A stretch of DNA of 51,545 bases. Source: Acidimicrobiales bacterium. Lineage in GTDB: Bacteria; Actinomycetota; Acidimicrobiia; Acidimicrobiales; SZUA-35. Shown in pieces: positions 1-51,545 of this stretch. The notes under the pieces were generated by a model. It did not search any database and had not been told where the DNA came from. It saw only the letters and a list, made by a program, of their open reading frames with translations. The stretch's first letter is position 1; every line of letters starts with the position of its first letter. A program made the translations under genes and the position numbers. Location: contig JAHDCC010000002.1 in the NCBI GenBank assembly GCA_020630065.1, positions 1-51,545 on the forward strand. The letters are read 5' to 3'.

Positions 1-11
1 GCTTGCAGGCG

Positions 12-83
12 TGCCCCCGGCAAGAATCGAACTTGCGCTCATGGTTTAGGAAACCAATGCTCTATCCACTGAGCTACGGGGGC
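12..83 (-). tRNA. tRNA-Arg(CCT)
   Basis: The minus strand folds as a full cloverleaf. A 7-bp acceptor stem (GCCCCCG with CGGGGGC) encloses a D arm with TAGCTCAGTGGATAGAGCA, an anticodon loop TTCCTAA giving anticodon CCT, and a T arm with GTTCGATTC. The base after the acceptor stem is A (discriminator) and the next bases are not CCA, so the CCA end must be added after transcription. There is no long variable arm. The anticodon reads AGG arginine codons. Confidence 0.95.
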
Positions 84-322
84 CAGACCACAGGTTAACC
101 ATTTCACTGTGTTTCTGAACCGCGTAGCATCGGATAGTAAAGATTTCGAACAACGCCTGCTCTCGGCCTAGAGGCGAGGGTCGAATCATAGAACAGATAA
201 CGGCGGTGTGATCGGGGTGCTTTAATCGCTTGCTGGAAGTTGTCGGCCGCAATGTCGCTACGAAGTAAGCAAAAACCACTTTAGTCGATGCTCTGACCTG
301 CGATCCCACTAGCGTTGGAGTC

Positions 323-1192
323 ATGGCTATGGCGCACATGTTGGTCAACCCGGCGGCGCGAAAGGGTAAAGGCGGCGGCACGGCGGACACTGTTGAACAA
401 CTTCTACAAAACCAAAGTCGCGGCGTAACCAGAATCGAACCCGAATCAGCCAACGACGTCGCAGAACAAGTACAGGCTGCACATAAACAAGGTATGGAAC
501 GGCTGATCATTGTTGGTGGCGACGGCATCATACATTTGGCGCTGCCCGCTCTCGCCCAAACCGGTATCGAAGTCGGCATCGTCCCGTCAGGAACCGGAAA
601 CGACTTCTCCCGGGCGCTCGGCATCCCGACCAACACCAAAAAAGCGGTCGAAGCGGCCCTCGGCGACTGTTCACCCATCGACCTTCTACGATCTGGCGAC
701 CGTTGGGCCGCCAGCGTCGTCACCGGAGGATGGTCCGGAGACGTCAACGAACGAGCCGCCAAAATACGTTTCCCGAAAGGTCAACACCGGTACACCGTCG
801 CCACACTGCTCGAACTGGGCGGCCTCGCCCCAACACCTCTCCGTCTCGAAATAGACGGTCAAACCCACGAGATGGAAGCAACGTTGTTTGCTGTTGGTAA
901 CACCGCCTACTTCGGCGGCGGGATGAAAGTCTGCCCGGCAGCGCTGCCCGACGACGGTCTTCTCGAAGTCGCAGTGCTAGCCCCAGTCTCGGGTCGGCAA
1001 CTCGTCCCGATAATCCCAAAGATTTTTCCTGGTAAACACGTAAATCACCCGAAAGTTTCAGTGTGGCGAGGTAGTTCAGTGAAACTGTCAACCCCAGCGC
1101 CACTCTGGGCTGACGGCGAAAAGTTCGGAATAGGTGACACTGAACTCACCGTTGTGCCCGGAGCGCTACAGGTTGCGGGTGTATCTACCTAG
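323..1192 (+). CDS. Diacylglycerol kinase-like lipid kinase (DagK/YegS family)
   Basis: Probable cytoplasmic or membrane-peripheral lipid kinase that phosphorylates diacylglycerol or a related lipid with ATP. The sequence shows the N-terminal nucleotide-binding region with NPAARKGKG (residues 9-17), the GGDG motif at 65-68 and GTGNDF at 90-95, followed by the beta-rich C-terminal domain. The length of 289 residues is typical of the family. The base-rich position after GGDG reads IIH rather than the usual TIN, a mild deviation. A second ATG at 329 lies 8 nt after GGAG (317-320) and fits a ribosome binding site better than the ATG at 323, so the protein may be two residues shorter. The exact lipid substrate cannot be read from sequence. 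Confidence 0.88.
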   Translation: MAMAHMLVNPAARKGKGGGTADTVEQLLQNQSRGVTRIEPESANDVAEQVQAAHKQGMERLIIVGGDGIIHLALPALAQTGIEVGIVPSGTGNDFSRALGIPTNTKKAVEAALGDCSPIDLLRSGDRWAASVVTGGWSGDVNERAAKIRFPKGQHRYTVATLLELGGLAPTPLRLEIDGQTHEMEATLFAVGNTAYFGGGMKVCPAALPDDGLLEVAVLAPVSGRQLVPIIPKIFPGKHVNHPKVSVWRGSSVKLSTPAPLWADGEKFGIGDTELTVVPGALQVAGVST

Positions 1193-1246
1193 TCGTCTTA
1201 GGTAATCAGGTACACGTAACAGCTGAACTTGTCGCAATGGTGAAAG

Positions 1247-2911
1247 ATGCGGTCACGCCTATACGCACGCCAATTACGCGGTTATACTGCGTCTGCAGGG
1301 TCGTTGGTGAAGTCGGGTCACCCTACTAATGTGCGGACGGGAGCAGTCGTGATCGACGGTGACTACAAAGTCGAGGAACCGCAAAGTGCTGGCCTCTCCC
1401 GCATCTGGTTAGGTCTGGGCCTGGGGTCGTTAATCCTTCTTGTAGCGATGACATCGCTCGTCGCTTTCAGCCTGGCCGACACCGAAACTTCCGACTCAGC
1501 CGACCCGACCAACGATTCCGATCCGGCAAACCCGGCGGCTGGTGCATCATACATTGCGCCTCAAGACGTGAATGGGTCAACTGTCCAAGTCGTTGGCCTC
1601 GACGAAAACGACGACGTGCTCTGTGCCGGGTCGGGAACAATCGTCACCCCATCCGGTCAGGTCCTTACCAGCGCTCAAGTTGTCACCATGTCCGAAGATT
1701 GCAGGTTTACTAGCCTCGCGGTGGCGGTGAGCGTTGAACCTGAATCGGCTCCCGTCCTGGCCTACGAAGCCGAACTGCTCGCAACCGACGCTGTACTCGA
1801 CATCGCGGTAGTGCGAATGGTCAACAACATTGCAGACGGAACGCCGCTCACCGAAAAGTTTTCGGCCCCCACACTCGGTAACAGCGATGACGTACGTGAA
1901 CGAGACGAAATAACGTTGAGTGGTTTCTCATCCGCTGGCGACGAGTCGTTGCGAACCGTTGACACATGGATCACCGGCTTCGCTCAACGATCAGGTGTCC
2001 CCGCCGCTCAACTTCTCCAAACTAACAGCAAAACGATTCCCGGGTTCGCTGGCGCAACTGCCACCGATTCCAGCGGACGAGTAATAGGCGTGGTCGGCTC
2101 AAGCGCCATCGAAGAAGAACCCAGCTGCCTCGACCTTCCACCAGCGGTCGGAGCGGAACAGTCCGATCAGCCCGGATGTCAAAAACCGGACGACGCAGTC
2201 AACGTGGTACGCCCAATAAACGTCGCTCTTAAAATCGTTGAAGAAGCCGAAGGGGCGCTACCAATACAGTTGGAATCGTCAGACGAAGGCTACGACCTTT
2301 CGAACCTGCGGTTCAGTAACCCTCGGTTCAGCATTGGTCAAACCGATAACCGGCCAGACGAGATCGTCCGCACCGCACGGTCAGGTGTCAACCAACTTTG
2401 CCTATTCGTCGACTGGTTCGGTATGCCAGCTGGGGCATCATGGGACGCCATCTGGTATCTCGACGGTCGACCACGCCTCGACTACAGTCTCCGTGACGAA
2501 GTTTGGGAAAACGAAGTCGAAGGCGAAAACTTCTGGGTATGTGCTTCAGATAATAATGGGCTAGCTGCCGGAACCTACGAAGTCGGGTTTTTTATCAACG
2601 ACGACAATATTTTTGCTGAAGGTTTTGTCCTAACCGACGAACCTGTCGACCTGCATGAAGTGACTTGGACAAACGACGTCGAAAGCGACGCCGAAATATG
2701 CAGCCTCGCTATCAACCCGAAAGGTTCCGGCCCCGTCGGGTTAAACGAACTGTCGGCCAGCGAAACCATCAAACCAGGCGAATCGATAACCTTTGAAATT
2801 CCTGAAAGCACTATCGTCGCTGCAGCCGACGACTGTAACGGTACTCGGCTAGCGATTCAGCTCGAAGGCCTCGAAGTCGACGGCCCTAAAGACTACAGCA
2901 TCGGGACGTAA
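1247..2911 (+). CDS. Membrane-anchored trypsin-fold protein, probably catalytically inactive
   Basis: One transmembrane helix (about residues 52-77) is followed by an acidic Ser/Thr/Pro linker and an HtrA-like serine-protease fold (about 108-290). The GSGTIV...G.VLT core is clear, but the position of the catalytic His is Gln144 (LTSAQVV instead of LTNAHVV). The Ser position is Ala268 (PGFAGAT instead of PGNSGGP). The Asp (Asp185, LDIAVV) is kept. The C-terminal part (about 350-554) holds two beta-rich, cysteine-containing extracytoplasmic domains I do not recognise. It probably binds rather than cuts its partner. The first 34 codons look unlike protein; a GTG at 1349, in frame and 5 nt after GGGAG, is a better start and puts the helix near the N-terminus. 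Confidence 0.8.
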   Translation: MRSRLYARQLRGYTASAGSLVKSGHPTNVRTGAVVIDGDYKVEEPQSAGLSRIWLGLGLGSLILLVAMTSLVAFSLADTETSDSADPTNDSDPANPAAGASYIAPQDVNGSTVQVVGLDENDDVLCAGSGTIVTPSGQVLTSAQVVTMSEDCRFTSLAVAVSVEPESAPVLAYEAELLATDAVLDIAVVRMVNNIADGTPLTEKFSAPTLGNSDDVRERDEITLSGFSSAGDESLRTVDTWITGFAQRSGVPAAQLLQTNSKTIPGFAGATATDSSGRVIGVVGSSAIEEEPSCLDLPPAVGAEQSDQPGCQKPDDAVNVVRPINVALKIVEEAEGALPIQLESSDEGYDLSNLRFSNPRFSIGQTDNRPDEIVRTARSGVNQLCLFVDWFGMPAGASWDAIWYLDGRPRLDYSLRDEVWENEVEGENFWVCASDNNGLAAGTYEVGFFINDDNIFAEGFVLTDEPVDLHEVTWTNDVESDAEICSLAINPKGSGPVGLNELSASETIKPGESITFEIPESTIVAAADDCNGTRLAIQLEGLEVDGPKDYSIGT

Positions 2912-3015
2912 CCATCGCCGTCGAGTTGCGCTACAATCAATCAGTTGTAGATTCTCCATCTTCTCCCGTCTCGTTCTGTGTTTGCGGTGAATGAGCTAGT
3001 AAGGTAAGTCGGCCT

Positions 3016-3798
3016 ATGAACATCGAAGAACAACGAAACCGGCTTTCGTCGGTGCTCCTAGTTGAAGACCCGACCGACGGCCTTTGGGAACTTTGTGATT
3101 CAGGTGACGCCGACCTTGTCATACCTGAACTCCCAGCCCTGCGCCTCGAACAAGATCCGGTCCATAAACACAAAGACGTTCTTGCCCACACCATTAAGGT
3201 GACCTCAAAAACCCGGGCCGATCTCACCTTGCGGCTCGCTGCGTTGTTCCATGACATCGGTAAACCGGCGACCCGACGGTTCGGTAACGACGGTGTCACG
3301 TTCCGCCACCACGAAGCGGTCGGAGCGAAAATAACTCGGAGCCGTCTCCGTAAACTCGAATTCGAAAAAGAAATCGTCGACAACGTAACTGAACTGGTTA
3401 GGCTCTCTGGCCGGTTCAAAGGATACGCCGACGGATGGTCCGACGCCGCCGTTCGACGGTACTGCCGCGACGCCGGACCGCTACTCGGGCTGCTTAACGA
3501 ACTAGTGCGGAGCGACTGCACCACCAAAAACAAACACAAAGAAGCCAAACTTCAAGCCGACATCGACGAACTTGAGCATCGGATAGTTGACTTAGCCCAT
3601 CAGGAACGACTGGCCGCTGAACGTCCACAATTGGACGGAAACGCCATCATGGAACGCTACGGAATCTCGGGCGGCCCCGAAGTGGGGAAGGCGTTGAAAT
3701 TCCTTCTCATCCTCAAACGCACTGAAGGTACACTTTCGGTCGACGAAATCGAATCCCGTCTCGACACTTGGTGGGCCGAGAACATCGGGACACCTTAA
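3016..3798 (+). CDS. Stand-alone HD-domain protein related to the C-terminal half of CCA-adding enzyme
   Basis: The protein carries an HD phosphohydrolase domain with histidines near 50-54, the HD pair at His79-Asp80 (LFHDIGKP) and RHHE at 97-100. It is followed by the RNA-binding tail of bacterial CCA tRNA nucleotidyltransferases (RPQLDGNAIMERYGI, about residues 208-222). The nucleotidyltransferase head that normally precedes this in about 480-residue actinobacterial enzymes is absent, and the 104 bases upstream cannot encode it. So this is either a paralogue with only phosphatase/phosphodiesterase activity or half of a split system. The stop codon overlaps that of the converging cbiB gene in a shared TTAA. 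Family is confident; function is not. Confidence 0.82.
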   Translation: MNIEEQRNRLSSVLLVEDPTDGLWELCDSGDADLVIPELPALRLEQDPVHKHKDVLAHTIKVTSKTRADLTLRLAALFHDIGKPATRRFGNDGVTFRHHEAVGAKITRSRLRKLEFEKEIVDNVTELVRLSGRFKGYADGWSDAAVRRYCRDAGPLLGLLNELVRSDCTTKNKHKEAKLQADIDELEHRIVDLAHQERLAAERPQLDGNAIMERYGISGGPEVGKALKFLLILKRTEGTLSVDEIESRLDTWWAENIGTP

Positions 3799-4808
3799 CG
3801 TCGACGACCGCTAACGGTTCGCCGGGTGCATGCGTGACCCAACATCAGAGCCGTAGGCAGCCCTGCCATAATCGACACCACCCGATTCGACAACACAACA
3901 CACCGGGCTATGTCATCGGGGGTGGGCGCTCGACCGGTGCCAAGCGTTCCCCGTTGCTCCACCCGACCGCTGTAACTGTTCGTTCCCCCTAAGGTGACGT
4001 CGAGGGCGGAAGCAAACGCAGCCTCGATCAGTCCACCGTTCGGTGACGGATGTTTTTTGCCGTCATCGAACGCAGTAGCCAAAATTTCCGACGACGGAAC
4101 GTCGAAACCGGCCAAGGTTCTCGACGCCAACACAGTAGCGAACACTGAAAGGCGGGCGGGAACCCAGTTGGCAACGTCATCTAGGTTGGCCGACGCCCAA
4201 CCAAAGTTCTCGTAACGTTTGTTGTGGTGACCGACCATAGCGTCAAGAGTGTTAATCGTACGGTGAAGCCACACACCGGCTGCGCCGGTGAAAACCCCGA
4301 ACGTTAGAACCGCCGTCGCGGCGTCGACGGTGTTCTCGGCTACCGACTCGATCACGGCTCGCGTGATTTCTTCAGGAGAAAGCTTCGAAGCGTCCCGCCC
4401 AACGAGATGAGGTAAAAGTAGGCGAGCCCCGTCAACATCTCCATCGTCAAGCAGTCTCTTGATCCGAAGAGCGGTGTCTCCCAACATTTTCCCACCGCTG
4501 CTGGCAGCCACAAAAACAGCGGTGTCGACAACGCCGACGCCGCCCGGTAATACCCGCACTGCCCGTCGCACAGCGCCCGCGCTGAGCAGCGACGCAGCGA
4601 GAGATAGGGCTAGGTGGCCGGTTCCGGCGAGGCGCGAATCGTCGTAGGTTTTAGATTCGAGCAGTTCGAGGCCTTGACCGAGCCAGGCTACCGGATGATA
4701 ACGGTTTGGAGGCTCGGCCGACGCCCGGTCGACGAGTACCCCAACAAGCGTGCCTACGCTGCGTCTCAGCGCCATGTCGCGAACCGGTTTAGACAACGTA
4801 AGGATCAT
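3795..4808 (-). CDS. cbiB: Adenosylcobinamide-phosphate synthase (CbiB/CobD)
   Basis: Integral membrane enzyme of late cobalamin synthesis that joins adenosylcobyric acid to aminopropanol (or its phosphate) to give adenosylcobinamide (phosphate). Family marks are HPVAWLG near residue 38, the GRD...SPEE...VIESVAENTVDA segment (about 136-160), and NTLDAMVGHHNKRYENFGW followed by LDDVANWVPARL (about 185-220). The 337-residue length is normal. Its start overlaps the stop of the upstream CobC-like gene by 4 bp (ATGA), indicating translational coupling. The two are successive enzymes of one pathway: one makes the aminopropanol arm, the other attaches it. Naming differs between Salmonella (cbiB) and Pseudomonas (cobD). 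Confidence 0.93.
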   Translation of the reverse strand: MILTLSKPVRDMALRRSVGTLVGVLVDRASAEPPNRYHPVAWLGQGLELLESKTYDDSRLAGTGHLALSLAASLLSAGAVRRAVRVLPGGVGVVDTAVFVAASSGGKMLGDTALRIKRLLDDGDVDGARLLLPHLVGRDASKLSPEEITRAVIESVAENTVDAATAVLTFGVFTGAAGVWLHRTINTLDAMVGHHNKRYENFGWASANLDDVANWVPARLSVFATVLASRTLAGFDVPSSEILATAFDDGKKHPSPNGGLIEAAFASALDVTLGGTNSYSGRVEQRGTLGTGRAPTPDDIARCVVLSNRVVSIMAGLPTALMLGHACTRRTVSGRRR

Positions 4809-5740
4809 CGATGACCGCTTCGACTGATTTCGGATACGACCCGGTCAAACGAGTCGGGGGAGGGAAGGGCCACTCGGTGAGTGTCAGTAAGACCGAAGCT
4901 GGCGCAGTCTCGAACAATAATTCCGGCCGGAGCTAACCGTTCTTTGAGCCCTCGAGTATTTGGCAACAGGACCCAGTTCGCCGAAGACGGAGAAACTTCC
5001 AGTCCTAATAGCTTCAACTCGTTCACGAACCGATCGCGAAGCTTGGCGGTGTCGATCGCCCAACCCGTCAGGTCGGTTAGTGCTAACAGTTCGGGGATAA
5101 GCCCCAACGCTAGCCCGTTAACAGCCCACCTGGGTTGGAGCTGCCTAACCGCATCCGCTTCATTAACCGTGGGCGCAATCACATATCCCAAACGAAGACC
5201 TGGACAGCTCCAAAGTTTAGTCAACGAGCCGAGCCGCCAAGAAGCTTCATCGCCCCGAGTCCATCGACCGGTCGCTAACGGATAAAACGCTTCATCCCAC
5301 ACCAGGGCCGAATCGTCCGCCGCCGCCAACGCCCCCATCGGGTTATTCGGGTTCGACCTCCACCGGTTGTCGGCCTTCGCCACAGCCGAGCTGTCGGTTA
5401 CCGTCGGTAGGTGCCGTCGATAGAGCGAAAACTCGGGCTCTGTGATCGTCCCCGCCTCGACGATCTGAGCGACCAGGGCGATCGCTTCCGCCCCGCCGTT
5501 CGTCAGCACGAACCGACGCGGATCAACCCCGATCTTCTCAGCCAGAAGCCGACTGCCGGCCTCTGGGTCTGGGTATTCGGTGACCAGGCCCACATGGTTG
5601 ACCAACAACTCTGCGACTGGGGGAGCAAACGGGTTAAGGCTAGCGCTCAGGTCCAAAACCTGGGCCGGGTCCAACCCAAACCTGGCTGCTACCCGTCGAC
5701 CATCACCGCCATGTTGGCCAGTTGGCCCGATTGAACTCAT
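4805..5740 (-). CDS. cobC: PLP-dependent aminotransferase-like protein, probable threonine-phosphate decarboxylase (CobC/CobD)
   Basis: Class I/II aminotransferase fold. The N-terminal HGGD motif (residues 10-13) is typical of L-threonine-O-3-phosphate decarboxylases, which make (R)-1-amino-2-propanol phosphate for cobalamin. SNPNNPMG matches the family's NPNNP substrate loop. The PLP lysine is Lys175 in LGSLTKLW, followed by CPGLRLGY. At 311 residues it is somewhat shorter than the usual 330-360, with compact inter-motif loops. It overlaps cbiB by 4 bp, which supports a cobalamin role over histidinol-phosphate aminotransferase, the main alternative. No cobalamin riboswitch is visible in the 33 bases upstream. 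Confidence 0.85.
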   Translation of the reverse strand: MSSIGPTGQHGGDGRRVAARFGLDPAQVLDLSASLNPFAPPVAELLVNHVGLVTEYPDPEAGSRLLAEKIGVDPRRFVLTNGGAEAIALVAQIVEAGTITEPEFSLYRRHLPTVTDSSAVAKADNRWRSNPNNPMGALAAADDSALVWDEAFYPLATGRWTRGDEASWRLGSLTKLWSCPGLRLGYVIAPTVNEADAVRQLQPRWAVNGLALGLIPELLALTDLTGWAIDTAKLRDRFVNELKLLGLEVSPSSANWVLLPNTRGLKERLAPAGIIVRDCASFGLTDTHRVALPSPDSFDRVVSEISRSGHR

Positions 5741-5773
5741 GGAACCGATGATTGCAGCTGATCGATCGATTCG

Positions 5774-6802
5774 CTACTTAATCGGATAGCCGTATCGAAG
5801 GAGTGACGGCAACGTCATCGTGGTAACTAGCGCCTTGTTAGGCGCCGACAACTTTGAACGCCACGCCTCATCTTGACGGAGCGTCAACGAGTCTCCACTG
5901 GTGAACCGCATCGGATTCCCGGAAGCCGAATGCATGGTTTTGCTTAACTGCACGTTAGGGCCGTCTATAAAGTCGAGGTCACCAGCGTCGAGTTCCACCC
6001 CAACAAAATCGGCGATGTCGGTTAAGCTCTGGACCGGGTTCTCAAGAAACGATTCGTATCGTAAACGAAGCGTCGGAACTGTACGTCCAAGAATGTCAAA
6101 AGCCGAGTTGTCGGTAACCCAACGAAGCGCAGTACGAGACGGCCTGTACCGGGGCATCAGCTTGCCTGCTGTTTCGGGACGTTCGACTTTCTTGGTCCAT
6201 GAATGAGCGACACCTCGCGGGTCCCGAACAACATGAAGGACCCGAACGTCAAGATGGGGTCCGGCGGCCAGTAGACCAGCGGTGCTCACATGTTTCGACG
6301 ATTCAAGTAACACCGGTGGCTGGTTGCTAGACGGCCCGTGAGGAATCGAAGCCGCAGCATCGAGCAGTCGATGATAATACGACACATATTTTTCTTGCTC
6401 AGAGTCGAGAACCCCGCTGCGCACAGCTTTCAAGATCGATCCGAAACGTCGAGACCGATCAAGCTTGTACCGCATATCGATAACGTCGTCTACGGCAATG
6501 TTGTCCCATCCGCCAAACGCCTGTTCCCCAACCGCAGACCAGAACGGACACTCCCCAAACGTTTGGCCGCAACCGCAACGTTCCTGAGCGACGACGCCTC
6601 GCTCCCAAAGATGCAGGGTTTCACCAACCGACCGGGTAGCTGGCAGTTCGTTGATCAGTTTCTCGATCAGAGTCGACCCGGACCGCCCCATGCCCCCAAT
6701 GAATAGGACTTTGGTTCGTTTCGGGGAAACGTCATCGTTGGTGGTGTCTTTTGTGGCCAAGGTCGCTCCGCCAGCTGACTGGTTTGCCGTGGTCATACCC
6801 AA
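5774..6802 (-). CDS. PAPS-dependent sulfotransferase family protein (first of a pair)
   Basis: Probable transfer of sulfate from PAPS to a carbohydrate, lipid or small molecule. The 5'-phosphosulfate loop is visible as GGMGRSGST (about residues 36-44), and the 3'-phosphate motif as VVRDPRGVAHSW (about 190-201). An N-terminal stretch of about 28 polar residues precedes the domain. The ATG at 6802 overlaps the stop of the upstream sulfotransferase by 10 bp. The next ATG at 6796 gives the classic 4-bp ATGA overlap and is the likelier start. A 33-base gap separates it from the cobalamin genes on the same strand, so co-transcription is possible. Acceptor unknown. Confidence 0.85.
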   Translation of the reverse strand: MGMTTANQSAGGATLATKDTTNDDVSPKRTKVLFIGGMGRSGSTLIEKLINELPATRSVGETLHLWERGVVAQERCGCGQTFGECPFWSAVGEQAFGGWDNIAVDDVIDMRYKLDRSRRFGSILKAVRSGVLDSEQEKYVSYYHRLLDAAASIPHGPSSNQPPVLLESSKHVSTAGLLAAGPHLDVRVLHVVRDPRGVAHSWTKKVERPETAGKLMPRYRPSRTALRWVTDNSAFDILGRTVPTLRLRYESFLENPVQSLTDIADFVGVELDAGDLDFIDGPNVQLSKTMHSASGNPMRFTSGDSLTLRQDEAWRSKLSAPNKALVTTMTLPSLLRYGYPIK

Positions 6803-7734
6803 TCCATTGAACGGCCGACAAGCTCTTCGACTTTTTGAATGTCTTCAGTCAGTTCGTCTGTTAGTCGAGCCCGTAGCGCTGGGTCAAATGTGTCTTTGCT
6901 TTTCTTGTTCCAAGCAGAGAACGCTTTTGGTGAGTAGTCGCTGATACCTAAGAAGTCTACGACCTGCCGGTAGATGGCCGACGGGTTCTGGTACATGTCC
7001 TCACTGCGCAGAATCAGCAGCTGCTCGGATGGGTAGGCATCCATCCATCGTTTGAGACCACGGCTATATCGGCCTTGGTCGACGTAAGAATAGTGTTGAT
7101 GGGGAAAGCTCACGTAGCCCGGGTCGTGAAGCATCATGTCTTCCTCCCCTTCACAACGAAGCTGTTCTGCATCGAGAGCTTCTTCAAAACCTAGCGTTTC
7201 GATTCCTTGTCGAGTGCGTTCACCCCAATGGCCGAATGCTCGGTCGATCGGGTTACGAAGCAGAATAATTATTTTCGACTGTGGCGTTGTTCGCCGGGCT
7301 CGCCCTGCCGCATGAGGGTGGTAAAGGTAGTAGGGGGTAGCTTCACCCACCAAAAGTTTTCGGCCCGCCCGCTTACAGCGAAGGTTGTGAGCCATTCGGG
7401 TCGGGAAATGGGATCGGTACCATGCGTCGCCTCGACCGTAGTTCACATCGAAGTAGTATGCACCTTTGCGATTTTCTGGGGAGGGGAACAGCGGACGAAC
7501 CTCAGGATGTTCTAAAACCCAACGCGCCAGCGACGTGGTTCCGCCCCTTTTAGTGCCGATTATTAGGTAGTCGGGGCGTACCCGTAGCCCCGCTGTTGCC
7601 ATACCGAAACGACGTAACGCGACTTGTGCATTAGCTCGAGTTTTCGCTGAAAGACCTTCAGGAGTCTTCTTTGGTGCACCGTACGGGGTGACTTCTGGAT
7701 ATTGGGGAACTGTTGAGGTGTCAGTCATCATCAC
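6793..7734 (-). CDS. Sulfotransferase domain protein, heparan-sulfotransferase-like (second of a pair)
   Basis: Belongs to the Sulfotransfer_1 group that includes heparan sulfate N- and O-sulfotransferases and bacterial Nod-factor-type enzymes. The PAPS 5' loop is IIGTKRGGTTSL (about residues 58-69) and the 3'-phosphate loop is LLRNPIDRAFGHW (about 154-166). A conserved YYFD, followed by WYRSHFP, lies between them. It shares little with the downstream sulfotransferase beyond the two motifs, so the pair is not a recent duplication and the two probably act on different sites or acceptors. Three ATGs in a row (7734, 7731, 7728) make the exact start uncertain. No sulfate-activation genes lie beside it, though a CysQ-like phosphatase occurs at 48.5 kb. 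Confidence 0.87.
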   Translation of the reverse strand: MMMTDTSTVPQYPEVTPYGAPKKTPEGLSAKTRANAQVALRRFGMATAGLRVRPDYLIIGTKRGGTTSLARWVLEHPEVRPLFPSPENRKGAYYFDVNYGRGDAWYRSHFPTRMAHNLRCKRAGRKLLVGEATPYYLYHPHAAGRARRTTPQSKIIILLRNPIDRAFGHWGERTRQGIETLGFEEALDAEQLRCEGEEDMMLHDPGYVSFPHQHYSYVDQGRYSRGLKRWMDAYPSEQLLILRSEDMYQNPSAIYRQVVDFLGISDYSPKAFSAWNKKSKDTFDPALRARLTDELTEDIQKVEELVGRSMDWV

Positions 7735-7853
7735 TGCTCTTATCGGCTCGATTTATCAAAATATATAGTTTGATCTGCTCGTTTTGGCTGTAAATCAGGG
7801 CGATAAACCTCTACGGCTTCGGTTAAGGCAAAATTAGTGCTAAATTTAGGATC

Positions 7854-8483
7854 GTGCTATTTCTTTGCGGACGACCAGGGTGTGGAAGGGAATCTACCGC
7901 CACCCTGCAGATAGATACACCGTCTTCGACGGTCAGTTTAGTCGACCCGAGAATAAGTCGCGACGGGGTGCCGCTTTGTGACCGTCACGCCGATTTGACT
8001 ACGCCCCCTATGGGTTGGGCGATGAACGACTTGCGGAGCAACCGAAAACTGGCTCCGGTTCCTGATCAGAATCGGCCGACAATCACGCGGACGCCTCCCC
8101 GAAGTCGACCCGCTGCCGGAGAGCTCGACGAAGACACCAAAGAGCTTAAACGTCGACGCAAAGGTTCAAGACGAGCTGAAGCCGCCGATTCGTCCAACAC
8201 CAAGACGGCGGTTGAAACTGTGGCTGAACAGCCTGAAGATTCGGGCAACACCGTCGAGATCAAAATCGACCTTGAAGCTGTTCCCAGTATCGCAACAGAA
8301 GACCCAGCTCCTGTGGCCGAAGTAGGTCCCGACTCGAGGCCGGCTCGCCGCCGTGACGCCGACAACGAAGACGATGACGGCGATAAGTTCCCGTGGCATC
8401 ATCAGTTCGAAGATGACGAGCCCGAAGAACTCCAAGCTACTTCACCGTTGCTGTCGCGGGCATTCCGGGCGACCACCGGGTAA
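7854..8483 (+). CDS. DUF3499 family protein with an N-terminal zinc-knuckle-like motif
   Basis: The first 55 residues match the actinobacterial DUF3499 pattern: Cys5 and Cys10 (CGRPGC), then ATLQ, then CDRHA with Cys42 and His45, and PPMGW. The C/C/C/H set could bind a metal. The remainder (about 60-209) is charged low-complexity sequence, rich in Arg/Lys then Asp/Glu, and probably disordered. It starts with GTG. The function of the family is not known to me. It is divergent from the sulfotransferases and convergent with gcvP. Confidence 0.75.
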   Translation: MLFLCGRPGCGRESTATLQIDTPSSTVSLVDPRISRDGVPLCDRHADLTTPPMGWAMNDLRSNRKLAPVPDQNRPTITRTPPRSRPAAGELDEDTKELKRRRKGSRRAEAADSSNTKTAVETVAEQPEDSGNTVEIKIDLEAVPSIATEDPAPVAEVGPDSRPARRRDADNEDDDGDKFPWHHQFEDDEPEELQATSPLLSRAFRATTG

Positions 8484-8499
8484 CTCAAACGCCTCCAGG

Positions 8500-11382
8500 T
8501 TAGCTATAGGCGCTTAATGGCGGGCAGGTGCAGGACAGGTTCCTGTCGCCGTGGGCATTATCGATCCGGCCGACTGGCGGGAAATACTTGTTGGTACGGA
8601 GCGAAGCGACAGGGTAAGCGGCCGTTTCCCGGCTGTACGTGCGATCCCACTCGTCGGCTACTAACAATTCGGCGGTGTGGGGTGCATGGCGCAGGACGCT
8701 GTCTTCTGCTGAAACACGGCCGTCGATCACTTCCTGAATTTCTTCTCTGATGCTGATCATGGCAGTGCAGAACCGGTTGAGTTCAGCTGGGCTTTCCGAC
8801 TCGGTTGGTTCGATCATCAACGTGCCGTTAACGGGAAACGACATTGTCGGGGCATGGTAGCCGTAGTCGACGAGACGTTTAGCGATGTCGTCGTTGGTGA
8901 TCCCAGACAGTTTGGTGATGTCGCGGATGTCGATAATACATTCGTGAGCTACCAGACCGTCATGGCCGGTGTATAGCACCGGGTAATGGTTCTTGAGCTG
9001 GTAGGCGATGTAGTTCGCGGCGAGGACGGCAGCTGCGGTGGCTGCTTTCAAACCCGAAGGCCCCATCATGCGAATATACATCCAGGAGATGGGAAGAATC
9101 CCGGCCGATCCGTATGGGGCGCCCGATATTGCTGGTCCTTGGTCGGTGCCTGTAGTGATCACCGGGTGGCTTGGGAGAAATGGTGCTAGATGTTCGGCGA
9201 CGGCAACCGGTCCGACCCCTGGGCCTCCACCACCGTGAGGAATACAGAACGTTTTGTGTAGATTCAGGTGGCTAACGTCGGAACCGAACTGGCCAGGTTT
9301 AGCTACTCCGACAAGGGCGTTCAAGTTAGCGCCGTCGGTGTAAACCTGTCCTCCAGCGGCGTGGACCATGTCGCACACCTGTGAAACGGTCTCTTCATAC
9401 ACGCCGTGAGTTGACGGGTAGGTAATCATCAGGGCAGCTAGATCATCACCATGGGTTTCGATCTTCGCGGCCAAATCGGTTACGTCGATATTGCCGTCAT
9501 CGTCACATGCGACAACGACGACTTGTAGCCCAGCCATAACGGCAGAAGCGGCGTTGGTGCCGTGAGCCGAAGATGGGACCAGGCAGATCGTGCGATGTGA
9601 ATCGCCGTTGTGTTTATGGAACGCACGTATTGCGAGCAGGCCAGCGTATTCACCTTGGCTGCCTGCGTTAGGTTGGAGAGATACTTTGGCATAGCCGGTG
9701 ATTTCCGCCAAATCGTCCTCAAGTTCGGCGATTAGTTGCCGGTAACCGGTGGTTTGTGACTGTGGGCTGAATGGATGTATCGACGCGAATTCTGGCCAAG
9801 AAATCGGTTCCATTTCGGCCGCTGCGTTTAATTTCATTGTGCAGCTACCGAGCGGAATCATCGTTCGGTCAAGGGCTAGGTCTTTGTCGGAAAGGCGACG
9901 TAACCAGCGGGTCATTTCTGCTTCGGTATGGTACGAATTGAAGTTCTCGTGCGTCAGGAACGACGTTTGGCGCTGCATCTTAGGTTGGATCTCAGTCGAG
10001 GCGTGGCCGTTGCTGAGCTGCCCGGAGCGGAGAGAGGCAAGTGCTTTTTCGTCTACCGTCTGGCCTAAGACCTTGGCAAACCCTCGGGTTATCGCCTCTA
10101 CATGATCTACCGTCGTCGTCTCGTCAAACGAGATGCCGATATGGTCTTCGTCGATCAGTCGCATATTCATGCGAGGACCTTCGTCGATGCCTTCAGCGAA
10201 CTGTTCTACAAACCGTGTTGCTTGGCTAGTGGCAGTAACCACAAAAGTGTCGAAGAATTCCGACGAAGTTGTGAGGCCTAGCGAGTCGATCTGTTGGCTA
10301 GCCGCTTGCGCCAGCCAATGGGTGCGTTTGGCAATTTCGATCAGACCGTCTGGGCCGTGCCAGGCCGCGTACGCAGCCGAAACATTGGCCAACAGAACTT
10401 GCGCGGTGCAAATATTAGATGTGGCTTTTTCTCGTCGTATGTGCTGTTCTCTGGTCTGAAGAGCCAGACGGTACGCTGGTTTGCCGCTCGAATCAATCGA
10501 CACGCCGACTAGTCTCCCCGGTAGGGAACGAGCGAATTTTTTGTTCGTTGCGATAAATCCGGCGTGTGGGCCACCAAACCCCATCGGTACACCAAACCGT
10601 TGGGCGGAGCCGACCACAATGTCTGCCCCCTGTTCACCGGGTGGGGTTACGATACAACAGGCTAAAAGATCCGTGGTAGCTGCGGTCAAAATGCCGTGTT
10701 CTTTGCACTGCTCAACCCATGGACTAATGTCTTGGATTTGTCCCGTTGTCGTCGGCGAGGCAAACAACGCCCCGAAGATGCTCGAAGGGTCAAGGTCTTG
10801 TGCGGGGGAGCCAACAACAAGTTCGATACCTAGTGGTTGAGACCTGGTTTGGACAACAGCGAGTGTCTGAGGATGTACGCCCTCATCGACGAAGAATGTA
10901 GTCTGCTCACCCTTGTAGTTTCGGCGGATCATGGTCATTGCTTCCGCGGCTGCGGTCGCTTCGTCCAGCATTGAAGCATTCGCGATATCGCATCCGGTTA
11001 AGTCCGAAACTAACGTCTGAAATGTCAGAATCATTTCGAGTCGGCCTTGGCTGATTTCAGGTTGATAAGGGGTGTAGGCGGTATACCACGCCGGGTTTTC
11101 AACCATGTTGCGTCGAATCACGGGGGGAGTGAAACAGTCGTTCCAGCCCATGCCGATGAACGAATCGACGATCTGGTTTTGATCAGCCAGGGAACGAAGC
11201 TTGGCCTGCGCTTGTTGTTCGGTCAACGCCGGTGGCAACGCCAGCGGAACAGTGTCAAGGATCGACTCAGGTACAGCCGCTTCGATCAGATCGTCGAGAC
11301 TGGTGTAACCGAGGCTCGCTAACATCTTTTCTTGCTCAGGGGTGGACGTGCCGATGTGGCGCTTGACGAACTGATCAGACAT
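8500..11382 (-). CDS. gcvP: Glycine dehydrogenase (decarboxylating), glycine cleavage P-protein
   Basis: P-protein of the glycine cleavage system: PLP-dependent decarboxylation of glycine and transfer of the aminomethyl group to the lipoyl arm of H-protein. At 960 residues it is the full-length fused form. Visible marks are the N-terminal KRHIG and [20 protein letters not shown] at the start of the second half, and the PLP lysine Lys710 in [16 protein letters not shown]. It starts 2 bases after the stop of gcvT, so the two form an operon. The H-protein gene is not in the window, unlike many gcvT-gcvH-gcvP clusters. Confidence 0.97.
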
Positions 11383-11384
11383 GT

Positions 11385-12491
11385 TCAGCCTTTAAAATAG
11401 TTGGTGGGCGAAAATGGAAGCTCAGCAACAACACAAGAAACAATGTTGTCTCTGACATGGGCGTTTAGCTTGGTGTGGATCTCCGATGCTGGGCGGTTGA
11501 CGTAAGCCATCGCTACCGGCGCATCGAGAGTCGGTCCATAGCCGCCGCTACTTACCGTTCCGACCACATTTCCCTCAAGGTCGGTCAATTTCGTATTGTC
11601 ACGTATTGGGCGTCGCCCTTGGGCTAGGACGCCTACCCGTATTCGTTGTGGTCCGTTTTCGATCTGGTCGATGATAATTTTCGCACCAGGAAAATCGGCC
11701 CGTTTGCGTCGGGCCTTGCCGATCGTCCAACCCAGATCTGCTTCGATCGGGGTTGTGGACTCATCCAGGTCGTTGCCGTACAAACAAAGCCCGGCCTCTA
11801 AACGTAAACTGTCACGCGCCCCCAGCCCTGCAGGCTGGACCGTGTCAAAGTCCAGAAGTCGACGAGCTAACGTTTCGGCGTAGGTATTCGGAACCGATAG
11901 TTCGAATCCATCTTCACCGGTGTACCCGCTTCGGCTGACAGTTACTGGGACGTCGGCCAGTTCGGTTTCCATCGACCCCATAAAGTTCATTCGAGTCGCC
12001 GCCGGGTTCAACTGTGCGATCACAGACGCAGCGGCCGGGCCTTGAAGCGCAAGGAGGGCAACGTCGGACACTTCTTGTAACTGGTCGTGCGGTAACGCAG
12101 CAGACAAAATGCGGGTAACCGTTGATCTTCGCGCCGCGTTCGAAACAATTCGGAGCTTTGAATCGAGCCGGGTGACGATGAAATCGTCGAGGATGCCGCC
12201 ATCAAAGGTAGTGAAAAGTCCGTAGCGGGAGCGGCCCGGTTTGAGTGTCGCCAGGTTGGTTGGGGTTAGTCCCTCGATAGCGGCGACGTTTGCCTCGTTG
12301 TCGACGATGTCAAAAGTCGCCATATGGGAGACATCGAACAGAGAAGCTGAACTTCGGCACCAGCGATGCTCGGCCACTACTCCCTCGTACTGAATCGGGA
12401 GTTCCCAGCCAGCAAACGGAACGAGTCTGCCGCCTAGTTCGTCGTGTAAGCGGTGTAACGCCGTCTTTTGGAGATCAGTTTCATCGTTCAT
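11385..12491 (-). CDS. gcvT: Aminomethyltransferase, glycine cleavage T-protein
   Basis: T-protein transfers the methylene group from the aminomethyl-lipoyl H-protein to tetrahydrofolate, releasing ammonia. The 368-residue length is standard. Family marks include [22 protein letters not shown] (about residues 11-32, read with the next YEGVVAEH), [19 protein letters not shown] and [22 protein letters not shown]. It is the first gene of a gcvT-gcvP operon. The 225 bases between this gene and the next upstream gene contain small inverted repeats, but I could not recognise the glycine-riboswitch core there. Confidence 0.96.
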
Positions 12492-12716
12492 TTCAAACCG
12501 GAGTTTTCTTTGATGATTGCTGGGTTCGTGGAAACTTGGAGATCGAAGAATGTAGATCAGGTCATCGGTGGATGTGTAAACCCACCTAGTAGTTTAACCT
12601 CGACCATGTGCCCGCACGCGGGATTTTGCCATGATCTGAGCCACAACCTAGTGGGTACGCTGACTCATGTCCACCAGTCCGATAAGAATTTGCCATGTGG
12701 TGGATTCGTATCCATT

Positions 12717-13427
12717 TTAGCCTGCGGTTTCGGTCCACAAGTTTACGATCTCTTCAGATCCGAGTTGCCCCGATGTGCGATTCACAACCTTGTGGTCGGC
12801 GTCGAGGTAGACAACGTAGGGGAACCCGCCTGCGCCATAAGAAAGTAACGCTTCGTTTCCTTCGCTGTCACGAATGGTAGGAGCGTCAAACCCGGCGTTT
12901 GCTAGCCATTGAGAAGGTGGGAAATTGCCTTTGCCTTCGTCAACGACAGTAGAAACGGCATAGATGTCGAGATCTGCGGGTTGTTGGTCGGTTTTGATTA
13001 GCTCGGTGAGAACCGGTACTTCTTCTTGGCAATGTGGGCACCAATGGGCAACGAAATAGACGGCTTTGGCTCGCCCATCATTGGTGATTGAAACGGGGTC
13101 CCCGTTCATATCGGTGCCCGTAATTTCGGGTGCCACCAGGCCGATAGCTGGGTCTTCCGAATCGTTGTTCATCTCCGGTAATGCGTCCCCGTCGATGGTG
13201 ACCTCGGCGGTGGCAGGAAGATCGGCTACTTCAATACTTGTAGTGGAATCATCTTCAGAGTTTGTAGCCTCGGCGGCACTCTCAGTGGTGGTATCGTCAG
13301 AATCGGAAGCGGCGTCTGTAGATTCGGTCGATGACGAACAGGCGCTCGCAACGAGCCCAAAGGCGACAACGGCCGACAGTAGATAAAAGATTGAAGAACG
13401 GGAAGAAAACACTCGAGAAGTGGTCAT
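12717..13427 (-). CDS. Thioredoxin-like (TlpA/ResA family) lipoprotein
   Basis: Probable extracytoplasmic thiol-disulfide oxidoreductase. A lipobox, LVASAC, places the lipidated cysteine at residue 30. It is followed by about 60 acidic Ser/Thr residues as a spacer, then a TlpA/AhpC-TSA-like domain (about 93-236). The active site is WCPHC with Cys130 and Cys133, and the cis-Pro loop is GGFPYVVYLD. The neighbours do not point to a specific client such as cytochrome c maturation. It is divergent from the lytic transglycosylase gene across 222 bases. Confidence 0.9.
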   Translation of the reverse strand: MTTSRVFSSRSSIFYLLSAVVAFGLVASACSSSTESTDAASDSDDTTTESAAEATNSEDDSTTSIEVADLPATAEVTIDGDALPEMNNDSEDPAIGLVAPEITGTDMNGDPVSITNDGRAKAVYFVAHWCPHCQEEVPVLTELIKTDQQPADLDIYAVSTVVDEGKGNFPPSQWLANAGFDAPTIRDSEGNEALLSYGAGGFPYVVYLDADHKVVNRTSGQLGSEEIVNLWTETAG

Positions 13428-13649
13428 AGGATTTGGTCTCCGAAATAGGCTCGCAGCAATCGAGATGGTTAAAATCTGTCCGATTGACGTAGTAAGCCTA
13501 CTTTACTCCAGCCAGGTGCGGCGATTCGGTCACCGGTTGGACTTCACAATGAAGTCTTCAAACGGGAGCCCGAATATGGTTCTACGAAACATGTGAGGTT
13601 GTTCATGCGGCGAGGACCACAGGAAAATAGAATGTAGCGTTGGTCGACA

Positions 13650-14681
13650 ATGACAAGGTCACTTCTCCATCTCGTTCAACGGCACCCGTTCTTCCGATCA
13701 TTAGCGTTGCTTGTCGCAGCGGCGGTACTGGCGACGTCGTGTTCTGCCAACAGTTCTGAAGCCGCCAACTCGGAGCCTCGCTCGGAAATAGCGGCAGAAC
13801 CCACCACGGCTCCCGACCTTCCGACCCCGACATCGGAACCAGAAACCGCCGACGATCAGAGCCAGCCCGCCGTCGACACGTTTCCGCTCCCCGGCAACGC
13901 AGCCGATCTAGCGGCAGCGCTGACAGAAGCAGAGTTAGCGATCGTGAACCCGGACACGCCAGTTGAAGAGTTGCCCGCTTGGGGTCGCCGTCAACAAGCC
14001 TTATACCAACTTCTCGACATCGAACGCAGTTGGTTTGACGAAGTGAAAGCCGCAATTCCAGCCGATGTCACGCCCGCATTCGATCTTAACTGGGCGGCCA
14101 AAGACGCTCTTACTTCACTGGTGACGCGCGAAAAAGCTCGGAGTGTGCTGCCGGCGTGGCGCCTCATCGAGCCCGACCCAGCAGATGAGCTGCTGGCGCA
14201 CTACAAGGCGGCTGAAGAGGAGTCGGGCATCGAATGGGAATACGTCGCGGCAATCAACCTAGTCGAGACTCGGATGGGCAGAATAGAGGGCGTATCGACA
14301 GCGGGCGCAGTCGGCCCGATGCAGTTCCTTCCCAGCACATGGAACGAATGTTGTGAGGGTGACCCGACGAACACGGGTGATGCAATATCAGGTGCAGCCA
14401 AATATTTAACCGACCGAGGTGGCCCATCCGATATGGACAAGGCCATTTTGGGGTACAACAACTCTGAGTTCTATGTCGAAGCGGTCAAAGCATACGCGCA
14501 GGTGCTGCGAACCAACGAAACAAGCTACTACGCATTTCATGGGTGGGAAATATATTTCCGCAGTTCAGAAGGCCTTATTCTGATGCCATCAGACTATGAA
14601 CAAACCGAAGAAGTAGCGGTGGAAGACTGGTTAGTGGAGAATCCGAACACGTTGTTCCCCGACGGCTACAACAAGCAGTAA
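13650..14681 (+). CDS. Lytic transglycosylase-type lipoprotein
   Basis: Probable peptidoglycan lytic transglycosylase anchored to the outer face of the membrane. The lipobox VLATSC places the lipidated cysteine at residue 31. A Pro/Thr/Glu-rich spacer and a helical region follow. The SLT-type catalytic domain starts near 185: the likely catalytic Glu206 lies in INLVETRMGRI, followed by STAGAVGPMQFLPSTW (about 217-231) and the AKYLTDRGG/AILGYNNS segments. The GPMQF motif resembles MltB-type enzymes. Stand-alone gene, convergent with a MerR regulator. Confidence 0.9.
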   Translation: MTRSLLHLVQRHPFFRSLALLVAAAVLATSCSANSSEAANSEPRSEIAAEPTTAPDLPTPTSEPETADDQSQPAVDTFPLPGNAADLAAALTEAELAIVNPDTPVEELPAWGRRQQALYQLLDIERSWFDEVKAAIPADVTPAFDLNWAAKDALTSLVTREKARSVLPAWRLIEPDPADELLAHYKAAEEESGIEWEYVAAINLVETRMGRIEGVSTAGAVGPMQFLPSTWNECCEGDPTNTGDAISGAAKYLTDRGGPSDMDKAILGYNNSEFYVEAVKAYAQVLRTNETSYYAFHGWEIYFRSSEGLILMPSDYEQTEEVAVEDWLVENPNTLFPDGYNKQ

Positions 14682-14706
14682 CAGTTCTGATAGGCGACGT
14701 TGCGGT

Positions 14707-15426
14707 TTAGGAATCGGGGCGTGCCTGCTCGAGATACTCGTCGGCCAATCTAGCGAACTCTCGGTTGACCGTTGCGGTCAGGATCTTATTGGCGGCATGA
14801 GCCAACTTTTCGACTTTGTCTGCGATTTCAGGGAGCTGATCTTCGGGTTGGCCCTGATCAACAAATTCGCTCCAAATATGTTGGTCGAAAACGCTTTGGA
14901 ATCGTCGAACGATGTCATCGACCTTTGGCATCATCTCCTCATATTCGGTGATGATATCTGAGGTGGAGATTCCCAGTTCCGACAGTAACGAACCGACCTC
15001 GAGAAACGCAGGGTCGGGGCTTATCACATCGGTTCCCTCAATCTCGATAAGTCCGAGTTGCACGCTTCGTTGAAGATCCTCTTGAGTGATCGGGGCTGGG
15101 GCGAAACGTTCAGTGATCTCTGTCAGAGGCATTCGGGTAGGTTCGGGCCGTAACGCTGGAACAGCTTCACCGACCGATAACAACTCGTGCAGGCTTTTGC
15201 CTTTCTCCCAGTTATCGACAACGTCTTTAATCGCGGCTAACGAAAAGCCCCTATCTTGCAGACTTGCGATCAGCGAGAGCCTGGAACGGTGTGACGAATC
15301 GTAGATGCCGACCCGCCCCCGTTTGGTAGGTGGGGCTAAGAGTCCCCGGTTTTGGTACATCCGAACGGTTGATGTTGGGATGGAAGCATCTTGAGCTAAT
15401 TCGTCTACTGTGTATTCCTCACTCAC
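14707..15426 (-). CDS. MerR family transcriptional regulator
   Basis: The N-terminal winged helix-turn-helix of MerR proteins is clear: YTVDELAQDASIPTSTVRMY at residues 5-24, then RGLLAPPTKRGRVGIYDSSH, and a dimerisation coiled coil around LQDRGFSLAAIKDVVDNWE. The C-terminal domain (about 100-239) is helical and without the cysteines of metal-sensing members, so it likely senses a small molecule or acts as a repressor. It is divergent from the SGNH hydrolase gene with an 88-base gap, which is its most likely regulatory target besides itself. Confidence 0.92.
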   Translation of the reverse strand: MSEEYTVDELAQDASIPTSTVRMYQNRGLLAPPTKRGRVGIYDSSHRSRLSLIASLQDRGFSLAAIKDVVDNWEKGKSLHELLSVGEAVPALRPEPTRMPLTEITERFAPAPITQEDLQRSVQLGLIEIEGTDVISPDPAFLEVGSLLSELGISTSDIITEYEEMMPKVDDIVRRFQSVFDQHIWSEFVDQGQPEDQLPEIADKVEKLAHAANKILTATVNREFARLADEYLEQARPDS

Positions 15427-15514
15427 GTTGTCACCCTACCGGGTTGTGGCCCGGGCGGTCTCAGAGGCGTATCTACCTGATCTGGATGAACATGGAGGCA
15501 ACTAGAATCAGAGA

Positions 15515-17062
15515 ATGGATAATTCGGATTCCGATCGGTCGCCAACGTCGTTTCTTGTTTGGGGCTGTGTCGCCGTCGCCGCGATTGCAGGTTTCTTTCT
15601 ATTTCGCCAGTTCACGGCGGACGATTCTCTTCCCGGTACCGTCGACTATGACGCATCTGAAGAGCTCGCGTCGGCGCTGTTCGAAGATGACGATGTCGTC
15701 GACGGTGTCAGAGTGGCGTCGGGGTCTGCCGACGAGGCGCTGACGTTGACCGAAACCGCCGGAACTGAACAGGTGGGTGTTGTTTTTTCTACTGGGGAAG
15801 ATGCGCTCGGCGACTCAGCGTCGGAGGCAGCTCCCGGACGGGGAGACGCCTATGACGTCACAACCGTTAATGTGACCGTAGAAGTTCCGGCCGACGCAAC
15901 ATGTATGGTCATCCCCGAACTCCAATTCGGCAGTGATGAGGCCAACGAAACCGCCGACGGGTTTGTGATCGAAGTTGGCGAGTCAACATGGAGCCTCGAG
16001 AACCAGTCGGTAACCGATACCGGTATTTCGGTTGACGCCGCCAGCGGGTTACTCACCGAGGAAACGTCGTTCGGAACGGTCACGGTTGCTCGAGCGACCC
16101 CGGTAGTCGAAGCCAGAATCAGTATTGAGCCGGGAAGCAACGAGGTTTTCTTCAGTATTTTCGATGCCCAAAACTCTTCGGGCACATCGGTTGGCGTCCT
16201 CGGCGGAATCCGGTTCGATGACAGTTCGAATTGTGGTGATCGTATGGTGGTAGCCGAACAGTCAAACCTGGTCGCTCTAGGTGATTCGTATGCGTCTGGG
16301 TTTGGCCTTCCCCCGTTCGAGGCTGGAACCAGCGAAACCGAAGGAAATAACTGTCAACGATCAACTACGTCGTACCCAGAAATCCTAGCCGAGGCCGGTG
16401 GTTTCGACCTGGAATCGAGAGCTTGCCAGGGTGCACGGACGATCGACCTGTATGAAGAGTTTGACGCCAGGGGGGAGGAACCGCAGCTTGAAGCGTTACG
16501 TCCTGATACCGGAGTTGTCGTACTCACAATCGGAGGCAACGATACCGACTGGGCCGACGTGCTCAGCGCGTGTGTAGTGGAGAGTTTCCTCGGACCGGCT
16601 TGTAACGAAAACGTCGAAGCGAATACCCAATTCGAGAGTGTCTTCGACCGGTTAGCGGGCGACGCTGACGAACCAGCTGAGGTCAAACCATACGACGAGA
16701 TCCTCGACGACATCCGCAAACGAGCCCCGTTTGCTGAAATAGTTGTTGTGAGTTATCCTCCGCTGTTTGCCGAAGGCGGCGTCGGAACATCTGACCTTGA
16801 TCGATGCTCAGGGGTGCTCAAAGCAGATCAACAATGGATCAATGAACAGTTAGGTCAAGCATCTGTTTTGTTGGTCGAAGCTGCAGAGGAATTCGACGCG
16901 GTAGTGGTCGACCTAGTGGACGAATTTGACGGACACGGGCTTTGTGAACAGGATCCATGGTTCATGGATCTTTCCGGTGACGGTCCGCTGCACCCCAACG
17001 CAAATGGCCATGAAGCTATCGCCGATGCGGTTCAACAACAGTTAGAGGCGCTAAACGCCTAG
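15515..17062 (+). CDS. Membrane-anchored SGNH/GDSL hydrolase
   Basis: One N-terminal transmembrane helix (about residues 13-30) is followed by a beta-rich domain (about 60-240) of unknown type. The SGNH esterase/lipase domain runs from about 250 to 515. Block I is ALGDSYASG with Ser258 as nucleophile, block III is TIGGNDTDW, and the C-terminal D..H is Asp490/His493 in DGPLHPNANGH. The N-terminal domain resembles carbohydrate- or lipid-binding sandwiches in other secreted proteins, but I do not recognise it. Predicted to act outside the cell on an ester or lipid. Its last 12 bases overlap the end of the converging membrane-protein gene. Confidence 0.88.
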   Translation: MDNSDSDRSPTSFLVWGCVAVAAIAGFFLFRQFTADDSLPGTVDYDASEELASALFEDDDVVDGVRVASGSADEALTLTETAGTEQVGVVFSTGEDALGDSASEAAPGRGDAYDVTTVNVTVEVPADATCMVIPELQFGSDEANETADGFVIEVGESTWSLENQSVTDTGISVDAASGLLTEETSFGTVTVARATPVVEARISIEPGSNEVFFSIFDAQNSSGTSVGVLGGIRFDDSSNCGDRMVVAEQSNLVALGDSYASGFGLPPFEAGTSETEGNNCQRSTTSYPEILAEAGGFDLESRACQGARTIDLYEEFDARGEEPQLEALRPDTGVVVLTIGGNDTDWADVLSACVVESFLGPACNENVEANTQFESVFDRLAGDADEPAEVKPYDEILDDIRKRAPFAEIVVVSYPPLFAEGGVGTSDLDRCSGVLKADQQWINEQLGQASVLLVEAAEEFDAVVVDLVDEFDGHGLCEQDPWFMDLSGDGPLHPNANGHEAIADAVQQQLEALNA

Positions 17063-17413
17063 AAAAAGAAACGACGCTATGTAGTAGAGGATCGTGAGGA
17101 CCAGAATTACGGTTCCGATGATGCCAACTACGAACGCAGCCTGAGCGGTCCCGCGTTGTTGCGGATCGGCTAGACCCTCATCGATCGCATTCATTTCGCT
17201 TTTACCTAAGTACATACCGACCGGGGCAGTCAATGTGCAGCAACACAGTGAACCGAGAATCGACAGAACCAACGCAAGGATAGCGTTACTAGATTTGGAA
17301 TAATGTTGGCCATACGGGTTAGCCCCGGCTTGCCAATGTGGCGTCTGGTACGGATTTTGTGGTTGGTTAGGGTTTTGCCACCCTGGCCCACCTGGTGGCT
17401 GGTTGTAACTCAT
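17051..17413 (-). CDS. Small proline/glutamine-rich membrane protein (DUF4190-like)
   Basis: The open frame extends to 17455, but the Met at 17413 (MSYNQPPGGPG) begins the typical sequence of such proteins and is preferred. A Pro/Gly/Gln/Asn-rich cytoplasmic N-terminus of about 40 residues precedes two membrane segments (about 44-66 and 92-118) separated by a short loop with GKSEMNAID. The first helix contains a CCC triplet. This architecture is common in actinobacterial DUF4190-type proteins. Function unknown. It lies downstream of typA on the same strand, convergent with the SGNH hydrolase gene. Confidence 0.7.
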   Translation of the reverse strand: MSYNQPPGGPGWQNPNQPQNPYQTPHWQAGANPYGQHYSKSSNAILALVLSILGSLCCCTLTAPVGMYLGKSEMNAIDEGLADPQQRGTAQAAFVVGIIGTVILVLTILYYIASFLFLGV

Positions 17414-17478
17414 AGGTGCAACCGAGTGTACCCGACCGAATGAGCGCATTGTCAACGGTGGGTGAACGTGTGCCGGGT

Positions 17479-19317
17479 CTAGCCGTCTTTGGCGCTGGCT
17501 TTTAGTGCCTTACGGGTACGAGCACGTGAGATAGGGTCTAGGTCGACTTTACGAAGACGCACTCTGTCTGGGGTAACTTCGACACATTCATCATCGGCGA
17601 TGAACTCAAGAGACTGTTCCAAAGATAGCTCTTTTGCTGGCGTGAGTTTTACCGTCTGGTCAGAAGAAGACGCCCGATGGTTGGTCAGCTGTTTCTCACG
17701 ACAGACGTTGACGTCCATGTCTTCGCTTCGACTGTTCTCTCCGACGATCATTCCGTTGTACACATCGGTCGTTGGGGTTACCATCATCGTCGCCCGTTCC
17801 TGCAAACTGAGCATGGCATACGCGGTCACCGCCCCTTTACGGTCAGCGATTAGCGAACCGGTCTGACGTGAACGAATGTCGCCAAACCACGGCTCATACG
17901 CCTCGAACGTGTGGTTGATGACACCCGTGCCTCGGGTTTCGGTCATGAACTCGGTTCGGAAACCAATGAGTCCACGTGCGGGAACTAAGAAGTCGAGACG
18001 AACCCAGCCGGTCCCATGGTTAACCATGTTTTCCATTCGCCCTTTTCGGGTGGCGAGAAGTTGGGTGATCGCACCGAGATGTTCTTCGGGAACGTCGATG
18101 ATGACTCGCTCGACCGGTTCGTGTTTCTGCCCGTCGATCTCTCGCACAACTACCTGGGGTTTACCAACGGTAAGTTCGAACCCTTCACGTCGCATTGTTT
18201 CTACCAGTACGGCCAGTTGAAGTTCGCCTCGAGCTTGAACTTCCCACGCGTCAGGCCGGTCGGTGTTAAGTACCCGCAGGCTCATGTTGCCGATGAGTTC
18301 GTTTTCCAGCCGGTTCTTAACTAGACGAGCCGTCAGTTTAGATCCATCGTTACCGGCGAGTGGTGACGTGTTGGTTCCGATAGTCATCGACAGTGCCGGT
18401 TCGTCGATCTTGATGATCGGCATCGGTTTCGGATTTTCGGTGTCAACGATAGTTTCGCCGATCATGATGTCTTCGATGCCGGCAACCGCTACGAGATCAC
18501 CTGGTCCAGCTTTTTCGGCTGGGACACGGGTGAGCTGTTCAGTGAGGAAAAGTTCAGCGATCTTGATCCGTTCGATCGTGCCATCTATTCGGCTAAGTGA
18601 AAGCGATTGGCCTTTGGCGATTTCGCCGTTCATTACCCGGCAAAGGGCCAGACGTCCGAGGTACGGTGATGCGTCGAGGTTGGTAACCCAGGCCTGGAGC
18701 GGATGGCCTTCTTCGTATTCGGGGGCCGGAATGTTCTCGGTGAGGACGTTGAACAACGGCTCGAGGTCGGTTCCGACGGTTCCTTGCTCGTTAGATGCCC
18801 AGCCGTCGCGTGCTGCACAGTACAGGATTGGGAAATCGATCTGTTCTTCTGTGGCGTCTAGGTCGAAGAACAGTTCGTAAACTTCATCCACTACTTCGGA
18901 CACTCGAGCGTCAGCCCGGTCGACCTTATTAATTACGAGCACGACCGGCAAATCCCTGGCCATGGCTTTACGTAACACGAATCGGGTCTGGGGGAGTGGC
19001 CCTTCTGCAGCGTCGACGAGAAGAACGATTCCATCAACCATGGTTAACGCTCGTTCGACTTCACCACCGAAGTCGGCGTGACCGGGGGTGTCGACGATGT
19101 TGAGGGTGATCCCCGACCAAACCACCGAAGTGTTTTTGGCCAGAATCGTGATGCCTTTTTCCCGTTCGAGATCGCCGGAGTCCATCACCCGTTCATTGAC
19201 GTCTTCGTTTTCTCGGAACGCTCCGGTTTGTTGTAGCATTGCGTCGACGAGTGTCGTCTTGCCGTGGTCGACGTGGGCGACGATTGCGATGTTACGCAGG
19301 TCTGTTCTGCTTGCCAT
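17479..19317 (-). CDS. typA: Translational GTPase TypA/BipA
   Basis: Ribosome-associated GTPase related to EF-G and LepA, implicated in ribosome assembly and stress adaptation. The G1 motif is AHVDHGKTT (about residues 14-22), with REKGITI in switch I, DTPGHADF (G3) and NKVDR (G4). The BipA-specific C-terminal domain is represented by TGSLIADRKGAVTAYAM and NSRSEDMDVNVC. The 612-residue length is normal. AGGA lies upstream of the ATG. The upstream PEBP-like gene is 45 bases away on the same strand and could share a transcript. Confidence 0.97.
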   Translation of the reverse strand: MASRTDLRNIAIVAHVDHGKTTLVDAMLQQTGAFRENEDVNERVMDSGDLEREKGITILAKNTSVVWSGITLNIVDTPGHADFGGEVERALTMVDGIVLLVDAAEGPLPQTRFVLRKAMARDLPVVLVINKVDRADARVSEVVDEVYELFFDLDATEEQIDFPILYCAARDGWASNEQGTVGTDLEPLFNVLTENIPAPEYEEGHPLQAWVTNLDASPYLGRLALCRVMNGEIAKGQSLSLSRIDGTIERIKIAELFLTEQLTRVPAEKAGPGDLVAVAGIEDIMIGETIVDTENPKPMPIIKIDEPALSMTIGTNTSPLAGNDGSKLTARLVKNRLENELIGNMSLRVLNTDRPDAWEVQARGELQLAVLVETMRREGFELTVGKPQVVVREIDGQKHEPVERVIIDVPEEHLGAITQLLATRKGRMENMVNHGTGWVRLDFLVPARGLIGFRTEFMTETRGTGVINHTFEAYEPWFGDIRSRQTGSLIADRKGAVTAYAMLSLQERATMMVTPTTDVYNGMIVGENSRSEDMDVNVCREKQLTNHRASSSDQTVKLTPAKELSLEQSLEFIADDECVEVTPDRVRLRKVDLDPISRARTRKALKASAKDG

Positions 19318-19362
19318 TAGATATTCCTGTTCGGAGTGGTTCGTAGTTGGAGGGATTGATAC

Positions 19363-20001
19363 TTAATTGATTCCGCTGAGTGGTGCTGCGTCGGAATCGA
19401 CTTTAGTTAGAACTGCTGCGGCGTCAACGGTTAGTGAAATTACTTTCGAGAATGCTTCATTGCCTGGGTCTCCGACGCCTACACCGCTCGGACCGGACAA
19501 AACGTGGAGGCGAAACTGTAGTCGACGCGGAGTTTCGCTGGTGCTTTCAATACAGGGATTACCGAAACCGCTTTCGCCGTAGTCATTAAGCGTTTCAATC
19601 GCATCAGCCGGTAGTTCACCTGCTGCTATGGCCGTTTGTTCTGGCGAGATGTTGGTGACAAGCCACAGCAAGACGGGTTCTTTGATGTCGGTTTGATCTG
19701 TCAACGAGATCGCTAACTCTTGGCCTTCTTCGGCCTCGAGACCCGTCCATTCCAAAGCGGGAGATACGTTTGACCCCTCGCAGGTGGCTGAAGGCGGGAT
19801 CGTGTTACCAGGCTCGAAATCCGCACTGGTCAATTTGAGTCCACTTGGACTTTCAAGCAAGTCTGGGGCGAACGTCACAGGAGGAGGTCGGCTTGTTGTG
19901 GTCTGATCGGCCGACGGTGGTCGCAGCGTTTGGCCGTCGCTAGCACAGCTAACTACCGCCAAACAGGCACCTATCACCGCTAGAAAAGACCGAATACGCA
20001 C
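19363..20001 (-). CDS. PEBP-like (YbhB/YbcL family) lipoprotein
   Basis: Signal peptide with lipobox VVSC and lipidated Cys19, then a Thr/Pro-rich spacer. The phosphatidylethanolamine-binding-protein fold runs from about 50 to 212. Family marks are LTSADFEPGNTIPPSATCEG, NVSPALEW, and the pocket regions VLLWLVTNI (where HW is usual, here LW) and GNPCIES. The replacement of the conserved His in the pocket suggests altered ligand binding. Bacterial members have no firmly established role. Divergent from the cation transporter gene. Confidence 0.85.
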   Translation of the reverse strand: MRIRSFLAVIGACLAVVSCASDGQTLRPPSADQTTTSRPPPVTFAPDLLESPSGLKLTSADFEPGNTIPPSATCEGSNVSPALEWTGLEAEEGQELAISLTDQTDIKEPVLLWLVTNISPEQTAIAAGELPADAIETLNDYGESGFGNPCIESTSETPRRLQFRLHVLSGPSGVGVGDPGNEAFSKVISLTVDAAAVLTKVDSDAAPLSGIN

Positions 20002-20073
20002 AGCCCTAGAGGTTAGCGCCCGCTAGGTGCATATTAGGTCCGAACGGACCTCTGTCATAGGATCGCCCACGGT

Positions 20074-20083
20074 TTGACGTCAA
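20074..20083. promoter_or_regulatory. Perfect 10-bp palindrome in a divergent intergenic region
   Basis: TTGACGTCAA is a perfect palindrome between the divergent PEBP-like and MgtE-like genes. It could be an operator or chance; a 10-base palindrome alone is weak evidence. Confidence 0.25.
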
Positions 20084-20193
20084 GGCCACCAGGAAGTGAG
20101 ACACGTAGTCGCAGGCATGAGGATTAAACTGAGCCGTATCTGTTAGGTTCTTGTTGGTTTAGAAATGATGTCTCTGTTTAGGAGTTGTAGGTC

Positions 20194-21474
20194 GTGACTA
20201 GGCGGAGTGTCCGCCCAACACGTCGCGTCCGTCTGTCGGTTCGCCGGCTTCCTTGGCGTCCCCTCGGAGGGTTTCTAGGTCCGGCGATTCGTGACGCCAA
20301 CCAGAGCCTCGCTGCGTTGTCTTTTTCGGCCACAACGAGCCTTATCACCGGTCTCACATTCGCATTTTTTGTAGGCAAGATCGAAGAATTTCCGGGTTTG
20401 TTACTTCTGATTCCGGCCGCGATCGGTTTGCGGGGAAACGTATTTGGTCCCCTGGGCGGTCGTTTGTCGACGTCGATGCAGACCGGGACACTTACCTGGT
20501 CCCGGCGCCCCGACTCGGTTCTAGGCCAAAACGTAATCGCAGCGATGACGTTGTCGCTGGCGGCTGCAGTGGGGTTGGCCTTCATCGCCCAGATAGTTTC
20601 AGCCACAGTCTTTAGCGATCCGGGACGACCACCCATTGGTCTGGCCGACTTTATAGTCGTATCGGTTTTCGGTGGCACGATAGCGTCGCTCGTGGTGCTG
20701 GTGATTACGTTAGGTTTAACGGTCGCCTCTACCCGGTTTGGTTGGGACCTCGACAATGTGACCGCACCGCTCGTGTCGGCCTCAGGGGATTTTGTGACCT
20801 TGCCTGCATTGGTGTTTGCGACCACGCTTATTCGCCGAGGCGGGTTGACCCAGGCCCTGGCGGTGTTGTTTGTTCTGGTCGCCGTGGTTGGGGTGGCGTG
20901 GATAGCGCGCTCTGCGTTAGAGATTGGTAAGCGGGTTCTGCTGGAATCCTTGCCGGTCTTGTTGATGGCTGGAACGATGAGTCTGTTCGCTGGCGTCGTG
21001 CTGGAACGATTTCAGGCCCGGCTCCTGGCGTACACCGTGTTCTTAGTTCTGCTCCCCGGCTATTTAGCCACGTCGGGTGCGCTCGGGGGTATTCTTTCGA
21101 GTCGTCTGTCTACCAAACTCCATTTGGGTCTGGTAAAGCCGAGCGCTATTCCACAGGGGGAAGCTCGGACCGATCTTCGCACGACGTATGTATTAGCTCT
21201 ACCGATATTCTCGCTTCTCGGCCTGTTATCTGGTTCTATAGGTTTAGCGGCCGGACGCACTTCGCCTGGAGTGTTCACGGTCGTGGCCGTTGCGGTCACC
21301 GGGGGCGTGATCGCGACTGCGTTTGTTTCGATAGTTGCGTACTACGCAACGCTGGTTGTTGTCAGATTTGGACTTAACCCCGACAACTATGGCATCCCGA
21401 TGGTTAGCGCAAGTTTGGATGTTGTCGGGGCCTTTACGCTGGTGGGGGCGTTGCTACTATGGGGAGTTACATGA
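20194..21474 (+). CDS. MgtE/SLC41-type divalent cation transporter
   Basis: Integral membrane protein with two tandem MgtE-like membrane domains. The first has LIPAAIGLRGNVFGPLGGRL (about residues 71-90). The second has the equivalent LLPGYLATSGALGGILSSRL near 286-305. It has no cytoplasmic CBS or MgtE N-domain. The N-terminus is only about 40 Arg-rich residues, like SLC41-type half-repeat transporters. It starts with GTG after TTAGGAG. The next gene begins 22 bases after its stop and encodes a PhoU/TrkA_C protein that could supply the missing regulatory part. I did not recognise an Mg2+ riboswitch (M-box) upstream. Confidence 0.87.
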   Translation: MTRRSVRPTRRVRLSVRRLPWRPLGGFLGPAIRDANQSLAALSFSATTSLITGLTFAFFVGKIEEFPGLLLLIPAAIGLRGNVFGPLGGRLSTSMQTGTLTWSRRPDSVLGQNVIAAMTLSLAAAVGLAFIAQIVSATVFSDPGRPPIGLADFIVVSVFGGTIASLVVLVITLGLTVASTRFGWDLDNVTAPLVSASGDFVTLPALVFATTLIRRGGLTQALAVLFVLVAVVGVAWIARSALEIGKRVLLESLPVLLMAGTMSLFAGVVLERFQARLLAYTVFLVLLPGYLATSGALGGILSSRLSTKLHLGLVKPSAIPQGEARTDLRTTYVLALPIFSLLGLLSGSIGLAAGRTSPGVFTVVAVAVTGGVIATAFVSIVAYYATLVVVRFGLNPDNYGIPMVSASLDVVGAFTLVGALLLWGVT

Positions 21475-21495
21475 TTCGAACGATGAGGATACGGA

Positions 21496-22713
21496 GTGAC
21501 CGTGGAGTCTAGAAACCTGCGAGAAATGCTAGCTGACGCGAAAGACACCAGTGAGTTGATGGTTGATGTCGCCTACGCTGCAGTATTTTTTGACGACGCC
21601 GACATGGCTGACGAGGTTCTAGAACTCGAAGGAGACATCTCCGACCTGGTTCATCAAATGCGGGCGCTTTGTATTATTGCGGTGCGTAACCCGCGTGAAG
21701 CCGAGGCGATGTCGGCGGTGCTTCAAGTGATCAGCGCGGTCGAAGGGATCGGAAACGCGGCGGTTGATATCGCAAAGACGGTGACTCGACGCCTGAGTAT
21801 TCCGCGTCAGCTGGTGGTTGATTTGACTGCAGCCGAAGAAGTCTCGCATCGGGTAAAGGTGGCGGAAGGTTCGAGTTTCGCCAATGGCAGCCTCGCTTCT
21901 TTCGAGTTGCCGGCAACCGCTGGAATGCGGGTTTTGGCGGTGAGGCGGAGCCGGAGCTGGCTGGTCGACCCCGGTGGTGATGATGTCCTGCAACCGGGCG
22001 ATGTCCTGTTTCTGCGAGGGTCGCCTGATGGGATCGGTCATTTGCGGGAACTGGCAGGGGCATCACCTTGGCAGTCACCTGAGGTCGCCGATGATGACCA
22101 GCCGTTAACCGACCTTGATCGGGCCGTTGACACCTTGGTTGAGATGAAGAACTTGTCGGAGGTGGCGGTCGGGTTGGCCTACTCTGCCCTAGTTTTTCGG
22201 GACAAAAATTTGGCGGCCGAAGTCCGTCATTTAGAAGACCGTCTAGATGAAATGAAGATACGGCTCGAAATGTGGGTTCTTCGGGCGGCCCATGATGGCA
22301 TTGAGCCAGACCGGTTGCGGGGGCTTCTGCAACTAGGTTCCGCCGCCGAAGATCTAGGTGACCAGGCGCAGCAGATGGTTTGGCTGATCGAACGGTCAAG
22401 TGACCTGCATCCAGTATTAGGCGTAGCTCTGGGGGATACTGATGATGTTGTGGTTCAGTTCCCTGTCAATGATGCGTCTCCTGCGGTGGGGCGAACCTTG
22501 GCTAGCCTCGACCTCGGTTTTAACGTTCTGGCGGTCAAGCGTGCTGGCCGGTATCTTTACCGGCCTCACAAGACTGTGCAAGTGATGGCAGGTGACGAGT
22601 TGCTGGCGTATGGTCCGGAAGAGGGGCGAGTTCCGTTAGCTGAATCGTTGGGGTGGCGTCTAGTGCTTGTCGATGACGAACAAGAGCTTGAGCTGGAACC
22701 GCTCGTTTATTGA
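21496..22713 (+). CDS. PhoU-TrkA_C-PhoU-TrkA_C cytosolic protein, putative regulator of the adjacent transporter
   Basis: The protein is an internal duplication. A PhoU-like helical domain (about 1-110) is followed by an RCK C-terminal (TrkA_C) domain (about 125-190, ending LQPGDVLFLRGSP). A second PhoU-like domain (about 203-300) precedes a second TrkA_C domain (about 320-400, with VMAGDELLAYG). The two halves align at LADAKDTSELMVDVAYAAV and LVEMKNLSEVAVGLAYSAL. TrkA_C domains bind small ligands in K+ and other transporters. With no membrane segment and immediate position after the MgtE-like gene, it is probably its gating or regulatory subunit. GTG start with GAGGAT 5 bases upstream. Confidence 0.88.
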   Translation: MTVESRNLREMLADAKDTSELMVDVAYAAVFFDDADMADEVLELEGDISDLVHQMRALCIIAVRNPREAEAMSAVLQVISAVEGIGNAAVDIAKTVTRRLSIPRQLVVDLTAAEEVSHRVKVAEGSSFANGSLASFELPATAGMRVLAVRRSRSWLVDPGGDDVLQPGDVLFLRGSPDGIGHLRELAGASPWQSPEVADDDQPLTDLDRAVDTLVEMKNLSEVAVGLAYSALVFRDKNLAAEVRHLEDRLDEMKIRLEMWVLRAAHDGIEPDRLRGLLQLGSAAEDLGDQAQQMVWLIERSSDLHPVLGVALGDTDDVVVQFPVNDASPAVGRTLASLDLGFNVLAVKRAGRYLYRPHKTVQVMAGDELLAYGPEEGRVPLAESLGWRLVLVDDEQELELEPLVY

Positions 22714-22879
22714 TTTCTAGCTAGCTCCGATTCGGTGCGCTGGAATGTGCTTGTATAAACCCACATAGGCTTCTGGTACTTGAAGAGACCACCCATGCGG
22801 TCAGTATATTGAACATCTGTCAATATCTTGAATATGTATGAGATGTCGGTCACATGTAGGGTTAGAATTTTCCCATAGA

Positions 22880-22904
22880 AACAGCCACCATTGAGGCGGC
22901 TGTT
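22880..22904 (+). promoter_or_regulatory. Hairpin in the leader of the DoxX gene
   Basis: AACAGCC pairs perfectly with GGCTGTT around an 11-base loop, just upstream of AGGGGGAA, the probable ribosome binding site of the DoxX gene. It may influence translation or mRNA stability. It is not followed by a T-run, so it is not a typical terminator. Confidence 0.4.
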
Positions 22905-22923
22905 ATAGACAGGGGGAATAGAA

Positions 22924-23427
22924 ATGAAGACGTTGAATTCAGCGTTCGGAAGGTACGCGTCATACGGGCCCGTTTTTGTGCGAGTAATGCTTGGCATCGG
23001 ATTTATCGTGCATGGGTACACCAAATTCGATAAGGAAGGTGGCATCTCGGCAACCGGCGATGCGTTTGCTGGTCCGCTAGGCATCCCGGCCGGCGAAATC
23101 GTCGCTCCCGTCGTTGGCGTCCTCGAAGTGGCTCTCGGACTCATGCTGATAGTTGGTCTTGCAACCCGAGTCTCGGCGATCGTACTTTCGTTGGTGTTGG
23201 TCGGAGCCATGTACTACGTCAAGAACGATGGCTTCCTCTTCAACGGAAACCAAGCCGGAGCAGAACTCGATCTGGTATACATAGCAGGCCTTTTCTCGCT
23301 CGTCCTCTCGGGGCCAGGAGCGTTATCGCTCGACGGCTTACTCAACCAAGACGAGACCGTGATCGACCTTCGATCTAGCGACGGATCGGTCATCGACGTC
23401 ATCGAAGAAGAAGTCGCCATGTCCTGA
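22924..23427 (+). CDS. DoxX family membrane protein
   Basis: About four membrane segments in 167 residues, with the DoxX pattern: RVMLGIGFIVHGYTKF near the N-terminus, then GIPAGEIVAPVVGVLEVALGLMLIVGLATR. The C-terminal tail of about 35 residues is acidic and hydrophilic. Members function with oxidoreductases or in oxidative-stress complexes (for example with SodA/SseA in mycobacteria). No such partner is next to it here. AGGGGGAA precedes the ATG, and a strong terminator follows at 23492. Confidence 0.9.
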   Translation: MKTLNSAFGRYASYGPVFVRVMLGIGFIVHGYTKFDKEGGISATGDAFAGPLGIPAGEIVAPVVGVLEVALGLMLIVGLATRVSAIVLSLVLVGAMYYVKNDGFLFNGNQAGAELDLVYIAGLFSLVLSGPGALSLDGLLNQDETVIDLRSSDGSVIDVIEEEVAMS

Positions 23428-23491
23428 CCGCCGAAATGAAAGGGCGAATCGAGACCAGAATCGCCAACAGTCACGTTAGAGCGAAAAATGA

Positions 23492-23530
23492 AACTGGCCA
23501 GACAGATAACCTGTCTGGCCAGTTCTACTT
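23492..23530. terminator. Bidirectional rho-independent terminator
   Basis: A perfect 14-bp stem (23492-23505 with 23111-type complement at 23511-23524) closes a 5-base loop ATAAC. On the plus strand it is followed by CTACTTTTT. On the minus strand it is followed by a T-rich stretch (complement of GCGAAAAATG). It sits between the convergent DoxX and SPFH genes and can serve both. Confidence 0.9.
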
Positions 23531-23543
23531 TTTGTCGATGTGC

Positions 23544-24695
23544 TTACCCGTTAGTTGGTGGTAAACCTTTCGGATTCGACCTCCACCGAGCCGAAGACGC
23601 AGGTGGAGCCGGAGGCGCCTCAGGGGTTGGTGGAGCAACCGCCTTCGGGGCTCGAGCTTGTTTTGGTTTATCTACCGCTGGAGCTGCTTTAGAGGCCTGG
23701 GTCATCGGTTTTTGGGCAGGTTTACGGGGCGGAGTCGGTGATGCAGGTGGGAAATCTCCACCCTTGATCAACTCGGCGATGCCGCCGATGGTTCCCATCG
23801 TGGCACCCATCTCAGCCGGAACGAAGATCTTGGTCGCCTGCCCGTTAGCGATTTCAGCCAACGATTCAAGATATTTGATTGCGATGACCCGATCATCGGT
23901 GCCAGAGGTGGTGATAGCTGTGTAAACGTTGCGGATAGCATCCGCTTCACCTTCAGCCACCACCTGTTGGCGGTACCGCTCAGCTTCAGCCCGAGTTGTT
24001 ATCGCCTGAGCTTCACCCTGGGCGACCAGAATGTCTCGTTCCCGTAGACCTTCAGCGGTCAAGACCGCCGAAGCCTTCTCGCCTTCGGCCCGGGTGACGG
24101 CAGCCTCTTTGGCGCCTTCAGCCTCGGTGACAACGGCCCGTCGGGTACGCTCCGCCTTCATTTGCTCGTGCATAGCGTGCATGACGTCTTGGGGAGGGTC
24201 GATGCGTTGAATCTCAACCCGAACAACGCGGACACCCCACTTGTCGGTTGCGTCATCCAGAATGTCTCGCAGCCCGGCGTTGACGCGTTCACGCGACGTG
24301 AACGCCTCATCCAACGTCATCTCACCGATCACGTTACGAAGATTGGTTTGAGCCAATTTTGTGACCGCCAAAATGAAATTCGAAATGTTATACAACAGGC
24401 GCTGTGGGTCAGTTGGCTCGTAGTAGATAACAGCGTCAACCGAAACAGCAACGTTGTCCTCAGTAATAACTTCCTGCGGAGGAACGTCAATAACCTGTTC
24501 ACGCATGTCCACCGTTCGCATCTTCTGCACAAACGGGAAAATGATGTTCAAGCCAGAGTCGACCGTCTTCTGATATTTTCCTAGCTGCTCTATCACGCCG
24601 CGCTGATAAGGGCGAACAATTCGTACACCGGCAAAGGCATAGAAAATTAAGAACCCAACTATCAATACGATGAACATGAGTACTACTTCAGCCAC
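23544..24695 (-). CDS. SPFH-domain membrane protein (stomatin/QmcA-like)
   Basis: An N-terminal membrane anchor (about 3-25) is followed by RPYQRGVIEQLGKY and the SPFH/Band 7 domain up to about residue 190, with RVEIQRIDPP and ERTRRA at its end. A long Ala/Glu-rich coiled coil (about 190-270) follows. A Pro/Ala/Lys-rich tail of about 65 residues (320-383) is longer than in typical bacterial stomatins. SPFH proteins form large membrane-bound cages or microdomains. It starts with GTG, with AAAGGAAC upstream. The NfeD-family gene lies 45 bases upstream on the same strand, the classical stomatin-NfeD operon. Confidence 0.94.
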   Translation of the reverse strand: MAEVVLMFIVLIVGFLIFYAFAGVRIVRPYQRGVIEQLGKYQKTVDSGLNIIFPFVQKMRTVDMREQVIDVPPQEVITEDNVAVSVDAVIYYEPTDPQRLLYNISNFILAVTKLAQTNLRNVIGEMTLDEAFTSRERVNAGLRDILDDATDKWGVRVVRVEIQRIDPPQDVMHAMHEQMKAERTRRAVVTEAEGAKEAAVTRAEGEKASAVLTAEGLRERDILVAQGEAQAITTRAEAERYRQQVVAEGEADAIRNVYTAITTSGTDDRVIAIKYLESLAEIANGQATKIFVPAEMGATMGTIGGIAELIKGGDFPPASPTPPRKPAQKPMTQASKAAPAVDKPKQARAPKAVAPPTPEAPPAPPASSARWRSNPKGLPPTNG

Positions 24696-24740
24696 GTGAT
24701 GTTCCTTTCATTTGGTTTCGGCTCACAGCCAATACGGCTG

Positions 24741-25190
24741 CTATCGAGGTTGAACGATTGCTTGAGTGCCTCGGATTTCGACCACAGTCACTTCAGTACC
24801 TGCGGGTACCTCCATGCCGTCGGCGTTAGCGATCCATTCTTCGCTCCCGATCTTCACTCGGCCCGTCTTGCTCGGGTCGCTGGGGATAGCGTTAATAACA
24901 CTGGCCGCTGAACCGATCAGACGGTTTGCGCCGACGCCTTCCACTTCTGGGTTTTTTAACGCGAGTCGTTTCGACAAGGGTCGAAGCGCAAGAAATGCTA
25001 TAAACGAAACAACCAAGAACACAGCCCAGCTGGCGACCAGCGGAGCCGTGAACAGGCTCGCCACCGAAGCAGCGACCGCTCCCGCCGCGAATGGCAGCAG
25101 AAAAAAAGAGCCGGCGATCATAATCTCAGCACCGGCAAACGTTATCGCCACAGCGAGCCAAATCCCGGCCCACAGTGTTGGATCATCCAT
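24741..25190 (-). CDS. NfeD family membrane protein
   Basis: Short-form NfeD with about three hydrophobic segments in residues 1-75 and a C-terminal OB-fold (about 85-149: GRVKIGSEEWIANADG...PAGTEVTVVEIRGTQAIVQ). It lacks the N-terminal ClpP-like protease domain found in long forms. NfeD proteins of this type pair with SPFH proteins, and here the SPFH gene follows 45 bases later. AAAGGAAGG precedes the start at some distance. Confidence 0.92.
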   Translation of the reverse strand: MDDPTLWAGIWLAVAITFAGAEIMIAGSFFLLPFAAGAVAASVASLFTAPLVASWAVFLVVSFIAFLALRPLSKRLALKNPEVEGVGANRLIGSAASVINAIPSDPSKTGRVKIGSEEWIANADGMEVPAGTEVTVVEIRGTQAIVQPR

Positions 25191-25311
25191 AGTTTGAACA
25201 ACCTTCCTTTGGCTAGTTCTTCGACCAGAATCTGTTACCCCTGTATGGCCCGAATCGATTCAGTCGTCAACTTACTTGATACCTAAATCTTAGCGCTAAG
25301 TTGGAATACAT

Positions 25312-26157
25312 ATGGCGCGCCTTCTCAACATCCATGCTCATCCAGACGACGAAGCTTCCAAGGGTGCTCCGTCGGTAGCCAAGTACGTTTCACAAGGCCA
25401 CGAAGCCTTCCTCGTTTGTGCTACCGGAGGCGAACAAGGCGACATCTTGAATCCGGTGATGGACCGCCCAGAGATCCGAGACAACCTTCCAGCGGTCCGC
25501 GTCGCTGAACTAGAACAGTCCGTAAAAGCCATTGGTTATTCCCAGCTCGATTGGCTCGGATACGAAGATTCCGGTATGGCCGACTCAGAGGCAAATAGCA
25601 ATACGAACTGTTTCGCTCAATGCGACTTCGACGAGGCAGTCGGACGATTCGTTCAGTTGCTTCGCCGCCACAAACCGCACGTGGTTACCACCTATGCCGA
25701 TGTTCAGACCTACCGTCACCCCGACCATCTCATGGTGCACGACATTTCCGGTCCGGCAATTGAGCGGGCCGCCGACGGTAGCTGGTACCCAGAGCTAGGT
25801 GAACCATGGCAAACCCAAAAGCTGTACTACTCCCTTTGGAGTCGACAACGAATGACAGCTCACCATGAAACCTATCTACGGCTCGGGCTAGAATCGCCGT
25901 TTGGTCCAGACTGGTTTGACCGCCCCTCACAAGATGACCGAATCACCACCAAAGTGAACATCGCAGGATATTACGGGGTTCGTCGAGAAGCGCTACTGGC
26001 TCACGCCACACAAGTCGACCCAGAAGAGAAGTTCTGGTTTGGGCTACCTGACGACGAAGCCGAAGCCGCCTACCCATTTGACGACTATATTTTGGCCTGG
26101 TCCTCGGTCGAACCCGAACTACCAGAAGACAACCTTTTCGCAGGAGTGACCGAATGA
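25312..26157 (+). CDS. mca: Mycothiol S-conjugate amidase
   Basis: Zinc amidase that cleaves mycothiol S-conjugates to a mercapturic acid and GlcN-Ins during detoxification in actinomycetes. The family signature HAHPDDEASKGA is at residues 8-19 (His10 and Asp13 as zinc ligands). The third ligand is His139 in YRHPDHLMVH. GGEQGDILNP, LGYEDSG, ALLAHATQVDP and the terminal NLFAGV all match Mca rather than the related deacetylase MshB. Length 281 is close to the usual 285-290. The stop overlaps the start of an SCP2-domain gene by 4 bp (ATGA). It implies that this organism makes mycothiol. Confidence 0.93.
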   Translation: MARLLNIHAHPDDEASKGAPSVAKYVSQGHEAFLVCATGGEQGDILNPVMDRPEIRDNLPAVRVAELEQSVKAIGYSQLDWLGYEDSGMADSEANSNTNCFAQCDFDEAVGRFVQLLRRHKPHVVTTYADVQTYRHPDHLMVHDISGPAIERAADGSWYPELGEPWQTQKLYYSLWSRQRMTAHHETYLRLGLESPFGPDWFDRPSQDDRITTKVNIAGYYGVRREALLAHATQVDPEEKFWFGLPDDEAEAAYPFDDYILAWSSVEPELPEDNLFAGVTE

Positions 26158-26519
26158 TCGATATTTCTTCACCCGACTGGATGGCCCAGCTCGTCGAAGC
26201 CTCAAACCGTGCCGACATAAAATCCGTATTCGGAGATGACACGACCACGATCTCGATGAACATCGGAAAGAAATCATGTGTTTTCTCCCTAAGCGGTGGT
26301 CGGGTGATCGAAGTTGCAGCTGACACCGAAGCTGCCGTGAATATCCCGCTAACGACCAAACAACTCACAGGCCTAGTCGATGGTTCGATACACCTGTCAA
26401 AGGCATACATGCAGGGTGACATCAAGCCCGTCGGGTCGAGCCGAGCCTTGATGTACGCGATCGAACTTTTCGACCACAAACAGGTGCAAAACCACCTCGA
26501 GGGTCTACTGGACGGTTAG
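26154..26519 (+). CDS. SCP2 sterol-carrier-like domain protein
   Basis: A single SCP2-like domain of 121 residues. It has the alternating beta-strand pattern of the family and the closing segment GSIHLSKAYMQGDIKPVGSSRALM. Such domains form a hydrophobic tunnel for lipids or hydrophobic ligands. It is translationally coupled to mca through an ATGA overlap, suggesting joint expression, perhaps for handling hydrophobic thiol conjugates or for a membrane step. The ligand is unknown. Confidence 0.88.
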   Translation: MIDISSPDWMAQLVEASNRADIKSVFGDDTTTISMNIGKKSCVFSLSGGRVIEVAADTEAAVNIPLTTKQLTGLVDGSIHLSKAYMQGDIKPVGSSRALMYAIELFDHKQVQNHLEGLLDG

Positions 26520-26532
26520 CCAACCAAGCCGG

Positions 26533-27357
26533 CTATGCCGAACGAAGCTCGGCAAATCCGATAAGTTCCACACCTGAACGTTCAACCTGAGCACGAAACG
26601 TCAGATCATTTATAAGTGCGTGAGCGTCAGCTACCCGACCCATCCAATTGGGATCTAACGATCGAATTTCCTCGGTGTCAAACGCAGGTGAAAGGTGGAT
26701 CTCGGTGACCCCCGGATCGACAGTCGCGATGGCGTTGGTAAGAGCAGCCAGTGGGCGTGAGGCATTCGCAGTGCTCACCACATGGTCGGCGCACAGGACG
26801 CCTTCGTCGTTAGCCAGCTTCCGCGCCGGGAACCCAAGTTCAATAGCCGGATCGGGAAGCGTAATCGGTAAATCAAACTCGAGGGCAAGGCCGAGATAGA
26901 TATCAAAAAATTCGGGGCGAGCGCTTAACGCGTGCATATGGGCATGTAAAAACGAAGGGTCAAATCCCCAAAGAATCGCCCGCGCGATTTGTGAACAGGC
27001 TTCGCGTCTAATCTCGTCTGGGTCAGCGTGTTCCCAAAGATCCGTCAACGTAGTCGGAAACCCACCGTTACCATCAAACAACGAAGGAGCATGCGTGATC
27101 GGACCCCAACGGTAAACCTCATACGGGGCGTTGAACGTGAGCGACACCCCAACATCTTCACCTTGGTACGATGCGGCGGCACCTCGAGCCCAAGGGCAAG
27201 GAACCTGTAGTGCCGCACTTGTTGCCATACCGGTTCGCAGCGACTCATTTATCGCCTGGTTAGCGGCATTAGACGACCCTAAACCATCACAGACCAAAAT
27301 CACAAGCTTGGAATCCGGCGGCCGACCAAGACGTTCAAGAAGAGAAGTCATATACAT
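26533..27357 (-). CDS. ChbG/HpnK (YdjC)-family deacetylase-like protein with altered metal site
   Basis: The overall sequence follows actinobacterial members of the carbohydrate-deacetylase family: SLLERLG, then a DGLGSSNAANQAINESL helix, PCPWARGAA, YRWGPITHAPSLFD, LWEHADPDEIRREACSQI, WGFDPSFLHAHMH and RPEFFDIYL. The family's DD metal pair reads CDG (Cys23-Asp24-Gly25), and the GVHLTLN motif reads GVSLTFN (Ser72). Two of the three usual metal ligands are thus changed, while the HAHMH histidines (138-142) remain. It may be inactive or use a different site. Length 274 is normal. Confidence 0.8.
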   Translation of the reverse strand: MYMTSLLERLGRPPDSKLVILVCDGLGSSNAANQAINESLRTGMATSAALQVPCPWARGAAASYQGEDVGVSLTFNAPYEVYRWGPITHAPSLFDGNGGFPTTLTDLWEHADPDEIRREACSQIARAILWGFDPSFLHAHMHALSARPEFFDIYLGLALEFDLPITLPDPAIELGFPARKLANDEGVLCADHVVSTANASRPLAALTNAIATVDPGVTEIHLSPAFDTEEIRSLDPNWMGRVADAHALINDLTFRAQVERSGVELIGFAELRSA

Positions 27358-27431
27358 GAACCTAGCTGCTCTGGGCGACCGACCGAACTAGCTTCCCCTA
27401 AATAGCTGATCTGACCCAGCAGAATAGAAGG

Positions 27432-28040
27432 CTAAGAAGTTCCTGGGTCTAGCGGCTGATCCGGGCCGTCACAGGCGCCCCAGAGACCAAGTTGGTCCGC
27501 TGTTGCCTGACGCTCTATGCGGGCGAACTCTTCTTCGAATGCTGTGTTGGGTCGATAACTGATTGCCGTAGCGTAACCGTTCTCAACCATCCAACGATTG
27601 ATAAAAACGTCGTCATCGGCCCGGTAGACGTACAGAAGGAGGCGCCCAAACCGGTCACGCGTATCTTTGTCACGTTCGACACGTACCGTTGTGCCAACGG
27701 GTAGCAGTTCACGTAACGCGGCGCTCGCTTCTGCGCCGTAGCACTGCTCCGGGGTTTGTCTATTGACGGTTTCTGGTGTGTCGATACCGATGAGGCGAAC
27801 CCGTTCGGAAACTCCATCAATAGCTAAATCGACCGTGTCGCCATCGACCACAAACTCAACGACCGCGTTTTGGGTGACACGAGGAGCCGACGGCGCAGGG
27901 CTACTATCCGATTTTGAGGATAGGAAAAGATATACGCCGAGAGCTACTACAGATAGGACGACCAGTAGTGTGATGGTCGATACAAACTTACGTATTTGGT
28001 TCAAGAGCAACAGACCTTCACCAAGTATGTCTAAACCCAC
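27432..28040 (-). CDS. Thermonuclease (SNase-like) family protein, membrane-anchored or secreted
   Basis: An N-terminal hydrophobic segment (about residues 20-40) acts as signal or anchor. The staphylococcal-nuclease-like OB-fold follows (about 58-195): VVDGDTVDL, RLIGIDTPET, CYGAEAS, DRFGRLLLYVY and FARIERQATADQLGLWG. Catalytic Arg/Glu/Arg positions appear intact in RLIGIDTPE, VERDKDTRDRFGR. Expected Ca2+-dependent nuclease outside the cell. The frame opens with GTG at 28040 without a clear ribosome binding site. TTG codons at 28010 or 28004, just after GAAGG, are plausible starts that shorten the N-terminus by 10-12 residues. Confidence 0.87.
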   Translation of the reverse strand: MGLDILGEGLLLLNQIRKFVSTITLLVVLSVVALGVYLFLSSKSDSSPAPSAPRVTQNAVVEFVVDGDTVDLAIDGVSERVRLIGIDTPETVNRQTPEQCYGAEASAALRELLPVGTTVRVERDKDTRDRFGRLLLYVYRADDDVFINRWMVENGYATAISYRPNTAFEEEFARIERQATADQLGLWGACDGPDQPLDPGTS

Positions 28041-28055
28041 AAGGGGTAACTAGGG

Positions 28056-28595
28056 ATGAAATTTACGCCGATAGTGGGAACGTTGGTGTACGTCGTTGAC
28101 GATAACGCGGCCGATCCGAGTGAACACGCTGTGCTCATGGTGCATCGTACCGCACGATCCGACGATGACCATCTTGGAAAGTTCAATGGTCTCGGTGGAA
28201 AGCTGGAAAAAGGTGAAGACGTTGTATCAGGGGCTCGTCGTGAACTACGAGAAGAAGCCGATCTCGAACTCGCCGAAATTACGCTACGGGGCACAATAGT
28301 CTGGACCGGCTTTGGGCCGTCTCAAGAAAACTGGTTAGGGTTTATCTTCACCGCGAAATCGACTACGACCGTCGTTCCACAGCACAATCTCGAAGGTGAT
28401 CTTTTGTGGATCAAAAAACAGCGTCTTCTCCGAGCCTGTCACGAAGATGCACAACACCGGGCCGAGGCCAACCTTCCAATGTGGGAAGGCGACCGGCTCT
28501 TTGTGCCCCTTCTCTTCGACGAAAACCCAGCCCAATTTCATGGTTCGATGGACTACGACGGTGACCGGTTACTGAGCTGGAACTATTCCCGCTAA
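28056..28595 (+). CDS. Nudix hydrolase
   Basis: Pyrophosphohydrolase of nucleoside-diphosphate-linked substrates. The Nudix box is at about residues 47-70 (GGKLEKGEDVV...ARRELREEADL) and matches the consensus, except that the final Gly position is Asp. The N-terminal KFTPIVGTLVYV and LGKFNGLGGK segments resemble 8-oxo-dGTP/2-OH-dATP hydrolases (MutT/MTH1-like), so a nucleotide-pool sanitising role is likely but unproven. Divergent from the SNase-like gene; converges with a small membrane protein gene. Confidence 0.9.
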   Translation: MKFTPIVGTLVYVVDDNAADPSEHAVLMVHRTARSDDDHLGKFNGLGGKLEKGEDVVSGARRELREEADLELAEITLRGTIVWTGFGPSQENWLGFIFTAKSTTTVVPQHNLEGDLLWIKKQRLLRACHEDAQHRAEANLPMWEGDRLFVPLLFDENPAQFHGSMDYDGDRLLSWNYSR

Positions 28596-28603
28596 ACCGT
28601 CGT

Positions 28604-28876
28604 TTAAGAAACCGGCAGTATCGAGAGCAGCCCGATAAGAATTGGTGCCACAATAAACGCAATCAGGCCAACCCCAAACTGGGTCTGGTAGCGTTGCCCT
28701 CGTTCGGTGAAATACTTTGGATCAAACATGCGGTAACCGAAAAAGCCCAACATGAGCCTAGACACGCCAGGTTTGACGTTCTTGAGAGCGAGGCACCCAT
28801 TAATCGCTGTATAAAACCACGTCGCACCCATCGTGACCCCAAATAACGTTCCACCATCGACCAACAAGATATCCAT
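28604..28876 (-). CDS. Small membrane protein, function unknown
   Basis: A 90-residue ORF with two hydrophobic segments (about 10-30 and 67-88) separated by a basic loop with GYRMFDPKYFTERGQRY. Composition and position (8 bases from the converging Nudix stop, divergent from the giant surface protein) support a real gene. The ribosome binding site is weak and I do not recognise a family. It shares the hairpin-rich intergenic region with the giant gene. Confidence 0.6.
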   Translation of the reverse strand: MDILLVDGGTLFGVTMGATWFYTAINGCLALKNVKPGVSRLMLGFFGYRMFDPKYFTERGQRYQTQFGVGLIAFIVAPILIGLLSILPVS

Positions 28877-28917
28877 AGAAGAAAACAGTTTAGACGTTCG
28901 CTATCTACTAGTTCTCG

Positions 28918-28939
28918 CGGCACCCACCATAAGGTGCCG
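28918..28939. promoter_or_regulatory. Hairpin, 7-bp stem, upstream of the giant surface-protein gene
   Basis: CGGCACC (28918-28924) pairs with GGTGCCG (28933-28939) around an 8-base loop. It is one of three inverted repeats in this 192-base divergent region, with no adjacent T-run. Role unknown. Confidence 0.4.
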
Positions 28940-28959
28940 GGGTCGCCGTCACCGGGTAG

Positions 28960-28992
28960 TCCGAATGGCCTAGCCCTGATAGGCCATTCGGA
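28960..28992. promoter_or_regulatory. Perfect 13-bp inverted repeat in the divergent promoter region
   Basis: TCCGAATGGCCTA (28960-28972) and its exact complement (28980-28992) enclose a 7-base spacer. It ends 8 bases before a TATAGT (29000-29005) that could serve as a -10 box for the giant gene, placing the repeat over the -35 region. It lacks T-runs on both sides and lies between divergent genes, so an operator or RNA leader element is more likely than a terminator. Confidence 0.55.
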
Positions 28993-29068
28993 TCAAATGT
29001 ATAGTCTGGCCGCCGGTAAGACGGCTGACGAGGTTAGGTAGAAAACCTTAACCACCGATAACTAAACC

Positions 29069-32000
29069 ATGCGTGGAATGTGGCGACCTTTAGCAGCGAT
29101 CTTACTGATTGCGGCGACGACGATCTTTTTGGCAGGCGCCAACCCGGCATCAGCAGACACGCCGTTCTCCCCAATCTTTTCTACCAATTCGACTGGTGAC
29201 ATCGAATTTGTATCGAACACGGTCGCTACCTGTTCGAACGCATACGTGAACTGTGCTGCTGCCCAATCTGGCGCCGACTGGAACAACAACAACGTATCGG
29301 CCAACATGATCCAAGTCGATATCGACGGTGACCCAACAACATCGACATCGAGCAGCGCCAACTACACGTTGCCCGCAGGCGGCTCGGTGTTGTGGGCTGG
29401 ACTGTACTGGGCCGGATATTACCGCGGCCCCCATGCCGATAAAGACGACATAAAGTTCTCAACTCCAACCTCCGGTGGCTACAACAATGTGACTGCCAGC
29501 CAAGTATTCACCTACTACGGATCCGACGACTTCTACGGCGCCTACGTCGACGTCACCGCCGACGTCGCCGCTGGCGGCTCGGGAACCTACACCGTTGGTG
29601 ACATCAAAGTATCTCCCGGCTATTCCTCAACCCATGGGGGATGGACACTCGTCATCGTTGAATACGATCCAGCCGAACCGTGGAAGAACCTCACCGTAAA
29701 TCAAGGCTTTCAAACGATCGGTCCGATCCCGTCGGCGACCATACCTGTCACCGGGTTCACGGCACCCCCAATCGGTCCCGTCAACGCCGAGATCGGAATT
29801 GTGGCCAGCGAAGGAGACCGTCGGGGCACGGGCGACTATGCCGAATTTAACGGCGTGCGGCTGACCGACGGCAACAACCCGAGCAACAACTTCTTCAACT
29901 CCACCCTCAGCGACAGCGCCGTCTACCAATCGGGATCGAATCCCCTCTACCCATCTAACACTCTGGGCTATGACGCCGACATCGTTTCTACATCAGGTCT
30001 GGTTCCCCCCGGGTCGACATCAGCCAACGTCACGGTAGGAACTACCGGCGACTGGTATTGGCCGATGGTGGTCACCACCGCCATAGAAATCTACGTCCCA
30101 AACCTGACAACAAACCTTGAGAAGACGGCAACCGATCTCAATGGAGAAGACCTGCATCCGGGCGACACGATCGAATACTCCATCTTTTTCAACAACACGG
30201 GGGACGACCCCGCGGTCGACGTAGCGTTATCCGACGCAATACCGGCCGGGACAACCTACAAACCAGGCAGTCTGCAAGTAATTCAAGACGACTCTCCAAC
30301 CGGGCCACGAACCGACGGGACCGGTGACGACACCGCCTGGTTCGACGGGACGGCAGTCAACTTCAATCTTGGAGTAGGGGCCACGGCATCGAGCGGGGGA
30401 GAGGTTGCGCCACTGTCACAAGGCGGCCATGGATACGAAGTCCGATTCCAGGTGACCGTCGACGCTGGAACCGAAAATAGCGACATCAAAAACGAAGCCG
30501 AAATCGACTACATCGCAAAGTTCATCAACGAGCCCTATAACGCTACAAGTAACGAAACCGTTCAGCCAGTTGAGCCGCTCGTCGACCTCGTAATCGACAA
30601 GGTCGACATCACCGACCCCGTAAACGCAGGCGAACAAATAACGTATCGAATCGACTACAAAAACGGTGGACCGTCAACTGCCAACAACGTCGTAATCACC
30701 GACAATTTGCCGGCCGGAACCGTCTTCAACGCCAGTGCTTCAGATCCGACATGTAGCGCATCAGGGCTAGTCGTAACCTGTTCGACTCCCTCAATGGCAG
30801 ACGGGGACTCCGAGTCGTTACTGATCGTCGTCGATGTTGACGGTGACTTAGCAGCCACCAACGTCTGTAACCGGGCATCGATCACCTCCGACACCCACGA
30901 ACATGAACTCAACGATAACGTCGACAAAGAATGCACCGAAATCGAACGAGAAGTAGATTTAACACTCGAAAAAACCGCACCCGCCACAGTCGCCGCCGGT
31001 GACCAATTCACCTACGTCGTCACGGTAGAAAACAACGGGCCATCCGACGCCCAAAACGTGGTGGTCGCCGACGCATTGCCGTCGGGGGTAAACCTTGTCA
31101 GCGTCACACCAAGCGGAACCGGCACATGCACGGGAACAGTAAACTGTGACTGGTCCGAAATCGCCGCCGGTGGCTCAGAAACGCTCACCATCGTCGTTGA
31201 GGTTCCATCTGGTGCCACCGACGGAACCGTGTTTAAGAACCGGGCTAAAACCGGAAGCGACGACCCGGACGTAGACGAAAACGACAACTACGCTGAGGTC
31301 GACACCGAGGTTGTCACCGAAGCCGACCTAGAAGTTCTCAAACAAACCGAAACCTCTCCAGTTATAGCCGGGGAATCGATCACCTACACGCTGACGGCGA
31401 CGAACAACGGCCCATCCGACGCCCAAAACGTGGCCATCACCGACCCGGTACCAGCCGGACTGACCTATGTGCCGTCGCTGTCATCGACCGACTGTGTCCT
31501 GGCCGCCGGTGTCGTCACTTGCTCGACGCTGGCACTAGCCGATGGCGACTCGACAACGTTCACATTAGTCTTTGATGTGGACGACTCGCTGGTTGACGGA
31601 GCATCTCTAACCAATACCGCAACCATCGCATCCGACACCGACGACCCGGTTTCGGGTAACGACACCAGTCAAGTAGTCGACACCGTAACCCGCCAAGCCG
31701 ACCTGTCAATCGTGAAGGACGACAACACAACAACCGTTGACGCTGGCGGCCAAATAACCTACACGATCGACTACCGTAACGACGGTCCGTCGGACGCGTC
31801 AACAGTTTCGATAACAGACACGCTGCCCGCCGGTGTCACCTTTGACTCTTCGTCGGATTGCACGGCCTCCGGTTCGACGGTGACCTGCGCCATCGGAAAC
31901 GTCCCCAACGGCGGATCAGGGTCGGTCTCATTTGTTGTCGACGTCGACTCGTCACTACCCGACACGACCCAACTGCTCAACTCCGCCAGTGTCTCGGCCA

Positions 32001-35000
32001 ATGAAACCGACCCCGACCCTGACGACAACAACTCGGAAGTAACAACCGACGTTGATCGAACCAGTAACCTCATCATCGAAAAAGACGATCTCACCGACCC
32101 CGTCATAGCGGGCGAATCAACCACCTACCGGATCAAAGTCACCAACCTAGGTCCATCGACTGACACCGGTGTGACGCTCAGCGACGCATTACCAGCCGGT
32201 ACAACATTTGTGTCTACCACCGACCCGACAAACTGCAGCCACACCGCAGGCACCGTAACTTGTGCTATCGGCACGATGCTGCCCAACGCGACCTACACCG
32301 TTGATGTTGTAGTCGACACCGACACCAACCTTTCCGACGGTCACATACTTAAGAACCAGGCGACCGTCGTCGGAGACTTCTCCACACTGGTCGACGATTC
32401 CGAAGAGACGACGGTACAAACCTCAGCCGACCTCGCAATAACAAAAACCGCACCGGCCACCGTAATCGCAGGACAGTCAGCGACCTACACCATTTCTGTC
32501 TTCAACGACGGTCCATCCGACGCTCAAAACGTCATTGTCGTAGACGCACTGCCGCCCGGCGTCACCTACACAAACCATACCGTCACCCAAGGCTCAGGAA
32601 CCTGCACATTCACCGCCCCGATTCTGACCTGCCAGCAGTCGAGCCTCGCCTCCCAAGCCACGATGTCAATTGACATCGTCGTAGCCGTAGACGACTCACT
32701 AGCGGAGGGAACCACACTCACCAACGCCGCAAAAACCGACAGCGACACCAACGACCCCGACGACGCCAACAACAACGCGCAAGATGATTCAACCGTCGAA
32801 CGGCAAGCAGACCTCGAAGTCGGAAAAACTACGATCACCCCATCGGTTCTCGCCGGATCAACCGCCACGTTCGAAGTTACTGTCACCAACAACGGTCCAT
32901 CGGTGGCAAGTGGCGTATCAATCACCGATACGTTACCCGCGGGGTTCACCTTCAACAGCTCACTGTCCGACAGTACCTGTGCCACTGGTGTCACCTGCAC
33001 AGTGGGTACCGACATAGCGGTCGGAGACTCCGTCACCTTCACGATTGTCGCTGACGTAGATTCAGCCACCATAGACGGCACCTACACAAACTCGGCTACT
33101 GCCGCCGGTAACGAAACCGACCCCGAGTTAACAAACAACTTTCCGACATCAGACATTGACGTAGCTGGCGAAGCAGACCTGTCAATCACTAAAGTCAGTG
33201 ACACAACCACCTTTGTGCCCGGCACAACTGGCTCGTACACCATCACAGTCGAAAATAACGGTCCTTCGGACGCCGCCAATATTTTGGTCACCGACATCTT
33301 GCCAACCGGACTAACCTTCAACGCCGCTGGCTCAGACCCAGATTGTGTCGCCTCAACGGGAACCGTCATGTGTACCGCCGATACCCTCGCCGCCTCAGGG
33401 CAATGGGAATTCACACTCGTCGTCGACATCGACGCCGACTACACCGGAGACGTAGTAAACACCGCCACCGTCGGCTCCGACACCGTCGACCCAGACGAAT
33501 CAAACAACTCAAACACCGATACCACCACAACGGCCCCCGAAGCTGACTTGTCCATCGTCAAATCCGCACCAACGGACGTGGTAGCAGGCGAAACCCTCAC
33601 CTACTCCATCGTTGTGCGGAACGACGGCCCATCGGATGCAGTCGCAACCGAAGTCGTAGACAGTTTGCCCGCCGGGTTGACGTTCGTGTCGACCGGTTCA
33701 AGCCCGCAATGTTCAGCCACCGGTCAAACCGTCACTTGTTCACTAGCCACAATGGAACCGGGCGACACCGTCATATTGAGCATCGTCACCGCCGTCGACA
33801 CCTCGGTTCCACATTTAACCACGATCGTCAACTCGGCCACAGTCGATTCCGACACTCACGATCCGGATGGCAGCGACAACACCTCCGAAACCGAAACTGA
33901 AAGCTCACGAGAAGTCGACATAGCGATCGACAAGACAGCTTCAGCGGAAACCGTGGTCGCTGGAACATCGTTCACCTACACGATCGTCGTCACTAACGCG
34001 GGACCTTCGGACGCCTCAGACGTTTCGGTATCAGACGTATTCCCGGCAGGAATCACAGCCACCGCGGTCACAACCGATTTTGGTATCTGCGGAAACAACA
34101 TGACCGGATTCGGCTGCTCAGCCGCATCCATGGCACCAACCGACGTGATGACCATAACGGTCACCGCCGAAATAGACGAATCTGTCGCCAACGGCACGAC
34201 GCTAACAAACACTGCGTATGCGGTTACCGCTGACCCCGACACCAACGATGCGAACAACAACGACTCGGCAGATGTAGACGTTGACACCCAAGCCGATCTC
34301 AGCGTCGAAAAAACCGCCGACGTCGAAGACGTTATCGCAGGCGAACCTTTAACCTACACCATCACCGTCACCAACAACGGTCCATCAGACGCCCAAAACG
34401 TTGAGCTGATCGACAACGTCCCGACTTCACTACTAATCGATTCTGTCAGCTCTGCCGACATGACCTGCACCGTCACCGGTCAACTCGTCGAATGTGACAC
34501 AGCCTCACTCGCTGACGGTGCCACTGCCACCGTCACCGTCAACACGACGGTCGACGAAAACACAGCCGACTCCGCCACCGTGTCAAACACCGCGAGCGTA
34601 ACGTCGAGCACCGACGACCCGAACGAAGACAACAACTCCGCTGAAGAACAAACGGGAGTAGACAAACTTGTCGATCTCGAACTAGCAAAAACGACGACCA
34701 AACCAATCGCAGGCGCGGGCGAAACCCACCCGTACGAAATCGAAGTCACAAACGCAGGCCCGTCGAGCGCCACCAACGTGACCATAACCGATACTCTCCC
34801 AGCTGGAACTACCCTCAACACCAGCTTGTCTGACGTCAGCTGCAGCGCAGTTAGCGTCACCGTGACTTGCACCATCGCCTCGATCACGGCTGGGGGAACA
34901 GCGTCGGTCAATATCGTGATCGACATTCCCGCAGACCACCCCGACGGCGGCACGATCACAAACGCAGCTTCGGTTGTATCCAACGAAGCAGACTCCGACC

Positions 35001-38000
35001 CAGATAACAACAGCGACGAGGTAACCACAACGGTCACCAACTCAGCCGACCTCGGAATCGTCAAAGACGGTGACGGCGCAGCGACCGCTGGCCTCCCATA
35101 CACCTGGACACTCGCAGTCACCAACAACGGTCCATCAGATGCCGTCAACACCATCGTCACCGACACACTACCGACAGGCACCGCCTTCAACGCGGCCGCC
35201 TCTGACTCTCGCTGCTCCGCCATAGGTCAAGTCGTGACCTGCACGATCCCAGTACTAGCGGCAAACACAGACACCGACTTCGTAATCGCCGTCGACGTTG
35301 ACTCGTCGGTGGCAGCCGCCGCGGACTTAGAAAACGCGGCAGGTGTTTCATCAGACACCGACGATCCAAACACCGACAATGACAACAGCTCCGATACTGC
35401 AACCGTCGCACGAGATTCCGATATCGACATCACAAAACGTGACCTCACCGATCCGGTTATCGCCGGGCAACAAATCCAATGGGAAATCACCGTCGACAAT
35501 CGAGGACCCTCTGACGCCAACAATGTCACCATCGCTGACCCGATACCAACAGGCTTTAACTTCGTCTCTGTCGATAACACATCCGACTGTTCATACAACA
35601 GCGGCAGCGTGAACTGCCTTTTCCCAACAATTGTTGACGGAGCGTCAGAAACTATCGTGATCACCGCAGATGTTTCCTCCAACATCGACGATGCACAGGT
35701 CATCGGCAATACCGCCACCGCCGATAGCGACTCGTCTGACCCCGTCAGCGACGAAGAAGAAACCACCGTGCAGCGACGAAGCGACCTCCGAATCGAGAAA
35801 ACCTCGGACGAAGCTGCCATAGCTGGAACAAACCAGACCTACACCATAACCGTCACCAACGATGGCCCGTCTGACGCCGACAATGTCGAAGTCGTCGATT
35901 ATCTACCTGCTGGTGTCAACTACGTCTCATCAACCCTGCCCGGATGCTCACCGGTAGCCGCAACCGTCGAATGCGACTTGGGTGATATCGCGAATTCGGG
36001 TTCGGTCACATTCGACATTGTTGTGTTCATCACCGATGCTGCGGGAACCGCCCCCCGCAACGTCGTTGAAGTCGATTCCGACTCGGTCGACCCAGACGAA
36101 TCAAACAACATCGACGATGACACCACCACCGTCACGTTCGAAGCAGACCTCGTTATAGCTAAGTCGTTGGTAACCGACCTGATCGTTCCAGGAGAGTCTG
36201 CGACCTGGGAGATCGTAGTAACCAACAACGGTCCATCGATCGCCAACAACGTAGAAGTCACCGACACATTGGCAACCGGGTTGACGTTTGCGGCCGTAGG
36301 TTCTGACCCGGCCTGCTCGGCAGTTGCCCAAGACGTAACATGCGTCGAATCGGACCTTATCAGCGGCGAGTCCAAAACCTTCACGCTGGTAACTGACATC
36401 GACTCGTCGTTGGTCGGGACACTCGGCAACACTGCCAGCGTCACATCGTCCACCCCCGACCCTGATAGTAGCTCTAACACCGCTGAGGCTGAAGGCGAGC
36501 TCAGCCCACAAGCCGACATGTCGATCCAAAAAACGTCGACCACGGCAACTATCACCGCAGGCGAAAACATTACCTACAACGTGGTCGCCAACAACGGCGG
36601 CTCGTCGGATGCCCTCAACGTCGTAATCACCGACCCCGTGCCGGCCAACACCACTTTCGTGTCAGCTCTGTCAAGCTCGAACTGTAGTCTGGCTGGGGTC
36701 AACGTGGTGTGCACGATTCCCGTCGTGCCTGCCGGTGAAGAAGCCGCAGTGGTATTGACGTTCGAGTTAGCGTCGGGCTATCCGGATTCAGCGACTCTCA
36801 CCAACTCTGTCGTAGTCGACTCAGACACACCAGACCCAGACACCGACAATAACGGCAACAGCGATGACACCCCAGTTGAAACATCAGCCGATATTGGGCT
36901 AGTCAAATCTGGTCCGTCCGAAGCAGTAGGCGCAGGCGAAGAGTTCGACTACACCATCACGCTAACCAACGACGGTCCGTCCGACGCCCAAAACGTAGAC
37001 ATCATCGACACACTGCCTGCAGGCACAACGTTTGTATCGGTCGACGACGCAGCCTGTTCAGAAACCAGCGGAACTATCACCTGTTCGTATCCGACGGTCG
37101 CAGACGGAGACGAACTTGTCATCACGATCACCGTCTTAGCCGACTCAACACTGGTCGAAGGCTCGACGATAACAAACGAGGCCTCCGCAGAATCAGACAC
37201 CAACGACCCTAACGAAGACAACAACAACGACACACAAGACTCGACCATTGAGCGCACCGCCGACCTCGAAGTAACAAAGACGGCAACACCTCAACCAGTT
37301 ATTGCCGGCACCCAACTGGTTTACACATTGACGGTGGTAAATAACGGTCCGGCTATTTCAGACAACGTTGAGATCAGCGACGTGCTTCCAACCGGCACAA
37401 CCTTTGTATCTGCCGATGCTGGATGTGGTCACCTGGCTGGAACAGTAACTTGTTCGGCCGGGTCACTCGATGTTGGTGACGTAGCCGAATACGCAGTGAC
37501 CGTTCTGGTAGATGCAGATGTTGCCGAGACCCCAAGCATGGTAAACAGCGCGACCGCCACCGGAGATGACTCGCCAGAAAGCACAGAAACAGAAGAGGTC
37601 GAAGTACAAACAGAAGCAGACCTTTCACTAGCAAAGACTCTCAATGACGACCTCGTCGCTGGTGAAGAAGCGACGTACACACTCACACTTCTAAATGCTG
37701 GTCCGTCCGACGCTCAAAATGTTGTGATTACCGACGCTCTTCCGTCCGGTCTAACCTACGTTTCAGACACGTTCGGATGTGATGTGACCGGTTCAGCTAT
37801 CAGCTGCGATGTGGGCACCGTCGCTAACGGGGCTGGAGTCACAATCGAGCTGACCGTAATGGTCGAACCTTGGGTCGCCGACGGGTTTGTCCTGACAAAC
37901 AACGCAGGGGTTGAATCTGACACCTACGATCCCGACGCCGCCAACAACACGGCCAGCGACTCAGATGACACCGACACCGCAGCCGACCTATCGATCACGA

Positions 38001-39256
38001 AGACACTCGACGGTGAAACACTCGGCGCAGGGCAACAGGCCGTCTACAACATCGAGGTTCACAACGACGGTCCATCAGATGCGCAAAACGTTATCGTCAC
38101 CGATGCGTTACCAGCAGGCCTGATATTCCAGACGGTCGGATCCGACAGTTCCTGCATCGGATCGACTTCAGTGACCTGTTCACTAGGCGTTCTAGCTGCA
38201 GGCGAAACGTACACACTGACAATTGTGGTCGACGTCGATGCTTCCGCTGAAGGGCCAATCGTCAACACTGCGACGGTTGCCAGCGAAACCCTCGACCCCG
38301 ACGACACCAACAACTCGGTTGAGGAAACATCCGACGTGTCAGCGGTAGCCGAGGTCCAAGTCGAGAAGCTGTTGATTGGCGAAGAGCTCACTCCGGGTAC
38401 CGAAGTTGACTGGACTATCACTATCGAAAACATTGGGCCAGCGACCGCGACGGACGTAACGGTCAACGACATATTACCCGCCGACCTGAGCTACGTTTCC
38501 CACTCCATCGCCGGAAACGGGATAGCGGCCACGGGAGACGATTGTGTCTTCGCCGGTTCCGCCGTTTCTTGCCTGTTTGATGTGGTCGAAGTCGGCGACG
38601 TAATCACTATCACGATCACGACACTGGTTGACCCTTCTGAACAGACAGACGAAATTATTAACACGGCAACGGTTAGCAGCCCGGAAATGGTTGAAGCCGC
38701 AGTCTCGGTAGTCGCTGACACCGTCGACCCAGTAGATGCGAGACTTGTCGTAGACAAGGTAGGGCCAACTGGGCAAGTCACAGCAGGCGACGAGTTTGAT
38801 TGGACCATAACGGTCCGAAACGAAGGCCCCGATCCTATGACAGTGCCATTCACGGTCGCAGACAACCTGCCAGCAGGTTTGACCTATATTTCCCACTCGG
38901 CGTCGTCTAGCGGTTCAGCGAGTCCAGTCTGTGATACATCCAGCAGCTCTGTTAGCTGCGAGGTTCAAACCCTGAACGTCGACGAGTCCGTAACGTTGGT
39001 AGTCACTACCAGGGCAGAAGAGACCGGTTCGTACCAGAATGTAGCGACCGTAGACGCCGCTTTTCTGGCCGACCCTGAACCGGTCCGATCGTCGGCCACA
39101 ACCGCAGTCGAGGCAACCGACACCATCGCAGGTTTAGCGTTTACCGGCGGTGAGCTTACGCTAATCGTCGGTGCTGGCGCGGCAGCGATAGCGGTTGGTG
39201 CAGGTCTCGTTGTGGGATCTCGACGCCGCGGAACCCACGGGCCATCAAAAACTTAA
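29069..39256 (+). CDS. Giant secreted DUF11-repeat surface protein with LAFTG sortase signal
   Basis: A 3395-residue envelope protein. The signal peptide is cleaved about after Ala29 (PASA-D). An N-terminal non-repeat domain (about 30-345) carries WAGLYWAGYYRG and GGWTLVIVEY, a type that often precedes DUF11 arrays. About 24 DUF11-like beta-sandwich repeats of roughly 124 residues follow (about 348-3340). Most repeats contain ADLxIxK, a GPSDAQNV-like core, LPAGTTF, a pair of cysteines 8-12 apart, and an Asp/Asn-rich SDTxDPDxxNN. The C-terminus has LAFTG (3356-3360), a hydrophobic helix and RRR, an LAxTG-type class E sortase signal. No sortase gene is in the window. Start is uncertain: neither ATG 29069 nor 29078 has a clear ribosome binding site. 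Probably a cell-wall-attached adhesin or stalk. Confidence 0.95.
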   Translation: MRGMWRPLAAILLIAATTIFLAGANPASADTPFSPIFSTNSTGDIEFVSNTVATCSNAYVNCAAAQSGADWNNNNVSANMIQVDIDGDPTTSTSSSANYTLPAGGSVLWAGLYWAGYYRGPHADKDDIKFSTPTSGGYNNVTASQVFTYYGSDDFYGAYVDVTADVAAGGSGTYTVGDIKVSPGYSSTHGGWTLVIVEYDPAEPWKNLTVNQGFQTIGPIPSATIPVTGFTAPPIGPVNAEIGIVASEGDRRGTGDYAEFNGVRLTDGNNPSNNFFNSTLSDSAVYQSGSNPLYPSNTLGYDADIVSTSGLVPPGSTSANVTVGTTGDWYWPMVVTTAIEIYVPNLTTNLEKTATDLNGEDLHPGDTIEYSIFFNNTGDDPAVDVALSDAIPAGTTYKPGSLQVIQDDSPTGPRTDGTGDDTAWFDGTAVNFNLGVGATASSGGEVAPLSQGGHGYEVRFQVTVDAGTENSDIKNEAEIDYIAKFINEPYNATSNETVQPVEPLVDLVIDKVDITDPVNAGEQITYRIDYKNGGPSTANNVVITDNLPAGTVFNASASDPTCSASGLVVTCSTPSMADGDSESLLIVVDVDGDLAATNVCNRASITSDTHEHELNDNVDKECTEIEREVDLTLEKTAPATVAAGDQFTYVVTVENNGPSDAQNVVVADALPSGVNLVSVTPSGTGTCTGTVNCDWSEIAAGGSETLTIVVEVPSGATDGTVFKNRAKTGSDDPDVDENDNYAEVDTEVVTEADLEVLKQTETSPVIAGESITYTLTATNNGPSDAQNVAITDPVPAGLTYVPSLSSTDCVLAAGVVTCSTLALADGDSTTFTLVFDVDDSLVDGASLTNTATIASDTDDPVSGNDTSQVVDTVTRQADLSIVKDDNTTTVDAGGQITYTIDYRNDGPSDASTVSITDTLPAGVTFDSSSDCTASGSTVTCAIGNVPNGGSGSVSFVVDVDSSLPDTTQLLNSASVSANETDPDPDDNNSEVTTDVDRTSNLIIEKDDLTDPVIAGESTTYRIKVTNLGPSTDTGVTLSDALPAGTTFVSTTDPTNCSHTAGTVTCAIGTMLPNATYTVDVVVDTDTNLSDGHILKNQATVVGDFSTLVDDSEETTVQTSADLAITKTAPATVIAGQSATYTISVFNDGPSDAQNVIVVDALPPGVTYTNHTVTQGSGTCTFTAPILTCQQSSLASQATMSIDIVVAVDDSLAEGTTLTNAAKTDSDTNDPDDANNNAQDDSTVERQADLEVGKTTITPSVLAGSTATFEVTVTNNGPSVASGVSITDTLPAGFTFNSSLSDSTCATGVTCTVGTDIAVGDSVTFTIVADVDSATIDGTYTNSATAAGNETDPELTNNFPTSDIDVAGEADLSITKVSDTTTFVPGTTGSYTITVENNGPSDAANILVTDILPTGLTFNAAGSDPDCVASTGTVMCTADTLAASGQWEFTLVVDIDADYTGDVVNTATVGSDTVDPDESNNSNTDTTTTAPEADLSIVKSAPTDVVAGETLTYSIVVRNDGPSDAVATEVVDSLPAGLTFVSTGSSPQCSATGQTVTCSLATMEPGDTVILSIVTAVDTSVPHLTTIVNSATVDSDTHDPDGSDNTSETETESSREVDIAIDKTASAETVVAGTSFTYTIVVTNAGPSDASDVSVSDVFPAGITATAVTTDFGICGNNMTGFGCSAASMAPTDVMTITVTAEIDESVANGTTLTNTAYAVTADPDTNDANNNDSADVDVDTQADLSVEKTADVEDVIAGEPLTYTITVTNNGPSDAQNVELIDNVPTSLLIDSVSSADMTCTVTGQLVECDTASLADGATATVTVNTTVDENTADSATVSNTASVTSSTDDPNEDNNSAEEQTGVDKLVDLELAKTTTKPIAGAGETHPYEIEVTNAGPSSATNVTITDTLPAGTTLNTSLSDVSCSAVSVTVTCTIASITAGGTASVNIVIDIPADHPDGGTITNAASVVSNEADSDPDNNSDEVTTTVTNSADLGIVKDGDGAATAGLPYTWTLAVTNNGPSDAVNTIVTDTLPTGTAFNAAASDSRCSAIGQVVTCTIPVLAANTDTDFVIAVDVDSSVAAAADLENAAGVSSDTDDPNTDNDNSSDTATVARDSDIDITKRDLTDPVIAGQQIQWEITVDNRGPSDANNVTIADPIPTGFNFVSVDNTSDCSYNSGSVNCLFPTIVDGASETIVITADVSSNIDDAQVIGNTATADSDSSDPVSDEEETTVQRRSDLRIEKTSDEAAIAGTNQTYTITVTNDGPSDADNVEVVDYLPAGVNYVSSTLPGCSPVAATVECDLGDIANSGSVTFDIVVFITDAAGTAPRNVVEVDSDSVDPDESNNIDDDTTTVTFEADLVIAKSLVTDLIVPGESATWEIVVTNNGPSIANNVEVTDTLATGLTFAAVGSDPACSAVAQDVTCVESDLISGESKTFTLVTDIDSSLVGTLGNTASVTSSTPDPDSSSNTAEAEGELSPQADMSIQKTSTTATITAGENITYNVVANNGGSSDALNVVITDPVPANTTFVSALSSSNCSLAGVNVVCTIPVVPAGEEAAVVLTFELASGYPDSATLTNSVVVDSDTPDPDTDNNGNSDDTPVETSADIGLVKSGPSEAVGAGEEFDYTITLTNDGPSDAQNVDIIDTLPAGTTFVSVDDAACSETSGTITCSYPTVADGDELVITITVLADSTLVEGSTITNEASAESDTNDPNEDNNNDTQDSTIERTADLEVTKTATPQPVIAGTQLVYTLTVVNNGPAISDNVEISDVLPTGTTFVSADAGCGHLAGTVTCSAGSLDVGDVAEYAVTVLVDADVAETPSMVNSATATGDDSPESTETEEVEVQTEADLSLAKTLNDDLVAGEEATYTLTLLNAGPSDAQNVVITDALPSGLTYVSDTFGCDVTGSAISCDVGTVANGAGVTIELTVMVEPWVADGFVLTNNAGVESDTYDPDAANNTASDSDDTDTAADLSITKTLDGETLGAGQQAVYNIEVHNDGPSDAQNVIVTDALPAGLIFQTVGSDSSCIGSTSVTCSLGVLAAGETYTLTIVVDVDASAEGPIVNTATVASETLDPDDTNNSVEETSDVSAVAEVQVEKLLIGEELTPGTEVDWTITIENIGPATATDVTVNDILPADLSYVSHSIAGNGIAATGDDCVFAGSAVSCLFDVVEVGDVITITITTLVDPSEQTDEIINTATVSSPEMVEAAVSVVADTVDPVDARLVVDKVGPTGQVTAGDEFDWTITVRNEGPDPMTVPFTVADNLPAGLTYISHSASSSGSASPVCDTSSSSVSCEVQTLNVDESVTLVVTTRAEETGSYQNVATVDAAFLADPEPVRSSATTAVEATDTIAGLAFTGGELTLIVGAGAAAIAVGAGLVVGSRRRGTHGPSKT
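30100..39090 (+). repeat. Array of about 24 tandem DUF11-like repeats
   Basis: Reading the protein by its ADLxIxK starts gives about 24 units. The first (about 348-503) is divergent and longer, and the last two (from about 38340) are also divergent. The units in between are about 120-126 residues. The repeats are diverged overall, but some DNA stretches are near-identical, especially the bases for NNGPSDAQNV (for example near 31405, 34370, 36967). Gene conversion or unit gain and loss is therefore possible. The count is by eye. Confidence 0.88.
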
Positions 39257-41685
39257 CGAGAAGTCGGCAACCACACCGCAACGAAGTCGGTAATCGTGAT
39301 GTCTGACTTTTCCAGCGCAATGTCTTGTGGCTCGATGTCTGAAGCAGCGTCATTCCATTTGTCATCGATCTCGATGATTGCTTCTTGCAGCTCCAGTTCG
39401 AGATCTTCTAACTGTTCAGTTTTTTCGAGTACACGATTCTGGGCTGTCTCGGTCCGGGCTTGAGACGCTGCAGCTTGTCGTCGTCCTGACGAGACTCGCC
39501 GCGCCGCGCTTGCCATACCACGGGTTCGGCTCCTGCCTCCGAGCAACCCACCGAGGACGCTGGTGGCTACGTTTACCATCTGATTTTCTCGTCGACCTTC
39601 GGCCTGAATCTGAAGTTCATGAACCCGGTCTTCAGCTTTGGCCAAAGCTGTTTGCACCGTTCCCATCTTCTTCTCTAAACGGGTACGTATTTTGGCGGTT
39701 TCGGCGTCTGCTTTGTCTTGAGCAGCAGCGTCGCATCGAAGGTTGAAGTCGTCCGCTGATTCACCGGGTCGTGACCAGAGCTTCAACGTCGAGTTCTTCA
39801 GCAGCGTAATAGTTTGTGTGGTGTACAACTCGTTTTTGATTGCGGTCTGAGCTTTCTTTAGCTCAGCTGCGGTCACATCGTTGTGCCCGAGCGCATAAAC
39901 ACTGGCGTCCGGTGCTTCTGTCACCAGGTCGCGGTCGTCGAAATCGACAGCAATAGCATTGTCCACATCAATGATCGAGTCGACTAGGGGAATGATGGCT
40001 TCCCATTCTTGTTGGTGTCGAAGATCAGCTTTAGTCTCGTCGAACAGTAGCGAAACTCGAGCCGCCAATGCCGGCATCAACCGCTTTCCGTTCGCGTCAG
40101 CGCCAACGGCATCAAGCCATGGTGAAGACGTCGCAGCGAATCGAACATCGATCGATGTAGGCCATTTAGGGGCCGTCGGGGATTCGTCGTCGCCGATCGG
40201 GGGAGCAGAGTCGGCGGTTTCATCGGACTGAGCAGGCATCGTGGCTGTCGAGGTCACCGTTGACTTCTTGTCAGCCATCAACGTTGATAACTGGGTTCTC
40301 GTTAACGGTCCAGCTAGATAGCTCATCGCCCACCGAGTGGTGAACAACGGTAATGAAGAGGACCGTGTGGTCCGCAAGACGAACTGGCGTTTACCGAGAC
40401 TACTTATTGTGTCGGACAACTCGGCGATGTCTACCTCACCGTCAGCGGAGCGAAGCCCATCGACCAGACGATTCTTATCTTGCTCTGTTTGGAGTCGCCC
40501 GATAAGCCATGTGCCAGCGTTACTGATCGCTTTGTAGTCTAAGTCGACCGGGTTCTGAGTCGACAGAATCATGCCGACCCCAAACGCTCGAGCTTGCTTT
40601 AGGATCGTCAGTATCGGCTTTTTCGGGGGAGGGTTTCCGTTTGGTGGTGCGAATCCCATAACCTCATCGAGATACACCATGGCTCGAAGCCCGCCGGTTC
40701 CCTGTTGAGTCCGCATCCAGCTAATCAGCTTTGACAAGATGACGGTGACCGCAAAGTGGCGTTCACTTTCTTCAAGATGGTTGAGTGAAACGATAGCAGC
40801 GCGCCCGTTCCCGTTTTCGTCCCACAGCATTTTTTCGATGTCGAGTGGGGCGCCCTGAGTCCAGGCAGCAAAACTCGGTGACGCCAACAGTCCATTTAGC
40901 TTCATCACTAACGCCTGGCGGTCTTTGGCCGGAAAAAATGCGTCGAGTTCTAACACGCCTAGCTTACGAATGGGCGGGTCGAGAAGCTGCTGGAGAAGAG
41001 TGGCCAAATCCATCTCGGTTCCGTTGTTCCACGCGTTGGTGATGAGGTTGGACAACAGGATGTGTTCCCGCCCAGACAGCGGATCGCTTTCTACCCCAAT
41101 GAGGCCGAGTAGTCCGCTGACGGTCGATTCGACTTCGTCTTGGAGAACCGCTGGATCATCAGACGCTGGTTTACTTAGGCGGCCGAGAATGTCCAGGGGA
41201 ACCCCAGCGTCAGAGCCGGGGGTATAGACGATGGGTGATGCCGCCGACTGAAGTCGTTCGATTGACGCCCCGTCAAGATCCCAGGAAGCTAACCCGTTTT
41301 TCCATAACTCGGCAGTCGATGTGGCGACCTCGGTGACAGTCTTGCCATCCGATGCGGCCTTTGTCTGATCGACCCACGGTTCAAAATCGGACGTGGCTAA
41401 GTTGGGGAATGTGAGACAGAGGTTTGCTAGATCACCTTTGGGGTCGATTGCGAGAACGGGCACTCCCGACAACAACGCTTCTTCTAACATTACGACACCG
41501 AGACCTGTTTTACCCGACCCCGTCATACCTACGATTACCCCGTGAGTGGTTAGATCGCTGGACTCTATCGAAATGGGGTCGCCCGACCTGTCACCGTTCG
41601 AGTTAATTGCTTCGCCAATATGGAGCTGCCCTGGTTCCCGGTTCATAGGATAAGATTTACACGAAGTCGCCCCGATACCACCCAT
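39253..41685 (-). CDS. HerA-like/DUF87-type ATPase with C-terminal coiled coil
   Basis: Large ATP-binding protein. The N-terminal ATPase core has the Walker A motif GMTGSGKT (about 53-60), AIDPKGDL, Walker B MVYLDEVMGF and STQNPVDLDYK, as in HerA/FtsK-like ATPases. The C-terminal third (about 590-790) is charged and helical, with coiled-coil character and a Gly/Arg-rich patch. I do not know its biological role. It may move or process DNA, or act in protein assemblies. The frame opens at 41685, but the ATG at 41646 (MNREPGQLHIG) is equally possible. Its stop shares TTAA with the stop of the giant surface-protein gene. Confidence 0.85.
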   Translation of the reverse strand: MGGIGATSCKSYPMNREPGQLHIGEAINSNGDRSGDPISIESSDLTTHGVIVGMTGSGKTGLGVVMLEEALLSGVPVLAIDPKGDLANLCLTFPNLATSDFEPWVDQTKAASDGKTVTEVATSTAELWKNGLASWDLDGASIERLQSAASPIVYTPGSDAGVPLDILGRLSKPASDDPAVLQDEVESTVSGLLGLIGVESDPLSGREHILLSNLITNAWNNGTEMDLATLLQQLLDPPIRKLGVLELDAFFPAKDRQALVMKLNGLLASPSFAAWTQGAPLDIEKMLWDENGNGRAAIVSLNHLEESERHFAVTVILSKLISWMRTQQGTGGLRAMVYLDEVMGFAPPNGNPPPKKPILTILKQARAFGVGMILSTQNPVDLDYKAISNAGTWLIGRLQTEQDKNRLVDGLRSADGEVDIAELSDTISSLGKRQFVLRTTRSSSLPLFTTRWAMSYLAGPLTRTQLSTLMADKKSTVTSTATMPAQSDETADSAPPIGDDESPTAPKWPTSIDVRFAATSSPWLDAVGADANGKRLMPALAARVSLLFDETKADLRHQQEWEAIIPLVDSIIDVDNAIAVDFDDRDLVTEAPDASVYALGHNDVTAAELKKAQTAIKNELYTTQTITLLKNSTLKLWSRPGESADDFNLRCDAAAQDKADAETAKIRTRLEKKMGTVQTALAKAEDRVHELQIQAEGRRENQMVNVATSVLGGLLGGRSRTRGMASAARRVSSGRRQAAASQARTETAQNRVLEKTEQLEDLELELQEAIIEIDDKWNDAASDIEPQDIALEKSDITITDFVAVWLPTSR

Positions 41686-41761
41686 TTACCGAAAAATAGT
41701 TGAAATACCTGGGTGGAGGTCAATGGTGTAGGTGTGTGTTGTAAACAAAGGAGGGATCCCG

Positions 41762-42013
41762 ATGGGATTTGTAGACAAAATTAAGAATGCTGTTAGTGGT
41801 GACAGCGCTGCGAAGGCTAAAGATGCTCTTGGAGACGCAGCTGACAAGGCAGGTGATGCTCTTGGAGGCGTCGCAGGCAAGGCTGAAAGTGTTTTGGAAG
41901 CAGGTGTTGACAAAGTCGACGATGCTACCGGGGGCAAGTACAGCGACAAGCTAGATAAAGCCAAAGACGTCATCGACAAAATCGACTCGAGCGACAATTC
42001 CGAGGAAGAATAG
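41762..42013 (+). CDS. MT0933 (Rv0909)-like antitoxin-family small protein
   Basis: The frame opens at 41732, but ATG 41762 lies 6 bases after AAAGGAGG and starts the typical sequence MGFVDKIKNA. The 83-residue product is Ala/Asp/Lys-rich and helical. It contains DDATGGKYSDKLDKAKDVIDKID, read here as DDATGGKYSD followed by KLDKAKD, the mark of the MT0933-like family (type II antitoxins in mycobacteria). No toxin-like gene is adjacent, so it may be an orphan or a stress-related protein. A terminator follows. Confidence 0.82.
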   Translation: MGFVDKIKNAVSGDSAAKAKDALGDAADKAGDALGGVAGKAESVLEAGVDKVDDATGGKYSDKLDKAKDVIDKIDSSDNSEEE

Positions 42014-42046
42014 CGGAATAACTGGTAAAGATTACACACTCAAAGG

Positions 42047-42078
42047 TCCCGCAGTTCAAAGCTGCGGGATTTTTGTTT
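42047..42078 (+). terminator. Rho-independent terminator
   Basis: TCCCGCAG (42047-42054) pairs with CTGCGGGA (42062-42069) around a 7-base loop and is followed by TTTTTGTTTT. It ends the transcript of the antitoxin-like gene. Confidence 0.93.
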
Positions 42079-42219
42079 TGCCTCAGCTTCCCGCTAGTGA
42101 AGCTAGATCCTTGTGGTTGTAGGTAGATATGGGGTTTACGGGCCCGTCGATTATGGTGTACAACTTGGTAAACCGATTTGTTCGTTGCGTATTGGGCGAT
42201 CGAAGTGGGAATGTCCTGG

Positions 42220-42249
42220 GCCTTGTTCGGGTTTCATAGAGAACAAGGC
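42220..42249 (+). promoter_or_regulatory. Perfect 9-bp hairpin upstream of a 56-codon ORF
   Basis: GCCTTGTTC (42220-42228) and GAACAAGGC (42241-42249) form an uninterrupted stem with a 12-base loop, 11 bases before AGGAGG. The downstream sequence (ACGTTTCTTGT) is only moderately T-rich, so it could be an attenuator, a leader structure or an operator. Confidence 0.5.
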
Positions 42250-42272
42250 ACGTTTCTTGTAGGAGGAAAGAC

Positions 42273-42443
42273 ATGACGGAAGTAACCGATATCGAAGTAA
42301 CAACTATCGAACCTTTAGACGAGGCTCTAGCCCTCATCGATGAGGGTCTAGGTGGCCTCTCAGAACGTCAACTCGTGTCGGCTTCAGAGGTAGCCGATTT
42401 GCTCCTCGATGTACGCATGTTGTTAAGCAGCAAAGACAGCTAG
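42273..42443 (+). CDS. Small acidic protein of 56 residues, function unknown
   Basis: A short ORF supported by an excellent ribosome binding site (AGGAGG at 42261-42266, 6 bases before ATG). The sequence is helical and acidic, beginning MTEVTDIEVTTIEPLDEA. It contains a hydrophobic heptad-like segment SASEVADLLLDVRMLLSS. No membrane segment and no cysteine. I do not recognise it. It follows a terminator and a hairpin, so it is transcribed independently, and converges with the PAP2 gene. Confidence 0.75.
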   Translation: MTEVTDIEVTTIEPLDEALALIDEGLGGLSERQLVSASEVADLLLDVRMLLSSKDS

Positions 42444-42479
42444 CAACATCGGTCTCGCCTCCCACAGACGGGCTGGGGT

Positions 42480-43004
42480 TTAGATTTTCCAGATCCGCTT
42501 AGATAACAACCCGATCATAGATCCTATTACGGCACCGGCGGCTACGTCGGTGCCGTAGTGCATTCGGTTGTGAATTCTGCTGACTCCGACGACACCGGCA
42601 AGAAGCATCCAGACGGGTTTTAGCTTTGGCACCGCATCAGACATTAGTACGGCCATGACGGCTGCCGAGCTGGCATGCCCACTCGGAAAGCTGCTCGTTT
42701 TAGGTCTTCTAACCTCGTGAAGCCGATCCTGTAATAGCTCGGGGCGTTCACGATTGGCCAGTTGTTTCATGACCCCGTTTACCAGAGCTGATTCAACCCC
42801 GAGGGTGATAGCCAAACGAACTGACTTTGGAAACAGGCGTGGTGCCACTAACGCCGACGTGATACCGATCGCATGCCACAGCATCGAATAGTCGGCTGCT
42901 TCGCTCGCTAGGTAGGCCACCTTGTCCGCTAACGGTTTGGTTCGCAGTTGTTTAAAGGCGTCGTCGGCAGCCAAGTCGAATTTCTGAATTAGTTCACGCA
43001 TCAA
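42480..43004 (-). CDS. PAP2-family phosphatase (undecaprenyl-PP phosphatase/lipid phosphatase type)
   Basis: Membrane phosphatase with the three PAP2 motifs intact: KQLANRERP (Lys80, Arg87-Pro88), PSGH (Ser108-His110) and SRIHNRMHYGTD (Arg143, His149, Asp153). About four or five hydrophobic segments lie in 174 residues. Likely substrate is a lipid (pyro)phosphate such as undecaprenyl diphosphate or phosphatidic acid. Upstream (same strand, 50 bases away) is the VanW-domain gene, so both may be co-transcribed and involved in the envelope. Confidence 0.92.
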   Translation of the reverse strand: MMRELIQKFDLAADDAFKQLRTKPLADKVAYLASEAADYSMLWHAIGITSALVAPRLFPKSVRLAITLGVESALVNGVMKQLANRERPELLQDRLHEVRRPKTSSFPSGHASSAAVMAVLMSDAVPKLKPVWMLLAGVVGVSRIHNRMHYGTDVAAGAVIGSMIGLLSKRIWKI

Positions 43005-43054
43005 TCAGCAATTGTATTGAGAGGAATCGACTGCGCCTCGCTCGGGTTTTGGGC

Positions 43055-46036
43055 TTACCCGTCGTTGTTGGCTGCGTTTTTGGCGTCGAGTTCAGCTTGA
43101 GCCTTTGGTGTTAGGTCACCGTTGCAGTCCCGGCCTTCGCCAGGTCGGTAAAAGCCGCTGAATGAGTCTTCTACAATTTCCCCGTCAGGGAACTCGGTGA
43201 ACCGACGGGTGGTGTACACCCGGCATTCACGGTCTGAGGTTATTTCAGGCGGGAAGGTTGAATCTCTGCCTCGTTCATAAACATCAAACGCTAGTTCGTT
43301 TCCGTTGACGTCGCGAACTGTGAGATGTTTCTGCGAGTAAAAGGTGACGGTGATCGAATCACTGGTGTACGACGTCCAGATCAGGATTGGATGTTCTGAC
43401 GTGTTCTTAACTCGAACATCAACCGAAGGGTAGTCGATGGTGGATTCTCGACCTAGCGGGTAACGAGAAGCGATAGCAAGTGTGTGGAACTGGTGCTCCT
43501 GGATTTCGATTCCGGCAAAAAACGAGGCGTTAAAGAATGTTGTGGCGAACTGGCTTATTCCGCCGCCTACCTGCTGCTCGATAACACCTTGGTTGATGGC
43601 CCCATCGGCGACGAAACCTTTCTCGATGGTTCGTTTTCCGACCGATTCGTTTAATGAGAGTTCTTCGTCGACCTCAATGACGGTTCCTCTCATGAGATCA
43701 GCAAACCGTTGAATATTGGTTACTCGAGGCCCGCCCGGAGCGTGAGGGGTTGTGAACGAACTTACTTCTTCGATGATTCCATAGGAGTTGAGTTTTTCCG
43801 CTGTTGGATCTTCGTCTACAAATTCGGGTTCGACGATTACCAGTTCACCTTCGGCAGGCCGGTTTAGCGCAGCTTCTTTGATTCGTTGCCCAGTGTCCTC
43901 GCCGCAGCATTCGACCGCGCTAGAAACCGGAACTACTACTGGCGTGTCATTTACGATCGTAAATGTGGCTTCGTCGCTGTCGGTGCCGACGTTCGTGAAT
44001 TTTTTCTTGAGCGCTTCGACCGCTAGGTCATTGTCGATCTGCCAGGTCAAATCTGACCCGGAATTGTCGAGCGTAACCATCTTGCGGAGCTCGTCTGGCT
44101 CTGCGGTTGCAGTATTGTCAAGCAGCTGGATTTCTAGCGGCTCATCTAACGCATCAGAAGCCTCGTCGGCTGCGGTGTTCGCATCAGCCTCTGAAATCTG
44201 TGGGACACCTTCAACCGGGGTGAGTTCCAGTACCGGTTGGTCAGATTCTCCCAGTGCGTCCGGCAGCTCGTTCTCGATTTCAGATGCTTCTATTCGTTCC
44301 CCTATTTCGCCTGGAACGACCCGGAAACCGGACCCGTCAGCTTCGATACTGGTTTCGATGACCGGTTCGATAATTGGTTCAAAGATCGTTCGGCTTGCTT
44401 CGTCGGCGGCCTTTTGGTCTACAAGATAGGTTGCAGAGACTTGATCGGTGCGTAAGAAACTGGAAGCCCAACTGAACGGACGAGCCAAGATAAACCCAGA
44501 TCGTCGAGATTCAAGGGCGTCGGCTGTCGTAGCTTCGATATCGGGTTCTGCTCCAAGAGCTCGCGGTGTGGTGACTACAGAATCTCCATTGGCGTTCACG
44601 GTTAGATCGACGTCAAGAACATCGTCTGTTGCTTTGGTGATCGCAGCAGATAGTTCGTCGCCTGATAGTCCGCTGATATCGACGCCGTTTAGCTCGGTGT
44701 TGCGGGCAACCCGCTCACCTCGGCTGTTCTGGTCGATAGCCCAGGCAGCGAAAAATCCTCCGACTAGGAGAACCGGAATAAGTAGTAAGGCAAGGACTTT
44801 ACCCTTGCCTCCTTTTTTGGCTTTGAAGCTCGAACCTAACGGAGAGGTTTCCGGTGTAGGGGGTTGAGACGTCGGTTTTGGTGTCGGCGTAACCAGCTTC
44901 TGGGTAGGTTCCGGTGAGGTCTTTGTTGGGGTGCTCAATACGTTGGGTACTGGCGCAGCTTGAGCGGGTTGGGCAGGCGTCGATGGGGTTGTGGCCGAGG
45001 CGCCAGACTTTTGGTTAACGAAGCTCGTAGTTTCGGCGGCAGCCTTATCGGCGGCTATTTCGACGGTCTCTGCCGATGCTGGTGTTGGGTCTGTGCTTGG
45101 TTTGGCGGTCGGTGTTGGTTCGGTGCTTGGGGTGGAGATCTTGGCCGTAGGTGTTGAGGCTGGATCTGCCGATGCTGGTGTTGGGTCTGTGCTTGGTTTG
45201 GCGGTCGGTGTTGGTTCGGTGCTTGGGGTGGAGATCTTGGCCGTAGGTGTTGAGGCTGGATCTGCCGATGTAGGTGTTGGTTCTAAAGGCTGGCCGGTCG
45301 GAGGGTTGGTGGGAACCTGAGCGGTTGGTTGAACTTCTGCGGTTTTGGCGTCAGAAATCGTCTCGGTCTTAGAGGGCTCCGACGGCGTTTGTGGTTTAGG
45401 CTCGGAGGCTGGTGTTGCCGGAGTTTGTGATGCGTTAGTCACCGGTGTCGGTGTAGAGCTTGTCGTAACTTCTTTGAGCGTGGTCTTTTCATCAGCCAAG
45501 ACCGGGTTTGAAGGGTCAGCGGATGGAGATGTCGGTGATGGGATTTCGTTGACCGTGTTGTCGACTCGCACGGTTCTGTCTGTTGGCGCATCAGACGACG
45601 GTTCAGGCGCAGACGGCAACGGGGAATCTTTTTCAGTAATGATTTCTGTCGTATCATCGGTGAATGGGTTCGCTACCACCGATTGTGTTTCATCTGAAGC
45701 AGAAGTAGTATCCGCTGCCGTTACTTCCAAGATCTCTGTAATATTGCTGGCTTCTTGTGGCCGTTCCCGATCCGTCGATGTAGAAGGTTCGCTGACGTCC
45801 TCTGTCGCCGGGTCAGCCGAGTCGCCAACTGCGCTTAGGTCTTTGATCGGCTGATCTACTGTAATATCTTCAGTCGTTTGCCCAGAGCTGGACGACGCAT
45901 CAAAAGACGATGTACCTTCTGTCTCGCCAGAAGGTTGCGACGATAACTTCTGTGCAGAGTCGTCTGAAGACCCGCTCTCGTTTGATTCTGAAGTACCTTT
46001 GTCTTTTTCAGTAGCCACCAGGGACAAGTGTGCCAC
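43055..46036 (-). CDS. VanW-domain protein with long disordered N-terminus and a single membrane anchor
   Basis: Residues 1-410 are Ser/Thr/Pro/Glu-rich and disordered, with a 32-residue exact tandem repeat (near 259-322). A lysine-rich patch and transmembrane helix (about 410-434) follow. The extracytoplasmic part holds peptidoglycan-binding-4-like domains (from about 440). The VanW domain (about 755-895) has SLNESVGKRTIEKGFVADG, GGGISQFATTFFNA and EHQFHTLAIASRYPLGRE, and a small C-terminal extension follows. VanW proteins are cell-wall associated with unclear biochemical role. GTG start (46036) with a weak ribosome binding site. The long cytoplasmic tail is unusual and may be a target for phosphorylation, which is only a suggestion. 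Confidence 0.9.
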   Translation of the reverse strand: MAHLSLVATEKDKGTSESNESGSSDDSAQKLSSQPSGETEGTSSFDASSSSGQTTEDITVDQPIKDLSAVGDSADPATEDVSEPSTSTDRERPQEASNITEILEVTAADTTSASDETQSVVANPFTDDTTEIITEKDSPLPSAPEPSSDAPTDRTVRVDNTVNEIPSPTSPSADPSNPVLADEKTTLKEVTTSSTPTPVTNASQTPATPASEPKPQTPSEPSKTETISDAKTAEVQPTAQVPTNPPTGQPLEPTPTSADPASTPTAKISTPSTEPTPTAKPSTDPTPASADPASTPTAKISTPSTEPTPTAKPSTDPTPASAETVEIAADKAAAETTSFVNQKSGASATTPSTPAQPAQAAPVPNVLSTPTKTSPEPTQKLVTPTPKPTSQPPTPETSPLGSSFKAKKGGKGKVLALLLIPVLLVGGFFAAWAIDQNSRGERVARNTELNGVDISGLSGDELSAAITKATDDVLDVDLTVNANGDSVVTTPRALGAEPDIEATTADALESRRSGFILARPFSWASSFLRTDQVSATYLVDQKAADEASRTIFEPIIEPVIETSIEADGSGFRVVPGEIGERIEASEIENELPDALGESDQPVLELTPVEGVPQISEADANTAADEASDALDEPLEIQLLDNTATAEPDELRKMVTLDNSGSDLTWQIDNDLAVEALKKKFTNVGTDSDEATFTIVNDTPVVVPVSSAVECCGEDTGQRIKEAALNRPAEGELVIVEPEFVDEDPTAEKLNSYGIIEEVSSFTTPHAPGGPRVTNIQRFADLMRGTVIEVDEELSLNESVGKRTIEKGFVADGAINQGVIEQQVGGGISQFATTFFNASFFAGIEIQEHQFHTLAIASRYPLGRESTIDYPSVDVRVKNTSEHPILIWTSYTSDSITVTFYSQKHLTVRDVNGNELAFDVYERGRDSTFPPEITSDRECRVYTTRRFTEFPDGEIVEDSFSGFYRPGEGRDCNGDLTPKAQAELDAKNAANNDG
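45069..45260. repeat. Perfect 2 x 96-bp tandem duplication within the VanW gene
   Basis: Bases 45069-45164 and 45165-45260 are identical, and the first 10 bases recur at 45261 before the match decays over about 24 bases. The unit encodes 32 residues (ADPASTPTAK and so on) of the disordered N-terminus, keeping the frame. Identity without synonymous differences implies a recent duplication and probable length variation among strains. Confidence 0.95.
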
Positions 46037-46107
46037 ACTGAAAGCAGAAGCTTATTGCACCACCAGACGTTCTTCATCGAGCTGTGATCTAATTTTTATC
46101 AACCGTG

Positions 46108-46770
46108 TTAACGAAAAAGCTGCTGTTGGGGGCTTTGGATTCCTCGAAGATCGTCATAATCGACTTCTAGCCACTCGATAGAGCGGTCCTCTGCGAGCGT
46201 TCTAGCTTGGGGTTTGATTTCTTGGGCCACAAACATGCCTTTGACCGGAGAGAGATCAGGATTCCGGTTCAAGAAATCGAGATACCGAGTTAACTGTTCG
46301 ACGCCGTCGATTTCGCCACGGCGCTTGATTTCGACCGCCACGACCTCATTATCTTTCCCCCGACACAACAGATCTACCGGTCCGATATCGGTTGGATACT
46401 CCCGTCGGACTAACGTCATACCGTCCCCGAGGCGAGAAGGTTCGGTCGCCAAAAGTTGTTGCAGGTGGGCCTCAACCCCATCTTTTTGTAGGCCAGGGTC
46501 TTCACCTAGAATGTGCTGAACATCGTCGAACACCTCATGCAAAGTGATGGTCAACGACTCATTCTTATTGTTGGTGACGACGAACGCATCGTCTTTTTCG
46601 GTGAAAACGTTGGGTGCATTCATCCAGTTCAATGGTTTGTAGGCCCCGCCATCGGCATGAACGGCAACACAACCATCCGCTTTAAGCATTATCAGACGCT
46701 TAGCGCGTGGCAGATGGGCGCTTAGACGTCCGTCGTAGTCAACTGTGCATTCGGCAATCACAACTCGCAT
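46108..46770 (-). CDS. nucS: Endonuclease NucS (EndoMS)
   Basis: Mismatch-specific endonuclease that acts in the non-canonical mismatch repair of actinobacteria lacking MutS/MutL. An N-terminal dimerisation/DNA-binding domain (about 1-110) is followed by a PD-(D/E)XK nuclease domain with Asp133 (GPVDLLCRG), Glu147 and Lys149 (VAVEIKRRG) and Gln159 ([10 protein letters not shown]). Length 220 matches the mycobacterial enzyme. The last residues, QQQLFR, look like a beta-clamp binding motif. Independent gene between VanW and UbiB genes. Confidence 0.95.
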
Positions 46771-46870
46771 CGTCCCTTTGTAGCCGAAATGGGTCGCAGC
46801 TACTGCCGAAATCGCAAAAGTTATGGCAATCTCGAACGAACGTCCGGGTAGGACGGCCAGATCGTCGAGC

Positions 46871-48457
46871 TTAGTTAAGGTGCCGTCCGCCGAGACGTTT
46901 CCTGATAAGAGCTCTGCGTTGTTGAAGCTCTTCGTACGTTAACCGATCGGTTTGTTCCGGGTCGACACCAAATCCAGCTTTGATGCCGTCCATATCGATG
47001 TTCCAGGACTCTTGGGCCATGCCGAGTTGGGTAGCGATCGACGCCCCATGGTTAGTGGCGAAGTGGGTGGCGATCTCGGTCATCACGCTAAACATGTCGA
47101 GTTCTGGGGCCAAGGTGGCGATCGAACCGTCGATGAAGATCAGGTTCTTAATGTACAGCATCAACGATTTAGGGATTCTGGCTCCGTAACCAAGCAGCGC
47201 TTTAACAACCCGCTGCATCTCTGCGACGAGTTCTTCTGGTTCGAGCGAGGTCGGGTCGAGGGGAGGACGGTCGAGGCCGAGGTCTTTGATAACAGCCTGG
47301 ATATTCGTGTCAGCTGGCAATGCCCCAAGATCACGGAGCGCCTCAACCTGTCCGGGGATGTCATTAGAAGTGGCCGTCATCATCATCTTGAGAAATGCGA
47401 GACGTTCCTTTTCGCTGAGTCGTCCCGTAATCCCAAAATCTACAAGACCGGTACGGCCATCAGGAAGAACAAAAAGGTTTCCACCATGCAGATCCCCATG
47501 AAAGACCCCATGTAAAAACGCACCCTCTAGAAACCCGATCATGCCGGTGCGGATCACGTCGTGGGTGTCAACCCCCGCTTCTTTCATGCCGACGACGTCG
47601 TTGAAGTTAAACCCGTCGAGTCGTTCCATAACTAGTGTCCGCTTGGTGACCAGCTCGGGATGAGGTCGAGGTACCACGAAACCCTGTTGGTCGAGCTTGA
47701 CGAAAACCTCTGCGATATCCAACATGTTGGCGGCTTCAACCCGGAAGTCGAGTTCTTCGATGATAGTTTCGGCGAATAGTTCCACCAGGGCTGGAGGGTT
47801 GGCGAGTGAAGAAACCGGGATGCGGCCGATCATGAATGGAGCGAGCCACGCCAAAACTTTTAGATCCCGTTGTACCAAGGCACCGATACCTGGCCGTTGC
47901 ACTTTAACCACAACGGCTTCACCAGTGGTAAGGACCGCTGAATGGACTTGGGCGATAGATGCCGCAGCGAGGGGAGACGGGTCGAACGTGCGGAACACTT
48001 CATGAATCGGTTTCCCGAACTCCCTCTCAATGCTTTCCACCACCTGAGCGTAAGGGACAGGGGGAACCTGGTCTCGGCACTTCTTACATTCAGCTACCAA
48101 CTCGGTCGGGAAGACGCCTTCGCCCGCACTTATGATCTGAGCTAGTTTGATGTATGTCGGTCCTAACTTCTCGGCCGCTTCACGAATGCGTCTAGCAAGG
48201 CCCTCCCTCGATTTCTTGCCGCGACGGTCGAGTAAATACCATCCGCCGATAGCTCGACCCAAAATTGCTACAACCGTAACCAGACGAGCTAGCGGCGGAA
48301 CTTTGGGCGGAGTCGTTAAACGCGGAAGTGAGCGGAGCTGTTCGGTTCGTAAAATGCCGACCTTTGACAGCCATTTGGGAGGCCGTTTCGCCATGCTCCA
48401 TGGAGGGGTGTCCGAAAACGAACCAAGGCTAAGATCATCTGAAACAGTTACGCTCAC
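46871..48457 (-). CDS. ABC1/UbiB (AarF) family atypical kinase
   Basis: Atypical protein-kinase-like ATPase of the ADCK/UbiB group. The family marker segment [14 protein letters not shown] (KxGQ-type motif, with Ala replacing Gly) is near residue 93, and ASIAQVHSA near 173. VVKVQRPGI holds the ATP-binding lysine. [27 protein letters not shown] holds the catalytic loop and DFG (about 317-343, given as parts HGDLHGGN and LVDFGITG). Roles include quinone or lipid biosynthesis and transport. It starts with GTG. A second candidate start is MAKRPPKW at residue 22. Substrate not predictable. Confidence 0.92.
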
Positions 48458-48518
48458 GATAAGTATTGTGGATCAACTGGGACACATGACGCCCAATCGA
48501 GTGACCACTGTCTCTTTC

Positions 48519-49319
48519 CTATTGGGTTGAGTCGTTCTGTGCCGAGGCGGCCAGAATCTCCAATGACCTCTCGGCCCACTCAGGTCGGCAGATAAGTAGA
48601 TCGGGTAGATACGGGTTTGCGTTGTTGTAAAGCATCGGTGAGCCGTCTAACCGGGAACAATGTAAACCTGCCGCTTGGGCAACCGCTACCGGGGCACAAG
48701 AGTCCCACTCGTATTGTCCGCCAGCGTGGGCATAGATGTCAGCTTGGCCTCGTACAACAGCCATTGCTTTCGCTCCGGCAGATCCCATTTCGATATATTC
48801 GGCATCCAAAACGTTTGCCAGCTCAACCGCAGGTGCAGGTCGTCGCGTGCGGCTGACGATTACGCGTGGCTTGTCGCCAGCGGCTTCAGGTAACCGAAGA
48901 TCGGTTCCGGTAGCTAAGACGAGATCTTCTCCAGGTAACGCAACAGCTCCCGCGACCGGTTTCTGATCAACGACCAACGCAATGTGAACTGCCCAGTCGA
49001 TTCGTGGAGGCTCAGAAAATTCCCGTGTCCCGTCGAGGGGGTCAACAATCCAGGTTCGTTGGGCTTCAAGACGCTCCAAGTTGTTGGCGCCCTCCTCGGA
49101 AAGAAAACCATCGTCGGGCCGCTCCGTCGAAAAAACGGACTGTATGTAGTTATGGGCGGCGAGGTCACCCTCGTCCTTCATGACCTTTGGGTCGACTCCT
49201 TCGGCGCTGAGTCGTTCTCGAACCTCAAGAAGGATGCGCCCGGTCTCGACCGCAACCCGTCGAGCGAGTTTATGGTCGTCGTCGGTTACTAAGCTGGTTT
49301 CGGCAGAAGAGTCATTCAC
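48519..49319 (-). CDS. cysQ: CysQ-like 3'(2'),5'-bisphosphate nucleotidase / inositol-monophosphatase family
   Basis: Mg2+-dependent phosphatase. The metal-binding motif WIVDPLDGTREF is at about residues 93-104, EEG at about 78-80, and YEWDSCAPVAVAQAAG near the C-terminus. The sequence resembles actinobacterial CysQ, which hydrolyses PAP (the by-product of PAPS-dependent sulfotransferases) and also inositol phosphates or fructose bisphosphate. PAP removal would fit the two sulfotransferases in this window, although those genes are 40 kb away. It lies 9 bases after the small zinc-finger-like gene, thus an operon. Confidence 0.88.
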   Translation of the reverse strand: MNDSSAETSLVTDDDHKLARRVAVETGRILLEVRERLSAEGVDPKVMKDEGDLAAHNYIQSVFSTERPDDGFLSEEGANNLERLEAQRTWIVDPLDGTREFSEPPRIDWAVHIALVVDQKPVAGAVALPGEDLVLATGTDLRLPEAAGDKPRVIVSRTRRPAPAVELANVLDAEYIEMGSAGAKAMAVVRGQADIYAHAGGQYEWDSCAPVAVAQAAGLHCSRLDGSPMLYNNANPYLPDLLICRPEWAERSLEILAASAQNDSTQ

Positions 49320-49328
49320 ACTACAACC

Positions 49329-49613
49329 CTATTGCTTTGCTGCTTTCTTACCCCGTCTTTTTGTCTCAGATTTGTGTGGTTCCCCATGAGGGTCCTTAGC
49401 TTCGGCATAGCAGGCGGCATGAAACTGCTCGACCCGGTCCCATTTACCATCGACATACACGTTGCAAATAATTTGGTCATCTCTATGACGGGCGCGAAAC
49501 TTGACCCGCTCCCCACAATGAGGGCACTCCGCAGTACACCCAGCTTCAATTGGGCGAATAACGGCGCGGCTGGACATCCCCCCAGGGGGTTTGGTCGATG
49601 ATTTTGCTGCCAT
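49329..49613 (-). CDS. Small zinc-ribbon-like protein with lysine-rich tail
   Basis: A 94-residue protein with Cys26, CPHC (Cys30, Cys33), Cys50, and FHAACY (His65, Cys68), enough to bind one or two zinc ions. NVYVDGKWDRVEQFH is a distinctive block. The tail (about 79-94) is Lys/Arg-rich and may contact nucleic acid. I do not recognise a named family. It is 9 bases upstream of the CysQ-like gene on the same strand and thus co-transcribed. A second in-frame Met (residue 13) could be the start. Confidence 0.75.
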   Translation of the reverse strand: MAAKSSTKPPGGMSSRAVIRPIEAGCTAECPHCGERVKFRARHRDDQIICNVYVDGKWDRVEQFHAACYAEAKDPHGEPHKSETKRRGKKAAKQ

Positions 49614-49667
49614 ATGTACTTATCGGCACCATATGGAAGAATCTGAGGAAATGATCGCTAAAGGTGA

Positions 49668-51365
49668 CTAGCGGGTAAGTGGTTTATATGTAACCCGAGT
49701 TGGAGACGTGCTCTCTCCTAGTTCTTTGGCTCTCAGCGCCTCATACTGGGAGTAGTTGCCTTCGAACCATCTGACGTGCGAATTGCCTTCGAACGAAAGA
49801 ATGTGGGTTGCGATTCGATCGAGGAACCATCGATCGTGACTAATCACAACCGCGCATCCGGGGAAACGTTCAAGTGCGTCTTCAAGCGCTCGTAGTGTGT
49901 CCACATCTAGATCGTTGGTCGGTTCGTCAAGGAGCAGAACGTTCCCGCCACGTTTAAGTACTCGAGCCAAGTGGACCCGGTTACGTTCACCACCGGAGAG
50001 AACCTTTACTTCTTTTTGCTGATCGGAACCTTTGAAGTTGAACGACGCGACGTACGCTCGGCTATTCATCTCACGATCGCCGACCATCACAATGTCGTGG
50101 CCTTCGGCGATAGCTTCATAGACCGTCTCGTCGTCGTTTAAGACATCTCGTGACTGATCAACGTAGGCCAAGTCAACGGTTGGGCCGATCGTGATGCTGC
50201 CGGAATCGGGTGAAGACTCAGGGGTGGTCTCTTCGTCATTGGCGGCGATCAGCATTTTAAATAGTGTTGTTTTACCGGCACCGTTACCGCCGATCACTCC
50301 AACGATTCCAGCAGGTGGAAGTGAAAATGACAGATCATCTATTAGGAGTTTGTCGCCGAAACCTTTATCGAGGTTCTCGACCTCGATCACCTGGTCGCCG
50401 AGGCGTTTGCCAGAAGGAATGTGAATCTGGACTTTCTCGTCGTTGGGGTTGTACGAATCGGCTTCGGCTTTGAGGTCCTCGTAGGCTTTCAAACGGGCCT
50501 GGCCTTTTGCTTGTCGAGCTTTGGGAGCCATGCGAACCCATTCAAGTTCGCGAGCCAAGGTCCGTCGTTTAGCGTCTTGTGTTTTTTCTTGCTGCGCTAG
50601 TCGGTCTTGTTTTTGTTCAAGCCAACTGCTGTAGTTACCTTCAAACGGAATGCCTTTGCCCCGGTCGAGTTCGAGAATCCACTGGGCTACGTTGTCTAGA
50701 AAATAGCGGTCGTGGGTTATGGCCACTACCGTTCCCGTGTATTCGGATAGGTGCCGTTCAAGCCAACTTACAGACTCAGCGTCAAGGTGGTTAGTTGGCT
50801 CATCGAGAAGTAAGAGATCGGGTTTTGAAATCAGGAGACGGCATAGGGCGACTCGACGACGTTCTCCGCCCGAGAGATGGTCTACCCCCGAGTCTTTGGG
50901 AGGTAGCCGTAGCGCCTCCGAAGCGATTTCGATTGTGCGTTGCAGATCCCACCCATTTACCGTCTCGATTTTGTCTTCGAGTTCAGCTTGCTGAACACCC
51001 AGTTTCTCGTAGTCCGCATCCGGGTCTGACCATTTGGCTAAGACTTGGTCGTATTGGGCGAGAAGTTGGGCGGTCTCGTTTGCCCCGTCCATCACGTTTT
51101 GTTGCACATTCTTCGTGATATCGAGCTTCGGTTCCTGGTCCAACAGGCCAACAGTGAAGCCGGGTGTTAATCGAGCTTCGCCGGTGAAACCGTCGTCTAC
51201 TCCGGCCATGATCCGCAACAACGATGACTTGCCGGAACCGTTGCTTCCTAGAACCCCGATTTTGGCGCCGGGGTAGAAGGATAAGGAAATGTTCTCGAGC
51301 ACTTGACGATCGGGCGGGTAGTAACGGCCGACTTTATGCATCGTGTAAATAAACTGAGCGGACAT
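49668..51365 (-). CDS. ettA: Energy-dependent translational throttle protein EttA (ABC-F)
   Basis: Two ABC ATPase domains in a soluble protein with no membrane part. The first Walker A is GSNGSGKSS (about 40-48), with LSGGERRRVALCRLL and LLLLDEPTNHLD. The second is GGNGAGKTT, with LSGGERNRVHLARVL and LLLDEPTNDLD. The N-terminus (QFIYTMHKVGRYYPP) and FYPGAKIG match EttA, which binds the ribosomal E site and gates translation at low ATP. The inter-domain linker with RLAQQEKTQDAKRRTLARELEW is present. The 565 residues are near the usual 555-560. Confidence 0.95.
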   Translation of the reverse strand: MSAQFIYTMHKVGRYYPPDRQVLENISLSFYPGAKIGVLGSNGSGKSSLLRIMAGVDDGFTGEARLTPGFTVGLLDQEPKLDITKNVQQNVMDGANETAQLLAQYDQVLAKWSDPDADYEKLGVQQAELEDKIETVNGWDLQRTIEIASEALRLPPKDSGVDHLSGGERRRVALCRLLISKPDLLLLDEPTNHLDAESVSWLERHLSEYTGTVVAITHDRYFLDNVAQWILELDRGKGIPFEGNYSSWLEQKQDRLAQQEKTQDAKRRTLARELEWVRMAPKARQAKGQARLKAYEDLKAEADSYNPNDEKVQIHIPSGKRLGDQVIEVENLDKGFGDKLLIDDLSFSLPPAGIVGVIGGNGAGKTTLFKMLIAANDEETTPESSPDSGSITIGPTVDLAYVDQSRDVLNDDETVYEAIAEGHDIVMVGDREMNSRAYVASFNFKGSDQQKEVKVLSGGERNRVHLARVLKRGGNVLLLDEPTNDLDVDTLRALEDALERFPGCAVVISHDRWFLDRIATHILSFEGNSHVRWFEGNYSQYEALRAKELGESTSPTRVTYKPLTR

Positions 51366-51429
51366 GCCCCTTAGACTATCGTCTGAGCCGGGCCGCAGGC
51401 GGTCAACGCAGATGCCGCTTGCCTTACCG

Positions 51430-51466
51430 AAAAAGTAAAAGGGCCCGACCGAAGTCAGAGCCCTTT
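51430..51466 (-). terminator. Rho-independent terminator for the lysine-rich gene at the window edge
   Basis: On the minus strand AAAGGGC (51466-51460) pairs with GCCCTTT (51444-51438), followed by TACTTTTTC. It stands about 40 bases after the stop codon at 51504. Confidence 0.8.
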
Positions 51467-51503
51467 ACAAGTTTCGAATCGAAGTAAGTGATGTGGCTAG
51501 CTA

Positions 51504-51545
51504 TTACTTCTTGTTCTTGGTGGCTTTCTTTGCTGCTTTTTTAGC
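51504..51545 (-). CDS. 3' end of a lysine-rich protein, possibly HU-like (partial)
   Basis: Only the last 13 codons and TAA stop lie in the window: AKKAAKKATKNKK. The Lys/Ala tail is like the C-terminal extension of actinobacterial HU (HupB)-type nucleoid proteins. Other lysine-rich DNA- or RNA-binding proteins are possible. A terminator follows. The gene runs off the window edge at 51545. Confidence 0.5.
   Translation of the reverse strand, partial: AKKAAKKATKNKK

Follow-up and report, generated by a model that had tools for sequence, protein, structure and literature searches.

We identify the 3395-residue open reading frame at 29069-39256 (+ strand, ATG start) of the window, the whole stretch of 51,545 nucleotides of Acidimicrobiales DNA that was analysed, as a fibrillar surface protein with a CLIPPER stalk. 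The building plan is already known; new here, and unusual, is that part of the protein's relatives keep the order of their repeats despite a repeat likeness of about 37%. We consider it probable that this fibrillar protein is exported by the Sec route and joined to the wall by a class E sortase, and that it combines a stiff, cross-linked stalk with a ligand-binding head. In this model, a class E housekeeping sortase would cut the LAFTG tail and join the exported protein to the cell wall, and the 24 CLIPPER domains would make up an extended and stiff stalk about 100 nm in length. Each domain would close its own Lys-Asn isopeptide bond on folding, with the Asp helping, and nearly all would add a disulfide between two neighbouring strands; isopeptide bonds and disulfides together would let the stalk withstand pulling, heat and proteases. 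The stalk would keep the ~315-residue head away from the wall, where the head would most likely bind a ligand carried by particles, algae or other cells. These data join CLIPPER, a newly solved domain, to a concrete fibre, with the bonding residues in every bead of a 24-bead array.

Architecture of the protein

From N to C terminus, the protein consists of a signal peptide, a ~315-residue head, 24 DUF11 domains reaching to about residue 3345 and a tail made of LAFTG, a hydrophobic stretch and RRR (Table 1). It takes up 19.8% of the window and has, in its sequence, three features of a fibrillar adhesin: great length, a stalk of repeated domains and a surface-anchor tail. A preliminary description of this DNA had already read an open reading frame of one fifth of the window at this place, with a distinct N-terminal domain ahead of about 24 DUF11 repeats of some 124 residues and an LAFTG/hydrophobic/RRR sorting signal; its observation and the architecture were right, and our results support its interpretation. 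Neither of the two outcomes that it had named as refuting, a genome lacking sortase E or repeats foreign to DUF11 profiles, was obtained. The net charge of the protein is -435 and its Lys/Arg content is very low.

The scan of neighbouring genes found NUDIX, SNase and YdjC upstream of the fibre gene and, downstream, a convergent gene for a HerA/DUF87-like ATPase that overlaps it by 4 bases. About 3.8 kb from the fibre gene, a 993-residue protein with VanW and PG_binding_4 (43055-46036, - strand) is probably wall-associated. NucS, the class E sortase and the base composition would fit an actinobacterium, possibly one of the Acidimicrobiia.

Table 1. Parts of the fibre protein, with residues and positions in the window.
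Feature	Residues	Position	Strand	Basis
Signal peptide	1-29	29069..29155	+	Translation; hydrophobic core, ASA/DTPF end; cleavage site by eye
N-terminal head domain; cysteine pair C55/C62	about 30-345	29156..30103	+	No Pfam, NCBIfam or PDB sequence match
First DUF11/CLIPPER domain; K352, D389, N475, zero cysteines	about 347-505	30107..30583	+	Partial DUF11 and profile matches; triad by eye
23 further DUF11/CLIPPER repeats	507-3345	30587..39103	+	Pfam DUF11 and repeat profile
Sorting motif LAFTG	3356-3360	39134..39148	+	Sequence anatomy and relatives' tails
Hydrophobic membrane stretch, basic tail SRRRGTHGPSKT, stop		39149..39256	+	Translation

Bonding residues and cysteine pairs in the repeats

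The search with Pfam DUF11 (PF01345) that the preliminary description had proposed returns 24 stretches (1576.6 bits, cut-off 24.6), so far above the threshold that the repeats can be taken as DUF11 domains, and NCBIfam B_ant_repeat, a DUF11-type model, also finds 24 (830.3 bits). Our own repeat profile, which was built from 21 of the protein's own repeats and which divergent repeats elsewhere may escape, gives 24 domains as well, between residues 358 and 3339, including 20 repeats of 119-127 residues each at residues 507-2973. The first domain is longer than the others and is matched only partly, by DUF11 and by the repeat profile. The NCBIfam RrgB-type isopeptide model matches 15 stretches.

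The name CLIPPER replaced DUF11 in 2025, once a crystal structure had revealed an internal Lys-Asn isopeptide bond (PMC12617251); for 9IFR, Costa and colleagues describe a Lys715-Asn806 isopeptide bond with Asp748 alongside (PMC12617251). Five PDB sequences are matched by our repeat profile at E<=1, the best being the Aureispira grappling hook protein (9flp, E 8.1e-10, one stretch) and the second 9ifr (E 0.0053), and the profile alignment lays K5, D39 and N96 of the repeat onto K715, D748 and N806 of 9IFR. The K-D-N triad is present in 23/23 scored window repeats by profile and, by eye, in the first domain, and 24 of the protein's 42 lysines are those predicted to bond. K5, G15, N26, G28, D39, C65 and N95 are invariant across the 21 aligned window repeats. 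An aligned cysteine pair is found in 22 of the 23 scored repeats, the exception being repeat 631-753, in which the partner is shifted by three residues (C687/C693), and all 50 cysteines of the protein can be grouped into pairs by position. A disulfide together with an isopeptide bond is already known, having been reported for 29.7% of CLIPPER domains and 41.3% of those in Actinomycetota (PMC12617251); the near-completeness of the combination in the window protein is what is notable. The DUF11 identification of the preliminary description stands, and our analysis adds what that description did not hold, namely the CLIPPER isopeptide identity, the cysteine pairs and the kept repeat order.

Between the 23 scored repeats, protein identity is 36.6% on average and reaches a maximum of 47.9%, and adjoining repeats are 36.8% identical. 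The last value fits the 30-40% given as usual between neighbouring repeats of mammalian arrays in a review that also describes highly similar repeats as prone to misfolding (PMC9704523). Many window repeats close with an acidic loop of the type SDTxDPDxxNN (for example at about residues 979-990), and one of the domains that the modelled repeat pair resembles in structure is a CARDB domain binding metal ions (3idu, Z 12.3). The acidic loop and this one structural match give rise to the idea that metal may be bound where two beads join.

Structure model of the repeats

Structure prediction of repeats had been put forward as a check, and we ran AlphaFold2 on an alignment (A4) of 11 tandem pairs from the window protein, picked by hand for similar length from the 20 pairs of an earlier alignment (A3, 382 columns), which was badly gapped and was replaced. 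The resulting two-repeat model, of the pair at 34298-35050, has a pLDDT of 95.8 and a pTM of 0.81. In VIA-align, 9IFR matches it with Z 14.9 and an rmsd of 2.0 A over 115 residues of a chain of 123, and pilin domains match with Z 14.2 (BcpA) and Z 12.0 (RrgB). The top VIA-align rows are integrin alpha chains, with Z up to 16.0 over 241 residues across both repeats (rmsd 4.5), and 9IFR is not among the best 50 by Foldseek E-value, a list headed by integrin chains spanning both repeats. In this model, the repeats share the CnaA-like beta-sandwich fold of 9IFR, and the end-to-end match of integrin alpha chains over both repeats suggests an extended joint. K5, D39 and N97 are placed in strands 2-7, 32-40 and 93-102, and the two cysteines on consecutive strands, C57 on 56-60 and C66 on 63-71. 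Taking 4-5 nm per domain, the stalk would come to about 100 nm.

The head domain

No Pfam family matches the head (best E 0.15). It is present in 12/61 near genomes and in 18/248 genomes of the order, drawn evenly, the window's own genome being counted in both samples. Across 11 proteins including the window's, 74 positions are invariant, of which 68 fall within residues 31-345, and a head conserved in this way could become a named family. Distant matches, at 29-31% identity, come from records named Tenacibaculum, Polyangium, Rhabdochlamydiaceae and uncultured proteobacterium. Three of these four records have a DUF11-type match in an open frame, that of Tenacibaculum passing the cut-off only with the NCBIfam model, and the Polyangium record has no open frame fitting the head match. 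Other families carry the head in shorter frames of 771-1222 aa, and two more distant relatives, G041 and G042, have it without such an array by the repeat profile (one partial hit in the first, zero hits in the second); the pairing of head and stalk is thus not constant.

The prediction of the N-terminal domain, also suggested in the preliminary description, gave from five sequences a weak model (pLDDT 58.7, pTM 0.67). In this weak model, two halves (about 12-170 and 174-314) are matched to jelly-roll domains by VIA-align, and structural matches from Foldseek and VIA-align include GH86 enzymes (Z 10.4), furin (Z 9.9) and PNGase F (Z 8.3). We rejected a family assignment from the fold, because the matches are generic jelly rolls on a weak model; a double jelly-roll is possible.

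One alternative, which we regard as unlikely, is that the protein serves as a structural spacer or matrix protein whose fibres would form a coat on the cell, or tie cells together through stalks or heads that stick to each other, with no specific foreign ligand. The strongly negative charge and the scarcity of Lys and Arg would suit a repelling brush, the genome encodes other giant surface proteins, and the head belongs to no known binding family. However, a conserved and distinct distal head is the usual plan of an adhesin, and the 68 invariant head positions across 11 proteins also speak against a mere spacer. We favour a ligand-binding head with a putative adhesin role.

Sorting signal and sortases

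With a signal peptide, an LAxTG motif, a hydrophobic stretch and a basic end, the window protein has the sequence expected of a class E sortase substrate. Class E sortases are reported to take LAXTG (PMC5148588), in agreement with the preliminary description. The LPXTG_anchor model TIGR01167 does not include the window tail among its 21 matches at E<=10 in the window's own genome, and the Pfam scan of the protein returned no anchor family, so the assignment of a sorting signal rests on the anatomy of the tail and on similar tails in relatives. TIGR01167 is a weak classifier, with a match over its cut-off in 9/14 control genomes, and was not taken as defining class E substrates. The corresponding motifs in the relatives with a visible C-terminal end are LAFTG (G006, G022, G007), LPFTG (G018, G042), LPLTG (G014, G148), LPITG (G027), LPRTG (G013, contig C79) and IAFTG (G207, G100). 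A tally of all LAxTG proteins by DNA pattern was abandoned, the reversed control giving 218 hits against 164 for the pattern.

The window protein is one of several large proteins with such tails in its genome. Four further giants of about 1870 to 2950 residues end in LPFTG, LAFTG or LALTG; three have DUF11 matches (L029:6672-14543, L032:61-5670 and L033:2269-10599, all on the - strand), and for the fourth (L029:15665 to L030:4505, +) no DUF11 match was reported. Our repeat profile has 30 hits in these further large proteins, most of the hits partial, 2 with the full triad and 2 with the cysteine pair. A large gene adjoining the giants runs off the ends of contigs C54 and C26, apparently through a break in the assembly. 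A smaller protein of the LALTG type, which also has DUF11 matches, is split into two overlapping frames (L030:4631-5785 and 5754-6584, +), through either a frameshift or an assembly error.

Four sortases are encoded in this genome (3.70 Mb, 95% complete), none of them on the window's contig. A search for a class E sortase, which the preliminary description had recommended, found one above the cut-off (NF033747, 178.8 bits against 160); in an alignment with the solved sortase 5go5 its GHRTTYG segment falls on GHRRTYG, and it matches SrtE1 (5cuw) at 5e-17. The class E model has a match in 60/61 genomes including the window's own, in 34/61 above the cut-off. The enzyme is a housekeeping sortase whose presence says little about the window protein, and with a match this close to universal the sortase test discriminates little; co-occurrence was dropped as support, being uninformative at 60/61 genomes. 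The other three sortases (L006:8291-9019, L007:8770-9387 and L008:2563-3237) are nearest to class F yet under its cut-off (126.7-138.0 against 166 bits). Those at L007 and L008 lie directly behind a gene for a product with a C-terminal hydrophobic stretch and basic tail, possibly a dedicated partner.

We find it improbable that the LAFTG tail is left unprocessed and acts as a mere C-terminal membrane anchor, the protein being held in the membrane or shed: the missing TIGR01167 report speaks for it, but LAFTG with a hydrophobic stretch and RRR is as expected of a class E signal (LAXTG; PMC5148588), relatives keep similar tails, and a class E sortase is present in the genome. A sortase-built pilus subunit, polymerised head to tail instead of being anchored singly, is rejected as highly improbable, for although the repeats are folded like the middle domains of pilins (the BcpA and RrgB matches above) and the RrgB isopeptide model finds its 15 stretches, class C, the pilus class, is the best model for 0/4 sortases in this 95% complete genome, one being class E and three nearest class F, and all four are on other contigs than the window. 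Wall anchoring of single fibres by the class E sortase would best account for the tail.

Repeat number, conservation and order in relatives

Repeat number, which the preliminary description had proposed to compare across related genomes, ranges from 18 to 32 in seven complete relatives of the same family, against 24 in the window protein; three more relative frames are truncated by contig ends. The ten relatives with both ends at least partly visible keep the array and the tail. Among repeats spanning all three triad positions, the first set of proteins, the window's included, has the triad in 212/213 and the cysteine pair in 205/213, and four more proteins have them in 109/112 and 100/112. 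Pooled over the window protein and 13 relatives, 14 proteins out of 17 reading frames scanned, the triad is found in 321/325 scored repeats and the cysteine pair in 305/325, the four repeats that depart from the triad being one of G022 and three of G148. The triad counts exclude hits that fail to cover the three positions (20/233 and 9/121); by eye, 28 of these 29 have a lysine inside the match or just ahead of it, so the span filter hides few losses. One frame (L065) has zero repeat-profile hits, and two others (L063, L064) have none spanning the triad. Some relatives contain closer repeat pairs than the window protein, up to 66.7% in G022.

We tested repeat order by setting the reciprocal best repeat matches between two proteins against shuffles, for 54 protein pairs; four newer proteins were compared with each other and with five of the eight earlier complete ones. 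Between the window protein and G014, 21/21 reciprocal best matches fall at the same index (23 against 21 scored repeats), and with G027 the figure is 20/20 (23 against 22). Outside the family, 15/15 matches are in order with G100 and 13/14 with G207. The proteins can be placed in a group A (window, G027, G014, G018, G207, G100) and a group B (G006, G022, G007, G249), and with groups drawn from the same order data that they summarise, every shuffle is beaten by 13/13 tested pairs within A, 5/5 tested within B and 0/21 between A and B. The remaining 15 pairs all involve G013 or G148, which fit neither group, and none is above the shuffles. For most window repeats the closest repeat belongs to another species and not to the window protein itself when the comparison is with G014 (21/23), G027 (22/23) or G018 (15/23), against 5/23 for G007; the repeats left unmatched in the comparison with G014 sit towards the wall. 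In a tree of the head with 11 rows, G000, G027, G014 and G018 split from the rest with support of 100/99. One genus holds both array types without a common order (G207 and G100 against G249; loci L075, L078 and L076). By eye, two common genes, one helicase-like and one of 278-308 residues, precede the copy in G006, G022, G013 (contig C92) and G003, and are absent there in the window, G027, G014 and G018.

Concerted evolution or a recent repeat expansion in the window protein is rejected by the low identity and the one-to-one matches. Recent gene transfer as the only cause is weakened, since the divergence of head and repeats is close to that of GcvP: in comparisons of the window's genome with G014 or G027, identity is 65-66% for the head, 58-60% for the repeats and 67-68% for GcvP, and with G014 alone head (66%) and GcvP (68%) agree. 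For the G027 copy itself gene transfer is likely. Among the copies of G027, G014 and G018 (loci L054, L055 and L060), the G027 head is 80% identical to that of G014, from another genus, against 49% to that of G018, from the same genus, whereas GcvP of G027 is 70% identical to G014 and 73% to G018, which, on this one marker gene, points to horizontal transfer or old paralogy.

From these sequences, it appears that the array formed long ago in at least two forms, each of which has since changed mostly by point substitution. Low repeat similarity would hinder recombination, and a frozen order therefore need not mean a selected order. A bolder proposal, which we hold tentatively and think doubtful, is that the array is a specified, titin-like structure in which selection holds each of some 20-25 cross-linked domains in its own place, for example through domain-specific junctions or graded stiffness, with two ancient types, A and B, persisting unmixed even in one genus. 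With a bead order kept across three genera and a second family, these proteins are a natural set for asking whether the order of stalk domains matters, a question beyond the reach of arrays with near-identical repeats.

Comparison with known systems

By title or abstract start, we found no publication on the window protein among the matches listed for DUF11 with isopeptide, DUF11 with sortase, or DUF11/Acidimicrobi/Ilumatobacter, and no paper on Acidimicrobiia with sortase, in a literature coverage that leaves most subscription journals outside. Several described systems resemble the fibre in part. Grappling hook protein A of Aureispira is a giant surface protein. It has a DUF11-like domain (PDB 9flp), as the window protein does, yet a single domain of its 5898 residues matches above threshold, against an array of 24 here. 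Chaplins are small proteins. Those of Streptomyces coelicolor are described as anchored by SrtE1/SrtE2, the same combination of an LAXTG signal and a class E sortase, but they serve aerial growth and not a giant fibre (PMC5148588).

The closest structural counterpart is 9IFR, the CLIPPER stalk domain of the Acinetobacter silvestris fibrillar adhesin B9T28_05395, which shares the fold, the K-D-N triad by alignment and the fibrillar setting. Its disulfide is described as a CTTC motif in the last strand (PMC12617251), whereas the window pair lies on two successive mid-domain strands and recurs in nearly every repeat. The giant adhesin of Mobiluncus mulieris, with 51 cross-linked Ig-like domains and LPxTG (PMC10619420), is a giant wall-anchored array with a covalent cross-link in each domain, the plan proposed here for the window protein. 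It is reported to mix ester and isopeptide domains and to have a putative thioester domain near its N terminus (PMC10619420); the window protein, in contrast, has a single type of domain and a different head, and its Pfam hits include neither an ester nor a thioester family. Finally, Periscope proteins are surface rods of tandem domains with a distal head, as proposed here, and their repeats are described as near-identical at the coding level and variable in number (PMC8201768, PMC9704523). Near-identical tandem repeats of this type were not found in the window protein, where the closest of the 23 repeats are 47.9% identical; unlike Periscope arrays, its stalk is built from repeats of 36.6% mean identity whose order is kept in part of its relatives.
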